Source of the DNA: Desulfuromonadaceae bacterium
GTDB taxonomy: Bacteria > Desulfobacterota > Desulfuromonadia > Geobacterales > Pseudopelobacteraceae
Assembly: GCA_028681335.1 (NCBI GenBank)
Contig: JAQUIT010000008.1
Coordinates: 1 to 64,000, forward strand
Direction of reading: 5' to 3'
DNA length: 64,000 nucleotides
Shown here: positions 1 to 64,000 of the stretch, in pieces
How the letters are laid out: the number at the start of each line of letters is the position of its first letter
Position numbering within the stretch: position 1 is the first letter of the stretch
Translations under genes and position numbers: made by a program
The notes under the pieces: model-generated
What the model was told of the DNA's origin: nothing
What the model saw: only the letters and a program-made list of their open reading frames with translations
Databases searched by the model: none

Positions 1-154
1 TCAATCTCGCTTGTCAATAACTTTCTTTCAGACAACAATCTTTTTTTCGGGCCCCTCGCAAAACTTCCGTCTCAAAAGGGACTCGCTTTCTATCACATAC
101 TTTTAAACTCTGTCAAAAGAAAAATGATGGGGGATGAATTAAATAACGTGCCGG
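1..154. other. Intergenic region downstream of pyk
   Basis: AT-rich stretch behind the 3' end of the pyruvate kinase gene. I see no convincing open frame and no strong hairpin with a T-run. The gene to the left lies outside the window. Confidence 0.5.
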
Positions 155-1606
155 TCACCTAACCCCTTCAAAGACCTCATAGAATCCGTGTGTACCTAAT
201 TCGTGTACTTTCATAAGATTTGTAGAGCCGCGTGTCTCAATTGGAATCCCCATGGTAATAACAACCATATTCCCTTTATGGAAGCCACTTGCCAATAGCT
301 TTTTCTCAACTTCATAAATTTGCTGGTCGGTATCTTCCATTATGCCAACACTTGTACAATGCACACCCCAGTAAATTGAGAGCCTGCGACGGATAGCGAG
401 CGAGGTGGTAAAAGCCATGATCGGCGTTGAAGGTCGATAGGCTGAAATAAGGGCGGCTGTACCGCCCGAGCGGGTAAAAACAACAATCGCTTTTGCCTTA
501 AGAGTTGCAGCAGTACGACAGGACGATTCTGCAACAGCCTGCGCTACTGCTGATGCCGAACTGTCCGGTGCTGCACTGACAAGGAAATCTGTATTTTCAA
601 CATCTTTGGCAATACGAACCATCGTTTCAACTGACTCTATGGGATAATCACCTGATGCCGTTTCTGCCGAAAGCATAATTGCATCAGTACCATCGATGAT
701 GGCATTGGCAACATCAGACGTTTCTGCCCTCGTTGGACGAGGATTGCGGATCATCGAGTCCAGCATCTGAGTAGCTGTTATGACCGGTTTACCTGCTTTA
801 TTACACGCCTGGATGATTTTTTTCTGATAAATCGGCACTTTTTCCGGTTCGATCTCTACCCCAAGATCACCACGCGCCACCATAACTGCATCGGTTGCCT
901 CAAGGATCTTCTTGAAGTTGCGCAGCGCCTCCGGCTTTTCAATTTTAGCCACGACCGGCGTGTCTTTTCCCTTGTCAGAAATCATCTTCTTTATTTCTTT
1001 TATATCCTCAGCGGTGCGCACAAACGATAGTGCGATAAAATCTACGCCAGCTTCAAGCGCAAAATCAAGATCAATCAAATCCTTCTCGGTAAGGCAGGGA
1101 GCCGAAACATCAACGCCGGGAAGGTTGATTCCCTTGTTATTTTTGAGCAGCCCACCAGTAACAACCAGGCAACGAACCCGCTCACCATCAAGCGCAACAA
1201 CCTTCAACTCCAGGAGTCCGTCATCAAGCAGAATTTTGGAACCTGGATGTACATCATGCGGCAATGATTGGTAGATCGTTGGAATCACCCCCTCACTCCC
1301 AAGCACATTGTCAGTGGTGATGACGACCTCCTCCCCCTTGACCAACAGCATACCGTCACCAGCCATCTTTCCAGTTCTTATCTTAGGTCCCTGCAGGTCG
1401 CCCAGAATACCGGCCTGACGACCAAGTTTATCAGAAATATGCCGTATAATCCTGATCAGTTCCAACTTTTGGGAATTTTCTCCGTGGGAAAAATTCAACC
1501 TGAAGATATCAACACCAGCCTGCATCAACTTCTGGATCATCTCCGGGGATGAGCAAGCAGGACCGACGGTAGCTACTATTTTAGTTTTGCGGTTTGATCT
1601 GGGCAT
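155..1606 (-). CDS. pyk: Pyruvate kinase
   Basis: Transfers phosphate from phosphoenolpyruvate to ADP, the last step of glycolysis, in the cytoplasm. The 483-residue length is normal. Seen: the N-terminal substrate-binding stretch RLNFSHG, the catalytic barrel motifs EKPEAL and MVARGDLGVEI, the TATQMLDSM active-site segment and a full C-terminal allosteric domain. ATG start with a GAGGA ribosome site 8 bases upstream. It is the last gene of odhB-lpdA-pyk, 10 bases behind lpdA, so probably co-transcribed with the 2-oxoglutarate dehydrogenase components; that pairing ties pyruvate formation to oxidative carbon flow by expression only. Confidence 0.97.
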   Translation of the reverse strand: MPRSNRKTKIVATVGPACSSPEMIQKLMQAGVDIFRLNFSHGENSQKLELIRIIRHISDKLGRQAGILGDLQGPKIRTGKMAGDGMLLVKGEEVVITTDNVLGSEGVIPTIYQSLPHDVHPGSKILLDDGLLELKVVALDGERVRCLVVTGGLLKNNKGINLPGVDVSAPCLTEKDLIDLDFALEAGVDFIALSFVRTAEDIKEIKKMISDKGKDTPVVAKIEKPEALRNFKKILEATDAVMVARGDLGVEIEPEKVPIYQKKIIQACNKAGKPVITATQMLDSMIRNPRPTRAETSDVANAIIDGTDAIMLSAETASGDYPIESVETMVRIAKDVENTDFLVSAAPDSSASAVAQAVAESSCRTAATLKAKAIVVFTRSGGTAALISAYRPSTPIMAFTTSLAIRRRLSIYWGVHCTSVGIMEDTDQQIYEVEKKLLASGFHKGNMVVITMGIPIETRGSTNLMKVHELGTHGFYEVFEGVR

Positions 1607-1616
1607 AGTCTATTCC

Positions 1617-3083
1617 TCAGGTATGTATTGATTCTTTATGAACGTCCAAAGCCGCTTCCCGGATTGCCTCGGTAAGAGTTGGGTGGGCGTGACAGATGAG
1701 GGCAATGTCGCGAGCCGTACCTTCAAAGCTCATCACCGCAGCGGCCTCTGCAATCAGGTCAGATGCGCGTGGGCCAACGATATGTATGCCGAGTACGCGG
1801 TCACTTTCCTGATGGGCAAGTACCTTTACAAAACCTTCCGTTTCATCCATACAACGAGCCCGCCCTAATGCAGCGAAATTAAAGCGCCCGCTGCGATAGG
1901 GTATGCCTGCCGCCTTGAGCTGTTCCTCCGTACTCCCCACACCGGCAAGTTCCGGCCAGGTATATACAACTCCGGGGATGAACTCATACTCGACTTTAGC
2001 CACCGTACCGCTGATTCTCTCCACACAGGCGACCCCTTCTTCTGACGCCTTGTGTGCCAGCATCGGGCCGGCAATCAGGTCCCCGACCGCATAAATTCCT
2101 GGTATCGACGATTGATACGAATCATCTACAGTCACTCTCCCCGATTCATCAAACGTGACACCAAGCGTCTCCAACCCAAGGTCTGCGGTCAACGGCCTGC
2201 GACCAACCGCAACAAGCACTTTGTCGCAATCGATCTCTTCGCTACCAGTGCCGGAGTTAAACAGGACAATCGCCTTGGAGCCGATCCGGCGCACCCCGGT
2301 AATACGCGTACCAAGTTTGAACTGAATTCCCTGCTTGCGCAATGACCGGTAGAGGACATCGGCCGCCTGTCTATCCATATTCGGCAAAATCTGCGGCAGC
2401 ATCTCCATCACTGTCACCCTGGCCCCCAGGCGCCGCCAGACTGAACCAAGCTCAAGCCCTATGGCGCCTCCACCGGCAACGATCAGATGCTCCGGAACCT
2501 GATCGAATGACAGGGCCTCACGCGCAGTAACAACAACGTGACCATCAAAAGGGATACCAGGCAAAGCTGACGCCTCGCTGCCGGTCGCAAGAAGAACCTT
2601 GGGAGCCGTGAGAACAACCACAGCTTGCGAAGCCGCATCAAGAAGATTCTGTTGCCCTTCCACTGCAGCCGGTAGAGCGGCAAGCACTACCTCCACCTGA
2701 TGCAACCCATCAGGGTTCACACCCTTAAGAACCGCAGTACCGTGAAGTCGCTCAATTTCGTTCTTCTTTAACAGATAGGCAACACCATCGGTCAACTTCC
2801 TGACCACATCCTCCTTACGCAGCATCATCGCATCTATATCGAGGCGTGGAGGATCTATCGCTATGCCATGCAGAGCAAATCTGTCCCGCGCCAGCGCAAA
2901 AAGTTCACTTGAATCAAGCAACGCCTTACTGGGAATACACCCTTCGTTGAGACAGACACCACCTGCTGTAGCACGTTTTTCAACCAGCGCAACCTTCATC
3001 CCGAGCTGGGACGCCCGGATGGCGGCCACGTAGCCGCCAGGACCGGCACCAACAACTATCAGATCAAATATCTGCTCAGACAC
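1617..3083 (-). CDS. lpdA: Dihydrolipoyl dehydrogenase (E3)
   Basis: FAD enzyme that reoxidises dihydrolipoamide of 2-oxoacid dehydrogenase complexes with NAD+. Seen: N-terminal FAD-binding GAGPGGYVAA, redox-active disulfide C-L-N-E-G-C (about residues 45-50), NAD-binding GGGAIGLELG near 205, second FAD motif AVGDLIAGPMLAHKA, and the C-terminal HAHPTLTEA with the proton-relay histidine. 488 residues is slightly long for the family (about 465-475); an extra segment sits near 130-165. Starts with GTG, preceded by GAGGAGGG. Between odhB and pyk, so most likely the E3 of the 2-oxoglutarate dehydrogenase; it could also serve other complexes. Confidence 0.97.
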   Translation of the reverse strand: MSEQIFDLIVVGAGPGGYVAAIRASQLGMKVALVEKRATAGGVCLNEGCIPSKALLDSSELFALARDRFALHGIAIDPPRLDIDAMMLRKEDVVRKLTDGVAYLLKKNEIERLHGTAVLKGVNPDGLHQVEVVLAALPAAVEGQQNLLDAASQAVVVLTAPKVLLATGSEASALPGIPFDGHVVVTAREALSFDQVPEHLIVAGGGAIGLELGSVWRRLGARVTVMEMLPQILPNMDRQAADVLYRSLRKQGIQFKLGTRITGVRRIGSKAIVLFNSGTGSEEIDCDKVLVAVGRRPLTADLGLETLGVTFDESGRVTVDDSYQSSIPGIYAVGDLIAGPMLAHKASEEGVACVERISGTVAKVEYEFIPGVVYTWPELAGVGSTEEQLKAAGIPYRSGRFNFAALGRARCMDETEGFVKVLAHQESDRVLGIHIVGPRASDLIAEAAAVMSFEGTARDIALICHAHPTLTEAIREAALDVHKESIHT

Positions 3084-3146
3084 TATAAAACCCTCCTCTC
3101 ATCTGGATCAATACATGCGTCAATTTAAAACACTGCCCTCTGCATA

Positions 3147-4451
3147 CTACCCTTCCAGCAGCAACTCTTCCGGCTCCTCAATATACTCTTTAACCTTTTT
3201 CAAAAAACCGACCGCTTCACGACCGTCAATAACACGATGATCGTAGGAAAGAGCCAGATACATCATCGGCCGGATAACGATCTGGCCGTCGCGTACAACC
3301 GCGCGATCCTGAATAGCATGCATTCCCAACACAGCACTCTGTGGAGGATTCAGGATCGGCGTGGAAAGCATTGAACCGTATACTCCACCATTACTGATTG
3401 TGAACGTTCCCCCCTCCAGATCCGAGATAGCCAGGCGATTTGTTTTGATCTTCTCCGCAAATGCCGAAATTGTTTGATCTATCTCATACATTTTAAGCCG
3501 ATCGGCATCCCGCAAAACAGGCACAACCAAGCCCTTGTCACCGCCAATGGCAACTCCAATATCATAAAAGCGGTGATAAACTATATCGTCACCATCAATT
3601 CTGGCATTAACCAGCGGGAACTCCTTAAGTGCCTCAATACACGCTTTTACAAAAAAAGGCATATATCCGAGTGCAATCCCGTGACGCTGCAGGAAATGCT
3701 CACGGTAGGTATTGCGCAGTTTCTTGACATGGGAGAGATCAGCCTCGTTAAACGTAGTCAACATCGCTGTCTTCTGGCGGGCTGCAACCAGTCGTTCAGC
3801 AATCCGCTTGCGAAGAGGGGACATCGCCCGGCGCTCCTCGCGCACGCCAGCAGCATAGGCTGGCGAGTCTTCTGTATGTACCGAAACAACCGGCACGACC
3901 TGAGGGGCAGAGAGCGAAACGGCTGGTTCTAGTGCGCTCGGGACAACCTGCAAAGAGTTAGCACCTTTGAAACCAGGAATGACAGCCACCGCCTCAACGA
4001 CAGCTGCGGGACGCGAGGCAGGGGGGAGCTTCGACTTTTCAACAATACGCGCAGACAGGTCATCATGAGTGAGACGCCCCCCCTTACCGCTCCCCGTAAG
4101 TTCCTCAGGAGCAATATTTTGCTCACGCATTTCACGGCGCAACGATGGCGACGATGCCGGTGCAGCAAGTTCATCTGCCAACACATTTTCAGCCACAGCA
4201 ACGGTGGATTCCTGTACAGCCGTGCTTTCCTCAATCGCGCCGATTATTGCACCAACTGCAACCGTTGTGCCCTCAGACACGGAGATCGTAAGAACTCCGC
4301 TAGCATCGGCATTTAGATCCAGCGTAATCTTATCTGTTTCTATTTCACAGAGCGGCTCGTCCCGCTTGACAAAATCCCCGTTTTTTTTGAACCACTTTGC
4401 CAATAGCGCCTCGCGCACTGACTCGCCGACTTCAGGTATTTTTATTTCCAC
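3147..4451 (-). CDS. odhB: Dihydrolipoyllysine succinyltransferase (E2 of 2-oxoglutarate dehydrogenase)
   Basis: E2 core enzyme passing the succinyl group from lipoyl-lysine to CoA in the TCA cycle. Seen in order: lipoyl domain with the modified lysine in [10 protein letters not shown], a flexible Ala/Pro/Val linker, a short E3-binding domain ([12 protein letters not shown]..), a second linker, and the catalytic domain ending with [16 protein letters not shown] (catalytic His-x3-Asp). I start at GTG 4451 because the protein then begins [11 protein letters not shown] as the family does and GGAG stands 6 bases upstream; the longer frame from TTG 4472 has no ribosome site. E1 (odhA) is not beside it in the window. 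Confidence 0.93.
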
Positions 4452-4539
4452 GTTTTTCTCCAGTGAAGGCAAAAATTAACAACTATATTATGCTGGTGCA
4501 AAGCCATTCTAACTCATTTCCACCAATTCTCCAGCAAAA

Positions 4540-4572
4540 CAAAAAAAGGGCGACCATAAACGGGTCGCCCTT
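4540..4572 (-). terminator. Rho-independent terminator behind nifS
   Basis: On the minus strand an 8-bp GC-rich stem (GGGCGACC paired with GGTCGCCC, flanked by AA/TT) with a 7-base loop is followed by seven T. It closes the mutase-nifU-nifS unit and separates it from odhB. Confidence 0.85.
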
Positions 4573-4591
4573 GTAAAAACCAGAACAATTC

Positions 4592-5767
4592 CTACGCCTG
4601 CCCTTTCAGATGCTCCCTGCCAAAGGGCGACATCTGACGCAGACGGGCAATAATAGGCGGCAACTCGCGGATGACGGCATCGATCTCGGCATCAGTGGTG
4701 TAGCGCGAAAGCGAGAAACGGATCGACCCGTGAGCGCAGGTAAAAGGCACTCCCATCGCACGCAGGACATGAGAGGGTTCCAGTGAGCCGGAGGTGCAGG
4801 CACTTCCTGATGATGCACAGATCCCAAACTCAGACAGCAGCAGCAGTATTGCCTCCCCTTCAACAAATTCAAAGGCTATCGAAGTGGTATTTGGCAGTCT
4901 CTCGGCACCGCCGCCGTTGATACGGGAATGTGGAATCACTGCCATCAACGCATCCTGCAGACGATCGCGCATCGCTTTGACGGTCGTGTTTTCGGCGTCC
5001 ATGTGCTCTCCGGCCAGCTGACATGCTTTCCCAAGCGCAATGATGGCTGCGGCGTTTTCAGTGCCGGCCCGACGGCTCTTTTCCTGATGGCCACCAACCA
5101 TAAATGGGCGGAACGGAGTGCCGCGACGCACATACAGTACACCGATCCCTTTGGGGGCGTGCAGTTTGTGTCCAGAGAGGGAGAGCATGTCGATACTTGA
5201 GCCAGCCATGTTGATAGGGATCTTACCTATGGCCTGAACGGCATCGCTGTGAAAAAAAGCACCTTTTGATTTTGCAATGGCAGCGGCTTCTTCTACCGGG
5301 AAAATCACGCCGGTTTCATTGTTGGCCCACATTAACGAAACGATCGCAGTGTCGTCATCAACGGCGGCTTTCAATTCTTCCATATCGAGACGTCCGGCAC
5401 CATCGACACCAATTTCGGTTACCCGGTACCCTTTCTGGCGCAGGTTGCGGCATTGGGTCAGCACGGCAGGGTGTTCGACGCGGCTGGTGATTATGTGCTT
5501 ACGGTCAGGAAGTACTTCAATGGCCGAGCGGATGGCGGCGTTGTCGCTTTCTGTGCCGCAGGCGGTAAATATGATTTCATCCGGTGATGCACCGAGCAGC
5601 TCCGCCACACGAATCCTGGCTTCGGTTACTTTGGCCTGTACCTGACCGCCGAAGAAGTGCATCGAACTGGGGTTACCGTACAGTTCACAGAAGTAAGGAC
5701 GCATTTCTTCAAAGACAGCTTCATCGACCTTGGTGGTCGCGTTATTGTCGAGATAGATCTCTTTCAT
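4592..5767 (-). CDS. nifS: Cysteine desulfurase NifS
   Basis: PLP enzyme taking sulfur from cysteine for Fe-S cluster assembly on NifU. 391 residues. Seen: N-terminal YLDNNATTK, PLP-lysine in SGHKLHAPKGIG, and the persulfide cysteine in ASSGSACTSGSLEPSHVLRA, the loop form of the NifS/IscS group. Its ATG overlaps the nifU stop by four bases (ATGA), so the two are translationally coupled. No nitrogenase gene is nearby; in this kind of organism the NifSU pair is commonly the general housekeeping cluster-assembly system (inference). Confidence 0.95.
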   Translation of the reverse strand: MKEIYLDNNATTKVDEAVFEEMRPYFCELYGNPSSMHFFGGQVQAKVTEARIRVAELLGASPDEIIFTACGTESDNAAIRSAIEVLPDRKHIITSRVEHPAVLTQCRNLRQKGYRVTEIGVDGAGRLDMEELKAAVDDDTAIVSLMWANNETGVIFPVEEAAAIAKSKGAFFHSDAVQAIGKIPINMAGSSIDMLSLSGHKLHAPKGIGVLYVRRGTPFRPFMVGGHQEKSRRAGTENAAAIIALGKACQLAGEHMDAENTTVKAMRDRLQDALMAVIPHSRINGGGAERLPNTTSIAFEFVEGEAILLLLSEFGICASSGSACTSGSLEPSHVLRAMGVPFTCAHGSIRFSLSRYTTDAEIDAVIRELPPIIARLRQMSPFGREHLKGQA

Positions 5768-6636
5768 TGGGAGACCTCCTCTACAACAATGTCCTCGGCA
5801 ACGAGATCACGCAGCTTGGCTTCGACCATGCGGGCGGTGTTGCCGGAGGAGGCGCAACCGGCACAGGCTTTGCGGAAGGCAACCTGCACTTTGGAGCCGT
5901 CGATATCGATGAGTTCCAGGTCACCGCCGTCAGCCCAGAGGAGCGGCCGGATGTCGCGCTCCAGAACTTCCTGGATCAGCTGCATCTTCTTCATATTGGA
6001 GAGTTTCTCCGGGCGCTGACGCGTCTGAGCCGCTGATTCTCCCAAAACTTGCTCGATCAATTCATTGATTTTGGGGATACAGCCACCGCAGGCACCGCCG
6101 GCTTTAGTAAAGTTTGTCACCTGCTCGGCTGTTGTCAAACCATTGGTCTCAATGACTTTTTTGAGGAAGGCGTCAGTGATCCCGAAACATTTACAGACGA
6201 TCTCACCTTCGTATTCCGGGTAGGCGTGACCATGGTCGTGTTCGCTGTCGTGCTGAGGGATCGGCATACCGCGGTATTTGAAGATAGCTACCTCCAGAGC
6301 CTCCTGTCCCATGACGGAGCAGTGCATCTTCTCTTCCGGCAGGCCACCCAGAAAGTCGGCAATGTCCTGATTGCTGACAGCCAGGGCTTCATCAAGGGTT
6401 TTACCCTTGACCATTTCCGTCAGAGCGGAGGAGGAGGCTATCGCGCTGGCGCAGCCGAAGGTCTGGAATTTGGCGTCAACAATCTTGTCCTTGTTGTCAT
6501 CCAGCTTGAGGTACAGTTTTAGTGCGTCACCGCAGGCAAGGCTGCCGACTTCGCCAACAGCATCGGCATCAGTGATATCTCCAACGTTGCGGGGGTTCAA
6601 AAAATGGTCTTTAACTATCGGTGTGTAATCCCACAT
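5764..6636 (-). CDS. nifU: Fe-S cluster scaffold NifU (three domains)
   Basis: Scaffold on which NifS builds [2Fe-2S]/[4Fe-4S] clusters. Full-length 290-residue NifU: N-terminal IscU-like domain (residues 1-125, cysteines in GSLACGD, FGCASAIASS and MHCSVMG), central BFD-like [2Fe-2S] domain (about 145-195, CKCFGI and GGACGGCIP), and C-terminal Nfu domain (about 215-290, CAGCASS). A His/Asp-rich linker follows the first domain. AAGGAG-type ribosome site before the ATG. 24 bases behind the mutase gene and overlapping nifS. Confidence 0.96.
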   Translation of the reverse strand: MWDYTPIVKDHFLNPRNVGDITDADAVGEVGSLACGDALKLYLKLDDNKDKIVDAKFQTFGCASAIASSSALTEMVKGKTLDEALAVSNQDIADFLGGLPEEKMHCSVMGQEALEVAIFKYRGMPIPQHDSEHDHGHAYPEYEGEIVCKCFGITDAFLKKVIETNGLTTAEQVTNFTKAGGACGGCIPKINELIEQVLGESAAQTRQRPEKLSNMKKMQLIQEVLERDIRPLLWADGGDLELIDIDGSKVQVAFRKACAGCASSGNTARMVEAKLRDLVAEDIVVEEVSQ

Positions 6637-6660
6637 AACAAATCTCCTTCGTAGATATAA

Positions 6661-8079
6661 TCAGCTTAATATGAACTTCCGGCCGGCGGCCATCACTTCG
6701 GCAAGACGGGCATCGTTGCACGCCTCACCATACAGCCGCACCACCGGTTCTGTACCTGATTTACGGAACAACAGCCAGCTGCCGTCGTCGAGCAGTAGCT
6801 TGGTCCCGTCGACCCTGATGATTTCCTTGACCTTCGTCCCGGCAACTTCGGCAGGAAGCGAAGTAATCTTATTCTTGTAGGCGATCTCCAACTCCGCTGA
6901 CAACTTGAGATTGTCACGCCGGGTAACAAAGCGCCCAACATCTCCATACAGCCGCTCAAGCAACTGGCGGATACTCTTGCCTTCACGCGCCACCATCTCT
7001 GCTACGAGAAAACAGGCCAGAATACCGTCCTTTTCCGGGACATGCCCCTTGATCGTCAAGCCGGCGCTCTCTTCTCCGCCGATGATGAGTTTATCCTGGC
7101 TGATCAGTTCACCAATATACTTGAAACCGACCGGCGTTTCATAGACCGGAATACCATGTTTTTTTGCCACAGCATCGATCAGGTGCGAGGTCGCGACAGA
7201 ACGGGCCACACCACCTTCAAGCTTGCGTACCCGAATCAGATAGTCCAGCAGCAGGGCAATGATGTAGTTGGGTTCGATATAGCTGCCGTCGGCATCCAGA
7301 ATACCAAAGCGATCAGCATCACCATCCGTCGCAAGACCTAACTTGATATCGGGATCATTCTTGACCAGGGGGATAAAATCCGGGATGTGGGCCTCAGACG
7401 GCTCAGGCGGATGTCCGCCAAAATAGGGATCCGGACGATCATTGATGATGGTGTAGGGGATACCACGCGTGCGAAGCGGCTCATCCAGGTAGCCACGGCC
7501 GGTGCCATACAGCGGGTTAAGTGCAACCTTGCCAAGTTTGCCGATAGCATCAAAATCGATTTTTTGTTCCAAAGCCTGCAGATAACTCTCGTGGGGATTG
7601 ATAACCTCTAGCAGCCCCCGCTTCCCGGCTTCTTCAAGGGAGAGTTCAGTGTAGCATTTTGTTCCAACCGTCGCATTGGCGCGGCGCTCAATCTCAGCGG
7701 TAGTTTCAGGCAGCGCCGGTCCACCGGATGAGGGCGAAAACTTGACGCCGTTGTATTCAGGCGGGTTATGACTGGCGGTAAAATTGATGCCGCCGGCGGC
7801 TCCACGCCGCAATATTTCGTAGGAAATAACAGGGGTCGGAGTATCCCGCTCGCAAACATACGCCTTGATTCCGGCCCCGGCCAGAACACGGGCGGACGCT
7901 TCAACAAAACGCTGCCCCATGAAACGGGTATCACAGCCGATGACGACACCCTTCCCCTGTTCCCCGGACGCTTTAATGGTATCAGCTATAGCCTGAACAA
8001 CGACCTTAACGTTATCGAAGGTAAAATCTTCACAGAGGATTCCGCGCCAGCCCGATGTTCCAAAGGTTATTTGCGTCAT
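6661..8079 (-). CDS. Phosphomannomutase/phosphoglucomutase (alpha-D-phosphohexomutase)
   Basis: Interconverts hexose 1- and 6-phosphates for sugar-nucleotide synthesis. Four-domain family marks are all present: GTSGWRG at the N-terminus, phosphoserine loop TASHNPPEYNG, metal loop DGDADRFG, sugar loop GGEESAG and phosphate-binding FRKSGTEPVVRLYGE. I start at the ATG at 8079 (472 aa) because it is preceded by AGGGAG and puts GTSGWRG at residue 6, as usual; an upstream in-frame ATG at 8175 would add 32 unconserved residues. Manno- versus gluco- or glucosamine specificity cannot be read from the sequence. Leads the mutase-nifU-nifS unit. Confidence 0.92.
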   Translation of the reverse strand: MTQITFGTSGWRGILCEDFTFDNVKVVVQAIADTIKASGEQGKGVVIGCDTRFMGQRFVEASARVLAGAGIKAYVCERDTPTPVISYEILRRGAAGGINFTASHNPPEYNGVKFSPSSGGPALPETTAEIERRANATVGTKCYTELSLEEAGKRGLLEVINPHESYLQALEQKIDFDAIGKLGKVALNPLYGTGRGYLDEPLRTRGIPYTIINDRPDPYFGGHPPEPSEAHIPDFIPLVKNDPDIKLGLATDGDADRFGILDADGSYIEPNYIIALLLDYLIRVRKLEGGVARSVATSHLIDAVAKKHGIPVYETPVGFKYIGELISQDKLIIGGEESAGLTIKGHVPEKDGILACFLVAEMVAREGKSIRQLLERLYGDVGRFVTRRDNLKLSAELEIAYKNKITSLPAEVAGTKVKEIIRVDGTKLLLDDGSWLLFRKSGTEPVVRLYGEACNDARLAEVMAAGRKFILS

Positions 8080-8279
8080 GTGTCGCTCTCCCTGGTAAGC
8101 TAAAAATTGTTGAATGCGGTCTTTTACAGAAGGTGATTTTGTAAACGCATTTATCCCGTTTATCGGCGTCGGCACAACAAGACATCTTTTGTCGTGTTAG
8201 AATAGTACACATGTGCCCGCCCGTCAAGCGAAACGAAACGGCATATTTTTTTGTTTTTCAGCATCTCACAAGAGTGCGC

Positions 8280-8308
8280 TTGACCTCAATCAGTCAACAG
8301 TAGTATAT
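8280..8308 (+). promoter_or_regulatory. Candidate sigma-70 promoter in the mutase/valS divergent region
   Basis: TTGACC, 17 bases, then GTATAT, reading toward valS about 110 bases before its ATG. A second TTGACC at 8328 has no matching -10. The 340-base region 8080-8419 holds no gene I can support and no T-box-like leader. Confidence 0.35.
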
Positions 8309-8419
8309 GGTTACGTTCAAAATTCTTTTGACCCAATAAAGTGTGATACGTGCGTTAACAAAGTTTTTTCTACCTGAAAAAGGCAGAAAAGACTTCTAAC
8401 GGACTAAAAGGACCATTGC

Positions 8420-11080
8420 ATGACCAAAGAGCTTGCCAAGGGGTACGAACCTCATGATGTTGAAAAGAGATGGTATACCGAGTGGGAAACGCAGGGGTAC
8501 TTCCGCGCCGCCGCGACCTCCGACAAAAAACCGTACTCCATAGTCATCCCGCCACCGAACGTCACCGGCGCCCTGCACATGGGACATGCCCTCAACAACA
8601 CCCTGCAGGACATCCTCTGCCGCTGGAAACGGATGCAGGGGTACAATGTCCTCTGGATGCCCGGCACCGACCATGCGGGCATCGCCACCCAGAACGTTGT
8701 CGAGCGGCAGCTGGCCGCCGACGGCAAGGATCGCCACGACCTGGGGCGTGAAGCTTTTATCGAGCGTGTCTGGAAGTGGAAGGCTGAGTCGGGGGGACAG
8801 ATAATTGGCCAACTGAAACGCCTTGGCGCGTCGTGCGACTGGGAACGTGAACGCTTCACGATGGATGAAGGGCTCTCGAAAGCGGTGCGTACCGTTTTTG
8901 TTAAATTGTACGAAGACGGCCTGATCTATCGCGACAACCGCCTGATCAACTGGTGCCCGCGCTGCCATACCGCTCTTTCGGATATAGAAGTCGAACACGA
9001 AGACCACAAGGGGCACCTCTGGCACATCCGCTACCCGGTCGTCGGTGAACCGGGACGCTTTGTGGTTGTAGCGACAACACGCCCGGAGACCATGCTGGGC
9101 GATACCGCTGTGGCTGTCCATCCGGAAGACGAGCGCTATGCTGATCTGGTTGGCAAAAAGGTCCTCCTGCCGCTCCTTAATCGCGAAATTCCTGTTGTTG
9201 CCGATGACTATGTTGACCGTGAATTCGGCACCGGCGTCGTCAAGATCACCCCAGCCCACGATTTTAACGACTTTGAAGTCGGCCTGCGCCACGGCCTCGA
9301 TAAGATCAACGTCCTCGACGAATCCGGCATCATCAACGCTGCCGGACACCAGTACGAGGGACTGGATCGCTTTGCCGCCCGTACGCGCATCGTTGCCGAA
9401 CTTGAAGCGGCCGGACTGTTGGACAAGATCGACGATCATCCAATGTCGGTTGGCGGTTGCTACCGCTGCAAGACCGTGGTTGAGCCGTACCTTTCACTGC
9501 AGTGGTATGTCAAGGTCGCCCCGCTGGCCGAGCGCGCTCTGGATGCCGTAAAAACCGGCAAGACCCGCATCCTCCCCAAACAGTGGGAAAACACCTACTA
9601 TGACTGGATGGAAAACATCCGTGACTGGTGCATCTCCCGCCAGATCTGGTGGGGACACCGTATTCCGGCCTGGTTCTGCGACCATTGCGGCGAAATCACC
9701 GTCGCCATGGAAGCACCTACCACGTGTTCAAAATGCGGCAGCGATGAGCTCCGCCAGGAAACCGACGTGCTGGACACCTGGTTCTCGTCGGCCCTCTGGC
9801 CCTTTTCGACCATGGGATGGCCCGACCAGACTGCCGAGCTGAAAACATTCTATCCGACCGCCGCTCTGGTAACCGGCTTTGACATCCTCTTCTTCTGGGT
9901 GGCCCGCATGATGATGATGGGACTGCACTTCATGGATGAGGTTCCGTTCACCGATGTCTACATTCACGCCCTGGTGCGCGATGCCCAGGGGCATAAGATG
10001 TCAAAGTCAAAAGGGAATGTCATCGATCCGCTGACGGTCATCGACCAGTACGGCACCGATGCCTTCCGCTTCACCCTGGCCGCCTTTGCCGCCCAGGGGC
10101 GCGATATCAAGCTGGCCGAAGAGCGCATCGCCGGTTACCGCAACTTCTGCAACAAAGTGTGGAATGCGGCCCGCTTCACCATGATGAACCTTGAAGGCTT
10201 CAATCCGGACGGCATCAGCTTTGACTCGCTGGAACTGTCCCAGGGAGACAAGTGGATCCTGCACCGTCTCAATGAAACCGCCCGAACGGTTGATGAGACC
10301 CTGACCGGCTACCGCTACAACGAAAGCGCCATGGCGCTCTACCAGTTCACCTGGAGCGAGTTCTGCGACTGGTATCTGGAACTGTCCAAGCAGGATATCT
10401 ACAACGGCACGCCGGAGCGTAAACTGGCCACCCAATACGTTCTCTGGTACACGCTGGAAAACCTGCTCCGCCTGCTGCACCCGTTCATGCCCTTTATCAC
10501 CGAAGAAATCTGGCAGGCGCTGCCGGGGACAAAAGCGACTCCAACCATCATGCAGGCTCCCTACCCTGCCCCCTGCGACTCCCTCTCCTTTCCGGAGGAT
10601 GCTGCCGACATGGAGCGGGTCATGGCGGTTATCGGAGGTATCCGCAACATCCGTGGCGAGATGGAGGTACCTCCGTCGAAACAGATCGCAGTCATCCTCT
10701 CCTGCGACAGTGAAGCCAGCCGCCTCATCATGAAGCACAACGAAAGCGCCATCATCAGCCTGGCCAGGGTTTCCGACCTTGCCATCGGTCATAACATCGA
10801 AAAACCGGAAGATGCCTCCATACAGGTTGCCGGCGATGTCCAGATATATGTGCCGCTCAAGGGTCTCGTGGATGTAGCGGCAGAAGAGGAACGGTTGCTC
10901 AAGGAGATCGGCAAGATCGACAAGGAGATCGAGATGTTCTCCAAGAAACTGGAGAGTCCGGCCTTTGTTGACCGCGCTCCGGCCGAGATTGTCGCCAAGG
11001 AGCGTCAGAAACTGACGGATGTTAACAGCAAAAAACTGGTGTTGGAAGAGAGCCTGGACAAGATCAGAAAACTGAAATAG
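8420..11080 (+). CDS. valS: Valyl-tRNA synthetase
   Basis: Charges tRNA-Val. 886 residues, the usual bacterial size. Class I signatures: HIGH form PPNVTGALHMGHAL near residue 45 and KMSKSKGNVIDP near 530. The CP1 editing domain (TTRPETMLGDTAVAVHPED) is intact, two zinc-ribbon-like cysteine pairs are seen (CPRC; CDHC/CSKC), and the protein ends in the ValRS arm coiled coil (residues about 820-886). Start ATG with AGGAC upstream. First gene of valS-nadK-recN, 7 bases before nadK. Long open frames on the opposite strand here are shadows of its codon use. Confidence 0.98.
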   Translation: MTKELAKGYEPHDVEKRWYTEWETQGYFRAAATSDKKPYSIVIPPPNVTGALHMGHALNNTLQDILCRWKRMQGYNVLWMPGTDHAGIATQNVVERQLAADGKDRHDLGREAFIERVWKWKAESGGQIIGQLKRLGASCDWERERFTMDEGLSKAVRTVFVKLYEDGLIYRDNRLINWCPRCHTALSDIEVEHEDHKGHLWHIRYPVVGEPGRFVVVATTRPETMLGDTAVAVHPEDERYADLVGKKVLLPLLNREIPVVADDYVDREFGTGVVKITPAHDFNDFEVGLRHGLDKINVLDESGIINAAGHQYEGLDRFAARTRIVAELEAAGLLDKIDDHPMSVGGCYRCKTVVEPYLSLQWYVKVAPLAERALDAVKTGKTRILPKQWENTYYDWMENIRDWCISRQIWWGHRIPAWFCDHCGEITVAMEAPTTCSKCGSDELRQETDVLDTWFSSALWPFSTMGWPDQTAELKTFYPTAALVTGFDILFFWVARMMMMGLHFMDEVPFTDVYIHALVRDAQGHKMSKSKGNVIDPLTVIDQYGTDAFRFTLAAFAAQGRDIKLAEERIAGYRNFCNKVWNAARFTMMNLEGFNPDGISFDSLELSQGDKWILHRLNETARTVDETLTGYRYNESAMALYQFTWSEFCDWYLELSKQDIYNGTPERKLATQYVLWYTLENLLRLLHPFMPFITEEIWQALPGTKATPTIMQAPYPAPCDSLSFPEDAADMERVMAVIGGIRNIRGEMEVPPSKQIAVILSCDSEASRLIMKHNESAIISLARVSDLAIGHNIEKPEDASIQVAGDVQIYVPLKGLVDVAAEEERLLKEIGKIDKEIEMFSKKLESPAFVDRAPAEIVAKERQKLTDVNSKKLVLEESLDKIRKLK

Positions 11081-11087
11081 GTGATCA

Positions 11088-11954
11088 ATGCAACAGATCC
11101 AGAACGTCGCCATATTTGCAAAAGTCCATGACCCGCGTTGTCTCGGTGTTGCCAGCGATCTGGTTAAATGGCTGGAAGAGCGCGGCTGCACCCCGATGGC
11201 TGAGGCGGAGCTTACCCGCCAGCTCGGCTACCCTAAGGCGATGACTGAAGAAGACATCCGTGAACAGGCCGAACTGGTGGTGGTGCTGGGGGGAGACGGC
11301 ACACTGATCTCGGTGGCGCGCCTCTTCAGCGGCAAGGATGTGCCGATCCTCGGTGTCAACCTGGGGAGTCTCGGTTTTCTGACTGAAATCACTGTTGAGG
11401 AACTTTACGCACGTCTGGAAAAGTGTCTCGAAGGGAACCCGCGCGTCTCCGAGCGGATGATGCTGGAGGTCACCCTCCACCGGGAAGGACAGGAGGTCGA
11501 GAGTTTCCACGTTCTGAATGACATGGTGATCAACAAAGGGGCACTGGCCCGGATCGTTGACCTGGAGACCAAGGTCAACCGCCACTTCCTGACCACCTAC
11601 AAAGCTGACGGACTGATCGTGTCAACCCCCACCGGTTCGACCGGTTATTCCCTCTCTGCCGGCGGCCCTATTATCCACCCGTTGATGAGTTGTATCGTCA
11701 TCACCCCGATCTGCCCGCACACACTGACCAACCGCCCGATTGTCATCACCGATGAATCAATTATCTCGATTACGGTCACCTCTTCTTTTGATGAGAAAGT
11801 ATACCTGACTCTGGACGGCCAGGTCGGTTTTGAGCTGCGCGAAGGTGACTCGGTAGAGGTGCGCAAGGCGCTTAAAACGACCTCACTGGTCATGTCGCGC
11901 AGCCGTGATTATTTCGAGATCCTGAGAACAAAACTGAAGTGGGGGGAGCGCTGA
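11088..11954 (+). CDS. nadK: NAD kinase
   Basis: Phosphorylates NAD+ to NADP+. 288 residues. Seen: the GGDGTLI motif with the catalytic Asp, the GSLGFLTE motif, and the nucleotide-binding TPTGSTGYSLSAGGPI. Sits 7 bases behind valS and 6 before recN; nadK-recN adjacency is common in bacteria and supports the call. Confidence 0.97.
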   Translation: MQQIQNVAIFAKVHDPRCLGVASDLVKWLEERGCTPMAEAELTRQLGYPKAMTEEDIREQAELVVVLGGDGTLISVARLFSGKDVPILGVNLGSLGFLTEITVEELYARLEKCLEGNPRVSERMMLEVTLHREGQEVESFHVLNDMVINKGALARIVDLETKVNRHFLTTYKADGLIVSTPTGSTGYSLSAGGPIIHPLMSCIVITPICPHTLTNRPIVITDESIISITVTSSFDEKVYLTLDGQVGFELREGDSVEVRKALKTTSLVMSRSRDYFEILRTKLKWGER

Positions 11955-11960
11955 CAGATC

Positions 11961-13625
11961 ATGTTAACCGACCTGACTATAAAAAACGTCGCGATCATCG
12001 ATACCCTGCAGATAACATTTAAAGCGGGGCTCACCGTACTGACCGGTGAAACCGGTGCCGGCAAGTCCATCATAATCGATGCGGTCGGCCTGATCATGGG
12101 AAATCGCGCCTCCAGTGACCTGATCCGTTCCGGTGAAGAGGAGGCGACCGTAGAGGCGCTCTTTGACCTCTCCTCACTGCCGGACATCAAACAACAGCTC
12201 TCAGATGCCGGATTCGATGTTGATGATGAACTGCTGATCAAGCGCTCCCTGTCACGCAGCGGAAGAAACAGGATCTTCATCAACGGCGGCATGGCGACGT
12301 TAGCGCTTCTGACCGACATCGCCCCGCGCCTGATCAACATTTACGGCCAGCACGATTCACAGACCCTGCTCAAAGCGGAAAACCACCTGCGCCTGCTCGA
12401 TTCCTTTGCCGGCAGCGGCGAATTGCGCCAGAATTTTGCAACTCTGTTCAGCCGTCTGGCCTCAGTACGCGATACCCTTGCCGGACTTGAAAATGCTGAG
12501 CGAGAGGCGGCTAGGCGCCTCGATCTCCTCTCGTATCAGTCTGAAGAGATTGCAAAAGCGGCCCTCAAAGCCGGTGAAGAGGAGCAGCTTGAGGAACAGC
12601 GGGGACTGCTGGCAAACGCCGAAAAGCTGGGCGGCGTCAGCAGCGAAGCGTTTGATCGGCTGTACGGCGGTGACGGAGCTCTTCTGGGGCAGCTGAGGCG
12701 TATCTCCGCCTCGATAACGGAGTTATCTGCTATCGACCATTCGCTTCAGGAAACCGCCACTTCACTTGATGGTGCCTATCTACAGCTGGAGGATGCCGCC
12801 ATAACCCTGCGCGACTACGCATCGCGCATCGAGACCGACCCCGCAGCACTGCAGCAGATCGACGACCGGCTTGACCAGATCGGCACAATGAAGAAGAAAT
12901 ATGCCCCAACGGTGGAAGAGATTCTGGCCTATAAAAAGGGCATTGATACCGAACTGGAACAATTAGAAGGCAGAGAGCAGAACAGGCATGCTCTGGAAGC
13001 CGAACGTGACAATCTGGAAAACCTGTTGAAACAGGCCGGTGAGGAACTTACAAAGTCCAGAATCGAAGCCGCCACAAAGCTTAAACACGCGCTGGAAGCT
13101 GAAGCGCACCAGCTGGCCATGAAGGGGGCTGTGATTGAACCGACGTTGGAGCCGCTCCCGGAACCGCGTTCAAGCGGTTTTGAAAAAGTTGAGTTCCTCT
13201 TTTCCCCAAACCCGGGAGAGATACCACGGCCACTGGGGCGGATTGCTTCGGGGGGCGAACTGTCACGGCTGATGCTGGCGATCAAACAGGTGCTACCTGA
13301 GGGTGATGTGCCGACACTGGTCTTTGACGAGGTAGATACCGGCATCGGTGGGGCAACATCTGAACTGGTAGGGAAGAAATTGAAGAATGTTGCGGCTCGC
13401 CAGCAGGTGCTCTGCATCACCCATCTGCCGCAAGTGGCGGTCTTTGCCGATCAGCAGCTGCGGGTAGAAAAACTGGTGGAAGGAGGGAGAACGTCCACCC
13501 GAATCATTGAACTCGATCTGAATGAGCGCACCAGCGAAGTAGCCCGCATGCTGGCCGGCGCCACAATTACCGAATCCGCCCTGAAACACGCCGCCGAGAT
13601 GCTGGCGGCCGGCAGCAAAGCCTGA
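11961..13625 (+). CDS. recN: DNA repair protein RecN
   Basis: SMC-like ATPase acting in double-strand break repair. 554 residues. Seen: N-terminal Walker A GETGAGKSIIIDAVG, RNRIFINGG, long coiled-coil arms (about residues 160-370), signature motif ASGGELSRLMLAIKQ, Walker B TLVFDEVDTGIGG and the CITHLPQVA switch histidine. Last gene of its unit; 45 bases of spacer then the convergent diguanylate cyclase gene. No LexA-like box was recognised in front of it. Confidence 0.96.
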   Translation: MLTDLTIKNVAIIDTLQITFKAGLTVLTGETGAGKSIIIDAVGLIMGNRASSDLIRSGEEEATVEALFDLSSLPDIKQQLSDAGFDVDDELLIKRSLSRSGRNRIFINGGMATLALLTDIAPRLINIYGQHDSQTLLKAENHLRLLDSFAGSGELRQNFATLFSRLASVRDTLAGLENAEREAARRLDLLSYQSEEIAKAALKAGEEEQLEEQRGLLANAEKLGGVSSEAFDRLYGGDGALLGQLRRISASITELSAIDHSLQETATSLDGAYLQLEDAAITLRDYASRIETDPAALQQIDDRLDQIGTMKKKYAPTVEEILAYKKGIDTELEQLEGREQNRHALEAERDNLENLLKQAGEELTKSRIEAATKLKHALEAEAHQLAMKGAVIEPTLEPLPEPRSSGFEKVEFLFSPNPGEIPRPLGRIASGGELSRLMLAIKQVLPEGDVPTLVFDEVDTGIGGATSELVGKKLKNVAARQQVLCITHLPQVAVFADQQLRVEKLVEGGRTSTRIIELDLNERTSEVARMLAGATITESALKHAAEMLAAGSKA

Positions 13626-13670
13626 GTTGGCAAACCCGGTCTAATCCCCCCTCTACACCAGGCACACCAT

Positions 13671-15353
13671 TTATTCGCACTTGACTCCGTTAACGCCAAC
13701 GGCAGCCACTACCTGGTTGCGTCCGGCATGCTTGGCGGCATACAGCGCCTCGTCAGCCCCCGCATTAAGGGCAATAGCATCTCCATAAAGAGAGAGGGCA
13801 GCTATGCCGCAACTGAAGGTACATGAGAAGGTTTCCTCTTTCGCCTCAAAAGTAACGGCCGCAAAACTCTCCCGCAACTCGTTCAGCAAAGTGACCGCCT
13901 CGGCGATGGCACAGCCCGGGAGAATGATTGCAAACTCCTCACCGCCAAAACGCCCGACTATATCCGCTTTACGCACACGCTGCCTGATCAGGCGTGCCAG
14001 GGCAATCAGCACACGGTCCCCGATCGGGTGGCCATAGGTATCATTCACAAGCTTAAACTTGTCGACGTCGATCATCGCAAAGCAGACCTCTTCCTGCTTG
14101 CGTTGGGCAAGGGCAATAGTCGTATCCAGCTGTTCCTTGGTGGCGGTATGATTGAACAGGCCGGTCATGCTGTCCCGCACCATGTAGGAGCGGATGATCT
14201 TCATCCGCTCGGCGCGGGCAACCACTGAAGACACCAGGCGCTGCGGCTGGATCGGCTTGGTCAGGAACGCATCACCGCCGGTGAGCATGGCTTGAAACTG
14301 TTTATCCAGATCGGTTTCGCTGGAGAGGTAGACGATGGGGATACTGAAATAGGCGCCGATCTGGCGAATGGCCTTGGCCAACTCTACGCCGTTGCACCCC
14401 GGCATGTACATATCCATCAAGATCAGGTCCGGCTTGAATTCCAACAATGGTGACATTACCTGGAGCGGATCATTTACCGTCAAGGTTATCATCCCTGACT
14501 CCTGGAGTATCAAAGCGTGATAATCGGCCAGCTGCGGTTCGTCATCCACAATCATGATCCGGTACGGCTCCGGCCTCACCGCTGTGGTGAGTAGACTGAG
14601 GGTTGAACAGAGTTCCGTCACGTTGACCGGTTTGACAAAATAGGCACTGGATCCGGCACGCACGGCCGACAAGCGATTGGCTATTGCCCCCTGAGAAGAG
14701 ATGAAAACAGTTGGCACCGGGGTCTCCCGCCCCTCCTGAATGGTTTGCATGACTTCCGCTCCTCCAAGCGGCCTGTCGGGAAAGATCATATCCATAACGA
14801 TCACGTCGGGCGGGGCGCTCTGCACGGCGTTAACAAGCTGTTCCAGCTCGCCGAAAGAGAGCACCTCAAAGCCGAAACAGCCTATCTGGGTTGCCAGGGT
14901 CAGACGCTGGTACGAGTCATCCTCGCACAGATACACAAGCTTACGTTCCCTTTCTACAGTTCCCTCGGCGGCAATTGCCAGCTCCTGAATCTGCATCTCC
15001 ATTCCCTGCGCCGGATCAATGGTCGAGATCTCGTGGTCCATCCGGTCAAACTGTTCCTGCATCTTCTGATGCCAGAAGCGGTCAGGCGGAGTCGCGTCCT
15101 GCAACGCTTCCTTTGCCAGATGTTCCCCAACCATAGCCACAGAGCTCAACATGCTCAGCCGGAATGAGGCACAAGCCCCTTTCATGGTGTGGATGCGGCG
15201 ATGTAGATCCTCCAGCGGCAAGTTCCCCTTCTCTCCACGAACAAACTCTGAGTAGGAGGCGCGGATTGCTTCCAGTTGCGCTGGAAGTTGTTTGATATAA
15301 GCCTCACGGATTTTTTTAAGCTTTGCCGCGATGACAACGGTTTTAGTGCTCAA
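13671..15353 (-). CDS. HPt-REC-REC-GGDEF diguanylate cyclase
   Basis: Predicted to make cyclic di-GMP under phosphorelay control. 560 residues: HPt-like domain (about 15-115) with candidate phospho-His55 in RRIHTMKG; receiver 1 (about 137-260) with CEDD, VMDMIFP and YFVKP; receiver 2 (about 270-385) with VDDEP, LMDMYMPG and FLTKP; GGDEF domain (about 395-545) with GGEEF. An RKAD five residues before GGEEF fits the product-inhibition I-site. TTG start, with AAGGAT nine bases upstream. It stands alone, 6 kb from a Wsp-like chemosensory operon that lacks its own cyclase, so it is a candidate output (inference). Confidence 0.93.
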   Translation of the reverse strand: MSTKTVVIAAKLKKIREAYIKQLPAQLEAIRASYSEFVRGEKGNLPLEDLHRRIHTMKGACASFRLSMLSSVAMVGEHLAKEALQDATPPDRFWHQKMQEQFDRMDHEISTIDPAQGMEMQIQELAIAAEGTVERERKLVYLCEDDSYQRLTLATQIGCFGFEVLSFGELEQLVNAVQSAPPDVIVMDMIFPDRPLGGAEVMQTIQEGRETPVPTVFISSQGAIANRLSAVRAGSSAYFVKPVNVTELCSTLSLLTTAVRPEPYRIMIVDDEPQLADYHALILQESGMITLTVNDPLQVMSPLLEFKPDLILMDMYMPGCNGVELAKAIRQIGAYFSIPIVYLSSETDLDKQFQAMLTGGDAFLTKPIQPQRLVSSVVARAERMKIIRSYMVRDSMTGLFNHTATKEQLDTTIALAQRKQEEVCFAMIDVDKFKLVNDTYGHPIGDRVLIALARLIRQRVRKADIVGRFGGEEFAIILPGCAIAEAVTLLNELRESFAAVTFEAKEETFSCTFSCGIAALSLYGDAIALNAGADEALYAAKHAGRNQVVAAVGVNGVKCE

Positions 15354-15386
15354 GTGATTCCATCCTTTTCAAATGATAAAAAACTA

Positions 15387-15608
15387 TCAGAACTGAATCT
15401 GTACTTTCTTTGCGGTTCCCTCTTCCCTGACCCACAAGAGGGTTTTTCTGGCACGGGAACACCAATCGCGCACGTCCTTTTCGAATGTCGCACAATCAGC
15501 AATGACTTCAAGAACATCGCCCGGTTTCATCTTGATTGACATAACGGTAATTTTGAGTGTTGGTTGGGGACATTTAAGCCCTCGTGCATCCAGTACTGAA
15601 ACAGCCAT
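15387..15608 (-). CDS. tusA: TusA/SirA-family sulfur carrier protein
   Basis: Small (73 aa) sulfur-relay protein; family members carry a persulfide on the cysteine of C-P-x-P, seen here as LKCPQPTLK near residue 12. Strong AAGGAGAG ribosome site. It follows mvhD by 35 bases as the last gene of the hydrogenase/HdrA operon. TusA-like proteins next to Hdr-like genes are known in sulfur metabolism; here the partner is a hydrogenase, so a redox or sulfur-transfer role in that complex is inference. Confidence 0.85.
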   Translation of the reverse strand: MAVSVLDARGLKCPQPTLKITVMSIKMKPGDVLEVIADCATFEKDVRDWCSRARKTLLWVREEGTAKKVQIQF

Positions 15609-15643
15609 GACGTATCTCTCCTTGTGGTTTATTCTATCAGTCT

Positions 15644-16066
15644 TTACACAGATGCCACGACAAGCGGCCCAAGCCTGCGAACCGTTTCAACCGTCTCGCC
15701 GATAACCCGGCTGAACTTTTCCCCTTCACCTGCGGAGACGTAATCCAGGCGGCAGCGTTCCTTCTCAATCCCCAACTGTTCCAGCATCAGGTTCAACATA
15801 CCGTGGCGCTGCAGGGCACGGCAGTTCCCCTCTTTATAGTGGCAGTCCCCCGGGTGACAGGCCAGGATAATAACACCGTCGGCCCCCTTTTCAAAGGCTG
15901 AAAGTACAAATTGCGGATCAACCCTGCCGCTGCACATGACCCGGATGACCTTGACATTGGGTGGATACGACGCCTGCATCCCCCCCGCCTTATCAGCGCC
16001 GGCATACGAGCACCAGTTACAGAGAAAGCCGATTATTTTAGGTTCAAAAGCTTCCACAGTCGTCAT
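15644..16066 (-). CDS. mvhD: MvhD-type hydrogenase iron-sulfur subunit
   Basis: Electron-transfer subunit that in methanogens links the Mvh hydrogenase to HdrA. 140 residues with the family cysteines: FLCNWCSYAGADKAG near the N-terminus, VMCSGRVDP, and LACHPGDCHYKEGN, expected to bind a [2Fe-2S] cluster. ATG overlaps the hdrA stop by four bases, so the partners are translationally coupled. The assignment is strong; the physiological acceptor is not visible. Confidence 0.92.
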   Translation of the reverse strand: MTTVEAFEPKIIGFLCNWCSYAGADKAGGMQASYPPNVKVIRVMCSGRVDPQFVLSAFEKGADGVIILACHPGDCHYKEGNCRALQRHGMLNLMLEQLGIEKERCRLDYVSAGEGEKFSRVIGETVETVRRLGPLVVASV

Positions 16067-18015
16067 TGCAGGACTCCTTCAATCTCGGCCATAATCTGCT
16101 CATTGGTAAAATGGTGGCCGGTAATTGCCCCAGCCGGACAGGCGGCTACACAGGTACCGCAGCCATGACAGAGGATGGCGTTGATATGTGAAGTATTATG
16201 TTCCGTGTCGAACGTTATGGCGTGGTAAGGACAGACCGAAAGACAGAGACGACAGCCGGCGCAGTGGTTTTCATCAACTTCGGCGGTAATTGGCTCAATC
16301 TCGATGGTACGTCCCGGCTGGAGTCCGGCCAGCGTATGACCGACTGCGGCCATCCCTTCGAGCATAGCACTTCTGATATCCATCGGTTCCTGGCAGGTTC
16401 CGGCCAGATATATCCCCTTGATAACACTCTGGGCGGCGTCGGTACGGCCGTGTAGCTCCCGGAAAAACCCGAATTGGTCGCAGCTGACATCCAGCAGGGC
16501 GGAAAGCGTATCGCCCCCCTGCGCCGGGACCACCGCCGGACAGAGTACGACCATATCGGCAGCAGCGTTCTCCCCTCCGGCACAGACCTGGAGCGTGCCG
16601 CCGTCAGCACATGTCACCGAGAGATCAGTGATGGCGGCGTATCGTTTCAGGGTGGAGTTTTCGTTCGCGGCGGCGTGCCGCAGCAGGGTGTGTGCCTCTT
16701 TCCCCGGCATGACGAGTTCACGGTAATAATGGGTAATTAACACATCCGGCAGTTTGGCAGAAATCAGGTGGTTGAACTTGAAGGCGTACTGGCAGCAGAT
16801 GCCGGAGCAGTATGGTTTATGATCTTCATCCAGGCTGCCGACGCAATGAATGATTGCCACCGATGACGGGGTATTGCCGGCGGCGGTCAGAATATCTCCC
16901 CCCGTTGGTCCGGTCGACGAGAGCATCCGTTCGAACTGCAGGGCATCATACACATCCGGCAGCGTTCCCATCCCCAGACCGGCCACACGGGAGGCATCAT
17001 ACAACCCGGCCCCGGTGGCAATAATGATCGAGCCGATCGTCCGCTCGACAACCGTTTCCTCCTCTTCCGGATTGACGACATCCTCCCCCACCGGACAGGC
17101 GTCCTTGCAAGCCCGGCATTCCACTCCATGCGAACGGACACAGACGTTCTCCATCAGGAACGGAGCGTTCGGCAGGACACCGGTGAAAGCAAAATCGATC
17201 GCCTTGCGCTGACTGGCGTTGCTGTTGAATTCATTCGCTGTTGTGGCTGGACAGGCTTCTATACACTCGCCGCAGCCGATGCATTCATGCAGCGAAACAT
17301 GGCGCGGCTTCTGGCGGATTTTCGCGATAAAATTACCGTAGAAACCGGTTACCTCCATCAGTTCCGCCATCGTGATCAGCTCGATTTTTCCGGGGTGTTC
17401 ACCGTGGAGCAACTCACCCATCAACGGCTCCAGCATACAGGGGGCACACTCCAGAGCCGGGAACAGATCTTCGAAACGGACCGGCAGGCCGCCGATAAAC
17501 GGTGTCCGTTCCACCAGCACCACCGAGCGTCCCGCTTCGGCCAGCGACAGAGCCGCCTTCATGCCGGCCGGCCCGGCACCGATCACCAGCGCATCGGGAC
17601 AGACCTCCAGCTGTTTTTTCTCCAACGGTTGTTGCAGCCGCACCCGGCAGACAGCACCACGGATAGCCGCTATCGCCTTTTCGGTCGCAACAGCCGGATC
17701 TTCGGTCACCCAGGCGATCTGCTCGCGGATGTTGACGATCTGCATCAGGTAGGGATTCATCCCCGCGTTGGTCAGACAGCGACGAAAGGTAGCCTCATGG
17801 TCCCGCGGGGAGCAGGCGGCCACCACCACTCGATCCGGCCGGTCAGACTTCAGGCTCTCCTCGAACTGCAGCTTCCCCTCTTCCGAGCAGATAAAATCCA
17901 CATTTTTCACATACGGTTGCTCGGGAAAAGAGCCGGCCGCCTCGGCCACGGCTGCGGAGCTGATCTTTTCGGCGATGTTGCTGCCGCAGTTGCAGAAATA
18001 GATGCCAATTTTCAT
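16063..18015 (-). CDS. hdrA: HdrA-like FAD/iron-sulfur protein
   Basis: Flavoprotein subunit of heterodisulfide-reductase-type complexes, the proposed site of electron bifurcation. 650 residues from ATG 18015 (GGAGG upstream, ATGA overlap with the protease gene). Seen: N-terminal CNCGSNIAEKI domain, AACSPRDHEATFRRC, FAD motif IGAGPAGMKAALSLAEAG, a ferredoxin pair CIGCGECIEACP, CRACKDACPVG, a second flavin region, and C-terminal clusters CAGCRLCLSVCP and CHGCGTCVAACP. No hdrB or hdrC follows, so it is not a complete classical heterodisulfide reductase. Confidence 0.94.
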   Translation of the reverse strand: MKIGIYFCNCGSNIAEKISSAAVAEAAGSFPEQPYVKNVDFICSEEGKLQFEESLKSDRPDRVVVAACSPRDHEATFRRCLTNAGMNPYLMQIVNIREQIAWVTEDPAVATEKAIAAIRGAVCRVRLQQPLEKKQLEVCPDALVIGAGPAGMKAALSLAEAGRSVVLVERTPFIGGLPVRFEDLFPALECAPCMLEPLMGELLHGEHPGKIELITMAELMEVTGFYGNFIAKIRQKPRHVSLHECIGCGECIEACPATTANEFNSNASQRKAIDFAFTGVLPNAPFLMENVCVRSHGVECRACKDACPVGEDVVNPEEEETVVERTIGSIIIATGAGLYDASRVAGLGMGTLPDVYDALQFERMLSSTGPTGGDILTAAGNTPSSVAIIHCVGSLDEDHKPYCSGICCQYAFKFNHLISAKLPDVLITHYYRELVMPGKEAHTLLRHAAANENSTLKRYAAITDLSVTCADGGTLQVCAGGENAAADMVVLCPAVVPAQGGDTLSALLDVSCDQFGFFRELHGRTDAAQSVIKGIYLAGTCQEPMDIRSAMLEGMAAVGHTLAGLQPGRTIEIEPITAEVDENHCAGCRLCLSVCPYHAITFDTEHNTSHINAILCHGCGTCVAACPAGAITGHHFTNEQIMAEIEGVLQ

Positions 18016-18500
18016 GCTGCCTCCTCCCATTGAACCAGCTGGGCGACGATCCGTTCCACAGCCACCGGCACCGCCGCAGCAACCTCGGCGGTAAGGCATT
18101 CGCCAAAGAGATCAAACTCACGCGCCTCGACCCCCCAGAAGGAAACCTGTTCCGGCAGGGGAACACCGGCCATCACCCCCAGGTCATAGGCGGTTGCAAA
18201 ATCGGTATCGTGGCTCGAAAATGTGTTTTTGGTGGTAACAAAATCCTGCGGGTCAAACTGCCGGACTGTACCATGGGGCGCGCCGCTCAGCATCGCATCC
18301 ACCACCACGGCCCGTTTGAAACCGGCCATAGCCTCCATCAACCGCATCCCGCCGGTATTTAACTCGGTCACGGTCAGGGTCATGCGCTGTTGCACACGTT
18401 CGGCCACGGCAAGAGCGACCGCAAGCCCGACACCATCGTCGGAGAGTTGCGGATTCCCCATCCCGATGATAACGGTTCCCTCCATGCCTGGCGCTCTCAT
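18012..18500 (-). CDS. [NiFe] hydrogenase maturation protease
   Basis: Endopeptidase (HyaD/HycI/HoxM family, 162 aa) that trims the C-terminus of the large subunit after nickel insertion. Seen: GMGNPQLSDDGVGL with the metal-binding Asp, and VVVDAMLSGAPHG. ATGA overlap with the large-subunit stop and an AGGAAGGG ribosome site fix the start. Its substrate is almost surely the upstream large subunit, which carries a cleavable tail. Confidence 0.92.
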   Translation of the reverse strand: MRAPGMEGTVIIGMGNPQLSDDGVGLAVALAVAERVQQRMTLTVTELNTGGMRLMEAMAGFKRAVVVDAMLSGAPHGTVRQFDPQDFVTTKNTFSSHDTDFATAYDLGVMAGVPLPEQVSFWGVEAREFDLFGECLTAEVAAAVPVAVERIVAQLVQWEEAA

Positions 18501-19990
18501 CCCTTCCTCCGCATCTCACGCAGCATTTCGCCCTGACTGTCGCGGATCGATACTGTCAGCGGCATCTTGCCGGGGAGAAAATGGGTGGCGCAGGAGAGGC
18601 AGGGATCGTACAGCCGGAAGGCCATCTCCACCCTGTTGAGGATCGCTTCATCCGGTGCGTTGCCGGTGATCAACCTTTCGGCGGCACGCTTGATCGACAT
18701 GGAGATCGCGGCGTAGTTGTTGGTGGTACCGACGATCATGTTGACCTTTGTCAACACTCCCCGTTCATCGGTGACAAAATGGTGGGTCAGTGTCCCGCGC
18801 GGCGCCTCGACCGAACCGACCCCCTCACCGGTAAAGCGGTCCGGGTCCGGGATGTTACGGGTTTCAGGCGAAGTAATTTCAGGGTCGAGCGCCAGTTCCA
18901 GCATCCGCTCCGAGGCGTAGAGCAGCTCAATCAGTCGCGCCCAGTGGGTGGCAAGACGGTGATGGATCGGCTCGTAGCGGGCGGCGGTGATCTTCTTGCA
19001 CCCAAAGGCCTCGTACATCCGCTGGTACTCTTCATTGGCCAGCGGCGTTGCCATCCCTTCCGAGACATTCAGCCGTGATAGTGGCGTCGCGGTGTAAACC
19101 CCGCTGTCGATCCCGTCTGTCAACCCCTTCCACCCCACCTTTTTCAGGTACGGATATTTCAGATAGGTCCAGGATTCCACCCGCTCGGCAATATGCTCGC
19201 GATAGTCCGACGGATGGTATTTGACAAACTCGTTCCCCTCCGGGTCCACCACGCGGATCATGCCGTCGTAAAAGTTGGTCTGATTATTGGCATCAACGGT
19301 CCCCATCGAGTAGGTGCGGTGGAGATAGATATCCGAGGTAACCATTTCCATGTAGACCGGATTCTTCAGCACGATTTTTTCGAAAATGGAGAGGGAGAAG
19401 CGGGCAAATTCGATGTTTTTGCGGGCCGTGGCTTCGATCTGCGCTCGCTCCTCGCCGCTGATGGGACGGCTCCAGCCGCCGGGGAGTCCGGCCACCGGAT
19501 GGATCGACTTCCCCCCCAGAAAGGTGATGATCTCGTGGTTGCGCTTGCGGCAGGCGATCACTTCGCCGGCCACCTCCAGACCGACCTTGCGGGCCACCCC
19601 CAGGATGTTGCGCTCCGATGGCGGCGCATCAGGCCCGACGATAAAATCCGGACCACCCAGGGCGTAAAAATGAGTCGTGTGGTCGGTGACGAAAAAGGCC
19701 ATATAGAGGATTTCACGCAGTTTTTTTGCCACGGCGGTCGGCTCGGCGCCGAAGACAACGTCAAGCGCCTTGGTAGCCGCAATGTGGTGCGCCTCCGGGC
19801 AGACCCCGCAGATACGGTTGGTGATAACCGGCATCTCTTCCGCCATCCGCCCGACACAGAACTGTTCGAAGCCACGCAGCTCCGGGATCTGGAAGCAGGT
19901 ATTCTCCACCCCACCCTGATCGTTCAGGAAAATGTCTATCTTGCCATGTCCTTCCAGGCGGGTGACCGGGTCAATCGTGATACGCGCCAT
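18497..19990 (-). CDS. mvhA: Cytoplasmic [NiFe] hydrogenase large subunit (group 3, MvhA/HoxH-like)
   Basis: Catalytic subunit splitting or forming H2. 497 residues. Nickel ligands are all present: RICGVCPEAHH (Cys61, Cys64) and DPCLSCATH (Cys464, Cys467), followed by a 27-residue tail after His470 that the neighbouring protease would remove. No Tat or membrane signal, so the enzyme is cytoplasmic. The HdrA/MvhD neighbours point to the group 3c (Mvh) type rather than an NAD-linked HoxH; a phylogeny would decide. Confidence 0.95.
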   Translation of the reverse strand: MARITIDPVTRLEGHGKIDIFLNDQGGVENTCFQIPELRGFEQFCVGRMAEEMPVITNRICGVCPEAHHIAATKALDVVFGAEPTAVAKKLREILYMAFFVTDHTTHFYALGGPDFIVGPDAPPSERNILGVARKVGLEVAGEVIACRKRNHEIITFLGGKSIHPVAGLPGGWSRPISGEERAQIEATARKNIEFARFSLSIFEKIVLKNPVYMEMVTSDIYLHRTYSMGTVDANNQTNFYDGMIRVVDPEGNEFVKYHPSDYREHIAERVESWTYLKYPYLKKVGWKGLTDGIDSGVYTATPLSRLNVSEGMATPLANEEYQRMYEAFGCKKITAARYEPIHHRLATHWARLIELLYASERMLELALDPEITSPETRNIPDPDRFTGEGVGSVEAPRGTLTHHFVTDERGVLTKVNMIVGTTNNYAAISMSIKRAAERLITGNAPDEAILNRVEMAFRLYDPCLSCATHFLPGKMPLTVSIRDSQGEMLREMRRKG

Positions 19991-20010
19991 CTATACCTCC
20001 AGATTCTACG

Positions 20011-21114
20011 TTACTTCATCATTTCAGAATCAGGCACCTGCGTTAACTCCTCCCGGCCTCCCCTTATCAGGGGAGGAGCAGGACGCTTCCCCCCTGATAA
20101 GGGGGGACTGAGGGGGGTTGTTTTTGAACCAACTCGACCGCCCAGTATCGAACTGGCCAGGGTGTATTTGTAAAACAGTCCGGCGTAGTCAGGAATCGTT
20201 TTTAGAAACGTGTCGACCCGTGCCGCGATCTCATCTTCCGACAGTCCGCTCGTATCGCCGATGTCCATGATGGAACCAAGTGCCGCAACCATCTTCGCCC
20301 CCTGATCACTGATCCCTTCCGGCGCGCCATAACAGCCGGTGCAGGGCATATTGGCCTTGGTACAGGGAGCGCCGCAACCGTTCCTGGTGGCTATTCCCAT
20401 ACAGAGCAGCCCCTGCTCGAGCAGACAGGCTTTGGCATCGGGGTAAAATTCGTAATTGCGCCGAAAAGCGGTGATACGCTTTTCCTCCTTGGTCCGGTCA
20501 CAGTCATCGCAGACGGTCAGCGAACCACAGCCGACCGTGCTCCCCTGTGGCGGCAGGTCACCCGAGAGGATCGTCTCGATGACATTCCAGATCTGCTCTG
20601 ATTCCGGGGGACAGCCGGGGATAGAGTAATCAACCTCCACCTCCTGGGCCAGGTATTTAACGCGCTCCAACAGCGGTGTCAGGTGAACTTCTCCACCGGG
20701 AAAGCTGCTCGTACCGGAGGGGATGATTGCTGCGGGATTATCAACGGAGGGGTTATCAAGATAGATGGTGTTGAGCAGTTCGGCTTTCGTGGTGAAGTTG
20801 GCCAGAGCCGGGATGCATCCCCCCTTGGCGCAGGAACCGAAAGCGACCAGCAATCGGGACTTCCGCCTCAGCAGTCGGGCCATCTCAACATTCTCCTCGG
20901 TGCGGAGGGCGCCGTTGAAGAGAGTCACGGCGATAGACCGATCGGGGAGCGCCTCGATATCCTTCTTCTTGGTATCCAGCAGGCAGGGGCAGAACATGAA
21001 GTCCATGGCTGCATCAACGTCGAGGAGCTTCTCGTGCAGATTAACAACGGCAATCTCGCAGCCGCCGCACGATGCTCCCCAGTAGACCGCCAGTTTCGGT
21101 TTTTCAGGCATCAT
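20011..21114 (-). CDS. mvhG: Cytoplasmic [NiFe] hydrogenase small subunit (MvhG-like) with a repeat-derived C-terminal tail
   Basis: Carries the electron-relay clusters next to the nickel site. 367 residues. Proximal cluster ligands: CGGC (Cys16, Cys19), GSCAKGG, IPGCPPE; further cysteines CDDC and CGAPC...CTGC near 255-270 fit the medial/distal clusters. No signal peptide. About the last 40 residues (from VGSKTTPLSPP) are not hydrogenase-like: they are translated from a palindromic repeat inserted at the 3' end, including the giveaway PPLIRGG. First gene of the hydrogenase operon; GGGGG ribosome site before a double ATG. Confidence 0.94.
   Translation of the reverse strand: MMPEKPKLAVYWGASCGGCEIAVVNLHEKLLDVDAAMDFMFCPCLLDTKKKDIEALPDRSIAVTLFNGALRTEENVEMARLLRRKSRLLVAFGSCAKGGCIPALANFTTKAELLNTIYLDNPSVDNPAAIIPSGTSSFPGGEVHLTPLLERVKYLAQEVEVDYSIPGCPPESEQIWNVIETILSGDLPPQGSTVGCGSLTVCDDCDRTKEEKRITAFRRNYEFYPDAKACLLEQGLLCMGIATRNGCGAPCTKANMPCTGCYGAPEGISDQGAKMVAALGSIMDIGDTSGLSEDEIAARVDTFLKTIPDYAGLFYKYTLASSILGGRVGSKTTPLSPPLSGGKRPAPPLIRGGREELTQVPDSEMMK
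20045..20118. repeat. Palindromic repeat element inside the 3' end of mvhG
   Basis: Two adjacent hairpins: 20057-20076 (CCTCCCC, loop TTATCA, GGGGAGG) and 20089-20106 (six C, loop TGATAA, six G). The loops are reverse complements, so the whole is itself an inverted repeat. On the coding strand it reads SPPLSGGKRPAPPLIRGG, typical of the dispersed elements recognised by PPLIRGG-type tails. No second copy was noticed in the window. Confidence 0.75.
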
Positions 21115-21180
21115 CAGACCCCCTTTTCACATACGTTCTCATGCCACACACCAGCATGAACGGAAATCGCGGCACCCATC

Positions 21181-21555
21181 TCAGTCGCGCAAAAGGAGCG
21201 ACTCCACCAGCTCCGGCAGTGTTTCCTGCAGATTTTCATCCTTCGTCAGGACGGCATCAATATCCGGATTAGCAGATTTGAGAGGGGCGGCATCGTCTCC
21301 GGTAAGCAGCATAAAAGGCTGGCTGTACCCCTGTCCCCGCAGCTCTGTGAAGAGCTGAACCCCGTCAATGAACGGCATGTTCATATCCGAGACAACCATG
21401 CAGATTGAGCTGTCCGCAGCAATTTTCTCCAACGCCTCCATACCCCCTACGGCAATCACCACGTCGTAACCTGAAGACTCAAGGATCATCCCGGTCAGTT
21501 CAGCGGTAAATTCATCGTCATCCACCACCAGAATGGTTCCTGCTGTTTCACTCAT
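21181..21555 (-). CDS. Single-domain response regulator (CheY-like)
   Basis: 124-residue receiver domain without output domain. Acidic pocket VDDDE, phospho-acceptor Asp in VVSDMNMPF, LLTGDD and VLTKDEN (switch Thr and Lys) are all present. I start at ATG 21555 (AAGGAG upstream); a GTG at 21573 overlapping the cheA stop is possible. Last gene of the chemosensory operon, behind a CheA that carries its own receiver domain. It may be the phosphorylated output or a phosphate sink. Confidence 0.9.
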   Translation of the reverse strand: MSETAGTILVVDDDEFTAELTGMILESSGYDVVIAVGGMEALEKIAADSSICMVVSDMNMPFIDGVQLFTELRGQGYSQPFMLLTGDDAAPLKSANPDIDAVLTKDENLQETLPELVESLLLRD

Positions 21556-21569
21556 GACATCACTCCTTG

Positions 21570-23801
21570 TCACCCGATCAGACTGCGGACCGTTTCTATT
21601 AAATTCGACTGGTCGAATGCGCCCTTGACGATATAAGCATTGGCACCGACCGTTATGCCGCGTTTTTTGTCTTCGTCTTTCTCCAGCGAAGTGACGATGA
21701 TGATCGGCACGTGCCGGTAACGTTCATCCTCCCGCAGCCGTTTGGTCAGCGAGAAACCGTCGAGTCGCGGCATCTCCACGTCGGTTATTACAATATCGTA
21801 GAGAGTTTCGCGCGTTTTCTCAAACGCTTCTTCGCCGTCTTCCGCTGTAACCACGGTATAGCCATAGGCCTCGAGAATGCTCTTTTCAATTTCCCTGGTA
21901 TTGATGGAATCATCCACCACCAGCACCGTTGCCGCATGGTCTTCCCTGGCGGTTGGACGCTGTCGGCCGGGCTCCGCAATTTCCCGCGCCTGCCTGATCA
22001 GTTCCGGTACATGGAGAACATTGATGATGCTGTCCTGCTCGCCGATTGTAACGCCTGAAACCATGCGCAGATTCTGCAGGTGGAGCGGCAGCGGCTTCAC
22101 CACCATCTCTTCCCGGCCGATGATTTCGTCTACCACCAGCCCCAGTTTTTCCTCTCCATCCCTGATGATAACGACCAGCACCTCACCAGCCTCTGCAGGG
22201 GTTTCCGGCGCAAGTCTGAGGAGCGCGGCCAGACTCTCGACCGGAATGATCTGCTCTCGAAGACGGATGGCACGTTTGTTGACAATCTCGATTATCTCCC
22301 CCCGCTGGACCGAAAGCATTTCGACCAGTGAGGTGGCAGGCAGGGCACAGGTTTTGCCGCCGGTGGAGAGCAGGAACAGAGGGAACACCGCCAGATTGAG
22401 CGGCAGCCGTAACAGGAAGGTCGTTCCTTCCCCTTCCCTGGTTTCGATGATGATGGTTCCTTTGAGTTCATCGACGATACTCTTCCTGACCACATCCATA
22501 CCCACACCACGGCCGGAGATATCGGTGATAATCGGGCTCGTGCTGAAACCGGGCATAAAGATCATGTCGGTAATCTCCGCACGTGACATGCCGGCCAGTG
22601 TGTCTGCGTCAAACAGCCGTTTGGCGAGCGCCTTCTCGCGGATCTTTTCGACGGAAAGCCCCCTGCCGTCGTCTCCCAGCGAAATGGTGACGCAACCGCT
22701 GTCGTAACAGGCGGCAAGATTGATGGTTCCCTGCGCCGGTTTTCCAGCCGCGACCCGCTCTTCGGCATTCTCCACACCATGGTCCAGTGAGTTGCGGATC
22801 ATATGCATGAGAGAATCACCGATACGGTCGATAATCTTCCTGTCCAGCTCGGTATCGCCCCCCTCCACAACAAAATCGACATCCTTGCCCTGCTCACGGG
22901 CAAGATCCCGGACGGTACGGCGAAGGGGGTCAAAAACTGTTGAGAGTGGCTGCATGCGCATTCTGAGCGAGGTCCCCTGCAGGTCACCGACAAGATGATC
23001 CTGCAGCAGGGAGGCATCGTACATGGCCCGCACCGACTGGCGCAGGGAGAGCTGCAGTGCCGCACCGGCTTCGATCAGCGTGTTCTGTTCAGTATCACCG
23101 CCATGAAGCTGTCCCTCAACGGCCTTGAGATGTAACGCCGTGGCACGTTCAACGTCACAGAGCCTGCCGATATGCCGCCTGAACCTCCCCTGCTCAGAGA
23201 CAATTTCCCCCATGAGCCTGATCAGATCATCGATTTTGGCGGCATCAACCCGGAGATAATCTACCTGGCGTTTTTTGACAGATGCTGCCGGACGGGCAGC
23301 GTCAACAGCGTCAACAGCCTCAACAGACGAAACAGGCTCAACAGACACGGTGGCATGGTCAGGCTCAGCAGTGACGGCAGGTACAGACAATGACTCCGGC
23401 GCCTCGCCAGCGGCCGACACCGTAGCGATAACAGCAAGTTCCTCGCAGAGCGCCGCCGGCGCTTCACCCGATGTATCACCATCCGTTATCGGTCCCAGCA
23501 TCAACAGGAGGGCATCCACCCCGCGAAAGAGCACATCAGAGACAGGAGGTGTCAGGGGCATTTTCCCACCGCGCACCGCATCAAGCACATCCTCCATCTT
23601 GTGGGCAAGCATGGTAATGCCGGAAAGCTTCATCATCCGTGATGAGCCCTTGATGGTATGGGCCGAGCGGAACAGCCCGTTGATGGTCTCGGAATCGCCT
23701 GGCGATTTTTCCAGATTAAGCAGACCGTCGCTTATCCGGGAGCAATGTTCACGGGCTTCCTCGACAAAACGTGCCAGAAATTTGGAGTGATCGAATGCCA
23801 T
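21570..23801 (-). CDS. cheA: Hybrid chemotaxis histidine kinase CheA-REC
   Basis: 743 residues: HPt domain with phospho-His48 (RSAHTIKGSSRMM), an Ala/Val/Ser-rich linker in place of a clear P2 domain, dimerisation helices (about 185-260), HATPase with MIRNSLDHGVE, GDDGRGL and SGRGVGMDVV, a CheW-like P5 domain (about 475-610) and a C-terminal receiver (about 625-743; VVDDSINTRE, VITDVEMP, YIVKGA). This architecture is that of WspE/FrzE-type kinases in alternative chemosensory pathways. Sits between the cheR and cheY genes. Confidence 0.95.
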   Translation of the reverse strand: MAFDHSKFLARFVEEAREHCSRISDGLLNLEKSPGDSETINGLFRSAHTIKGSSRMMKLSGITMLAHKMEDVLDAVRGGKMPLTPPVSDVLFRGVDALLLMLGPITDGDTSGEAPAALCEELAVIATVSAAGEAPESLSVPAVTAEPDHATVSVEPVSSVEAVDAVDAARPAASVKKRQVDYLRVDAAKIDDLIRLMGEIVSEQGRFRRHIGRLCDVERATALHLKAVEGQLHGGDTEQNTLIEAGAALQLSLRQSVRAMYDASLLQDHLVGDLQGTSLRMRMQPLSTVFDPLRRTVRDLAREQGKDVDFVVEGGDTELDRKIIDRIGDSLMHMIRNSLDHGVENAEERVAAGKPAQGTINLAACYDSGCVTISLGDDGRGLSVEKIREKALAKRLFDADTLAGMSRAEITDMIFMPGFSTSPIITDISGRGVGMDVVRKSIVDELKGTIIIETREGEGTTFLLRLPLNLAVFPLFLLSTGGKTCALPATSLVEMLSVQRGEIIEIVNKRAIRLREQIIPVESLAALLRLAPETPAEAGEVLVVIIRDGEEKLGLVVDEIIGREEMVVKPLPLHLQNLRMVSGVTIGEQDSIINVLHVPELIRQAREIAEPGRQRPTAREDHAATVLVVDDSINTREIEKSILEAYGYTVVTAEDGEEAFEKTRETLYDIVITDVEMPRLDGFSLTKRLREDERYRHVPIIIVTSLEKDEDKKRGITVGANAYIVKGAFDQSNLIETVRSLIG

Positions 23802-23826
23802 GTTTTAACCATTCACCTTTTAACTT

Positions 23827-25341
23827 CTATCCCTTTGCGGGGACGAGAAGCGACAATTTATGCCGACAGATGACCGCAAACTGTTCGGCGTTGAACGACA
23901 GAGGGAAAAATGCCTGCCCAAGTTCCTTCAGCGGCCCGCCTGCCAGAATTTTGAGCGTTGTTTCGAAACTGCTGCGCGACCTTTTTTCGTCGCCCTGAGC
24001 GTACAATATTTCGCCGGTATGAAAATGGGCAAGCCAACAGGTAGCGTCCAGATAAATGGCCTCCCTGAAGCGCTTGATCGCCTCATCGTTGTTCCGCATC
24101 TGGCGCGCAATAATTCCGAGCATGAGGTATGCTTCCAGACAGAGCGGGTCACGTTCCAGAACTGTTTTACAGACAACAAGCGCCTCATCAAAACGTGACA
24201 GGCTCAGGAGCAGGCTCCCTTTAAGGACATACGCCTTCTCGAAAGTGCCATCCTGTTCAATAATGGCTGCAAGAACATCAAGGGCCGTGTCGTACTGTTT
24301 GCTGTGGGCCAACGTTATGGCTTCGTCAAAGCGTTCCCTGATATCCACCCGCGGCAAGGAATACGGGCGTTTAGCGGGAGAATCAGGAGCATTCGTGGCC
24401 TGCGGCCGCATCGGGGGAGGCTGCGGTTTTGCAACTGCTGCGGAACCGGTCCGCACAGCCCCGGCCTCTAGCCGTTTGGAAGTTGTAGAAAAACGACTTG
24501 CCGTGCGGCGCTCTTCAAAAACAAGCGGTGGGGTTTTCCGGTAATAAAAGAGCGAGTCCTGTTTTACGAGGGAAAGTACGCCGATGTCATGATGAAACGT
24601 TTCTGCGGCGCCAACCAGCAACGCCCCCTCAGCGGCAAGAAGCTCCGCAAGCCGGCCGAATATTTCCCGCTGCACCTGACCGGGAAAATAGATGGAGACA
24701 TTCCTGTACAAGATGATATCCGGCAGCTGCATCCGTTCCGGATAGGAGGGTCCCAGAAGGTTTACCACCTCGAACCCGACCTGTTTTCTGATTGCATCAC
24801 AAACCTGATAGCGACCCGAGCTGCCGGCTTCAAAGTAGCGCTCAAGCAGGGATTTGTCCATGCCGCGAAACGAATTTTTACCGTAGACTCCCCGCTGTGC
24901 CGAGGCAATAACGGTAGAATCAATATCCACCCCGACAACCTCAAACAGCCGCTCACTTGCAGCTCCAAATCGCTCCCGAAGCATAATGGCAATGGAATAA
25001 GGCTCCTCTCCGGTTGAACAGCCGGCACTCACTATCCTGATCGGGCGCTGTTTACGAAGTGCCATAAATTCCGGCAGTAACGTATCAGCCATCATGTTCA
25101 GGTGATCAGGCTCACGAAAGAAATACGTTTCATTGACGGTAAGCAACTCCGTCAACCGGAGCAGTTCATCGCTGTCACGTAGCAGCAGTGCGTGATAGGC
25201 ATCATATCCGGCCATCCCCTGCACGGCCATCCGGCGAAACAGACTGACAGAAAGCGCCTGCTCCCGCTCCTTCTCAAAGCTGTGTCCGCACGTACGCAGC
25301 AGCAGCTCTTTAAAAGGGGTAAGGTTCATATCTCCGTTCAT
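23827..25341 (-). CDS. cheR: CheR methyltransferase with C-terminal TPR repeats (WspC-like)
   Basis: SAM-dependent methyltransferase that methylates receptor glutamates. N-terminal all-alpha domain, then the catalytic domain with NETYFFREPDHL and the SAM motif SAGCSTGEEPYSIA, and LYRNVSIYF. A Ser/Pro-rich linker (about 290-335) leads to TPR repeats (about 345-480). The start is uncertain: GTG 25353, ATG 25341 and ATG 25329 are in frame; I took 25341. The TPR form resembles WspC and FrzF. Confidence 0.9.
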   Translation of the reverse strand: MNGDMNLTPFKELLLRTCGHSFEKEREQALSVSLFRRMAVQGMAGYDAYHALLLRDSDELLRLTELLTVNETYFFREPDHLNMMADTLLPEFMALRKQRPIRIVSAGCSTGEEPYSIAIMLRERFGAASERLFEVVGVDIDSTVIASAQRGVYGKNSFRGMDKSLLERYFEAGSSGRYQVCDAIRKQVGFEVVNLLGPSYPERMQLPDIILYRNVSIYFPGQVQREIFGRLAELLAAEGALLVGAAETFHHDIGVLSLVKQDSLFYYRKTPPLVFEERRTASRFSTTSKRLEAGAVRTGSAAVAKPQPPPMRPQATNAPDSPAKRPYSLPRVDIRERFDEAITLAHSKQYDTALDVLAAIIEQDGTFEKAYVLKGSLLLSLSRFDEALVVCKTVLERDPLCLEAYLMLGIIARQMRNNDEAIKRFREAIYLDATCWLAHFHTGEILYAQGDEKRSRSSFETTLKILAGGPLKELGQAFFPLSFNAEQFAVICRHKLSLLVPAKG

Positions 25342-25363
25342 AATTCCGGACACTCCAGCTTTA

Positions 25364-26407
25364 TCACAGTCTGCCCCCGGTACGCTGAATCAGCTCGGCG
25401 GGGATCTCTCCGAGAGGCAGTACACTGTCGATCCAGCCACGTTCAACCGCGAGCCTGTTCATACCGAAGATGACGGAACTGGTTGCATCCTGAGCCAAGG
25501 TAGCCCCACCCGCCTTCCGGATCGCCTCCATACCGAGAACGCCATCATCCCCCATGCCGCTCATAATGAGCCCGAGGGCTCCTTTACCATACGCTGCGGC
25601 AAGTGACGAGAGGAGCGTGTTGCAGGAAGGGTGGTAAACCTGGCGAACATCCCCGGGGCCGAGAGCAACCTTGCCCTGCCCGGTAATCACCATCGACTGT
25701 TCGGCCGGATTGACATACACGGACCCCGCGGCAAGAAGGTCGCCATTCACAGCCACCCGAACATTGAGCGGCGTTGCCAGGTTCAGCCAATCGACCATCC
25801 CCTGGGTAAACCCCTCTGCGATATGCTGGGCAACAACAATCGGCACGGGAAAACCGGCCGGGAGCTGTTTCAAGATGGTATTAATGGCCTGCGGCCCTCC
25901 GGTGGAAGCGGCTATGGCAACAATATCCACCTTTGAAGAACCGGTCGGCAGTGTCACCCTGCTTGCCCTCGATGTTCCAGAGGGACCTCTCATGGTCATC
26001 AGCTGGGCGGAAACGTCAACTTTTGCAAGAACACGGATCTTTTTCACGAGATTGCGCACGTTTTCAGGACCGATGTCAGGCTTTTCAATGACATCCAACG
26101 CACCCTTTGATACCGCAGCAAAAGCGGTGCGAATGCCGGTCAGAGCGGTTACCACGAGGATGGGGACCGGATGCCTGGCAATAATTTTCTCAATGGCCTC
26201 TAATCCGCCCATAACAGGCATTTCGATATCCATGGTCACGATATCCGGCTTGAGTGAGGCAACCTTGGCAATGGCCTCTACACCATTGACCGCCTCGCCG
26301 ACGACCTCAATGTCCGGCTCTGACTCCAGAATGGAACGGATCATCTCACGCACCAACCTGCTGTCATCGACCAGCAACACCCGAATGGCTCTCCCCGGAT
26401 TTATCAT
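25364..26407 (-). CDS. cheB: CheB protein-glutamate methylesterase/deamidase
   Basis: Removes methyl groups from receptor glutamates. 347 residues: receiver domain (about 8-130: VDDSRL, TMDIEMPVMGG), linker, and the methylesterase domain with its Ser-His-Asp triad in AASTGGP, QHIAEGF and SGMGDDGV. The start is 3 bases behind the MCP gene. Its partner CheR follows. Confidence 0.96.
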   Translation of the reverse strand: MINPGRAIRVLLVDDSRLVREMIRSILESEPDIEVVGEAVNGVEAIAKVASLKPDIVTMDIEMPVMGGLEAIEKIIARHPVPILVVTALTGIRTAFAAVSKGALDVIEKPDIGPENVRNLVKKIRVLAKVDVSAQLMTMRGPSGTSRASRVTLPTGSSKVDIVAIAASTGGPQAINTILKQLPAGFPVPIVVAQHIAEGFTQGMVDWLNLATPLNVRVAVNGDLLAAGSVYVNPAEQSMVITGQGKVALGPGDVRQVYHPSCNTLLSSLAAAYGKGALGLIMSGMGDDGVLGMEAIRKAGGATLAQDATSSVIFGMNRLAVERGWIDSVLPLGEIPAELIQRTGGRL

Positions 26408-26410
26408 CGG

Positions 26411-28435
26411 TTAGCCGTTTTCCACGGGCACATCCCCACCATCATTTTTGGTTAACTTGAAGGTGAGGACCAGCTTATTCATCGTTTCGGAGAGTTCCAG
26501 CAGTTCATCTGTCACATTGGTTGTCTGATTGATGGAATCGGTTGCGAAGCGGACTCCCTGCTCTATATCCTTGAGAGCCAGAACCACCTGACTGCTGGCA
26601 ATCTGCTGCTGCTGGGTGGAGAGCGAGATCTGGCGGGCAGCGTCGGTAGTCTCTTCGATACCATCCACACTTTCTATCAGCATCGCCACCGTATGGGCAG
26701 CGTACTCCTGCCCTTCCTGGATCAGCTGAAAACTCTTTTCAGAGGACATGACCAAGCGGTTCACAGAATCGAGGATCTCGGTAATCTTCCCTTCGATATC
26801 AGAGGTAGATTCGACAACATTGTCGGCCAGACGCCTGATCTCGACCGCCACAACTCCAAAGCGCTTTCCGGCCTCTCCGGCGCTTGCCGCCTCGAGCGCG
26901 GCATTGAATGCTATCAGCTTTGTCTGGTTGGCAATATTGTTAATAATTTCCATGACCTTGTTGATCTCTTTTGATTTCCGCCCCAACTGAACGATCTCGT
27001 TCAGATTTTCGCTCAGATTCTGGCTTAGATCGTTGACCTTGAAACTGAGGTTTTCCACCTCGGCGGCACCGAGTTTTGAATCCTCAAGCGATTTATCGGC
27101 TCTCTCTACCACGCTCTGGCTGTGCTGGGCTATCTGGCTTGCAGTGGAAGAGAACTCCTCCATGGTGGATGATATTTCCACTACCGAGCTGGAAAGCTGG
27201 GTGGAAAAAGTGGATTGCTGGTCAACACTTTCCGAGAGTTTCCCGGCACAGGAATGCACCCCACCGGCGACATCCGAGAGCGTTACGATTATATGGCGCA
27301 GACTCCCCGTCATGGAGTTGAACATTCGTGCCATATCGCCAAGCTCATCCCGGGAAAACACCGGTGCCTCTGCAGTCAGGTCACCATCAGCCACCTTCAC
27401 CGAAACATCCTTCACTGAAACGATCCCTCTGCTCACGGAAAGAAAGCAGCCAATATTCAGATAGATGCCAAGAAGAAAGGCGACAAAAGAGATGGACAGG
27501 TACAGTACCATTCGTGCCCGGACCCCGGCAATGCGCCTGGCAAGCAGGTCATCCAACTCCCGGGAGACGACGTCATGAGCCCTGAAAACCGCACTCCTGG
27601 CTTCATTGGCCGCTTTTGCAGCGCCGGAAGGCGAAACAGCGCTCCCCGATGCGGAAGCCGCAACAATTTTCATAAACGCTTTTGAAGTGATTTCAACCTC
27701 CTGAAGCGGCTTCTGCAGACGCCCGCAAAGCTCCGTATTTTTTCCGCAGGCCGCCCGGATATTCTTCGTCGTCGCCTCAACAAGTGTCTTCACCTGTCCG
27801 GCAAGCACGACCAGATCGGTCCTGTCGCCAAGGGAAGAAGCGGACGTATTTGAGAGGCGGGATGCGATGAGGTTGGCACGCGTTATGGCCTCTGCAAGAG
27901 GGGGGAGTTTTGTCACAAATGTATCCATGAGATAGTAGCTGTCGATATCCGGATCAAGGGTCAGGTTGGAATTATCCGCCACAAGTACGATCAGCCCCAA
28001 CAATTCTGCTGAGAAGGCATTATATTCGTCGAAAGAGCGCTGCGCTGTCACCCCGCTCATTCCGTTCAGCTTACCCATTTTCAGCTTGAGCGCCTGCAAC
28101 TGACCTTTCACCGCCAAAGTCTCACCAAGTTGCGCATTGACGAGGTCAACTCCGGCAAGCGACTGTTCGGACAAAGCACGCCCCCCCCCGGCAGAGCCAC
28201 CGGACAGGGCGGCACTTTGCTCTTCAAGAACGCCTTCCAGCAGTTTGACAAGAGGCGTCGCATATTGAACACCATAGCGTTCCCTGGCGGAGAACTCCAT
28301 CTGCGCGAGGATGTTATTGACAAGAAAATAGGAGAGGAGAGCGATGGGAACACAGAAGAAAAAAGCGGCGACGAACATCTTGCGTGAGTAGGAAAGTCTG
28401 TTCATAAGACGAATTGCCGGTTGAACGATTGTCAT
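26411..28435 (-). CDS. Methyl-accepting chemotaxis protein, membrane-bound
   Basis: 674 residues. TM1 about 20-43, then an extracytoplasmic helical sensor region of some 260 residues, TM2 about 308-332, HAMP domain, and the cytoplasmic signalling tip INNIANQTKLIAFNAALEAA followed by GEAGKRFGVVAVEIRRLA. The tip matches the conserved kinase-contact hairpin. The ligand domain carries no motif I recognise. No C-terminal CheR-tethering pentapeptide is seen. It is the only receptor in the operon, so probably the dedicated input. Confidence 0.94.
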   Translation of the reverse strand: MTIVQPAIRLMNRLSYSRKMFVAAFFFCVPIALLSYFLVNNILAQMEFSARERYGVQYATPLVKLLEGVLEEQSAALSGGSAGGGRALSEQSLAGVDLVNAQLGETLAVKGQLQALKLKMGKLNGMSGVTAQRSFDEYNAFSAELLGLIVLVADNSNLTLDPDIDSYYLMDTFVTKLPPLAEAITRANLIASRLSNTSASSLGDRTDLVVLAGQVKTLVEATTKNIRAACGKNTELCGRLQKPLQEVEITSKAFMKIVAASASGSAVSPSGAAKAANEARSAVFRAHDVVSRELDDLLARRIAGVRARMVLYLSISFVAFLLGIYLNIGCFLSVSRGIVSVKDVSVKVADGDLTAEAPVFSRDELGDMARMFNSMTGSLRHIIVTLSDVAGGVHSCAGKLSESVDQQSTFSTQLSSSVVEISSTMEEFSSTASQIAQHSQSVVERADKSLEDSKLGAAEVENLSFKVNDLSQNLSENLNEIVQLGRKSKEINKVMEIINNIANQTKLIAFNAALEAASAGEAGKRFGVVAVEIRRLADNVVESTSDIEGKITEILDSVNRLVMSSEKSFQLIQEGQEYAAHTVAMLIESVDGIEETTDAARQISLSTQQQQIASSQVVLALKDIEQGVRFATDSINQTTNVTDELLELSETMNKLVLTFKLTKNDGGDVPVENG

Positions 28436-28453
28436 AAAGCTGCTACCTCCGGT

Positions 28454-28867
28454 TTATATGTATGCAGTACCCGATTTATGTCGTAAAAGCCGTGTAAAAT
28501 CAATGAGTAGAACCATGCGCCCCTCCCTGACCGTGACTCCCCACATGCCCTTGCGCAGGGCAAGCGACTCCACCAGCAGCGGGAACGATTGAATATCCAC
28601 AGAACTGATTTCCGCGATATCCTCCATCTTGTCAATGATGACCCGGTATGACAGAGAGTCTTCTCCCCTGATCGTAACAATGGTCGGGGCGCTATAGGCC
28701 AGCGTGGCACCGCCGAAGCCGATCTCTTCGTGGAACCAGAACAGATCCTCAGCCTCTTCACCGTGATACCCGGTTATTGCGGCTGCCTGTTCAGCATCCA
28801 TTCCGAAATGGACGCCTCCGACAGAAAACAGGAGCAGATTGAGGCGTATTCCATCAATGCTACTCAT
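28454..28867 (-). CDS. Divergent CheW-like coupling protein
   Basis: 137 residues. Weak but recognisable CheW fold pattern: LLLFSVGGVHFGMDAEQAAAITGY at the N-terminus and VTVREGRMVLLIDFTRLL at the end, as in the VLLIDLxxLL of CheW. Start overlaps the stop of the preceding cheW by four bases. Two CheW-type proteins in one operon is the Wsp/Frz pattern. Confidence 0.75.
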   Translation of the reverse strand: MSSIDGIRLNLLLFSVGGVHFGMDAEQAAAITGYHGEEAEDLFWFHEEIGFGGATLAYSAPTIVTIRGEDSLSYRVIIDKMEDIAEISSVDIQSFPLLVESLALRKGMWGVTVREGRMVLLIDFTRLLRHKSGTAYI

Positions 28868-29382
28868 AGGGAAATTTTGGCCGCCAGCTTTCCAATATCC
28901 AGCAACGATATGACGGCACCGTCATATGCTATTTCTCCGATCACCAGATCGCGCGCCGCACCATTTAAAGTTGCCAGCGGAGAATGTATAAGGCTCAGCG
29001 GGATATCGACGACATCCTTGATCGAATCAATGATAATGCCGGAATGAAAATCCCCCTGCACCGCCATGGCAACCGGATGCGGGCCGTCTCCGGATTTTTC
29101 CTCACCCAGAAAATGGCGAATATCGACAACCGACTCGATGTCCCCCCGTACGTTGATGAGCCCGGGGAGAAAATCAGGAAGGGAGGGCACCCACGAGACC
29201 TCGCACGACGGGAGTATCTCCCTGATATCCCTGCCGTAAAACGCAAACTGGTTCGCGCCGCAGATGAAGATGACAACCTTGACCCGCTCCTCCTCAACAT
29301 CAACGACCTCTTTTGTCCGCTGCCGTCTTTTGAGTTCGTCCAGGATAAGATCGCTTTTCAGTTTCTCGTCGGATGGTGGCAT
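28864..29382 (-). CDS. cheW: CheW-family coupling protein
   Basis: 172 residues: a charged N-terminal extension of about 30 residues, then a CheW domain (VVIFICGANQFAFYGRDIREIL; LINVRGDIESVVDIRHFL; IIIDSIKDVVDI; GEIAYDGAVISLLDIGKL). Links the receptor to CheA. First gene of the chemosensory operon; transcription probably begins in the dyad-containing region to its right. Confidence 0.88.
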   Translation of the reverse strand: MPPSDEKLKSDLILDELKRRQRTKEVVDVEEERVKVVIFICGANQFAFYGRDIREILPSCEVSWVPSLPDFLPGLINVRGDIESVVDIRHFLGEEKSGDGPHPVAMAVQGDFHSGIIIDSIKDVVDIPLSLIHSPLATLNGAARDLVIGEIAYDGAVISLLDIGKLAAKISL

Positions 29383-29471
29383 GGCATGATCCCAACAGCG
29401 CTCCCTAATAGAGCTACCGAGTTAATAATTTGATTTTGCATCCGTTTTATAGCAAAGTACGTAGCAACAAA

Positions 29472-29504
29472 CCAGCATTATATATGGACAAAATATAATG
29501 CTGG
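29472..29504. promoter_or_regulatory. Perfect 12-bp inverted repeat between cheW and the cupin gene
   Basis: CCAGCATTATAT, 9-base spacer, ATATAATGCTGG. Each arm contains a TATAAT/ATTATA core facing opposite ways, which suggests an operator over divergent -10 elements. No good -35 boxes were found. The rest of 29383-29571 holds nothing I recognise. Confidence 0.55.
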
Positions 29505-29571
29505 CACAAGAAACAATAGTATTTTTCCTCACTTCCACCCCGCTGTCGCGGAAACAAGGAAATTTCACATT

Positions 29572-29931
29572 ATGGAGAAAAGCTCAAAGACTCCCGAAAC
29601 GCACAATCTCTTCAACGACATCCCGGGCACACTGCAGGAAGAACTTATGCAAACCGTGGCTGAATCGGGCCGGGTCCGTATTGAAAGGATCGTCTCCGAC
29701 GGGCAGGCAACGCCACCGGGTCAGTGGTATGACCAGGGTTGGGATGAGTGGGTATTGCTGGTATCAGGAGGTGCGACGCTGCGCTTTGAGGAGGCCGCCT
29801 CCCCCGTGATTCTGAAGCCTGGCGACCATGTGATGATTCCGGCCGGTTGCCGCCACCGGGTAGATGCGACCGACAGCGGACAGAAAACGATCTGGCTCGC
29901 GGTTCATGTCGGCGGGAAGAATGTGGATTAA
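29572..29931 (+). CDS. Small cupin-domain protein
   Basis: 119 residues, single cupin barrel: GQWYDQGWDEWVLLVSGGATL (motif 1 region) and LKPGDHVMIPAGCRHRVDAT (motif 2; His in the metal-binding place). Metal-ligand residues in motif 1 are only partly kept. Substrate unknown; the family is widespread and often uncharacterised. AAGGAAA precedes the ATG. Monocistronic, ended by a strong hairpin. Confidence 0.85.
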   Translation: MEKSSKTPETHNLFNDIPGTLQEELMQTVAESGRVRIERIVSDGQATPPGQWYDQGWDEWVLLVSGGATLRFEEAASPVILKPGDHVMIPAGCRHRVDATDSGQKTIWLAVHVGGKNVD

Positions 29932-29942
29932 AGTGGAGAAGC

Positions 29943-29978
29943 GCCAACGCCCACCGCAGTAAAGCGGTGGGCGTTGGC
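29943..29978. terminator. Perfect 15-bp hairpin between convergent genes
   Basis: GCCAACGCCCACCGC, loop AGTAAA, GCGGTGGGCGTTGGC. It lies 12 bases behind the cupin stop and 61 before the gap stop on the other strand. There is no T-run on either side, so factor-independent termination is uncertain, but the position suits a shared terminator. Confidence 0.6.
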
Positions 29979-30039
29979 ATAGTGAATTGACCACGCCTTC
30001 ACGGATCGTAGCCAGCCATCAAAAAACTGCAACAGCCGT

Positions 30040-31485
30040 TCAGCTCGGCAGCGTCGGCAACTCCAGGCCGGCCATCTGCTGCACCATGCGTACTACCTGG
30101 CAGCTGTAACCGAATTCATTGTCATACCATACATACAGAACGCAGCGATTCCCCTCGGCAATGGTCGCCAATGAATCGACGACACCGGCATGGCGTGAAC
30201 CGACAAAATCGCTCGACACGACTTCCGGCGAGTTGGTGAAATCGATCTGGTTCTGCAGCGGTGAATCGAGCGACATATTACGCAGATAGCTGTTGATGAC
30301 CTCAACGTCAACCGCATGCGCCAACTCCAGATTCATGATCGCCAGGGAGACATTCGGCGTCGGTACGCGGATCGCGTTCCCGGTCAACTTCCCTGACAGC
30401 TCCGGGATGACCTTGGCAACAGCCTTGGCGGCACCGGTCTCCGTGATGACCATGTTCAACGGGGCACTACGGCCACGGCGGGAAGCCTTGTGGTAGTTGT
30501 CGATCAGGTTCTGGTCGTTGGTGTAGGAATGGCAGGTTTCCAGATGTCCGTGAACGATGCCGAACCGGTCATTGATCGCCTTCATGACCGGCACGACCGC
30601 ATTGGTGGTGCAGCTGGCGGCGGAGAAGATCGTCTCTTCTGCGGTGATCAGGCTGTCGTTGATGCCGGCGACAATATTGGGGATATCTCCCTTGCCCGGC
30701 GCGGTCAGAATAACCTTTGCAATGCCGGGAGCCTGCAGATGCCGCCCCAGCCCGTCACGATCACGCCACTTGCCGGTGTTATCGATCAGGATGGCGTTGT
30801 TGATACCGTACGTGGTGTAATCGACGTTTTCCGGGGCATCGGCGTAGATGATCCGGATCATGTTGCCGTTGGCGATGATGGCGTTTTCTTCCTCATCAAT
30901 AGTGATGATACCGTTAAACTGGCCATGGACTGAATCGCGGCGGAGCAGGCTGGCACGTTTCAGCAGGTCATCCGCCCCACCCTTGCGCACGACAGCCGCC
31001 CTGATGCGCAGCTTCTCACCGCTGCCCGACTTTTCAATCAGAATACGGGCCAAGAGGCGGCCGATACGTCCAAAACCGTACAGCACGATATCCTGCGGCT
31101 CCGCGCGCACCGCGCCGCGACCGGTATTGATGCGGGCAAGCTCCTTCTTGACAAAATCATCAACCGACATCTTCTCGGCCAGTTTCTGGTACTGAATCGT
31201 CAACTTGCCGAGATCAACCCTCCCCGGAGCAAGATCAAGCTTATCCATCGCTGCCAGCAGCGGGAATGTTTCCAGAACAGTCAGTTCGGCATCTAGAATC
31301 ATGCGGGCAAAACGGTGCGCCTTCAGGATATCGATAACCGTGCTGTGAACAAGAGTACGCCCGTAGAGGGTCAGGATAATATTATGATCACGGTACAGAC
31401 GGCCGATAATCGGCAGCATCTGCTCGGCACATGTTTCATGTTCTTTCCACTCTTTCAGATAGTTAACCTGTTTCTGTTGATCCAT
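30040..31485 (-). CDS. gap: Glyceraldehyde-3-phosphate dehydrogenase of the long (about 480 aa) type
   Basis: NAD(P)-dependent oxidation of glyceraldehyde 3-phosphate. Catalytic Cys292 in SAASCTTNAVVPV and Rossmann motif LYGFGRIGRLLAR are clear. It has about 130 extra residues before the Rossmann fold, and the total of 481 exceeds the usual 335; this long form is known from some proteobacteria alongside the normal enzyme. ATG 31485 has AAGGAG 7 bases upstream (an in-frame TTG two codons earlier is less likely). It follows the Hyf/Ehr genes by 50 bases on the same strand. Confidence 0.9.
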   Translation of the reverse strand: MDQQKQVNYLKEWKEHETCAEQMLPIIGRLYRDHNIILTLYGRTLVHSTVIDILKAHRFARMILDAELTVLETFPLLAAMDKLDLAPGRVDLGKLTIQYQKLAEKMSVDDFVKKELARINTGRGAVRAEPQDIVLYGFGRIGRLLARILIEKSGSGEKLRIRAAVVRKGGADDLLKRASLLRRDSVHGQFNGIITIDEEENAIIANGNMIRIIYADAPENVDYTTYGINNAILIDNTGKWRDRDGLGRHLQAPGIAKVILTAPGKGDIPNIVAGINDSLITAEETIFSAASCTTNAVVPVMKAINDRFGIVHGHLETCHSYTNDQNLIDNYHKASRRGRSAPLNMVITETGAAKAVAKVIPELSGKLTGNAIRVPTPNVSLAIMNLELAHAVDVEVINSYLRNMSLDSPLQNQIDFTNSPEVVSSDFVGSRHAGVVDSLATIAEGNRCVLYVWYDNEFGYSCQVVRMVQQMAGLELPTLPS

Positions 31486-31534
31486 ACACAATCTCCTTAG
31501 TTGAATGGGTGCTGCTTTGTATTTTTAAAAACGG

Positions 31535-32296
31535 TTATTCCTTGATCCGCCCCACCAGGCGCAGCAACCCGTCCAGAATTGTCAACGGGCTGGGGGGACA
31601 ACCGGGAATGTACAGGTCCACCGGCAGAAGAGCGTCAGCGCCGTTATGAACCTCGGCGTGATCCTTGAACGGCCCGCCGTTAATGGCACAGGCACCGGCG
31701 ACGATGACCAGTTTAGGCTCCGGAATGGCCGCATAGGTGTCCAGCAGTGCCAGGCGCATATTTTCAGACACCGGGCCGGTGACAAACAGACCGTCGGCGT
31801 GTCGCGGGCTGGCAACGAACTGGATGCCGAAACGCCCAAGATCCCAGCCGATGGTGGAGAGCACGTTGGTATCCGCCTCGCACGCATTGCAGCCGCCGGC
31901 ACTTACCTCGCGCAGCTTGAGCGAACGTCCGAAAAGGCGGAGCAGCTCACCTTCCAGTGAATCCGCCGGATCATACAACTCTCCGGCTGTTACTGTCAAC
32001 CCGCTGCGGCTGCGACTGGAAAGACGGGCATCGCTTGAAAACGTGAGCGCATCATGGGGGCAGGCGGCGGCGCAATCGCCGCAGAACAGACACTTCCCCA
32101 TATCGATCACCAGAGGACCGGAAGCGGAAATCGCACCGTACGGGCAGGCGGCGGCGCAAGCCCGGCAATCGTCACGACAGCGCGAAGCGTCCAGGACCGG
32201 CAGACCACGAAAACGGGGCGGCAGCGGCAGCGGTGCATCGGGGTACTTGAAGGTGCGATGCCCCTGACGGAAACGGGTCATAATTGCTTTTAACAT
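31535..32296 (-). CDS. hyfI: Hyf/Ehr small subunit: ferredoxin domain fused to NuoB/HycG-type subunit
   Basis: 253 residues. N-terminal two-cluster ferredoxin-like domain (about 35-95: CRDDCRACAAACP and CLFCGDCAAACP), then a NuoB/HycG-type domain with proximal-cluster ligands CNAC, VAGACAING and IPGCPPSP. In most Hyf/Hyc complexes the ferredoxin (HycF/HyfH) and small subunit (HycG/HyfI) are separate genes; here they are one. Hydrophilic arm of the membrane complex, with hyfG as partner. Confidence 0.88.
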   Translation of the reverse strand: MLKAIMTRFRQGHRTFKYPDAPLPLPPRFRGLPVLDASRCRDDCRACAAACPYGAISASGPLVIDMGKCLFCGDCAAACPHDALTFSSDARLSSRSRSGLTVTAGELYDPADSLEGELLRLFGRSLKLREVSAGGCNACEADTNVLSTIGWDLGRFGIQFVASPRHADGLFVTGPVSENMRLALLDTYAAIPEPKLVIVAGACAINGGPFKDHAEVHNGADALLPVDLYIPGCPPSPLTILDGLLRLVGRIKE

Positions 32297-32321
32297 ACAA
32301 GCTCCGGTTCACATGTAGAAG

Positions 32322-33095
32322 TTACTGAATCAGGTAAGCTCTTTTCAAACGCCGAACGAGCGTAACCACGTCGTCAATAGCAGGGACGATTGCCATTACT
32401 ATCAAAAGTACCGCAAGCGGCACGGTAGAAAGATAGCCGATGTGCTTGAATCCAAAAGCACCGGTCACACCACCCACAAAGAAAAAAAACACCATCAGAA
32501 TAAACAACTTGAGACGATCTCTATTTGCCACTATTCGGGGTTGATCCGGAAATTTTCCGGAATTACAGTAGAATAACTTACCTAACTCAATACCAATATC
32601 CGTAACGATGCCGGTTATATGTGTTGTCCTGATTTCTGCATTGGATAATTTGGTAATAACCGCATTTTGCAATCCCATAATGAAGCACAGAAGCACTACG
32701 GTAAGAGGGACGAATAGTGCATCAACCACGGAAAGACGGGCACCAAGAATACCAAAACAAATCAGCAGCAGCGCCTCCAACAGCAGGGGAAACGCATATT
32801 TACAGTGCATATGCCGTCGCCGGGCGTAATTGACCATCACAGCTGTGCTGGTAGCGCCGGCGATAAACGACAACAATCCCCCGACACCAACAAACACCAA
32901 GTCGAATTTAACAAGCGCCAAATTGTCAGCCATGGCTGACACTATGCCGGTCATGTGCGAGGTGTACTGTTTAACAGCCAGGAAACCACCGGCGTTTATA
33001 GCGCCAGCCACAAAAATCAAAGCGATGCCAAGCTGATTGTTAGCTTTGGTAGTGCGTTTATTCCCCGTAAGGCTTCTTACATATTTGATTAGCAT
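32322..33095 (-). CDS. DUF1275 (YoaK-like) membrane protein
   Basis: 257 residues, about six membrane helices. Family marks: GAINAGGFLAVKQYTSHMTG at the N-terminus and GLQNAVITKLSNAEIRTTHITG in the middle. Function of DUF1275 is unknown. It is inserted between hyfG and hyfI of the membrane-complex operon, with a 125-base gap in front, and is visibly AT-richer than its neighbours (many AAA, ATT codons), which suggests a later arrival. Confidence 0.85.
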   Translation of the reverse strand: MLIKYVRSLTGNKRTTKANNQLGIALIFVAGAINAGGFLAVKQYTSHMTGIVSAMADNLALVKFDLVFVGVGGLLSFIAGATSTAVMVNYARRRHMHCKYAFPLLLEALLLICFGILGARLSVVDALFVPLTVVLLCFIMGLQNAVITKLSNAEIRTTHITGIVTDIGIELGKLFYCNSGKFPDQPRIVANRDRLKLFILMVFFFFVGGVTGAFGFKHIGYLSTVPLAVLLIVMAIVPAIDDVVTLVRRLKRAYLIQ

Positions 33096-33220
33096 TCCAC
33101 TCTCTACCGGTTGTACAAAGGATGCGTCACCACGTCGAAGCGTTGTAACGGTAATATTTTGTTATCGCACGTAACAGACTAACCACCAGACGACCTGATA
33201 ACCGGTAATTTAAAATTCAG

Positions 33221-34744
33221 TTACAGATCAAAACCGCAGTACGACAGGTTGAAACTCTTGTTGCAGAGCGGGAAGTCGGAAATCTGCTGATTACGCAGCG
33301 CAAGACCCAGGCCGTTCCAGTTGTGGAACGAAGGGTCGACGATCTTGTAGCGTTCAAAACGCCCCTGAGCGTCAGTCAGGGCAACATGACATATCTCGCC
33401 ACGCCACCCCTCGGTTAAGGAAACCGCACAGCGATCAGGCGCAATACTTTTCGTCGGGTTGCGATAACCGCCGCCGCGCGGCAGATGGCGGACCTGTTCA
33501 GCGATAAAATCCAGTGAGCGCTCGGCCTCCAGCCAGCGGAGCAGCGTGCGGGCGGCGACGTCGCAGGTCGTCGCGGTAACAACCGGTATCTGGCTCATGC
33601 GGAATATGCCGAATGGATGGTCGCGCCGCACATCGCGGTTCAGACCGCACGCACGAGCGGCAGGACCGACCATGCCGATCTCGCGGGCATCCACCTTCGT
33701 AACGGTGCCGGTCTCTTCCAGGCGTGCCATAACCGAGGGGGTATCCCAGAGCAGCTGTACGGCTCCGGTAAGATCTTTCCGCGCAGCCTGGAGTTTTGTG
33801 TACAGCTCATCAGCAATGGCGGCGTCGCAATCATAGCCGATCCCGCCAGGTCTGAGCAGACCACGACCGAAACGGCTGCCGCATAGCAGGGCGGTCATGT
33901 TGAGGAAATCGCCCCTTATCCGCCCGCAGAATGAAGATGTCGGCAGGTACCCGACATCACCGGCAATGGCACCCAGATCCCCGGTATGGTTGGCCAGTCG
34001 CTCCAATTCAAGAGCTATACCGCGCACCGTTTCGGCTCGCGGCGGCGCGAAGACACCACCCAGCGTCTCCATGTTCATGCAGTAGGCCTGGCCATGCCCG
34101 ATCGTCGTATCACCGGCTATCGTTTCCATCTGATGCATGGTGCGCGGCGCCGGCCCGCCGATCAGTGCCCGTTCGATGCCGCGATGCTGAAACCCGTGCG
34201 CTATTTCCAGATGAAAGACTTCCTCGCCATGGCACTGAAAACGAAAATGCCCCGGCTCGATGATACCGGCGTGTACCGGACCGACCGCAACCTCATGTAC
34301 CTCATCACCCTCAACGCGGTAAAAATCCATCACGCCCGGGAGCAGGCCGCCGCCGTCACTATCGCTCCAGAAACCTTCTCCGGCGCAGAGAGGTTTTTGA
34401 AAGCGTACCGGCTTGAACCATGGATGCCCTTCCGGCCGCACCAGGCACTGTTCGGCGATCTCCCGTTCAAACAGATGCAGCTGCGGACAGGCGGCCGCCA
34501 GTGAGGGGAAGGAACGTCCGACGGATGTAGAGGATATTCCAAGGGTGCCGTTCCCGTCACGGGCGGACATGATGCAGTACAGCGTCGCCCCGGCGGCATG
34601 CGGAATCCCGAAATAGGAGCAGACCCGCCAACCGGCAGAGATCGCATCCAGCAGTGCCTGAAAGAAGGTGTCGTTATCATGCGACGGGATCTCGCCACGG
34701 TCGAACGAGGTGCCGTTATAAAAAGTTTTCATGCCGTAACTCAT
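33221..34744 (-). CDS. hyfG: HycE/HyfG-type large subunit without nickel ligands (Ehr-like)
   Basis: 507 residues: N-terminal NuoC-like domain (about 1-150) and NuoD/HycE-like domain (HLEIAHGFQHRGIERAL onward). The nickel ligands are missing. Where a hydrogenase has R-x-C-G-x-C the protein reads METIAGDTTIGHGQAYC, and the C-terminus ends CNKSFNLSYCGFDL instead of D-P-C-x-x-C. So it cannot carry a [NiFe] centre; this matches energy-converting-hydrogenase-related (Ehr) complexes. Overlaps hyfF by four bases. Confidence 0.9.
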   Translation of the reverse strand: MSYGMKTFYNGTSFDRGEIPSHDNDTFFQALLDAISAGWRVCSYFGIPHAAGATLYCIMSARDGNGTLGISSTSVGRSFPSLAAACPQLHLFEREIAEQCLVRPEGHPWFKPVRFQKPLCAGEGFWSDSDGGGLLPGVMDFYRVEGDEVHEVAVGPVHAGIIEPGHFRFQCHGEEVFHLEIAHGFQHRGIERALIGGPAPRTMHQMETIAGDTTIGHGQAYCMNMETLGGVFAPPRAETVRGIALELERLANHTGDLGAIAGDVGYLPTSSFCGRIRGDFLNMTALLCGSRFGRGLLRPGGIGYDCDAAIADELYTKLQAARKDLTGAVQLLWDTPSVMARLEETGTVTKVDAREIGMVGPAARACGLNRDVRRDHPFGIFRMSQIPVVTATTCDVAARTLLRWLEAERSLDFIAEQVRHLPRGGGYRNPTKSIAPDRCAVSLTEGWRGEICHVALTDAQGRFERYKIVDPSFHNWNGLGLALRNQQISDFPLCNKSFNLSYCGFDL

Positions 34745-36174
34745 TGAGGCACCTCCAAAAGAGCCGCCGCATCACGCAACAGCGTCATCAATGGTTCCGG
34801 TATCCATACCCCGAGTAAAAACATCAGCAAAAGCAGGGCCAGTGGCGGTCCAACCGTCCAGAAGGTATCCCGGTATGCGGTCTTTTCACTGTCAGCGGGA
34901 ACCTCCCCCATGACCATCGGCAGAACCGTCAGCGCCATGCCGATAAAAATAACCGTCAACGAAAGCAGGAAAATGGCTCCTACCAGCATCTGCCCCTGCA
35001 TGAAGGCGCTGCTGATTATGGTAAACTCGCTGATAAAAGGTGCAAATGGCGGTGAACCGGTGATGGCGATAAAGCCGGCCAGGAAGATCCCGCCCGACCA
35101 GGGGAGGCGGCGCAGGACGCCCCGCACTTGATCGGTTCTCTTGCTGTTGTAGGAGCGGTGGATATTGCCTGAAGAGAGGAACAGCACCCCCTTGGTCAGG
35201 CCGTTGGCGAGAATGTGGAACAGCGCGCCGAAGATCGCCTTGCCTCCTAATCCGAGCGCTACCGCCATGATGCCGACATGCTCAACACTGGAGTACGCCA
35301 GCATCCGCTTGAAATCCGCCTGTCGCGCCATAAATACCGCGGCCATAACCATCGAAAACAGCCCCATGACGATCAGGGCATTCTGAAAAAAGACGATCTC
35401 TTTGGTGGCCAGACAGAGTTGGTACACGCGCAACAGGGCAAGGAAAGCCAGATTAACCAACCCGCCGGAGAGCAGAGCGCCAACAAGTCCCGGTGCTTCG
35501 CCGTACGCGTCAGGTTTCCAGGTATGGAGGGGAGCCAGCCCCATCTTTGTACCGAAACCGACCAGCAGAAAGACAAAGGCCGCATGAACCCAGCCGGAGG
35601 AGAGTTTTCCCGCATCCCGGATAAGGTCATCGAGGAGCAGTGACGGCTCAACCCTGGCGACAATCGTGGCGTAGGCGAGAAAATAGAGGCCGATCAGCGC
35701 CAGGGCGACCCCGACCGAGCAGATCAGCAGGTACTTCCAGGTCGCCTCGATGGAGCGGGCGTTGCGGTTGAAGTAGATCAGCGGCGCCATGGAGATGGTC
35801 GTGGTTTCAAGCGCCACCCACATCAGTCCCAGATGGTGAGTGATGGTAACCAGCGAGGCGGCCGACAGGCAGACCAGCAGCCACATGCAGAGCGCACGGT
35901 TGGAACGCTCCTGACGATAGAAAAGGTAGCCGATCGAGTAAAGGGCACAGACCAGGAAGAGAGTGCTGGTGCTCAACAGGACGATTTTCCCCAGTGCATC
36001 CAGGTGAAACCAGCCACCGGGAGATTCGGGCGGGGTGACGATCAGCAGCCGGAGCGTGATACCAAAATGGGCAAGAGAGAAGAGTGACAACACCTTGGGG
36101 CGGAGGCGGTCAAACGGAATCAGCCAGCAGGTAGCGGCTCCGATAAGCGGAAGTATGATCAGGGCAGCAAGCAT
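34741..36174 (-). CDS. hyfF: Membrane antiporter-like subunit HyfF (NuoM/N type)
   Basis: 477 residues, about 14 helices, one of the Mrp-like ion-translocating subunits of the complex. Seen: the key Glu in LMWVALETTTISMAPLIY, a Lys in GFGTKMGLAPLHTW (mid-membrane channel), and a second Lys in ILANGLTKGVLF. It begins four bases behind hyfE and overlaps hyfG. Confidence 0.93.
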   Translation of the reverse strand: MLAALIILPLIGAATCWLIPFDRLRPKVLSLFSLAHFGITLRLLIVTPPESPGGWFHLDALGKIVLLSTSTLFLVCALYSIGYLFYRQERSNRALCMWLLVCLSAASLVTITHHLGLMWVALETTTISMAPLIYFNRNARSIEATWKYLLICSVGVALALIGLYFLAYATIVARVEPSLLLDDLIRDAGKLSSGWVHAAFVFLLVGFGTKMGLAPLHTWKPDAYGEAPGLVGALLSGGLVNLAFLALLRVYQLCLATKEIVFFQNALIVMGLFSMVMAAVFMARQADFKRMLAYSSVEHVGIMAVALGLGGKAIFGALFHILANGLTKGVLFLSSGNIHRSYNSKRTDQVRGVLRRLPWSGGIFLAGFIAITGSPPFAPFISEFTIISSAFMQGQMLVGAIFLLSLTVIFIGMALTVLPMVMGEVPADSEKTAYRDTFWTVGPPLALLLLMFLLGVWIPEPLMTLLRDAAALLEVPQ

Positions 36175-36178
36175 GGAA

Positions 36179-36820
36179 CTACTCCTCTTTCAGGGAGGTC
36201 AAACGCGAGGTATCCAGCGAGGAAAACTCACGACTGATCTGGTTGATGACAATCCCCATCACGAAGGTGCCGACCAGCAGATCGAGCAGGGCACCGGCTT
36301 CAACCATGATCGGCATCGCCTCCGCCAGCAGCAGGCCGAAGATGAAAATGCCGTTTTCAAGGATGAGGTAGCCGATAACCTGCGAAATCGCCTTGCGGCG
36401 GGTCGTCAGCACCAGAAAACCGCTCATCAGCGTGGCGATGGATGCCGGGACGAACATGTAATTCTGGTGTTCCGGCAGCATCGGCAGCTTGCCGGCAAAA
36501 CCGAACGAAAGCGCCGTAAAAACCGCGCCGAGCAGCAGCGTGGGGACATAGCCGAGAAACGGCTCCACTTCGCGCTTGATCTCGGCGGAACGGACCGCCC
36601 GCACCAGCAGGAGCGGGATAACAAAACCTTTGACCGCAATTATGACGGTCGTAATCCCGACCAGATGCCAGGAGAACGGGTGGATCAGCCCGGGCAGAAT
36701 GCCTAGAATGACCCCCTGTACCGCCACGGCACGAATCGAAAAGATCAGACGGCTGGTGCCGAGCGAGATAAAGTTGATCAGCAGCACCAGCACAAGCAAT
36801 TGGTCGGCAAGAGTAATCAT
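36179..36820 (-). CDS. hyfE: Membrane subunit HyfE
   Basis: 213 residues, six or more helices; the C-terminal part resembles NuoK with charged residues in LILENGIFIFGLLLAEAMP. I use ATG 36820 (AGGTG upstream, 4 bases behind hyfC) instead of the longer frame from 36874, whose extra residues overlap hyfC. Confidence 0.9.
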   Translation of the reverse strand: MITLADQLLVLVLLINFISLGTSRLIFSIRAVAVQGVILGILPGLIHPFSWHLVGITTVIIAVKGFVIPLLLVRAVRSAEIKREVEPFLGYVPTLLLGAVFTALSFGFAGKLPMLPEHQNYMFVPASIATLMSGFLVLTTRRKAISQVIGYLILENGIFIFGLLLAEAMPIMVEAGALLDLLVGTFVMGIVINQISREFSSLDTSRLTSLKEE

Positions 36821-36824
36821 CGCA

Positions 36825-37733
36825 TCACCTGATGACAAGCAGAGTAGAGAACGCCGCCAGTATTGCGGCGGCAACGAGCAACTGGGGAACGCGCACCAGC
36901 CGCAGACGGGCCATGGCCGATTCTACCATACCGATGACGACGGCCAGTTCCAGCATGGAGATAACGAAAAGCCCCCAGTCGATCAAAGAGTTGCCGGTCG
37001 CATAGGGGAGCGCCAGGTGGACAAAAAAGGCACCGAGCACAAACAGTTTGAGTGCAGCGCCATACTGAATGATCGCCAGGGCCGGACCGCTGTGGTCAAG
37101 CACCATTACCTCGTGGATCATGGTCAGTTCAAGGTGGGTATTGGGGTCGTCAAACGGGATACGGCAGTTTTCGGCCAGCAGCACGATGAACATCCCGCAG
37201 ACGAGGAGCAGCAGCGCCGCGCCGGTGTTCAGCCAGACGCCGAAACTGATGTTGATCAGCATCCCGGAGAGAGAATACGAACCGGACAGGCGCGACAGCG
37301 TGATCAGCGCAAAGAAGAGCGTCGGTTCGGCCAGGCAGGAGAAGGTCGCCTCGCGGGCCGACCCCATTCCCTCGAAACTGGAACCGGTATCCAGTGCGGC
37401 TGCCATCGTAAAGAAACGCCCCAGCGCGAACAGATAGGCGTACAGGATCATGTCGCCGTCAAAGGAGATCGGCGACTGGTGCGCGCCAAACGGAATCAGC
37501 AGCGCGGCGACCGCAGTCGTAGCCAGGGCGACGATCGGCCCGGCACGAAAAACCCAGCTGGTGGTCGTGCTGAAGACGCTCCCCTTGCGCAGCAGGCGGA
37601 TGATGTCGTAGTAGGGCTGCAGGAACGGCGCGCCGACTCTCCCGGCAAACGCCGCCTTCGTTTTACCGATTACCCCCAGCAGCAGCGGCGGCATCGTGAG
37701 CGCCAGCAGGATATGAATGATACTGTTTGTCAT
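36825..37733 (-). CDS. hyfC: Membrane subunit HyfC/HycD (NuoH-like)
   Basis: 302 residues, about eight helices. Anchors the hydrophilic arm; NuoH-type cytoplasmic loop with acidic residues is seen: ENCRIPFDDPNTHLELTM and IHEVMVLDHSGP. Start chosen at ATG 37733 with GGGAAC upstream; an in-frame ATG at 37745 is possible. Next to hyfB and hyfE in the expected Hyf order. Confidence 0.93.
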   Translation of the reverse strand: MTNSIIHILLALTMPPLLLGVIGKTKAAFAGRVGAPFLQPYYDIIRLLRKGSVFSTTTSWVFRAGPIVALATTAVAALLIPFGAHQSPISFDGDMILYAYLFALGRFFTMAAALDTGSSFEGMGSAREATFSCLAEPTLFFALITLSRLSGSYSLSGMLINISFGVWLNTGAALLLLVCGMFIVLLAENCRIPFDDPNTHLELTMIHEVMVLDHSGPALAIIQYGAALKLFVLGAFFVHLALPYATGNSLIDWGLFVISMLELAVVIGMVESAMARLRLVRVPQLLVAAAILAAFSTLLVIR

Positions 37734-37754
37734 GGCAGTTCCCATAAGGATCTT

Positions 37755-39752
37755 TTAGTGTGCCCAAAGCATCAGAATAAACAGGGTGGCAAAGATATAC
37801 ATCATATACAGATGAATCAGGCCGTACTGCAGACGGCGCAAAAAAGCGGACCACGCTCCGACCAGCATGAACAGCGGCACAATGACCCTGTCCAGAAGAG
37901 TTTCGGTCGGGACGTCGCTGCAGCGGGCAGACCGTGGAAAAAGGCCGCCCAAAGTAGGACGATCTATTTTCTGGCGCACCATACCATTGAAGACAGCAAC
38001 GACAAACTCGGAAAAAGAGGTCGCACCATACTGGACCCTCGCCGTGCCGCGCTGGTAACCGCACCCCCAGGTTGGCGCAGTCGCCACCCTCCCCCGTCCC
38101 AGACGCCACCTCCAGAGCAGTGTCACGAGGACCACTGCCGTCAGCAGCAGGATACCGGCAAGCGAAAGCCTGCCCAGAACGGAATCATACCCGGCCGGGA
38201 TTTCAGCTACAAAAGGTTGCGGATAAAACGCCGCAATAGCCGGTGAAACCAGACGCATGGCCAACTGCGGGGCTACCCCGATCAGCAGGCAGAGCAGCGC
38301 TAAAAAAGCCATCGGCAGCAGCATCGGCCACCCGGCTTCATGCGGATGCGCCGCTGCCTGGCTGCGCGGAGTACCGAGGAAGACAGAGCCGTACAGCTTA
38401 GTAAAGGCGATCAGTGCCAGTCCGCCGACAAGCGCCAGCACCGGAGCCAGCAACACCAGATAGACCAGGCTGTCGGCCTTGAGTTGACTAAAGAAACCGA
38501 GGTAGAGAAGGAATTCGCTGACAAAGCCGTTCAGAGGGGGAATGCCGCAGATGGCAACCGAACCGATCAGGAAGAGGAGGGCCACGCGGGGCATACCTTT
38601 TCCCAGCCCCCCCATCAGGTTCATCTCACGCGTTCCGGCGGCATGAATAATGGCCCCGGAGCCGAGGAAGAGCAGCGGTTTGAAGAAACTGTGGTTGAGA
38701 ATATGGAGCAGGGCGCCCGCCATGCCGAGATACATCAGCGTGGGGTTGTGGCTTGACACCCCCATCATGGCAACTCCGAGGCCGGTGGTGATGATGCCGA
38801 TATTCTCGATGCTGCTGCAGGCCAGCAGGCGTTTCAGGTCCCGCTGGGCGACCGCGAAAGTTATCCCCAGCAGCGCCGAGGCTATGCCGCACACCGTCAG
38901 AACCACCCCCCAGAGCAGCGGCGGCTCGTAAAAAAAGGTCAGGGAGCGGAAGATTCCGTACAGCCCCATCTTCAGAATGACACCCGACATCAGCGCGGAA
39001 ACGTGGCTGGGTGCGTTGGCGTGAGCCGAAGGGAGCCAAAGATGAAACGGCATGATACCGGCCTTGGCGCCGAAGCCGACAAAAGCCGCCAGCGCCATGA
39101 TCGCGGCATAGGGAGAGAGCGCTGAAAGCGAACCGACCGGAGGGAGCAGGAACGATCCGGTTTGGGCCGCCAGCAGCGAGAAGTAGACAAACAGAACCAA
39201 TGTGCCGGTATGGGTTGCGATCAGGTAGACGATTCCGGCGCGCCGGACGTTCTCCCGTTCATGTTCGACAACAATCAGAAAGTAGGCGGAAAGCGCCATA
39301 ACTTCCCACACCATGAGAAAAAAAACGCCGTTACGAGCCATGAGCAGAATCGCCATTGACGAGGCGAGCAGGCCGTAGAAAAAGGTCAGTCCCCGTTCGG
39401 TAGCGCGATGCTCGGCAGCCGGCCAGTAGCCGACCGCAAAGAGAGAACCGGCGGCGGCGACGATAAAGACCGGCAGCAGAAAAAACGCGGAAAGCGGGTC
39501 GATGACAAGTTCGCAGGGGCCGAACGGCAGGCTCCACTGGAGCAGATAGGTGGTGGTTGTGTGGCTGAAGAGGAGCTGCAGGGAGGCCGGAACGCCGGCC
39601 ATGGCGGCAAGAATAGTCGCTGCCGTTGATAAAATCTGGCCGGGGCCCGGTTTTCGAAGGAACAGACCGGGGATGCCGGCACAGCCGATAACAAGCGCGG
39701 CGACCAGCGCCACGAGCGCAGGGTCAAAGTAACCCTGCAGAGCGGAATGCAT
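37755..39752 (-). CDS. hyfB: Large antiporter-like membrane subunit HyfB (first copy, NuoL-like)
   Basis: 665 residues, about 16 helices. Seen: VWEVMALSAYFLIVVEHE (helix 5 Glu), GFGAKAGIMPFHLWLPSAHANAPSHVSAL, LLACSSIENIGI, LNHSFFKPLLFLGSG (Lys channel) and the HyfB-type C-terminal TWGCGYQRGTARVQYGATSF. ATG 39752 has AAGGAG upstream. Very similar in layout to the second copy 1.3 kb away; the carbonic-anhydrase-like gene lies between them. Confidence 0.93.
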   Translation of the reverse strand: MHSALQGYFDPALVALVAALVIGCAGIPGLFLRKPGPGQILSTAATILAAMAGVPASLQLLFSHTTTTYLLQWSLPFGPCELVIDPLSAFFLLPVFIVAAAGSLFAVGYWPAAEHRATERGLTFFYGLLASSMAILLMARNGVFFLMVWEVMALSAYFLIVVEHERENVRRAGIVYLIATHTGTLVLFVYFSLLAAQTGSFLLPPVGSLSALSPYAAIMALAAFVGFGAKAGIMPFHLWLPSAHANAPSHVSALMSGVILKMGLYGIFRSLTFFYEPPLLWGVVLTVCGIASALLGITFAVAQRDLKRLLACSSIENIGIITTGLGVAMMGVSSHNPTLMYLGMAGALLHILNHSFFKPLLFLGSGAIIHAAGTREMNLMGGLGKGMPRVALLFLIGSVAICGIPPLNGFVSEFLLYLGFFSQLKADSLVYLVLLAPVLALVGGLALIAFTKLYGSVFLGTPRSQAAAHPHEAGWPMLLPMAFLALLCLLIGVAPQLAMRLVSPAIAAFYPQPFVAEIPAGYDSVLGRLSLAGILLLTAVVLVTLLWRWRLGRGRVATAPTWGCGYQRGTARVQYGATSFSEFVVAVFNGMVRQKIDRPTLGGLFPRSARCSDVPTETLLDRVIVPLFMLVGAWSAFLRRLQYGLIHLYMMYIFATLFILMLWAH

Positions 39753-39925
39753 ACAAAGAGCTCCTTGAAACAATTCAGACCGGATTTAGAAAGAGACCGC
39801 TTGCAACACTTTCAGCGGGGTAAGATAGTGAACCCCGAGACGTATACGTGTCAATAAAAAACTGTCACGATTACAGGCTATTCAGCAGCCGGGGAGTCGT
39901 TTTTCGGATTTTAGCGGGAGTCGCG

Positions 39926-41017
39926 TCACCCAGTTTGGCAGCTCATTCCATCCGGCTCGGGCAGCGCCTCTATCCGGCGCGAATTCCAGTCCAGCACCGA
40001 GGTCCGACGGATCATCTTCACGGCCAGATCTGGAAACTCGCGTTCTATCACTTCGGCAGCAAATTTGGCCAGAAATTGCGATTTCATAACGGCACGTGCC
40101 CGGTCAACCCCAATTTCATCATACGGCACCGAAGCGAGCAGCAGAAAGCCGTCGTCTGGAATCCTCCCGGCGGCCATATTGCTTTCAATAATTGCCGCCG
40201 CCTTGCGGATCGGGTCGGCCAGATCGGGGCTGTACGGCCCGACGATCAGAGCCAGGTTGGGGGTATGGAGAAAATCAAAACCACGCCCCAGGCAGATCAT
40301 CCATTCACGATGTTCGACGGTGAGCGCACGCCGCTCCTGACGTAATGCCTTAATGTGGGAAAGGTTGCCGGCCAGCAGCGGCAGGAGGTCGTTCCTCATT
40401 TCCTGGGGCATGTCATGAAAGCGGGGCGCCAGTTCTGCGGCAAGCCCTTCCGCTGTCATGCCAGCGGACAGATCCAGTATATGCCCGTCGGGGCTGTGCA
40501 GCAGCAGGGCATCTTCATCGGTTTCAAAACCACAGATAAGGGGATAGACGCTGTCATGGGCGGCACCGAAGATCGCTTCCATCTGGCTGCGGATCTGGTG
40601 GGTATGGGCAATTGCCGCCACCGTATCACAGCCAAAGCCGGAACAGCCCCGATGAGCATCGCCGCGTGAAAAATGGTAGGTTATCAGGAGCAGGACCCGG
40701 CGGCCGTTTTTCACCATACGCTGGACATACTGGGCCAGCACCTCTCCCAGATGGGGCCATCCCATATCGAATATCCCGCCAAGATTGCGGAATGGCTGAA
40801 TAATGCCGGGGGGCGTATTGGTGGCAACCGGGATGTTGATGCGGCCGTCCATGCATTTCAACACGGCGATGGCGGTCGGATGCAGTGCAAGGTAGCGCTC
40901 TCTGGCGAGAAAAGCCTCCGGAGAGCAAAACTCTGCCGAGTATCGCTGCGCCAGATCGAAAACCCAGTTGATGCGCTTTGCTATCGACTGTTCATGGATA
41001 GTGCAGGCCTGGTTCAT
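39926..41017 (-). CDS. Carbonic-anhydrase-like protein in the Hyf/Ehr operon
   Basis: 363 residues, soluble, no signal peptide. Carries the zinc-site pattern of beta-type carbonic anhydrases: C55-M-D57-G-R59 (the C-x-D-x-R dyad motif), FRNLGGIF (like the RNxG stretch), and after a hydrophobic strand LLLIT the segment Y-H115-F-S-R-G-D-A-H122-R-G-C125-S-G-F-G-C130. H122-x2-C125 fits ordinary beta enzymes; H115-x14-C130 fits the spacing I recall for DabA (UPF0753). Closest well-known relatives may be CsoSCA-type. AAGGAGGGGG precedes the ATG, 27 bases behind hyfB copy 2. Activity is inferred, not shown. Confidence 0.75.
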   Translation of the reverse strand: MNQACTIHEQSIAKRINWVFDLAQRYSAEFCSPEAFLARERYLALHPTAIAVLKCMDGRINIPVATNTPPGIIQPFRNLGGIFDMGWPHLGEVLAQYVQRMVKNGRRVLLLITYHFSRGDAHRGCSGFGCDTVAAIAHTHQIRSQMEAIFGAAHDSVYPLICGFETDEDALLLHSPDGHILDLSAGMTAEGLAAELAPRFHDMPQEMRNDLLPLLAGNLSHIKALRQERRALTVEHREWMICLGRGFDFLHTPNLALIVGPYSPDLADPIRKAAAIIESNMAAGRIPDDGFLLLASVPYDEIGVDRARAVMKSQFLAKFAAEVIEREFPDLAVKMIRRTSVLDWNSRRIEALPEPDGMSCQTG

Positions 41018-41044
41018 GGCGCCCCCTCCTTCAGCTTCAGGACC

Positions 41045-43057
41045 TCAGAAGTAACTGACTGCCAGCAGGACAACCAGCGTAACAAGAGAATAGAGAACGT
41101 ACTGCTGCAGGATGCCGTTCTGCAGCTTGCGTACTCCGGAAAAGCGGGCATAGAGACGTTTCAGCGCCGGGATATACACGAGCTCCAGCACAGCTTCCGG
41201 AACATGGCTGGAAAAGCGGGAGCGGTCGGGAAAAATCCCCGCCGCTATTTCAGGGGGGTGACTCTGCGGCTTCAGTACAAAGGCAAAGAGGGATGTCAAC
41301 ATGCCGGCGAATGATGAGGCGCTATACTGTATCCGTGGCGCCGGGCGCTGATAACCGCACCCCCAGGTAACGTTCTCGCTACAGACCGTCCCCGCCAACC
41401 GGCGCCTGTACCAGAACGTCACAAGAGATATCAGGGCAAGCAGCAAGGCTCCCGCAATGGTTATCATCTCCAGCGGTGCCAGCTCCTGCAGCGGGAGTCC
41501 CGCCGTCGTGACCAGCAGCGGCAGAACAGTCAGGCTGACCCGCCCCAGCGGGCCGGCCACCAGAGAGGGAGCCAGCCCTATGACAAGACAGATCGAACCC
41601 AGCAGCAGCATCGGCAGCAGCATCGGCCAACCGGCCTCATGGCTCGCCTCATGCCGCTCCGCCCGCGGCGAACCGAGAAAAACGATGCCGTAAACCTTGA
41701 CAAAACAGGCCACCGCCAGCCCCCCGACCAGGGCCAGCGCCGGAGCGGCCAACGCCGCTGCAGCTGCCGCCGCCCCACCCGTGCCCTGAATGCCCTGAAA
41801 AAAACCGAGGTAGATCAGCAGTTCACTGACAAAGCCGTTAAGCGGCGGCAGGCCGCAGATCGCGACCGCGCCGACGCCGAACAGCAGGGCCGTATAGGGG
41901 AGACGCCGTGCCGCCCCGCCCATCAGATCCATTTCACGGGTGCCGGTGGCGTGGATGACCGAACCGGCTCCAAGAAAGAGCAGCGCCTTGAACAGGGCGT
42001 GGTTGAGAACATGCAGCAGCGCTCCGCTCATACCGAGCAGCATCATCGCCGGAGAGCCTGTCGCCTGCCCTACCAGCGCCACGCCGAGTCCCATGAAGAT
42101 AATGCCGATATTCTCGATACTGTGGTAAGCGAGCAACCGTTTCAGATCGTGCTGTCCGATCGCAAAGGCTACGCCGACCACTCCGGAGACGCCCCCGAGG
42201 GCCAGCACGCTGCATCCCCACCAGAGTGGTACAGCGTTAAAGAACGACAGTGTCCTGACGATCCCGTACACCCCGACTTTGAGGATAACACCGGACATAA
42301 CGGCCGAGACATGACTGGGGGCGTTGGCGTGGGCCGAGGGGAGCCAGATATGGAGTGGCATGATGCCGGCCTTCATGCCGAAACCGAACAGGGCGATCAG
42401 ATACACAGCGGCAGCCAGAGGAGAGGAGGCTGTCAGTGAACCGGCTGCCGGGAAGAGCCAGCTGCCGCTCAGCAGGTTCAAGAGCGGAAAGAGGGCAAAC
42501 AGACCGAGGGTCCCGGTGTGGGTGGTAATCATGTAGAGCGTGCCGGCTGCGTTGACCTCGGGTTTTTCGTCCTCGGTGGTTATGAGAAAATAGGATGCCA
42601 GCGCCATTATTTCCCAAGCAAACAGGAAACTAATGCCATCACGGGCCAGGACAACGGCGCTCATGCCGGCGGTCATCACCCCGAAGAAGAAGGTCATCTT
42701 GCGGACGTTATGGGGGTAGTGGCCGGCGTGCCAGTAGGTACGGGCATACAGTGCGGCACAGCCGGTGATCAGAAAGATGGGGATTAGAAACCAGGCCGAA
42801 AGCGGATCGATGCCGATCTCGGCCGGGCCAAACGGGAGTGCCCAGGCGAGTTGAAAAATTTCAGAACTACCGGAGATTAACGCCACGGCAGCGCCGATTA
42901 ATCCAAGGGCGGAAGCCGCCAGCATGAGTACAGTCGCCAGCAGCTGACCACGGGAGACACTCAGCAGTCCGGGCACCAGCAGTGGAGCACCGGAGAGTGC
43001 GGCCAGCAGTGTGGCGGCGAAAATCAGTGTACTAGCGGCTACCAACTCCTGCGCCAT
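41045..43057 (-). CDS. Large antiporter-like membrane subunit HyfB (second copy, NuoL-like)
   Basis: 670 residues, about 16 helices; aligns along its whole length with the other HyfB (AWEIMALASYFLITTEDE, GFGMKAGIMPLHIWLPSAHANAPSHVSAV, LNHALFKALLFLGAGS, TWGCGYQRPAPRIQYSASSF). The duplication gives the locus three Mrp-like subunits including hyfF. It is the promoter-proximal gene of the operon; the 154 bases upstream contain no clear sigma-70 or sigma-54 promoter. Confidence 0.92.
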   Translation of the reverse strand: MAQELVAASTLIFAATLLAALSGAPLLVPGLLSVSRGQLLATVLMLAASALGLIGAAVALISGSSEIFQLAWALPFGPAEIGIDPLSAWFLIPIFLITGCAALYARTYWHAGHYPHNVRKMTFFFGVMTAGMSAVVLARDGISFLFAWEIMALASYFLITTEDEKPEVNAAGTLYMITTHTGTLGLFALFPLLNLLSGSWLFPAAGSLTASSPLAAAVYLIALFGFGMKAGIMPLHIWLPSAHANAPSHVSAVMSGVILKVGVYGIVRTLSFFNAVPLWWGCSVLALGGVSGVVGVAFAIGQHDLKRLLAYHSIENIGIIFMGLGVALVGQATGSPAMMLLGMSGALLHVLNHALFKALLFLGAGSVIHATGTREMDLMGGAARRLPYTALLFGVGAVAICGLPPLNGFVSELLIYLGFFQGIQGTGGAAAAAAALAAPALALVGGLAVACFVKVYGIVFLGSPRAERHEASHEAGWPMLLPMLLLGSICLVIGLAPSLVAGPLGRVSLTVLPLLVTTAGLPLQELAPLEMITIAGALLLALISLVTFWYRRRLAGTVCSENVTWGCGYQRPAPRIQYSASSFAGMLTSLFAFVLKPQSHPPEIAAGIFPDRSRFSSHVPEAVLELVYIPALKRLYARFSGVRKLQNGILQQYVLYSLVTLVVLLAVSYF

Positions 43058-43211
43058 GATGCTCTGCCCCCCTGGCCCTTAAAAACAGGATGCGTACGTA
43101 ATCGAAGTTGTTTTGTGCCGGCTCCGGCAAACGGAATCCGTACGATCACGAAATAAATCCTACAAAAACAGAACGTATTACTATCGTACTAAAAAAGCGG
43201 AAAATAACGTC

Positions 43212-43889
43212 TTACTTCCTGATGATGGTTTCCTCCAGCGCGCGAATCGCGACCATGATCTCCCCCTCGCTGCCGGGACGATGGAGCAGTTCCTGAAACG
43301 GTTGATCACGCAGCAGAAATGCCAGCTTTGCCAGCAGATTCAGGTGCGCTTTGACGTTAGGCGTTACCAGCGTAAAAAGAATCGTGACCGGCTGACCGTC
43401 TATCGCATCAAAGTCGATCGGATTTTTGAGAAAGCAGAGGCTTATCGCAGATTCCCCTGCCTGCCCGACGATCGGATTACGAACATGCGGGATTGCAATA
43501 CCGTTCCCGAGGGCGGTGGAGCCGAGGGCCTCGCGTGCCAGAAGGGTCTGCAGCAGAAATTCCGGATCGAGACTCGGGGGAAGCTTGAGGCGCGAAACGA
43601 CCTCCCGTAATGCCGATTCCGGAGTATCGCCCGGCAGATCGTAAAAAATCCCTCCGTGGGCCAGCGCATCGGAAACAAGCGGTCGATCCGGCGTTTCGCC
43701 ACTGGCAGCAAAGATCTCGGGAGGAATCAAAATTCCATGGCTAGTGGCCCATTCCAGCAGATCAACCCGATTGATGCGGTACCGGTCATCCTGCTTATGC
43801 GCCGGGAGCCCCTTGTGTTTAATCCAGCCTAATACTGTTTTTTCATCAACGCCGATGGCGGCGGCAAGATCGGTAACCTTTAAAAACAT
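43212..43889 (-). CDS. Excisionase-type HTH domain fused to PTS EIIA (EIIANtr-like)
   Basis: 225 residues. N-terminal MerR/excisionase-like helix-turn-helix (about 1-50: VTDLAAAIGVDEKTVLGWIK) fused to a PTS EIIA-2/nitrogen-type domain (about 75-225) with phospho-His135 in GNGIAIPHVRNP. Members couple PTS phosphorylation to regulation and not to sugar import. No PTS permease is nearby. It lies upstream of the hyfB copy 2 on the same strand, so it may be co-transcribed with or regulate that operon (inference). Ribosome site GGAGAG. Confidence 0.88.
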   Translation of the reverse strand: MFLKVTDLAAAIGVDEKTVLGWIKHKGLPAHKQDDRYRINRVDLLEWATSHGILIPPEIFAASGETPDRPLVSDALAHGGIFYDLPGDTPESALREVVSRLKLPPSLDPEFLLQTLLAREALGSTALGNGIAIPHVRNPIVGQAGESAISLCFLKNPIDFDAIDGQPVTILFTLVTPNVKAHLNLLAKLAFLLRDQPFQELLHRPGSEGEIMVAIRALEETIIRK

Positions 43890-43957
43890 CGCGCATCTCT
43901 CCGTGCAACAGTGTCACTTCGCGCAAACAACCGGCAATTCTGGCTGACGCGCAAAAA

Positions 43958-43986
43958 ACAATATGTTATTACCTATAAAACGTCAA
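43958..43986 (-). promoter_or_regulatory. Sigma-70 promoter for the HTH-EIIA gene
   Basis: On the minus strand TTGACG, 17-base spacer, TATTGT, about 70 bases before the ATG. The spacing is ideal and both boxes match four or five of six bases. Confidence 0.6.
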
Positions 43987-44036
43987 TCGCATTTTCTGAC
44001 GTTCATCGGCTTACAATGAGCCTGAAAGGCGGCACT

Positions 44037-44930
44037 ATGGATAACGAAATGGCATCACAACTCAAACAGGTACTCACATCACTGCAGCTACTGCTGCCGA
44101 AACCGGTGGCCGATATCGACTGGGCACTCTGCCACGCCGCCAACTGGCGTCGGCACTCCTTTGCCGGTTACCTGGAACCTCTGGAAAGCGTTGAACAGAT
44201 CAGCCTCGATGACCTGCTCGGCATCGAAGAGCAGAAAGAGGTGGTCGAAGAGAACACCCGCCAGTTCCTGGCCGGCTACCCCGCCAATAACACCCTGCTC
44301 TGGGGCACCCGCGGCACCGGCAAATCATCGCTCATCCGGGCAATGCTCAACAGCTATGCAGCGCAGGGGCTACGGATTGTCCAGGTTGACAAAAACGACC
44401 TGATCCATCTGCCGGACATCGTTGACAGTATCAAGCGGTTACCGTACCGCTTCATTATCTTCTCCGACGATGTCTCCTTCGAAGTAGGGGAGTCAAGCTA
44501 CAAAATGCTTAAAAGCGCCCTGGACGGTGCTGTCTATGCACCACCCGACAATGTCCTGATCTACGTCACCTCAAACCGTCGCCACCTTCTGCCGGAATTT
44601 GAAACCGACAACCGCGGTGCCATGCTGATCAACAACGAGATGCACCACGGTGAGGCGATTGAGGAGAAGATTTCACTCTCCGGCCGCTTCGGGCTTTGGG
44701 TAGGCTTCCACCCCTTCAGTCAGGACCAGTATGTCACCGTAACGCGACAATGGGTCGAGAAACTCTTTGCCAGACAGGGGTCACCGCTCGTCTGGAACGA
44801 CGAAGCGCACGCAGCGGCGATTCAATGGGGTTACGACAAAGGGGACAATAGTGGGCGGATCGCCTATCAGTTTGCCTGTCGCTGGGTCGGCATACAGATG
44901 TTGAAACAGCATCAGACCGAGGCTCCATGA
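44037..44930 (+). CDS. DUF815-type AAA ATPase
   Basis: 297 residues from ATG 44037 (AAAGGCGG upstream); the longer frame from 43911 has no ribosome site. Walker A LLWGTRGTGKSSLIRAM, Walker B-like RFIIFSDDVSF, sensor-like YVTSNRRHLLPE and the C-terminal GRIAYQFACRW. The family (PF05673) is a widespread predicted ATPase of unknown task. It begins a plus-strand set with mutT and the EamA gene, all coupled by four-base overlaps. Confidence 0.87.
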   Translation: MDNEMASQLKQVLTSLQLLLPKPVADIDWALCHAANWRRHSFAGYLEPLESVEQISLDDLLGIEEQKEVVEENTRQFLAGYPANNTLLWGTRGTGKSSLIRAMLNSYAAQGLRIVQVDKNDLIHLPDIVDSIKRLPYRFIIFSDDVSFEVGESSYKMLKSALDGAVYAPPDNVLIYVTSNRRHLLPEFETDNRGAMLINNEMHHGEAIEEKISLSGRFGLWVGFHPFSQDQYVTVTRQWVEKLFARQGSPLVWNDEAHAAAIQWGYDKGDNSGRIAYQFACRWVGIQMLKQHQTEAP

Positions 44931-45343
44931 TGCGCCACCTCCACGTGGCCTGCGCCATCATCGAACAGGAAGGGAAGGTTCTGGCCGCCCAGCGGAGCGC
45001 CTCCATGACCCTGCCGCTCAAGTGGGAGTTTCCGGGGGGGAAGATCGAGGCCGGCGAATCGCCCGAGGAATGTCTGACCCGTGAACTGATGGAGGAACTT
45101 GGCGTCACTGTCCTTATCGGCGACGCACTTCCGCTGGCAACCCATGGTTACGCGGACTTCACCGTCACCCTCTACCCCTTCACCTGCCGTCTGACCGGCG
45201 GCGTCATCACCATGCATGAACATCACGATTTGATGTGGATTGAACCGCAGCTTATGCCGGAGCTGGATTGGGCCGCCGCCGACCTGCCGATTATCCATAC
45301 CTATATGAGCAAAGTTGCCGCCGCCAGGGACGCTTCCCGGTGA
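44927..45343 (+). CDS. mutT: NUDIX hydrolase, MutT-like
   Basis: 138 residues. Complete NUDIX box G-x5-E-x7-R-E-x2-E-E-x-G in FPGGKIEAGESP..RELMEELGV, with the WEFPGG lead typical of 8-oxo-dGTP pyrophosphatases. Its ATG overlaps the ATPase stop. Likely cleans oxidised nucleotides; other nucleotide substrates are possible. Confidence 0.9.
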   Translation: MMRHLHVACAIIEQEGKVLAAQRSASMTLPLKWEFPGGKIEAGESPEECLTRELMEELGVTVLIGDALPLATHGYADFTVTLYPFTCRLTGGVITMHEHHDLMWIEPQLMPELDWAAADLPIIHTYMSKVAAARDASR

Positions 45344-46257
45344 CCACCGCCCCACCGGCCATGAACCGGGTATATTTCTTTCTCGTACTGACCACCTTTC
45401 TTTGGGGCGGCAGTTTTCTTTTCACCAAAATCGGTGTGGCCACGATCCCGCCGCAGCTGTTTGTCCTCTCCCGGTTTATCCTCGCAACGGGCATCATGCT
45501 GCTGGTCTGCTCCAGACGCCTGAAAAAACTGGACTCCGGCACCATCATCCGCGGCGCAAAGGTAGGAGCGGCACTGGGGGTGACCAACCTCAGTTTCGTC
45601 TTCGGCATCCAGGGGACCAGCATCTCGCGGGCCGGCGTTCTCAACAACCTCTTCGTGCTATTCATCCCGCTGATTGCCAAAATCATCTGGCGCGACCGGA
45701 TCGGGCGCGTCAACATGGCCGGCATCGCCCTGGCGGTGGCCGGCATCGTGCTGCTGGCCACCGGCGGAACGAGCGGCTTCAGCCGTGGCGACCTCTTCTC
45801 GACATTCTGCGCCTTTCTGATCGCCTGCCATATCATCTCGGTCTCCAAGGTATTGAAGGATGATGACGTCTACCTGGTGTCGCTTGTTCAGTTCGCCACC
45901 GTCTCGCTGATCGCCGGAGCCGCCACACTGCTGCTCCCGCTCCCCTCTTTCACCGTCTCCACCCCTGCGGTTATGTCGGTTGTCTACTGTGCCGTATTTC
46001 CGACGGTCTTCTGCTTTACCCTGCAGAACACCTTCCAGCGCTACGTCACCCCCACCCGGGCCGGACTGATCTACACGCTCGACCCGGTCTGGAGCCTGAT
46101 CGCCGGATTTTTCGTGCTTGGAGAACGGCTGAACGGCAGGGAGTGGCTCGGCTGCGGCATCATCTTTATGGCAGCCGTCATGCCGCTGCTGTTCCGCCTG
46201 AGTATTGAGAGCCGTCTGATCAGCACCTATATCAAGCGGAAGAGCTGCAAATGCTGA
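45340..46257 (+). CDS. EamA/DMT-family transporter
   Basis: 305 residues with about ten membrane helices in two EamA repeats (residues about 8-140 and 155-290). Seen: LTTFLWGGSFLFTKIG at the start of repeat 1 and TPTRAGLIYTLDPVWSLIAGFFVLGERL in repeat 2, typical of metabolite exporters. GTG 45340 overlaps the mutT stop (GTGA) and has AGGGA upstream; ATG 45361 lacks a ribosome site. Substrate unknown. Confidence 0.88.
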   Translation: MTTAPPAMNRVYFFLVLTTFLWGGSFLFTKIGVATIPPQLFVLSRFILATGIMLLVCSRRLKKLDSGTIIRGAKVGAALGVTNLSFVFGIQGTSISRAGVLNNLFVLFIPLIAKIIWRDRIGRVNMAGIALAVAGIVLLATGGTSGFSRGDLFSTFCAFLIACHIISVSKVLKDDDVYLVSLVQFATVSLIAGAATLLLPLPSFTVSTPAVMSVVYCAVFPTVFCFTLQNTFQRYVTPTRAGLIYTLDPVWSLIAGFFVLGERLNGREWLGCGIIFMAAVMPLLFRLSIESRLISTYIKRKSCKC

Positions 46258-46336
46258 CCTAATAACGTGGCCGGGAACGTTATCTGTGTGCATATTGGCT
46301 AAGAGTGCATTATCTAACAAAGGAAGAGCGTACAGA

Positions 46337-46834
46337 ATGTATCAATTGAAATATTTGGCAGGTTATTCGGAACAAGTTACCACACGGGTACAGCAACTGA
46401 TTGCGGAAGACAGACTGGGGAGCTTCCTGACGCAGAAGTATCCGGATACCCACGAGATAAGAACCGATAGAGCGCTCTATGATTTCACCATGGCTATCAA
46501 AAACGAGTTTCTCCGCAGCGCTCAGCCGCTCAGCAGGGTGGCGTACGACGGCAAGCTCCACGTAGTCCAGCAAGCCTTGGGAACGCACACCTTCGTCTCC
46601 AGGGTGCAGGGGGGGAAACTCAAGGCCAAACATGAAATCCGGGTTGCGGCGGTGTTCAGGAACGCTCCGCCTGAATTTCTCAGGATGATCGTCGTTCACG
46701 AACTGGCGCATCTGAAGGAAAAAGAGCATAATAAGGCTTTCTACAAACTGTGCGAATACATGGAACCGGCCTACAGCCAACTGGAATTTGATACCAGGCT
46801 GTATCTGACCCAGCTGGATCTGGCGGCGAAATAA
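46337..46834 (+). CDS. YgjP-like zinc metallopeptidase
   Basis: 165 residues from the internal ATG; the longer frame begins with GTG and has no ribosome site. Zinc motif VVHELAHLKEKEHNKAFYKL (HExxH plus the downstream His of the YgjP/DUF45 group). Small soluble predicted protease of unknown target. Single gene. Confidence 0.82.
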   Translation: MYQLKYLAGYSEQVTTRVQQLIAEDRLGSFLTQKYPDTHEIRTDRALYDFTMAIKNEFLRSAQPLSRVAYDGKLHVVQQALGTHTFVSRVQGGKLKAKHEIRVAAVFRNAPPEFLRMIVVHELAHLKEKEHNKAFYKLCEYMEPAYSQLEFDTRLYLTQLDLAAK

Positions 46835-46900
46835 CACCGACAACCCTGACAGTGTACAGGAAGTACCAGACACAACGACACTAACAAGGAAAGTGAACCA

Positions 46901-47299
46901 ATGAGAATTCCTGCAACCCTGTTCCTCCTCTTCGCCCTCGTCCCGATCATCGAGATCTGGCTGCTGATAAAGACCGGCCGCGTTATCGGCGCGCTCCCGA
47001 CCGTGGCCATCCTGCTGGTCATCTCCATGACCGGCGCGTACCTGGCCAGGTCGCAGGGGTTCAAGGTCATCGGTGCGATCCGCGATGAACTGGCAGCCGG
47101 CCGGATGCCGGGTGCGCATATTCTCGACGGCGCCATGATCCTGGTGGGTGCTGTCCTCCTCCTTACCCCCGGCTTCTTCACCGACTTCATCGGCCTTCTC
47201 TTTCTCATCCCGGCCACCCGCACGTTCCTGAAGAGATGGCTGAGAGCCCGGCTCGAGCAGAAACTTATGAGAGGTGAAGTGCTGATTATCCGCCGCTGA
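46901..47299 (+). CDS. fxsA: FxsA membrane protein
   Basis: 132 residues. N-terminal helix LFLLFALVPIIEIWLLIKTG, second TM region, and LTPGFFTDFIGLLFLIPATR as in FxsA, which in E. coli lessens exclusion of phage T7 by F plasmids; its normal role is unclear. AAGGAAAG ribosome site. No overlap with neighbours. Confidence 0.9.
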   Translation: MRIPATLFLLFALVPIIEIWLLIKTGRVIGALPTVAILLVISMTGAYLARSQGFKVIGAIRDELAAGRMPGAHILDGAMILVGAVLLLTPGFFTDFIGLLFLIPATRTFLKRWLRARLEQKLMRGEVLIIRR

Positions 47300-47388
47300 A
47301 GCGGCTTCTGCCGGGCCTCCTGTCAAACACAACACACTGAAATAGCTGTTATATTTGGCTACAACAGCGCCGCCAGGCAAAAGATCTT

Positions 47389-47417
47389 TTGAAACATTGG
47401 CATAAATGTGTTACAAG
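47389..47417 (+). promoter_or_regulatory. Candidate sigma-70 promoter for the M23 peptidase gene
   Basis: TTGAAA, 17 bases, TACAAG, 66 bases before the ATG. Modest match. Confidence 0.35.
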
Positions 47418-47482
47418 TCATCTCCCCCTCAACTGGATATTTTAACAAGACCTTCGTTAAATCCCATCGTTAGGAACTCCGC

Positions 47483-48337
47483 ATGCAGAAGCTGCGCCCG
47501 CTTTTCAAAAAGCTCTCTACAACCGTAACAATCATGTTCGTCCCGCATTCAAGGGGCAGTTCCCTCAATTTAAGAATGCCGTATGCCCTGCTCGGGCTGC
47601 TGCTGATTTTTGCCGGCGTCGGAGCCATATATACGGTTTCTCTGACATATCACGCCGTGGGCCTGTATATGGCCAATCAAAAGTATGCCAATAAGTACGC
47701 CAATATATCCAGCCAGTTCCAGGAGATGAAATCCACCATCAACTCGTTAAAAGAATCAGAATCCGAATTCAAGCGTCTTTTCTCGCTCGGCTCCCGCAAA
47801 AAAGTTCTTGATGCGATGGATGCCCCACGGGATGATGGTTCCATAAATATCGAAGAGCTGAAGATCCAGGTCGCAAAATCCATGGCCTCCGTCACGGAAA
47901 TCAGGGAATACATGGCGAAGGCGCGCAACGTGTACCGGGCCACGCCACAGGGTATTCCGGTCGATGGCCGGCTCAGCTCCGGTTTCGGCATGCGCCTTCA
48001 TCCAAAATACGGCCGCGAGCTGTTTCACGCCGGCATAGATCTGTCCGCCCAAAGCGGAACTCCGGTACACGCCACCGCAGACGGCATCGTCAGCTTTTCG
48101 GGGTGGAGCAGGGGGAACGGCAATATTGTCGTTATCGAGCATGGCCAAGGCTTCAGCACAGTATACGCACACAACACAAAGAACCTGATGAAGGTTGGCC
48201 AGACCGTACGACGGGGGCAGGAGATTGCGACAACCGGCTCTACCGGGGTAACAACCGGGCCGCATGTGCATTACGAAATATGGAAAAACGGCAAGTGCAT
48301 AAACCCGACTTCTTTTACCAAAGCTGCCAGCGGCTGA
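47483..48337 (+). CDS. M23 (LytM) peptidase with a membrane anchor
   Basis: 284 residues: short basic cytoplasmic end, TM about 36-58, coiled-coil (about 70-145), then an M23 domain with GFGMRLHPKYGRELFHAGID (His, His-x3-Asp) and GPHVHYEIW (H-x-H). Acts on peptidoglycan peptide bridges in the periplasm. Coupled with bactofilin 50 bases downstream, a common pairing in cell-shape control. Confidence 0.93.
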   Translation: MQKLRPLFKKLSTTVTIMFVPHSRGSSLNLRMPYALLGLLLIFAGVGAIYTVSLTYHAVGLYMANQKYANKYANISSQFQEMKSTINSLKESESEFKRLFSLGSRKKVLDAMDAPRDDGSINIEELKIQVAKSMASVTEIREYMAKARNVYRATPQGIPVDGRLSSGFGMRLHPKYGRELFHAGIDLSAQSGTPVHATADGIVSFSGWSRGNGNIVVIEHGQGFSTVYAHNTKNLMKVGQTVRRGQEIATTGSTGVTTGPHVHYEIWKNGKCINPTSFTKAASG

Positions 48338-48388
48338 GGCTGGCTGGTGCATCTATCATGTACAGACCAGCTGATATGGAGGTAATAC

Positions 48389-48769
48389 ATGTTTTCAAAG
48401 AAACAGGGCAAGCTTGACACTATCGTCGGACCCGACTCGGTCCTGAAGGGCAATGTCACATCAAAGGGCACGATTAAAGTGGACGGCACCATTGAGGGGA
48501 ACGTCACCTCCGACTGCCTTATCATCGGTGAGGCGGGGAGTCTGACCGGAGATGTCACCGTTCGGGAAATTGTTGTCGGTGGAAAAGTCATCGGAAACAT
48601 TCATGCGGCAGAGTGGGTTGACATCCAGCGCAAGGGCGAAGTATGCGGCGATATTTTTGCGGCGCGCCTGACTATTGCCGAAGGCGGGCATTTTGACGGA
48701 CGCTCCACCATGCAGCACCAAAAGAAGCTCCCTTATAACGGTGACAGCACTGTCGCCAGTGAAGCCTGA
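48389..48769 (+). CDS. Bactofilin
   Basis: 126 residues; the polymer-forming beta-helix domain (about 12-105) shows the repeating V-G-x-V-x-G-x-I pattern, e.g. LKGNVTSKGTIKVDGTIEGN and GKVIGNIHAAE. Flanking tails are short and polar. Cytoskeletal scaffold that places the upstream M23 enzyme in known systems. GGAGG ribosome site. Confidence 0.92.
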   Translation: MFSKKQGKLDTIVGPDSVLKGNVTSKGTIKVDGTIEGNVTSDCLIIGEAGSLTGDVTVREIVVGGKVIGNIHAAEWVDIQRKGEVCGDIFAARLTIAEGGHFDGRSTMQHQKKLPYNGDSTVASEA

Positions 48770-48973
48770 TTCCGCATATCCCCACAGCAAAAGACCGGCA
48801 CACGGCCCGGAAGGCGCAGTTCAGGCCGGACACATCTCAACGGCCGCGCTTCACACTCTCCCCATTCGGTCTCAAGTAATCGGGGCACCTCCTTTGTTTC
48901 TTTACCCAACGCCATCAGCAGCGCTCTGAGCGCTGAACGCGATACCTTTACACGCTGGTTCTTATGAGGATTT

Positions 48974-49669
48974 GTGGAAAACGCACCGATAATCGAAAAA
49001 ATCAAGAAGCTGCTGGCACTGGCCGATTCCAGCAATGAGCATGAAGCCGCTCTGGCAGCCGGGCACGCCCAGCGCCTGCTGTCAGAACACAACCTGGCCA
49101 TGGCCGACATCGAAGCGGCCCGAAAGCCGGACAAGGCTGACAAGATCGACACCGCCGCATCGAAGAGCCTGCCGAAATGGCTGCGCCATCTGAGCGGCGG
49201 CGTCAGCAGCGCCTTCGACTGCCAGGCGATCCACAATCCCGCTGCCGGCAGGTTGACCTTTATCGGCGTCGGGGCAGATGTCCAGATCGCCGCCTACACC
49301 TTCGCCTACCTGGAGCGGACAGTCAGAAAACTCTGCATCACCTATATCAAGGGGCATGCCGACAGCACGACCGCCACCCGCCACCGCGAACTGATGCGCC
49401 AATCATACTATCTGGGGGCGGTCTCCACGATCACCGCCCGCCTGAGAGAGCAGAAGACCCGGACCCCGGTCACCAGCGGCGCACTGGTCCCGGTGAAAGA
49501 GGGATTGATCAGACAGACGATGAGCGAGATCGGCCCCATACGGACGATGCACAGTCGCAGAAGCTACGTCAACAGCGATGCCTACGACAGGGGGCAGACC
49601 GATGGCAGCGAGATCAGCCTGCACCGCGGGATCAGCAGCGCTCCCCCCACGCACAGAATCGGCAGCTGA
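48974..49669 (+). CDS. DUF2786-domain protein
   Basis: 231 residues. N-terminal DUF2786 helices (IEKIKKLLALADSSNEHEAALAAGHAQRLLSEHNL), then a second domain (about 65-190) as in many phage- and plasmid-borne members. GTG start, GAGGA upstream. Function unknown. The 200 bases before it (48770-48973) hold no supported gene. Confidence 0.8.
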   Translation: MENAPIIEKIKKLLALADSSNEHEAALAAGHAQRLLSEHNLAMADIEAARKPDKADKIDTAASKSLPKWLRHLSGGVSSAFDCQAIHNPAAGRLTFIGVGADVQIAAYTFAYLERTVRKLCITYIKGHADSTTATRHRELMRQSYYLGAVSTITARLREQKTRTPVTSGALVPVKEGLIRQTMSEIGPIRTMHSRRSYVNSDAYDRGQTDGSEISLHRGISSAPPTHRIGS

Positions 49670-49857
49670 CACCGTTTTCAACCGGATGCATCTCCCAAAG
49701 AATAGAGTAACACCCCTATTGGGAACCATTTACTGAAACCAGGTGGCAATAGACGGGATAATTCTTACAAACAAAACCATTAACGCACAGCCCACTTGTA
49801 ATGAGCGCTGTATCGTGTAGGATTACATCCTACGACAAATATCAAGGAGACATCGCC

Positions 49858-50442
49858 ATGAAACAACTTATGTCAAAAATCACTCTCATCATGCTGCTGG
49901 CACTGCTGTCCGGCTGCGGCTACAACACCATGCAGGCCAACGAGGAAGCGGTCATTGCCGCCTGGGGCAACGTGGAATCAAGCTATCAGAGGCGCAACGA
50001 TCTGGTCCCCAACCTCGTAGAGGTGGTCAAGGGGTACGCAAAGCATGAGGCAGACACCCTCAAAGCGGTCACGGAGGCACGCGCCAAAGTCGGCTCCATG
50101 CAGGTCACCAAAGATGTCCTCGACAACCCCGCCACTATGAACAAATTCCAGCAGGCACAGGGAGAACTCTCCGGCGCCCTCTCCCGCCTGATGGTCGTCG
50201 TGGAAAAATATCCGGATCTGAAAGCGAACGAAAACTTCATGGATCTGCAGAAACAGCTGGAAGGTACCGAGAACCGCATCAACGTCGCCCGGGAGCGCTA
50301 CAACCAGGCGGTGCAGATTTTCAACACCAGCATCCGCACCTTCCCCAACTCCGTCACCAACTCCATGATGCTGCACCTGCAGCGCAAAGAGGCGTTCAAG
50401 GCCGAGGAAACGGCAAAAGTTGCACCCAAGGTGAAGTTCTGA
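49858..50442 (+). CDS. lemA: LemA-family lipoprotein
   Basis: 195 residues. Signal peptide with lipobox LLSGC (residues about 15-19), then the LemA four-helix domain: EEAVIAAWGNVESSYQRRNDLVPNLVEVVKGYAKHE (anchor motif RRxDLVPNL). Start at ATG 49858 with AAGGAGA; the in-frame ATG at 49801 is rejected. Followed by two TPM-domain genes, the usual LemA-YgcG arrangement of an envelope module of unknown role. Confidence 0.93.
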   Translation: MKQLMSKITLIMLLALLSGCGYNTMQANEEAVIAAWGNVESSYQRRNDLVPNLVEVVKGYAKHEADTLKAVTEARAKVGSMQVTKDVLDNPATMNKFQQAQGELSGALSRLMVVVEKYPDLKANENFMDLQKQLEGTENRINVARERYNQAVQIFNTSIRTFPNSVTNSMMLHLQRKEAFKAEETAKVAPKVKF

Positions 50443-50482
50443 TTCGTAAACAAGCTCGGCCGTTTTTTCGGGGTTACCACCA

Positions 50483-51373
50483 ATGCTTCTCTTAAAGCGC
50501 ATCATCTTCCTGACCATCATGGCTCTCATGCCGCTTACCGCGATGGCGCTGGACGTCCCGCAGCTGACGGGGCGGATCAATGACTACGCCCGGCTGCTCT
50601 CTCCCGGGGCGACAACCATGCTGGAGCAGAAGCTGGCCGCCTTCGAGCAGCAGCAGTCGAATCAGGTGGTTCTGCTGACGGTTCCGTCGCTGCAGGGTGA
50701 TGATATCGATCAGTTTGCCATCCGCGTCGCGGACCAGTGGAAGATCGGCCAAAAGGGCAAAGACAACGGGGTGATCATTGTGCTGGCCCAGGCCGAGCAC
50801 AAGATACGCATTGAGGTCGGCATGGGGCTTCAGGGGGTATTACCGGATATTACCGCCGGCCGCATCATCCGCAACGTCATAAGCCCCTACCTCCGCAACG
50901 GCGATTATGACCGCGGCCTTGATGCCGGCATTGAAGCGGTCATGGCCGCCACAAAAGGTGAATTCCAGGCGACGCCGGGCGAACGGAAACGGCGGTCGAA
51001 TCGTGGGGTCGCATCCTCCTTTCTCACCTACCTCCTCTTCACCGGAGTTGCTGCGGCGGCCCTCGGCTCCGTAGCCCGCCCGCTGGGAGGAGTTGCCGGA
51101 GCAGTCGGCCTTCCCCTGGCTGCCGCCATGACCTTTCCCGGCCTTGCCATGAATTACCTACTCATACTGGGAGGCGTCGGACTTGTCGGCGGTTTTCTTG
51201 TCGGCTTACTCGCCAACCTCGGCGGCGGCGGTGGCAGTGGCCATGGCGGCGGAGGCGGCTACTGGGGTGGCGGTGGATTCGGTGGTGGAGGCGGATTCTC
51301 ATCCGGCGGTGACGGCGGATTCTTCGGAGGCGGTGGCGGCTTTGACGGCGGCGGCGCCTCAGGAGACTGGTGA
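50483..51373 (+). CDS. TPM-domain (YgcG-like) protein with Gly-rich tail
   Basis: 296 residues: signal peptide (1-23), TPM domain (about 30-150: INDYARLLSP, DNGVIIVLAQAEHKIRIEVGMGL), one or two TM helices (about 175-250), and a glycine-rich C-terminus ending GGGASGDW, typical of the family. Envelope protein partnered with LemA; the third gene overlaps its stop. Confidence 0.9.
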   Translation: MLLLKRIIFLTIMALMPLTAMALDVPQLTGRINDYARLLSPGATTMLEQKLAAFEQQQSNQVVLLTVPSLQGDDIDQFAIRVADQWKIGQKGKDNGVIIVLAQAEHKIRIEVGMGLQGVLPDITAGRIIRNVISPYLRNGDYDRGLDAGIEAVMAATKGEFQATPGERKRRSNRGVASSFLTYLLFTGVAAAALGSVARPLGGVAGAVGLPLAAAMTFPGLAMNYLLILGGVGLVGGFLVGLLANLGGGGGSGHGGGGGYWGGGGFGGGGGFSSGGDGGFFGGGGGFDGGGASGDW

Positions 51374-52011
51374 CAACCATGACAAAACAGACATCCAAAT
51401 ACCTGAGCAGTGAGCACCAGACCATCATTCTGGAGGCGGTCAGGCAGGCCGAGGCCTGCACCTCCGGAGAGATAGCCCCCATGCTTGTGGCCGAGAGCGA
51501 CGACTACCGGGAAGCCGCCATGCGTGCCGCAGTAATCATGGCCGCCGTCCTGTCAACGGGCGTCGCGCTGGCTGTCAACGACACCACGATCTGGCTCTTC
51601 ATCCCGCTGGCAACCATCCTCTACTTTCCGTTGGTGGCTCTTGCCAACCGCCTCCCGGCGCTCAAACTCGCCTTCACTCCGGCCGCATATATACGCGAAG
51701 CGGTACGCCTGCGGGCGGTGCGCGCCTTTCACGAACGGGGGCTGCACCGTACCCGCGAAGGAAACGGCATCCTCATCTTCATCTCCCTGCTGGAGCGCAA
51801 GGTATGGATACTGGGCGACCGCGGCATCAACACGGTCATCCCTCCGGAGCGCTGGACCTCCCTGGCTTCCGGGCTGGCCGCCGGGATCCGTGCGGGGCGC
51901 ATGACGGAGACGCTGGCCGCAACAATCAGCGAAGTAGGTGGCATTTTGAAAGAGCACTTTCCTCACCGCGGGGATGATTCGAACGAACTCCCGGACCTGC
52001 TGGAGGATTGA
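51370..52011 (+). CDS. Second TPM-domain membrane protein
   Basis: 213 residues. Short N-terminal part (SGEIAPMLVAESDDYREAA), two TM helices (about 55-90), then the TPM-like region with ILIFISLLERKVWILGDRGIN. GTG at 51370 overlaps the previous stop (AGGAG four bases upstream); ATG 51379 is the alternative. Completes the LemA-TPM-TPM trio. Confidence 0.85.
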   Translation: MTTMTKQTSKYLSSEHQTIILEAVRQAEACTSGEIAPMLVAESDDYREAAMRAAVIMAAVLSTGVALAVNDTTIWLFIPLATILYFPLVALANRLPALKLAFTPAAYIREAVRLRAVRAFHERGLHRTREGNGILIFISLLERKVWILGDRGINTVIPPERWTSLASGLAAGIRAGRMTETLAATISEVGGILKEHFPHRGDDSNELPDLLED

Positions 52012-52046
52012 CGCAGGTTTCAAAAAAGCGGGCATAAAAACCGAAC

Positions 52047-52075
52047 TTGAAATAGTGAACGAAATAGGTTATAAA
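52047..52075 (+). promoter_or_regulatory. Sigma-70 promoter of tRNA-Ser
   Basis: TTGAAA, exactly 17 bases, TATAAA; the predicted start point is about six bases before the tRNA. Confidence 0.7.
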
Positions 52076-52087
52076 CTTCGTTCTCAC

Positions 52088-52175
52088 GGAGAGGTGTCCG
52101 AGTGGTCGATGGTGCCTGACTCGAAATCAGGTGTACGGCAACGTACCTAGGGTTCGAATCCCTACCTCTCCGCCA
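52088..52175 (+). tRNA. tRNA-Ser (anticodon CGA)
   Basis: 88 bases including encoded CCA. Acceptor GGAGAGG/CCTCTCC, anticodon stem CCTGA/TCAGG with loop CTCGAAA giving anticodon CGA (reads UCG), a long class II variable arm, and T arm GGTTCGAATCC. The 3' end is the likely attachment site: the integrase gene ends at the very next base. Confidence 0.96.
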
Positions 52176-53513
52176 CTAATTATTCAGTATAATCAATTGG
52201 TTATGCTCTTTTGACCCTTGGCTTTCACCAAAACTTTCACCAGAAAGGTTTTGATAGAATGCCAGGGGCCTCTTTTTGACCTCGACAAAATCCTTCCCGA
52301 AGTAATTCAGAATATCCCAGTAGTCCGTCTCAATACCTTCAAGATAGTTTCCGTACACCTCGTACACCATCTGTTTGCTGCCATGCCCCATTAACCTTAC
52401 CAGGCGAAGCGGTTCAATGCCGATGAGCAGACTCCACGCAGCAAAGCTGTGACGCAAACTATAGGGAGGACGATACGGGATATTGCATTTTGTGATCGCC
52501 TTCGTCCAGGTGCGCTCGGTGAAGTTTTCTCGTAAATACGGCTTTCCATCCGGCTGGGCAAACACGTACGGACTGTCAGTCCTGGCAAGCACCTCGTCAA
52601 GAACGGCCCGAATCCGCTTGGTGATCGGTATCTTGCGCACACGATAGCGGGTCTTGAGTGTCGAGCTTTCGACCCCCCGAACAATCGACCGCTGCACCAT
52701 GATATGATCCTGGTTGATATGGCTGCGAAGCAGACCGGATATCTCGGAATGAATCATGCCGGTCAGCATCATGATTTCGAGCATCGGGCGGTGCCAGGGA
52801 GGAATTGCACCTAAGATCAGCAACCATTCGTCAAAGCGGAAGATCTCCCTCCCCTTCGGAGGATTTTTAGGTATGTGACGATTTAGGTTGCGGAACGGGT
52901 CAGGGATATCCCAGTGAAATTCATCAGTGGCATCATTAAACATGGTTCTGAGAACGGTGATGATGTTGATGGACCTGGCGCGGGATAGCGGTTTGCCCTT
53001 GTTTTTCCCGATCTTTAACTTGAAGGTCGAGATGAATTTCTGCATTTCTAGCCTTGTCAGATTGTAGAAAGTCTTCTCTGCAAAATAGGGCCTGATCCAG
53101 CAGGTAAGAATTGCCCGGTAGTCGGAACGTTTCGTGTGTGAATCATACAATGCCACGACCTCTTGATTCCACTTATCCAGATATTCCCCGATTATGATAT
53201 TTTTTGGCGATGGAGAATAATTCTTCCCTTCCTGCTGGGCAAACCATCTTTTTTCTGCCTCGGATGCCGATGGAAAAGCATCCGCAAAAATAAAATTCCC
53301 TGCCTTTATTTTTTCCATTTGCCGGTCGAGCCAGGCTTTTACTTTCTTGCGGTTGACAGGGGTATCGTCAAGCCCGGTAGTTTTTTCAACCCGGCGGCCG
53401 TAATAATAAAACAGGAAATACAACTTTTTACTGCCCGGCTTGCGAATAACCGTGCCCTCATGTTTGTCGTCCATATTGTCAAAGAGCATTTCTGCCGAGG
53501 GTTTGTTGCGCAT
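52176..53513 (-). CDS. int: Tyrosine-family site-specific integrase
   Basis: 445 residues from ATG 53513 (AGGAG upstream). N-terminal arm-binding region, SAM-like core-binding domain (about 110-215), catalytic domain (about 245-400) with SLRHSFAAW (box II Arg, His), LMGHGSKQMVYEVYGNY (His and the Tyr nucleophile). In box I the usual T-G-x-R-x-S-E reads TGMIHSE: the first catalytic Arg is replaced by Ile. It abuts tRNA-Ser, as expected for an integrase encoded at attL. Confidence 0.9.
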   Translation of the reverse strand: MRNKPSAEMLFDNMDDKHEGTVIRKPGSKKLYFLFYYYGRRVEKTTGLDDTPVNRKKVKAWLDRQMEKIKAGNFIFADAFPSASEAEKRWFAQQEGKNYSPSPKNIIIGEYLDKWNQEVVALYDSHTKRSDYRAILTCWIRPYFAEKTFYNLTRLEMQKFISTFKLKIGKNKGKPLSRARSINIITVLRTMFNDATDEFHWDIPDPFRNLNRHIPKNPPKGREIFRFDEWLLILGAIPPWHRPMLEIMMLTGMIHSEISGLLRSHINQDHIMVQRSIVRGVESSTLKTRYRVRKIPITKRIRAVLDEVLARTDSPYVFAQPDGKPYLRENFTERTWTKAITKCNIPYRPPYSLRHSFAAWSLLIGIEPLRLVRLMGHGSKQMVYEVYGNYLEGIETDYWDILNYFGKDFVEVKKRPLAFYQNLSGESFGESQGSKEHNQLIILNN

Positions 53514-53593
53514 TGTCTTCTCCTGTGCGCATCCTCTCCACCGAACAAAGTCCGGCAATAGAATAGCACAATCGCGATGATTTCAACAGCGGG

Positions 53594-53872
53594 TCAATAC
53601 TCCCAGTTGACGGGATGTTTTCCTGGAATACCTACTGGACGGACGGGCCGCTGAGGCTCACTGATCCTGACTTCCCTGATCTGCAGGAGCACATCGCGGT
53701 CCCAGCTGAAGCGTAAAACGCGTCCAACCCGGAAATAATGTACACCTTCAATCAGGACGCCCTGGGCAAGCCAACTGAATAGCGTCGAACGTCCGATCTG
53801 AAGCTTTCCGGCAAACTGTTCAGGCGTAAGTAAGTCCTGTTCATCATGGGGAGTACTTTTTTTAATGGCCAT
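53594..53872 (-). CDS. HTH (Xis/AlpA-like) DNA-binding protein
   Basis: 92 residues from ATG 53872: TPEQFAGKLQIGRSTLFSWLAQGVLIEG is a MerR/excisionase-type winged HTH, followed by a wing (HYFRVGRVLRF). Small basic protein beside the integrase, so directionality factor or regulator is likely. The ATG has no ribosome site of its own; it overlaps the end of a short upstream frame. A TTG at 53941 would give 115 residues. Confidence 0.75.
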   Translation of the reverse strand: MAIKKSTPHDEQDLLTPEQFAGKLQIGRSTLFSWLAQGVLIEGVHYFRVGRVLRFSWDRDVLLQIREVRISEPQRPVRPVGIPGKHPVNWEY

Positions 53873-53939
53873 AAACTGCTGGAGCTTGTTGGTCAGTGGC
53901 GTTAGCCTCCGATCCAACAATATTATTATGATTTGGCAC
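53862..53939 (-). CDS. Possible 25-residue leader peptide overlapping the HTH gene
   Basis: GTG start preceded by GAGGAGGGGC; runs to a TAA lying eight bases inside the HTH gene (ATGGCCATTAA overlap), the usual form of translational coupling. The sequence (VPNHNNIVGSEANATDQQAP..) has no recognised motif. The alternative is that this ribosome site serves the TTG start of a longer HTH protein. Confidence 0.35.
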   Translation of the reverse strand: MPNHNNIVGSEANATDQQAPAVYGH

Positions 53940-53971
53940 AAGCCCCTCCTCGTTAATCATTCCCTTTCTTA

Positions 53972-53992
53972 ACTATCCGCAGGGGGGGGACA
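53972..53992 (-). promoter_or_regulatory. 21-bp element with G8 tract, copy 1
   Basis: Plus-strand sequence ACTATCCGCA-G8-ACA. Identical in reverse orientation at 59593-59613. Each copy faces a downstream gene the same way (TGT-C8-TGCGGATAGT, then the gene): here the HTH/leader, there the gene at 59668. Confidence 0.6.
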
Positions 53993-54569
53993 AAATCAGA
54001 AAAATGATTCATAAAGGGCCAATTGAACTGCACAAAAAAGCACAACTTAGTCACAATTTGTGCCCAAATTATGCTCAAATACTACTTTTGCCGAATATGC
54101 ATTTATTCGAGTATTATCCAAGGCTTAAAGATAAAGCAAAATTCTTTCTGCCCAACTTTGTGCACAAAAATAGCGGAACGTCTCGAATGTATTTATAGGG
54201 GAAGCGGGGTAGCGGATCTAGGTTTCATCATCTAAGGGAGAATTTAACGCATATCAATGGAGGGATCAGGCCCAACTAAACTGTATCTTCTGTATACCAT
54301 GAACGACAATAATTCCTCACTTATAACTCATTTATTACATAAATAATCGTTAGGAACTTTTTCTCGCAAATGCCCTTGATTTTGTAATCAACGAACCGAC
54401 CGATTACAGGAAATATCCAAATCAGAGAATGGCCCCCTAAACGAAAGAGTTCTGACCTAAGTAGCCCAAACGCTGCGATCTGCATCCGGAAGACCACACC
54501 CGATACATTCGCATGCGTATAAGCCAAAAATGAAAGCTGGGTAGAGTCACCTTGCCCTTGTTGTGTTCA
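53993..54569. other. Low-coding region with helically phased CNCAA repeats
   Basis: C-N-CAA occurs at 54031, 54041, 54052, 54063 and 54074, that is every 10-11 bases, so on one face of the helix; it may bind a regulator or bend DNA. Short frames here (for example a 64-codon frame at 54004) have no ribosome site or homology that I can support. The rest to 54569 shows nothing recognisable. Confidence 0.35.
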
Positions 54570-55137
54570 TTAGCATGCTGTTTCTTCTTGCCGTAGATAT
54601 TTATAGAGTGTTTCACGTGAGCATTTAAACTCCCGCGCTACCTTGGCCTTGGGCACTCCGGCTGCAATCTTCTGTTGTACCTCTTCTACTTGTTTTTTAG
54701 TCAATGATGCCTTTCTTCCCTTATATACACCTTTCTTTTCGCAATACGTATTCCCTCTGCCTGCCGTTCTCTCAGAATTGAACGTTCAAATTCAGCCACC
54801 GCCCCCATGACCGAGAGGAGAAGCACTGACATGGCAGCGTCTTCGCCATTGAAGACCAACCCTTCTTTGACGAAGGATACTCTGACCCCACGTTTTGTCA
54901 GATCCTGCACCATCTGTCTCAGGTCAACTAGATTACGGGCGAGCCGATCCATTGAATGGACAAACAGATGATCCCCGTCCCGGACAAAACGCAACATCTC
55001 CTGCAGGTGGGGGCGATCAATAGACTTGCCGGAAACCTTGTCAGTGAAGACACGATCCATCGCCAGCCCGTCCAGTTGCCTCTCAGTGTTCTGGTCGGTG
55101 GATGAACCCTAATATATCCTATTTTCTGTCCATTCAT
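54570..55137 (-). pseudogene. Frameshifted serine resolvase/invertase
   Basis: Reading through two single-base deletions gives a full serine recombinase: start MNGQKIGYIRV, then after the first shift TDQNTERQLDGLAMDRVF, catalytic-domain RPHLQEMLRFVRDGDHL, SMDRLARNL, and after the second shift (near 54735) KGVYKGRKASLTKKQVEEV with a C-terminal HTH ending at TAA 54570. The first shift falls in the RVSS segment, exactly at the catalytic serine. Looks dead unless these are sequencing errors. Confidence 0.85.
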
Positions 55138-55332
55138 GTTATGCCCCTGACAATATTGTCAAACAATTCTTGGATTGAACCCTATTTTGGCAAATATCGC
55201 GTATTTCAATGAGTGCAAAGCAGGGTAAACGCCAGATTGACAAATGCTACACTCAGTTGAATCACCAATTTGTTTTTGCAAGGTCTGTTCTGCTCTCTTT
55301 GGTACGTATGCCAACGTCGCACAAAACATCTT

Positions 55333-55638
55333 CTATTCTCTGTCCAGCAGGCCGGACGGTTCTTCGGTTTCTTGAGTCCTATGGTATACATAATTATTGT
55401 TCACTTCAGGATCTGTTTTAATCGCCCTTCCGACCTTTTCCATAACAAATCCAACCACAAAAATTATAGGCGCGAAAACGCCGGCACTGCTTGCCGCGGA
55501 GCCTACAGTCATACCTTTTCCTACTTCCTCCAGGGTCCATTCTGTGGGTTTTTCAGAATTCCCGGAGCCTGTCGTTGCACAGCCAGACAACACCAATATA
55601 AATATCAAAGAATAAATAATAGCCGCTTTCTTCATCAT
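55333..55638 (-). CDS. Small predicted lipoprotein
   Basis: 101 residues. Signal peptide with lipobox VLSGC (Cys about 20), then a hydrophobic, Gly/Ala/Ser-rich segment (about 43-66) and a polar tail. Strong GGAGGG site before a double ATG. No family recognised. Downstream end of the annealing-protein/SPFH gene group. The 220 bases between it and the SPFH gene contain nothing I can name. Confidence 0.6.
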   Translation of the reverse strand: MMKKAAIIYSLIFILVLSGCATTGSGNSEKPTEWTLEEVGKGMTVGSAASSAGVFAPIIFVVGFVMEKVGRAIKTDPEVNNNYVYHRTQETEEPSGLLDRE

Positions 55639-55861
55639 TCGTCGCCCTCCAGCGCTCCAACCAGCAAAATTACATTTTTGCCAACAGCAGATCTGCCCAC
55701 AGCTTCAGCTCGGGCAAAATGCTGACCTTCAATCGCTTTGGCATTCTGATAATGAGTACTCTTTTTCCCGCTTATACCGTGATCTGGTTAGCATAAACAG
55801 ATGTAAAATCTCGGGCGCCATGGCCTATCAGCCAAGCGATTACAACCATAGCGCCCGGCTC

Positions 55862-56701
55862 TTATTTCTTCGGCAGAGTGAAGTTTTGCCCTGGCGGCAC
55901 CAATACCATCGTGCAATCTTTACCGGTGGAGCAGAGCTCCGACGATTTCACGAATGCCTTTATTGCCTCATTCTGGATAAACTGCTCGGGGCTCAGGCTC
56001 ATTGACTGGCGGTAAGCGTTGTCAGCGGCAGCGCGGCTTGATTCCGCCTGTTTTCTGGCGTCTTCTGCCAACTTCCGCTGGTCTTCTGTGTTCTTGCGCT
56101 GTTGCTGTGCTGCCGTCCGGTTTATTTCGTCCAGCACTTCTTTATTTGGTGTTACTTTGCCGATGACGACGTCATGAATTTTCAAGGGTATTGCAATGTT
56201 AGCAACATGTTCAGCCAGTAGTTTTTGCACCCGATCTTCCATTGATTTAACAATAGCCGGATTGCTCATCAGGTCGTCTTGAGTCTGTGCACGGCTTTCG
56301 TTCCTGATAATTGTCCGGTAAACTTCCTTGATGTTGTTTTCATACCACTTCGGCCCGAACTTTTCTTGCAGAAGAGGGATGTTCGTAATGGTTATTTTAA
56401 CGTAGCTATTGAAATCAACTAAACTTTTATTTCTCGTGTTCATGTCATCGAATTTTTCAGTGTACTGCACGGGAGTTATCGGATATTGCCACGCCTCGGT
56501 ACTGCGGGCCACCCATACTGAACCGGTTCGGATCGGCTCCTTGTCTACCCCACCATGGCCAAAGAAGTACGGTTTTTTCACCAGCACCGCTTCATGTCCG
56601 GCGTCTACCACTACCCTCCGGCAGCAGACAAAAAAGAGAACCAGCGCAATAGCGAAAAACGCCCCACCAATGATGCCGTTGATCTTAGCTCTATTTGACA
56701 T
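55862..56701 (-). CDS. SPFH/Band 7 domain membrane protein
   Basis: 279 residues: one TM (about 9-27), prohibitin/SPFH domain (about 33-200) with VDAGHEAVLVKKP, a coiled-coil rich in Gln, Arg and Ala (about 195-235), and a C-terminal part with a Cys pair (ELCSTGKDC). Such proteins form oligomeric membrane scaffolds; they also occur in phage and element modules with unknown purpose. GAGGAGG ribosome site. Confidence 0.85.
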   Translation of the reverse strand: MSNRAKINGIIGGAFFAIALVLFFVCCRRVVVDAGHEAVLVKKPYFFGHGGVDKEPIRTGSVWVARSTEAWQYPITPVQYTEKFDDMNTRNKSLVDFNSYVKITITNIPLLQEKFGPKWYENNIKEVYRTIIRNESRAQTQDDLMSNPAIVKSMEDRVQKLLAEHVANIAIPLKIHDVVIGKVTPNKEVLDEINRTAAQQQRKNTEDQRKLAEDARKQAESSRAAADNAYRQSMSLSPEQFIQNEAIKAFVKSSELCSTGKDCTMVLVPPGQNFTLPKK

Positions 56702-56804
56702 TTTCTATCCTCCTCTGGAACGGTGAGAATTCCTACGATTCAACTGGGTTCTCTTGTATTGGTTTATTATGGAACTACTCTTCAGATTTCATTGCACACG
56801 ACTT

Positions 56805-56909
56805 CTATCTCTTGCGCCGCCGCTTTTGTCTGTATATAGCGTAGATAACGCATGCGCCGGCTACGAGCATCCCCGACATTGCCAATAAAAATGCTTCGAA
56901 CGGTGTCAT
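56805..56909 (-). CDS. 34-residue single-span membrane protein
   Basis: ATG with an excellent AAGGAGAGG site six bases upstream; 11 bases behind the zinc-ribbon gene. Protein: a hydrophobic helix from FEAFLLAMSGMLVAGACVIY followed by a strongly basic end (RQKRRRKR). Positive-inside rule puts the C-terminus in the cytoplasm. Too short for homology by eye, but the layout (site, spacing, TM plus basic tail) is convincing. Confidence 0.6.
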   Translation of the reverse strand: MTPFEAFLLAMSGMLVAGACVIYAIYRQKRRRKR

Positions 56910-56920
56910 AAATCCTCTCC

Positions 56921-57157
56921 TTAATCGTTTTCTCGCTGAATGAATGGACCAAACCGGTCAACAAAACAGTTCTGACAGATATCCAGCGACCAGCGGACTC
57001 CGTCGCCGATAACTGAATCATATCCGCCTGTCCCGCCGATTCTTATCATCTCGTAAAATCCGCTGTGATCCTCCGGAGTAAACTGATGGGAGCATACGTC
57101 GCAAACGATTGCATCAAGCACCTTCACAGGCTGGTTTTCCAGATGAGTTCTTTCCAT
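56921..57157 (-). CDS. Small zinc-ribbon protein
   Basis: 78 residues with two Cys pairs, CDVC (about 19-22) and CQNC (about 61-64), likely binding one zinc. AAAGGAT ribosome site. No family name. Lies in the annealing-protein group between another Cys-pair protein and the small membrane protein. Confidence 0.6.
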   Translation of the reverse strand: MERTHLENQPVKVLDAIVCDVCSHQFTPEDHSGFYEMIRIGGTGGYDSVIGDGVRWSLDICQNCFVDRFGPFIQREND

Positions 57158-57207
57158 AAATTGTATCCTTTCGGCTGTTGATTACAGTGCTACCACCGGA
57201 TGCTGAT

Positions 57208-57300
57208 ATGAGTAACGAGCCCTACATGGGCGACCAGAAGTTCAACCCCAGGAACATCCGGGCCTTTAAAAATCCCGATGGGCACCCATGGTTCTATCAA
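57208..57300 (+). other. Possible fragment of a plus-strand gene (BRO-N-like start)
   Basis: In the spacer between two minus-strand genes the plus strand encodes NIRAFKNPDGHPWFY, similar to the I-R-x4-D-G-x-P-W-F opening of BRO-type antirepressor domains, at higher G+C than the surroundings. It soon runs into the antisense of the next gene. Weak; may be chance. Confidence 0.2.
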
Positions 57301-57746
57301 TTCGGTGTTCCAAGCTTTTTAATTACCCCCAGCATATCGTGCCATGCATCTGTTACTCCTTTTCTGCCTGGTTCATAGATTCTGAATTGGTTCCAGACTC
57401 CTTTGTGATCTTTCCAATTGCAATATCTGTCACTGGATATTCGCAGTTGAAATGGCGTAATCATATCGCAACGGACGCATTTCGCGACCAGATCCAGATC
57501 TATCACCGATTCGATTACTTGGGAGCAGGTTCCGTGAACATTTGCAATGTCGAATGGCTTCTCGCACGAGCCGCAGGTAAACAAAATGAATTTCAGCTCA
57601 AATCCAGTATCCTTGAATCTGAACGGAAATAATTCGGCTATCGACGGTAACTTTAATAGCGTGAGCTCGTGACACGTTGCAACTCTCTGTGTGATACCAG
57701 TCATCGCGGCCTTCTTTATCTCCCTCGTTACATTGGCTTCAGACAT
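57297..57746 (-). CDS. Cys-pair (zinc-binding) protein of unknown function
   Basis: 149 residues. Two Cys pairs, CGSC (about 58-61) and CVRC (about 90-93), suggest a zinc ribbon. I start at ATG 57746, which overlaps the stop of the preceding small membrane gene by eight bases; the in-frame extension to 57890 runs over that gene. No family recognised. Confidence 0.6.
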   Translation of the reverse strand: MSEANVTREIKKAAMTGITQRVATCHELTLLKLPSIAELFPFRFKDTGFELKFILFTCGSCEKPFDIANVHGTCSQVIESVIDLDLVAKCVRCDMITPFQLRISSDRYCNWKDHKGVWNQFRIYEPGRKGVTDAWHDMLGVIKKLGTPN

Positions 57747-57951
57747 TGGTGTGCAGTTTGATGTGGCTGCTCTCTTCAATGACCTTATCGCCATGTCCGC
57801 TATGTCCGGTGATGATTGTTTGGGCCTGGCCAAGCAGGAATAGTGATCCCAGCCAGAAGTCGCCATGGTTAATGGTTGCGATGCCGACAATAATTGCAGC
57901 CAGTAGTATTGCGCTCCCGACTAGCTTCTCAACGATAAAGATACTGATCAT
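57739..57951 (-). CDS. Small two-helix membrane protein
   Basis: 70 residues: helices about 8-27 and 30-47, polar C-terminus. ATGA overlap with the preceding gene and eight-base overlap with the next show it is part of a tightly packed operon. Function unknown; small element-borne membrane proteins can be inhibitors or superinfection factors, but nothing here shows it. Confidence 0.6.
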   Translation of the reverse strand: MISIFIVEKLVGSAILLAAIIVGIATINHGDFWLGSLFLLGQAQTIITGHSGHGDKVIEESSHIKLHTNV

Positions 57952-58265
57952 AGTTTCTCCTCTGTTTGCTTGGTGATGATAATTTCTCGTACAAGATGAT
58001 AAATGCGGCCCGCTTTTTTACGCAGCTTATGGTTAATCAGCTGATGCATCTTTTTCTCAGCTCCAGAAATACTGACTCGGTACCAGGATTCAATGTTTGC
58101 TTTAGCCCCTTCAGCTCCGGAGGATTTGCGGATTATATAGCCGGCATGCGTAAGCTTTAAAATCTCAACTACATAAAAAGCTTTTCTTGGCGAGTCGGCT
58201 TCGAGCCTGACGGATTTTACTGGTGCTGGTGATATCCAATCAAAAAGTAACCTTTCACCACTCAT
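57948..58265 (-). CDS. Hypothetical basic protein
   Basis: 105 residues, rich in Lys/Arg (KLRKKAGRIYHLV, LEADSPRKAF), no membrane segment. Two bases behind the annealing-protein gene and overlapping the small membrane gene. A basic protein coupled to a recombinase-type gene might bind DNA (inference). Family not recognised. Confidence 0.6.
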   Translation of the reverse strand: MSGERLLFDWISPAPVKSVRLEADSPRKAFYVVEILKLTHAGYIIRKSSGAEGAKANIESWYRVSISGAEKKMHQLINHKLRKKAGRIYHLVREIIITKQTEEKL

Positions 58266-58267
58266 GG

Positions 58268-59002
58268 CTACGCCGCCTTTTTCAGCACAAAGACTCCGTC
58301 CTTATTGCGCAAGCGGTGTCTTGAAGCGGGAATACGACTATCCCATTTCCCTCCTGCGTCGCTTACTATCTTCCTCTGAATTGCGTTATTGTACGCAGGG
58401 AGCGCATAAATCGCTTCTTCGGCAGATTTAAAGGGTATTTTTGCCGCTTCCAACTTTTCAATAAGGCTTATTGAAGGATTTGCATCGACCGCGGTAGATA
58501 AGGGTGATGTTGCAGGAGGATCTGGCGTAAGTTGGCTGCGCCACTCTTTATGGACACTTTCATGGTTCCTGAGTCCCTTGTACACTGACAGCTGCAAGCC
58601 TTGCAGCGACCATGCTGCACCGAGAGCATTGGTTAAAGCGCCCTTTTCAGACCATTCCCGATTTCCTCCGTTATAATTTCCGCCTCGTGCTGTCCACTCT
58701 ATCGTTTTCGCCATCTCACCCGAGTCATTGTATAGGCCGTACCAAACACGCAGCTTGATTCCGCAATACTGCCCATCAGGCCGAAACTCAAGTTCTTCAT
58801 ACCCCCACCCGAGTCCAAGTGGCCCAAAGATTTCACAGATCAATTCCAATGCAAAATTAGGGTTGATGTCAGTTAAGCCTGCCTTGGCACCCGGACCACA
58901 GCAGATCGGTTTATAAGCTCCAGGTGGCAAAAGCCGATCAAGTTCTTTCAACGCACTGCATATCTCGACTCCAGTGAAAGTCATAAAGGTTTCCTTTTTC
59001 AT
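58268..59002 (-). CDS. Single-strand annealing protein, Sak3/DUF1071-like
   Basis: 244 residues. The central part TDINPNFALELICEIFGPLG then GWGYEEL matches the pattern of phage annealing proteins of the DUF1071/Sak3 group (TDINP....FGP.G.GW.YE), followed by a beta-rich stretch and GALTNALGAAWSLQGLQLSVYKG, as in Rad52-like annealers. The C-terminal third is variable with a short basic end. Would anneal ssDNA in element recombination. ATG 59002 has AGGAGG five bases upstream. First gene of a minus-strand group. Confidence 0.72.
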   Translation of the reverse strand: MKKETFMTFTGVEICSALKELDRLLPPGAYKPICCGPGAKAGLTDINPNFALELICEIFGPLGLGWGYEELEFRPDGQYCGIKLRVWYGLYNDSGEMAKTIEWTARGGNYNGGNREWSEKGALTNALGAAWSLQGLQLSVYKGLRNHESVHKEWRSQLTPDPPATSPLSTAVDANPSISLIEKLEAAKIPFKSAEEAIYALPAYNNAIQRKIVSDAGGKWDSRIPASRHRLRNKDGVFVLKKAA

Positions 59003-59043
59003 GCTCACCTCCTTGTAGAAAAATAAAACTGCTTCGATAACTC

Positions 59044-59091
59044 ATGCTATAATCTAGCATAAGAATACCACTGAAAATCTTTACCTGTCAA
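59044..59091 (-). promoter_or_regulatory. Promoter and operator-like dyad of the annealing-protein operon
   Basis: Minus strand: TTGACA (59091-59086), 18 bases, TATTCT (59067-59062), then a 17-bp dyad ATGCTA-GATTA-TAGCAT at 59060-59044, about where transcription would begin. The arrangement suits a repressor site. The remaining bases to 59279 hold no supported gene. Confidence 0.6.
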
Positions 59092-59279
59092 TACGAAAAA
59101 TAGGGCAACAGTGCCCTGAAATAATAGGTACGGGACAAATGCAATGGATTGATAACTAGGTAGATACGGACGTGAGTTTAAATTATCGAGGATTTACAGG
59201 CAGTTCGGAGAGGTTTGTTAAAATTGAAACAGAACTAAGACTAAGCTTGGCTTGAGTGGTGAGTTTTGTAGAGGTATTT

Positions 59280-59501
59280 TTATTGGGTTTTTAACTGCCC
59301 ATCTTTGACCATTTTAGCGAAGTAGTCATCTAAAGCGCGACGGACGTGCTCGCTCTCAGTGTATCCCTGGTCGCGCAGCAGAGTTAGGTAGGAGTCTTGT
59401 TGAGGGGTAATAAGTACACGCAGCAATCTTGTATTCGATTTTCTTTCACCGAGTTTTTTTGATGCATTGGTTTTTTTAGGGGTGACTGGTTGATCTTCCA
59501 T
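59280..59501 (-). CDS. Ribbon-helix-helix-like small protein
   Basis: 73 residues: basic tail (KKTNASKKLGERKSN), then RLLRVLITPQQDSYLTLLRDQGYTESEHVRRALDDYF, which fits a beta strand plus two helices as in CopG/Arc-type regulators. ATG 59501 with AGGAG; the longer frame to 59585 is rejected. Divergent from the gene at 59668; may regulate the shared region. Confidence 0.6.
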   Translation of the reverse strand: MEDQPVTPKKTNASKKLGERKSNTRLLRVLITPQQDSYLTLLRDQGYTESEHVRRALDDYFAKMVKDGQLKTQ

Positions 59502-59592
59502 AAAAGCTCCTATATCTCTGGCCAACATATAGCAGCAGAACGTCAAGATGTCAAAAAAAAGTGGCGCGATCAACATCATTTCCACAGATTTC

Positions 59593-59613
59593 TGTCCCCC
59601 CCCTGCGGATAGT
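59593..59613 (+). promoter_or_regulatory. 21-bp element with C8/G8 tract, copy 2
   Basis: TGT-C8-TGCGGATAGT, exact reverse complement of copy 1 at 53972-53992. Stands 54 bases before the ATG at 59668 in the intergenic region shared with the RHH gene. Flanks are only partly alike (GACAGAAATC versus GACAAAATC). Confidence 0.6.
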
Positions 59614-59667
59614 CTATGTAGTAGTCAAATAATCTTCTTGCGAAGAATGAAAAAAAGGAGAAGTAAA

Positions 59668-60318
59668 ATGGTAAAAATGGGTAAGAAAAAGGCGTATCGG
59701 TTCAAAAAAATTGCCGAAGATAATGGTTTTGAAAACAAAGTAGAGCAAGGTTACGTTGAGGCCTTTAAAAAAGGCTATTCAGCCGTTGAGATCACCCGGA
59801 TTGTTGGCGTAAAATCGACAAAGTACATCCATGCTATATTAGTGAGGAATGGTGTCATATTGCCTGGAAAACCAGGGAGACAGATAAAAGGCACAATCCC
59901 AGATGGCATGGAAGCGCATTTGAAGATTCGTGGGATATCATTTTCTCAGTGGTGCGCTGAATGGTCCATGGACCAAAATGAAGCATTTGAAGACATTAAA
60001 AATAGAAGTGGAATGGCTATGGCTGCTATCTGTGCGGATTTCCCAAAGTTTTATGAGATTCTCACAGGTTGCGAGTGTGACGATTTTGTTAGACCTGAAC
60101 CATTTGAAAAACATAAGATCACAGCGAGGATCGAATGGCTGCCGGCAGAGGGATATTATAAAGCAGAGATTTTAGATGGTTTTATGGGATATGGGGACGA
60201 CACGTACTCAGCCCTTAGGATGGCACAGTCGAATTTTCGAGGTCACTTGACAATAAAAAGGTTAGAAAATCTGAGAAATAAAAATGTAGAAATCCCTAAT
60301 GCCCCATGGCTAATGTAA
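59668..60318 (+). CDS. Hypothetical protein with homeodomain-like HTH
   Basis: 216 residues from ATG 59668 (AAGGAG seven bases upstream). N-terminal part is basic; residues about 27-62 (EAFKKGYSAVEITRIVGVKSTKYIHAILVRNG) look like a resolvase/homeodomain-type helix-turn-helix. The C-terminal third (about 145-205) is beta-rich (ITARIEWLPAEGYYKAEILDG) like HicB-type folds. Family not recognised; a regulator of the element is likely. Only plus-strand gene in this part of the island. Confidence 0.6.
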   Translation: MVKMGKKKAYRFKKIAEDNGFENKVEQGYVEAFKKGYSAVEITRIVGVKSTKYIHAILVRNGVILPGKPGRQIKGTIPDGMEAHLKIRGISFSQWCAEWSMDQNEAFEDIKNRSGMAMAAICADFPKFYEILTGCECDDFVRPEPFEKHKITARIEWLPAEGYYKAEILDGFMGYGDDTYSALRMAQSNFRGHLTIKRLENLRNKNVEIPNAPWLM

Positions 60319-60400
60319 ACTGCCGCCATCTGCAATAGCGCTTTGTGGGAAGAATCAGAACGGCTGATTAGATTTGTTTCCTAAGCATAAAAGTTGATAC

Positions 60401-60438
60401 GTTGGTGCTGAACTTGAAAGTAAGAGTTCAGCATCAAC
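60401..60438. terminator. 14-bp hairpin between convergent genes
   Basis: GTTGGTGCTGAACT / AGTTCAGCATCAAC, 10-base loop, one G-T pair. A seven-T run lies 12 bases further on the plus strand. Likely ends the gene at 59668 and perhaps the dinB transcript. Confidence 0.5.
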
Positions 60439-60440
60439 AT

Positions 60441-60548
60441 TCATATGAATTTTTTTCCCTTTTTCAGATTCAAATCTGCATCGATCCCGAAAAAGCAAAG
60501 AGCTGCAAGATTTGAAGTAATTAGCTTGTCGTTGTTTTTATCAGGGAT
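60441..60548 (-). pseudogene. 3' remnant of a second nuclease-like gene
   Basis: Minus-strand frame reads NNDKLITSNLAALCFFG then DADLNLKKGKK and a TGA; it matches the C-terminus of the gene at 62846 (NNDKLDTSKLAALCFFG, DSDLNLKKGK). Similarity begins right at the dinB stop codon; the 5' part is gone. It marks a lost paralogous gene that once followed dinB. Confidence 0.8.
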
Positions 60549-61784
60549 TTACTTAACCGCAACATTCCTAATTCCATCAGGTCGCCAGGCCGGACTTATC
60601 ACGTGGCTGCCTTTGTCCTCCGATGACAGCAGACTTCCGAAAGTCACTTTGAACTCCCCAAATCGGTCATTGACTGAATCCATGGCCTTAATAGCATCTG
60701 ACTTCTTCTGCATTTCCTGAAATAAAGACAATTGCTCAGCTTGATACTTCAAATTGGACAATTTCACCCCAAGCTGGCGAACCGGTTGCGGCAGCTCCGT
60801 CGTATCCAGAATGGCGATTGCTGCTTTGTAAATCTCATCTGACTGGTTGATGTGGCTCTTGAGCGTATTCTGCTTACCAAAGCTTGAGTAGAAGTCAGCG
60901 AACCGTACATGCAGAGTAATCGTGCGGCCTGATACGCCATACCTTCTGGCTCTCCTGCCAACCATTTCTGAGAGTTGTAACAGGTATTTGAGAATGTCTC
61001 CTCGCTTGGATACGTCTTGGCGCAACGTCATGGAATGCCCGACAGACTTTACCTCATCATCCTCTTCATTGGGCGTGACAGGTGAATCGTCAACACCTTG
61101 GCCCATTTGTTTCAGTCTTGAGCCGATAATCCCGAATTTTCGAGTCAGTCTCGCTTCGTCACACCTACCAAGTTCCCCACATGTATAAATCGACATCATG
61201 TTCAGATGTCGTTCCATGTTCTTGCCGATGCCGCACAGTTCCTTAATCGGCATCCGTTCCAGTATCCGCTCGACGTCTTCTGGCTTTATTACAGTCAGGC
61301 CGTCCGGTTTCTGCATATCCGATGCAAGTTTTGCCAGAAGCTTATTTGGCGCAATGCCTATGGAGCAAGTGATTCCGAATGACTCTTTAATTCGGGCTTT
61401 GAGCAGATAGGCGATGCGCTCGGCAGTACCGAAGATTGACAGAGAATGTGTGACATCCAGCCACGCTTCGTCGATTGAGAAGACTTCAATCAGCGGAGTA
61501 TATTCCTTCATCATCTCCATGATGCGGCTGGATGTGTAGGTGTACTTCTTATTGTCACCGATGACTATGATGAGTTGCGGACAGCACCGCAGAGCCTCCC
61601 ACTTTGCCATTCCGGTCTTCACACCAAAAGCTCGTGCTTCATAGGAACTGGTGGTGATGACCGTTCGACCTCCGCCACCGACTACTGCAATCGGTTTACC
61701 CTGCAGTTCTGGGTTTGCCTGTTGCTCGACTGATGCAAAAAATGCGTTCATGTCGATATGCATGCAGATGCGGTGTTCAGGCAT
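60549..61784 (-). CDS. dinB: Y-family DNA polymerase (DinB/Pol IV-like)
   Basis: 411 residues. Catalytic carboxylates Asp11 (HIDMNAFFASVE) and Asp105-Glu106 (FSIDEAWLD), two helix-hairpin-helix regions (about 170-205, with ELCGIGKNM), little-finger domain, and a clamp-binding EQLSLFQ near 365. Error-prone synthesis over lesions. Third gene of lexA-orf-dinB, so SOS-regulated. Its stop is fused to the remnant described above. Confidence 0.93.
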   Translation of the reverse strand: MPEHRICMHIDMNAFFASVEQQANPELQGKPIAVVGGGGRTVITTSSYEARAFGVKTGMAKWEALRCCPQLIIVIGDNKKYTYTSSRIMEMMKEYTPLIEVFSIDEAWLDVTHSLSIFGTAERIAYLLKARIKESFGITCSIGIAPNKLLAKLASDMQKPDGLTVIKPEDVERILERMPIKELCGIGKNMERHLNMMSIYTCGELGRCDEARLTRKFGIIGSRLKQMGQGVDDSPVTPNEEDDEVKSVGHSMTLRQDVSKRGDILKYLLQLSEMVGRRARRYGVSGRTITLHVRFADFYSSFGKQNTLKSHINQSDEIYKAAIAILDTTELPQPVRQLGVKLSNLKYQAEQLSLFQEMQKKSDAIKAMDSVNDRFGEFKVTFGSLLSSEDKGSHVISPAWRPDGIRNVAVK

Positions 61785-61786
61785 TG

Positions 61787-62032
61787 CTATTCTACTTTTT
61801 GAGGATAAAGCATCCAGGTCTGGTCGAGGGAGTTGAATACCAGTTCAAACAGCGAGTCTTCTTCGTCTACGACAGCAAAATGAAGGAGTGGCGCATCACC
61901 TATTCGGTCTTTCCAGTAATAAGTTGTCCTGGCGATTTTGTGCTGCTTGCGGTTCAATTCAAACCAGACCGGTTTTGGTTTGACACCTTCCTGATAAACA
62001 ACGGCTATGCGGATTGGCAAACCCGACATCAT
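61787..62032 (-). CDS. Conserved-looking small protein between lexA and dinB
   Basis: 81 residues, overlapping the lexA stop by four bases and ending two bases before dinB. Mixed alpha/beta composition with many aromatic residues (KPKPVWFELNRKQHKI; RTTYYWKDRIGDAPLLHF; DQTWMLYPQ). Position suggests a polymerase accessory role like that of ImuA or UmuD in other cassettes, but there is no sequence likeness to either. Function unknown. Confidence 0.75.
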   Translation of the reverse strand: MMSGLPIRIAVVYQEGVKPKPVWFELNRKQHKIARTTYYWKDRIGDAPLLHFAVVDEEDSLFELVFNSLDQTWMLYPQKVE

Positions 62033-62631
62033 GAATAGTTACGAACGGTCTTTAACAGCTTCCCGATGATTGTAAATCCTTCTGCTTCCGAAACAATGAT
62101 TGATGCCATGTTGCGATTCCGAGGTTCCAACCGGACATGATCCTCCTCCCGGTAGAAATGTTTCAGAGTTGCTTCTCCGTCTATCATCGCAACAACAATT
62201 TGGCCGTTATCAGCAATTGGTTGCGGTTGTATTAGGGCAAGGTCGCCGTCCAATATTCCGGCCTCAATCATACTGTCACCTTTGACCTGTAGAAAGAAAC
62301 AGCCCGTCCCCTTTATCCAAGAGGGGTCAACAGAAACATAACCTGAAATATCTTCAATCGCTGGTTCGGGTGCTCCGGCCCTCACTGTCCCGACAACTGG
62401 AAGTGGGACCGGAATGTTTGGTCGGTTGGTAAGTGCAATTCCCCGAGAACCTTCCCGGCGTTGCACATACCCTTTTTTCTCTAATGCTTCGAGATGGCGC
62501 ATAGCGGTCACAGTACCCGCAGTTCCAATATGCTCGGATATTTCCCGAAGAGTAGGCGGACAACTGTTCTGGTCAAGGCAGGACGAAACGTAATTGAGGA
62601 CTTGCTGCTGCCGTTCTGTTAATGGCTCCAT
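62029..62631 (-). CDS. lexA: LexA-family SOS repressor
   Basis: 200 residues. N-terminal winged HTH (about 1-65: LTERQQQVLNYV, PPTLREISEHIG), cleavage site Ala85-Gly86 in TVRAGAPEP, catalytic Ser120 (KGDSMIEAGI) and Lys157 (DGEATLKHFY). A self-cleaving repressor relieved by RecA. As part of a mobile cassette it probably controls mainly its own operon through the operator pair directly upstream. Confidence 0.93.
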   Translation of the reverse strand: MEPLTERQQQVLNYVSSCLDQNSCPPTLREISEHIGTAGTVTAMRHLEALEKKGYVQRREGSRGIALTNRPNIPVPLPVVGTVRAGAPEPAIEDISGYVSVDPSWIKGTGCFFLQVKGDSMIEAGILDGDLALIQPQPIADNGQIVVAMIDGEATLKHFYREEDHVRLEPRNRNMASIIVSEAEGFTIIGKLLKTVRNYS

Positions 62632-62645
62632 GACATTCCTTTTTA

Positions 62646-62699
62646 GCTATCAAATGATACCCATATCAAATGATAGCTATATATAAGGGGGCACGTCAA
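62646..62699 (-). promoter_or_regulatory. lexA promoter with tandem operators
   Basis: Two copies of TATCA-AA-TGATA (62648-62659 and 62664-62675; centres 16 bp apart) cover a -10-like TATCAT on the minus strand; TTGACG stands 18 bases upstream (62699-62694). Fits autoregulation by the cassette LexA. The motif differs from the E. coli CTG-N10-CAG box. Confidence 0.7.
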
Positions 62700-62740
62700 G
62701 CGGAATTATCATACTTTGGGAATAGAAGAGGGGGAGGTAA

Positions 62741-62767
62741 AAAGCCCCTGCGCTATGCAGAGGCTTT
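62741..62767 (-). terminator. Terminator of the MBL/nuclease operon
   Basis: 11-bp stem with one mismatch (AAAGCCCCTGC / GCAGAGGCTTT, loop GCTAT) followed on the minus strand by a five-T run. About 80 bases behind the nuclease-like gene. Confidence 0.6.
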
Positions 62768-62845
62768 AACGGGGTATAGAGATGTTCTAAACGACGCAGG
62801 TCTTGATGGTTCCTATCAAGCAAACCTTATTGGTGATGCCATCAT

Positions 62846-63772
62846 TCAAATATAAACTTCTTTATTCTTCCCTTTTTTCAAGTTTAAATCTGAATCAGTC
62901 CCGAAAAAACACAGAGCGGCGAGCTTGGAAGTATCTAGCTTATCGTTGTTTATACCACGGATTTTTGGCTTCATTGCGTCAATGATCGTCTGATTATACC
63001 CTGCAACAGCAAGAATTGGCTTATGCTCAACACGTGTAATGACGACATTCCATAAAGGCGACTGTTGGTCTATAATCCCCAACTTCTTTTTGACCTGAAT
63101 GACATCATTATATGCTGCTATCAGAGGCTGCTCATGCTTTTTCGCAAAAGTACTATACTTTTGAATCTGCTCGTTCATCTCCTTGGTATACAGCCTACTG
63201 TCAAAAATCTGCTTTAACTCAATAAATACTAAACATTTCATATTTTTATCGTAGTTCGCAAAGTCGATTCGTGTGTTACCGTCATCTGAATCCGCTAGCA
63301 CTTCCGTATCCGAGAAGGCAACCTCAACGTCGAGGATGGTTCCCTTGTTTTTTTCAACAAGCCGGGATTGAATCCTTTTCTCTTCCCCTGCATACGTGCC
63401 GATGTTCTGCTTAACTGCTTTGAAAAACTTTTCATCAAGGATGGAATTAACGAAATCGCATGGTTTCTCTTTGATTCCGATGTCATCACCTGATGGATAC
63501 GTCTCGATGTATTCTGGAGTACGAGCGCCTACAAGGTATTTATAATGAACCTTACAGGCTACTTTCTTCCCTTGCATGTATATTTTCAGCAGGTTGCCCA
63601 TCTTGCAATAAACATTCAGATAGCTGCCACGAACCTGGATGTTAATGTCAGGGTCAGAGTGGGACAACCCGACAAGCCGGTTCCACCAAACGTGCTTTCC
63701 TGAAGCAAGTTCATCAACAAGTGGATGGTCAACGTTGAGACGGCCAAATATCTTTTCCGTATTATTTGTCAT
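62846..63772 (-). CDS. PD-(D/E)XK nuclease-like protein
   Basis: 308 residues. TRIDFANYD followed about ten residues later by LVFIELKQ gives the D...E-x-K pattern of the restriction-nuclease fold (about 165-190); the N-terminal third contains beta-rich stretches. No exact family known to me. ATG 63772 has GGAGG nine bases upstream, 25 bases behind the MBL gene, so they form an operon. A truncated second copy of the 3' end lies behind dinB. A defence or repair role is inference. Confidence 0.65.
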   Translation of the reverse strand: MTNNTEKIFGRLNVDHPLVDELASGKHVWWNRLVGLSHSDPDINIQVRGSYLNVYCKMGNLLKIYMQGKKVACKVHYKYLVGARTPEYIETYPSGDDIGIKEKPCDFVNSILDEKFFKAVKQNIGTYAGEEKRIQSRLVEKNKGTILDVEVAFSDTEVLADSDDGNTRIDFANYDKNMKCLVFIELKQIFDSRLYTKEMNEQIQKYSTFAKKHEQPLIAAYNDVIQVKKKLGIIDQQSPLWNVVITRVEHKPILAVAGYNQTIIDAMKPKIRGINNDKLDTSKLAALCFFGTDSDLNLKKGKNKEVYI

Positions 63773-63796
63773 TATCAAATACCTCCAGATTACATT

Positions 63797-64000
63797 TTAA
63801 TTGAGAACAAAAGGGACACCGTCTGTTAAGGTCATGACATTATCGAAGCTTTTGCCAAACTCTTCCCCGTACTCGGTATGAATAGGAACAAGGATCTTAG
63901 GATTCAAAGCCTTTGCCAAGCTTTGCAGGTCTTTCAACGGCGCATGTCCACTCGTATGGGCATAGACGAAATTGATTTCAGAGTCGTTGCGGAACTCGGC
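63797..64000 (-). CDS. MBL-fold (RNase J/beta-CASP-like) hydrolase, C-terminal part
   Basis: Only the last 67 residues lie in the window. AHTSGHAPLKDLQSLAKALN and PKILVPIHTEYG match the C-terminal histidine motifs of beta-CASP metallo-hydrolases (HTSGHA; PIHTE). Stop TAA at 63797. The catalytic HxHxDH region would lie beyond 64000. Same strand and directly upstream of the nuclease-like gene. Confidence 0.8.
   Translation of the reverse strand, partial: AEFRNDSEINFVYAHTSGHAPLKDLQSLAKALNPKILVPIHTEYGEEFGKSFDNVMTLTDGVPFVLN

Follow-up and report, generated by a model that had tools for sequence, protein, structure and literature searches.

A predicted carbonic anhydrase (CA) of the CsoSCA2 family is encoded directly behind HyfB2 of an Ehr (Ech-hydrogenase-related) operon with a dead NiFe site in each of the 13 genomes of the genus that carry CsoSCA2, and we consider it moderately probable that this protein is a catalytically competent, soluble CA that works together with the Ehr ion pump, equilibrating CO2, HCO3- and H+ at the cytoplasmic face. 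The window, meaning the whole 64,000-nucleotide stretch of Desulfuromonadaceae DNA that was analysed, carries the following features:

43212..43889, minus strand, HTH_17 and PTS EIIA (PtsN-like) protein encoded first in the PtsN-HyfB2-CA unit (Pfam); adjoins HyfB2 in relatives too
41045..43057, minus strand, HyfB2 (EhrA-type, NuoL-like), 670 aa (Proton_antipo_M; best NCBIfam match hydrogenase 4 subunit B)
39926..41017, minus strand, CsoSCA2-type carbonic anhydrase, 363 aa (Pfam, NCBIfam and PDB matches, fold Z 26 to CsoSCA, invariant site residues)
39825..39854, minus strand, conserved sigma70-type promoter-like element (TTGACA..TTCACTAT) upstream of HyfB1 (pattern in relatives' loci)
37755..39773, minus strand, HyfB1 (EhrA-type; ORF list, Pfam/NCBIfam); relatives suggest a true start near 39752
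36825..37745, minus strand, HyfC (NuoH-like; Pfam NADHdh)
36179..36874, minus strand, HyfE (NuoK-like; Pfam/NCBIfam)
34741..36174, minus strand, HyfF (NuoL/M/N-like; Pfam/NCBIfam)
33221..34744, minus strand, Ehr large subunit, NiFe ligands lost
31535..32296, minus strand, Ehr small subunit with ferredoxin domain; it has the four N2-type cluster Cys (sequence)

Judged from its sequence, the locus encodes an Ehr complex, a group-4-type subunit set without NiFe ligands. The large subunit has AGDT in place of CGIC and the C-terminus NLSYCGFDL, and alignments to FHL HycE (7z0s) and betaproteobacterial Ehr bear out the preliminary description, in which the hydrogenase site was called dead. The 363-aa reading frame was also correctly placed there, on the minus strand between two HyfB-type genes. 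HyfB2, 48% identical to HyfB1, lies 27 bp upstream of the CA gene, which in this window is too close for a separate CA promoter; the PtsN-like, HyfB2 and CA genes are closely packed, and the CA is probably expressed from the transcription unit of HyfB2. The earlier proposal of one operon probably holds for this packed group, but a single operon spanning the CA and both HyfB genes is doubtful, because the conserved promoter-like element precedes HyfB1. The pattern stands before HyfB1 in 21 of 24 loci, with the CA present or absent, and may have a regulatory role.

By profile and sequence searches, the CA homology of the 363-aa protein is beyond chance. It exceeds the cut-off of the Pfam profile CsoSCA_cat (PF20686; 33.9 bits against 21.5, E 2.9e-8), matches CsoSCA in the PDB by sequence (E 1e-5), and matches NCBIfam TIGR02701 (39.6 bits, E 2.9e-10) below the equivalog cut-off of 241 bits. 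Structure prediction, proposed earlier as a check, gave CsoSCA as the best fold match (Z 24-26 over 326-339 residues). A canonical beta-CA identity was rejected because Pro_CA (PF00484) gives no match in Pfam; the genome has two PF00484 genes, both away from this locus. We also rejected a carboxysomal CsoSCA identity, since the TIGR02701 equivalog cut-off was missed and the profile search found one CsoSCA_cat match in the genome, the locus itself; judged by that single match, no carboxysome locus was found in the genome. The first CA strand begins at residue 48, so that the N-terminus is shortened to about the 40 residues before the catalytic domain that mark CsoSCA2. With catalytic-domain homology, a full active site and this short N-terminus, the protein is assigned to the CsoSCA2 family, named in 2022 and described as widespread and unstudied in the available part of PMC9164163. 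No transmembrane helix was found, there being no hydrophobic segment (maximum KD 1.08), and the enzyme is probably catalytically competent, soluble and cytoplasmic.

The predicted catalytic residues map to these codons:

40643..40855, minus strand, zinc ligands and dyad together (alignment to CsoSCA; invariant in 40 homologues)
40853-40855, minus strand, C55, zinc ligand
40847-40849, minus strand, D57, dyad
40841-40843, minus strand, R59, dyad
40673-40675, minus strand, H115, zinc ligand
40643-40645, minus strand, C125, zinc ligand
40310..40312, minus strand, H236, equivalent of CsoSCA H397, the transition-state His (alignment to CsoSCA, chain-offset corrected; invariant)

C55, H115 and C125 align with C173, H242 and C253 of HnCsoSCA, and these three, together with D57, R59 and H236, are unchanged in 40/40 homologues. 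The beta-type signature first reported was therefore right in its C55/H115/C125 and D57-R59 part and in pointing to a CA, but the site is of CsoSCA type rather than canonical beta; H122 and C130, also named there, vary among the 40 homologues and were rejected as zinc ligands. Geobacteraceae CsoSCA2 differs from other CsoSCA2 at only five fixed positions and hence gives no indication of a dedicated docking surface.

Within the genus the CA is always first behind HyfB2 and on the same strand. Among 76 Geobacteraceae genomes the CA occurs in 13 and HyfC in 66, so that most have Ehr without CsoSCA2. In two relatives lacking CsoSCA2 (G038 and G039), a canonical beta-CA, unrelated to CsoSCA2, occupies the same slot about 20 bp behind HyfB2. 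Among relatives, PemK/PIN toxin genes, AbiEii-AAA+RloB, DUF4276, a Lon-like AAA or a T2SSE ATPase are also found between HyfB2 and HyfB1, and four genomes have an empty gap there (142-179 bp); the stretch before HyfB1 is a hotspot for cargo genes.

Pairing of the CA with HyfB, as first claimed, is thus fixed in the genus and recurs in Betaproteobacteria, but among 68 close homologues from outside Geobacteraceae some 59 lack a NuoL-type cluster in the flanking DNA examined, which partly contradicts it. In Betaproteobacteria, CsoSCA2 repeatedly has as its neighbour a separate Ehr+SulP cluster or one of the DabA+NuoL-like type, and in 7/8 genomes with both, no more than ~10 kb lies between CsoSCA2 and a separate Ehr cluster (chance ~5e-15; 1e-8 with lineages collapsed). 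Ehr or DabA is present in 14/16 CsoSCA2 genomes of the betaproteobacterial sample versus 86/234 others (Fisher 8e-5), and the Dab-linked L046 and Ehr-linked L169/L170 carry sister CsoSCA2 proteins. The betaproteobacterial CA and Ehr genes are convergent and not co-transcribed. A CA beside Ehr as a general rule was rejected, since two beta-CA queries matched nothing at 20 betaproteobacterial Ehr loci that lack CsoSCA2; five of the 20 have SulP. The CA-pump link looks functional because of the 13/13 linkage, the beta-CA swap and the betaproteobacterial recurrence, and the recurrent pairings in other bacteria suggest that such pumps cooperate with CO2/bicarbonate chemistry.

In the explanation we favour, the CA would be made from the transcription unit of HyfB2, itself one NuoL-like ion-channel subunit of Ehr, and would equilibrate CO2 with HCO3- and H+ at the cytoplasmic face. 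Pumping by Ehr, with which the CA may be in physical contact, would thereby be coupled to the local proton supply, and also to the provision of bicarbonate/CO2 for carboxylation and for balancing pH; in Betaproteobacteria, CsoSCA2 beside Ehr+SulP or DabA would serve inorganic-carbon uptake, if the presumed direction of flux is right. Proteomics of G. sulfurreducens, in which formate raises Ehr subunits (PMC7894505, in part), was counted in favour of this Ehr-partner reading. Counted against it were the predominance of Ehr without CsoSCA2 in Geobacteraceae, the stand-alone homologues and the missing docking surface. The convergent betaproteobacterial genes and the 20 Ehr loci without a beta-CA match were also counted against it.

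That the CA is instead a passenger in the HyfB2-HyfB1 insertion hotspot, transcribed from the hyfB2 promoter but unconnected with Ehr, we consider unlikely. The varied gap contents, the four empty gaps and the mostly unlinked homologues elsewhere speak for such hitch-hiking, but other cargo is sporadic, whereas the CA keeps its place and strand across much of the genus, a second, unrelated CA occupies the same place, and the linkage recurs in other classes. Still less probable is a vectorial system in which CsoSCA2 docks on HyfB2, as DabA does on DabB, and one-way CO2 hydration is powered by ion flux through HyfB2 or by electron transfer in Ehr. The tandem does resemble a NuoL-like/CA-like pair, the family also occurs beside true DabA+NuoL-like clusters, and with DabA found by search neither in this genome nor in any of the 76 from Geobacteraceae the niche is open. 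However, DabA lacks the canonical transition-state residue (Gln/His) and contributes a transmembrane helix (PMC13144422), and CsoSCA2 is its opposite on both counts; a CA without gating would run backwards, and closely similar stand-alone homologues exist. With H236 kept and no transmembrane segment, the protein is expected to be a CA of the ordinary reversible kind; such a CA in the service of the Ehr pump is likelier than energy-driven hydration; the latter, put forward in the preliminary description, is unsupported. Very improbable, finally, is a CsoSCA-fold subunit that has ceased to be a CA and has a structural or sensory role in Ehr, such as bicarbonate sensing: inactive CA-related proteins are known (PMC6609565, in part) and a PtsN-like regulator heads the unit, but the catalytic residues are all invariant and an ordinary beta-CA replaces CsoSCA2 in two relatives.

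If Ehr and CsoSCA2 work together, both gain a function; according to the available parts of PMC7894505 and PMC9164163, respectively, neither has a functional study. It would also mean that complex-I-like pumps have been paired repeatedly with CAs, from different CA families and with different pumps, and it offers a testable reason for the commonness of carboxysome-type CA in bacteria without carboxysomes. A bolder and doubtful extension is that HyfB2-CsoSCA2 with Ehr adds a third energy-coupled system for inorganic carbon to DAB and cyanobacterial NDH-1MS: a complex-I-like pump, driven by redox reactions and with its hydrogenase site dead, that acts on CO2/bicarbonate via an associated CA, both in Geobacteraceae and, together with SulP, in Betaproteobacteria. 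The combination had been called undescribed. CsoSCA2 itself is described, and so is a beta-CA beside hyf in Acidithiobacillus caldus, but we found no paper that links CsoSCA2 to Ehr, HyfB or SulP in the open-licence literature, which is weak evidence of absence, nor any report there of the CA swap behind HyfB2.

The CsoSCA2 proteins of PMC9164163, widespread in Proteobacteria, share the short N-terminus, the CsoSCA fold and all active-site residues with the 363-aa CA; their genes, in the available part of that account, are mostly lone or Rubisco-linked, and neighbours of the Ehr/HyfB, DabA or SulP kind go unmentioned there, whereas here the gene is beside Ehr/HyfB and elsewhere beside DabA or SulP. 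Carboxysomal CsoSCA (epsilon/beta-class CA; PDB 2FGY, 8THM, 9G4T), 18-21% identical, has the same catalytic and C-terminal domains, Zn ligands, dyad and His397 equivalent, but also a ~144-residue N-terminal domain, absent here, whose N-terminus binds Rubisco. DAB/Mps uptake of DIC (DabA-DabB) likewise pairs a CA-fold protein with a NuoL-like one; unlike DabA, the 363-aa CA has no PF10070 match and a complete CA site, and its partner is HyfB of an Ehr complex. G. sulfurreducens Ehr (GSU0739-45) has the same kinds of subunit (NuoL-like EhrA, HyfE-like EhrC, large and small), with no CA mentioned in the available part of PMC7894505. The hyfBCEFG and beta-CA genes of A. caldus (PMC3826726) also place a CA directly beside a hyf cluster, for which its authors proposed pH/CO2 homeostasis in 2013, but with a beta-CA rather than CsoSCA2 and on a single genomic island.

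The carbonic anhydrase (CA) gene of the window, CsoSCA2, lies 27 bp downstream of HyfB2 and 152 bp from the annotated start of HyfB1, both HyfB copies being NuoL-like and EhrA-type:

41045-43057, minus strand, HyfB2
39926-41017, minus strand, CsoSCA2, 363 aa
37755-39773, minus strand, HyfB1

A gene with HTH_17 and PTS-EIIA domains (PtsN-like) lies upstream of HyfB2, and HyfB1 is followed by HyfC, HyfE, HyfF, the large subunit and a small subunit that is fused to a ferredoxin domain. In alignment, the large subunit carries AGDT in place of the CGIC of FHL HycE, and the C-terminal Cys pair is likewise gone. These NiFe ligands are lost. The cluster encodes an Ech-hydrogenase-related (Ehr) type of complex, as in Geobacter sulfurreducens, where the role of Ehr is described as never investigated (PMC7894505). 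A DUF1275 membrane protein gene (32322-33095) sits between the large and small subunit genes, which adjoin each other in the relatives examined.

The CsoSCA2 protein matches Pfam CsoSCA_cat above cut-off, has no Pfam match to Pro_CA, and scores far under the carboxysomal equivalog cut-off. Its features are those of the 'CsoSCA2, variant 2' family, which a 2022 paper described as widespread but unstudied (PMC9164163). Its AlphaFold model (mean pLDDT 79; low around residues 81-89 and 233-263) aligns with CsoSCA structures at Z 24-26 across 326-339 residues, and ordinary beta-CAs score well below this. Residues C55, D57, R59, H115, C125 and H236 are invariant across 40 homologues; H122 and C130, placed in the site by the preliminary description, both vary and are set aside. 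In the PDB alignment, H115, C125 and H236 correspond to H242, C253 and H397 of HnCsoSCA, while C55 and the D57-R59 dyad, which fall outside this local alignment, we take by motif to be the equivalents of C173 and D175-R177. The zinc ligands of HnCsoSCA are Cys173, His242 and Cys253 (PMC12646314). A complete, invariant site predicts that CsoSCA2 would be an ordinary reversible CA.

CsoSCA2 is present in 13 of 39 genus genomes and in 0 of 37 other family genomes, and HyfC in 66 of the 76 family genomes. All 13 have HyfB2 as the next gene upstream, in the same orientation, and the 12 Geobacteraceae-type contigs of the named collection share this arrangement. The Geobacteraceae CsoSCA2 sequences all fall in one fully supported clade, and this monophyly points to a single acquisition. 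Insertions of unrelated genes make the CA-HyfB1 distance variable across the genus, between 117 bp and 4.8 kb. Directly before HyfB1, a promoter-like element, TTGACA...TTCACTAT, occurs at 21 of 24 loci, in CA-bearing and CA-less ones alike; in the window it reads:

39825-39854, conserved promoter-like element upstream of HyfB1, TTGACACGTATACGTCTCGGGGTTCACTAT

The variable gap and the conserved element suggest two transcription units: PtsN-HyfB2-CA is probably one, and the genes from HyfB1 through the small subunit the other. The palindrome ACGTATACGT between the hexamers is a possible operator. The stretch that precedes the HyfB1 promoter (39774-39925; equivalents in loci L003, L005, L007, L011, L128, L130 and L155) is an insertion hotspot across the genus, its cargo comprising toxin-antitoxin, AbiEii-AAA/RloB, DUF4276, Lon-like AAA and T2SSE ATPase genes. 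In some genus genomes (loci L136, L138, L145) HyfB1 is directly preceded by another Ehr-like cluster, which is divergent (30-50% identity).

Two related genomes lacking CsoSCA2, G038 and G039, carry in the same slot, about 20 bp downstream of HyfB2, a canonical beta-CA of 204 aa (PF00484, E about 1e-51). FastTree placed their HyfB2 among those of CsoSCA2-bearing genomes, with weak local support. The occupation of one slot by two unrelated CA families is hard to explain as chance cargo. Two genomes from the class to which the window's organism belongs have beta-CA and CsoSCA2 genes in tandem (L183:9354-11129 and L184).

Outside Geobacteraceae, 68 close homologues were sampled with flanks of at most 10 kb, often ended by a contig end. 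CsoSCA2 adjoins a cluster of three NuoL/M/N-like genes in seven, with DabA visible in five; at L015 and L051 the DNA stops before any DabA position. It adjoins an Ehr cluster ending in SulP in two, and neither cluster appears within these often truncated flanks in the remainder. Among 250 betaproteobacterial genomes of one order, 16 had a strong CsoSCA2 match. Ehr HyfF was found in eight of these, within about 10 kb of CsoSCA2 in seven, and two more cases (L171, L181) adjoin DabA clusters. Ehr or DabA was present in 14/16 CsoSCA2 genomes versus 86/234 others (Fisher test, 7.8e-5, not corrected for kinship). On well-supported branches of a careful tree, Ehr and Dab linkage each changed (gains or losses) at least three times. 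The Dab-linked L046 CsoSCA2 is sister to the Ehr-linked L169 and L170, one DabA neighbour against two Ehr, a pattern that resembles an exchange of pump partner. Both betaproteobacterial large subunits that were aligned (L050, L169) have a dead NiFe site. At L050, L067, L169, L170 and L180 the Ehr cluster (HyfB-C-E-F-large-small) is convergent with CsoSCA2; at these loci it lies beside a SulP anion transporter gene. Around 20 Ehr loci in betaproteobacterial genomes that lack CsoSCA2, two beta-CA queries detected no CA; five of these loci have SulP nearby.

None of the components (the CA family, Ehr, DAB, SulP) is new by itself, and in A. caldus a beta-CA lies immediately beside a hyf cluster, with a proposed pH/CO2 role (PMC3826726). 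The open-licence literature searched yielded no account of CsoSCA2 next to Ehr, of one CA replacing another behind HyfB2, or of Ehr and DabA alternating as neighbours of CsoSCA2. Near HyfB2, CsoSCA2 would hydrate or dehydrate CO2, giving or taking H+ and HCO3-. Geobacteraceae oxidise acetate to CO2, and there a CA-Ehr partnership would balance pH and feed carboxylases; beside SulP or DabA, CsoSCA2 would serve inorganic-carbon uptake. DAB2 is reported to be without spontaneous CO2 hydration, to have a buried site, to be without the Gln/His and to employ a DabA transmembrane helix (PMC13144422). Compared for catalytic residue and transmembrane helix, CsoSCA2 is DAB-like in neither, which favours a CA serving the Ehr ion pump, with activity, contact and flux that we infer.
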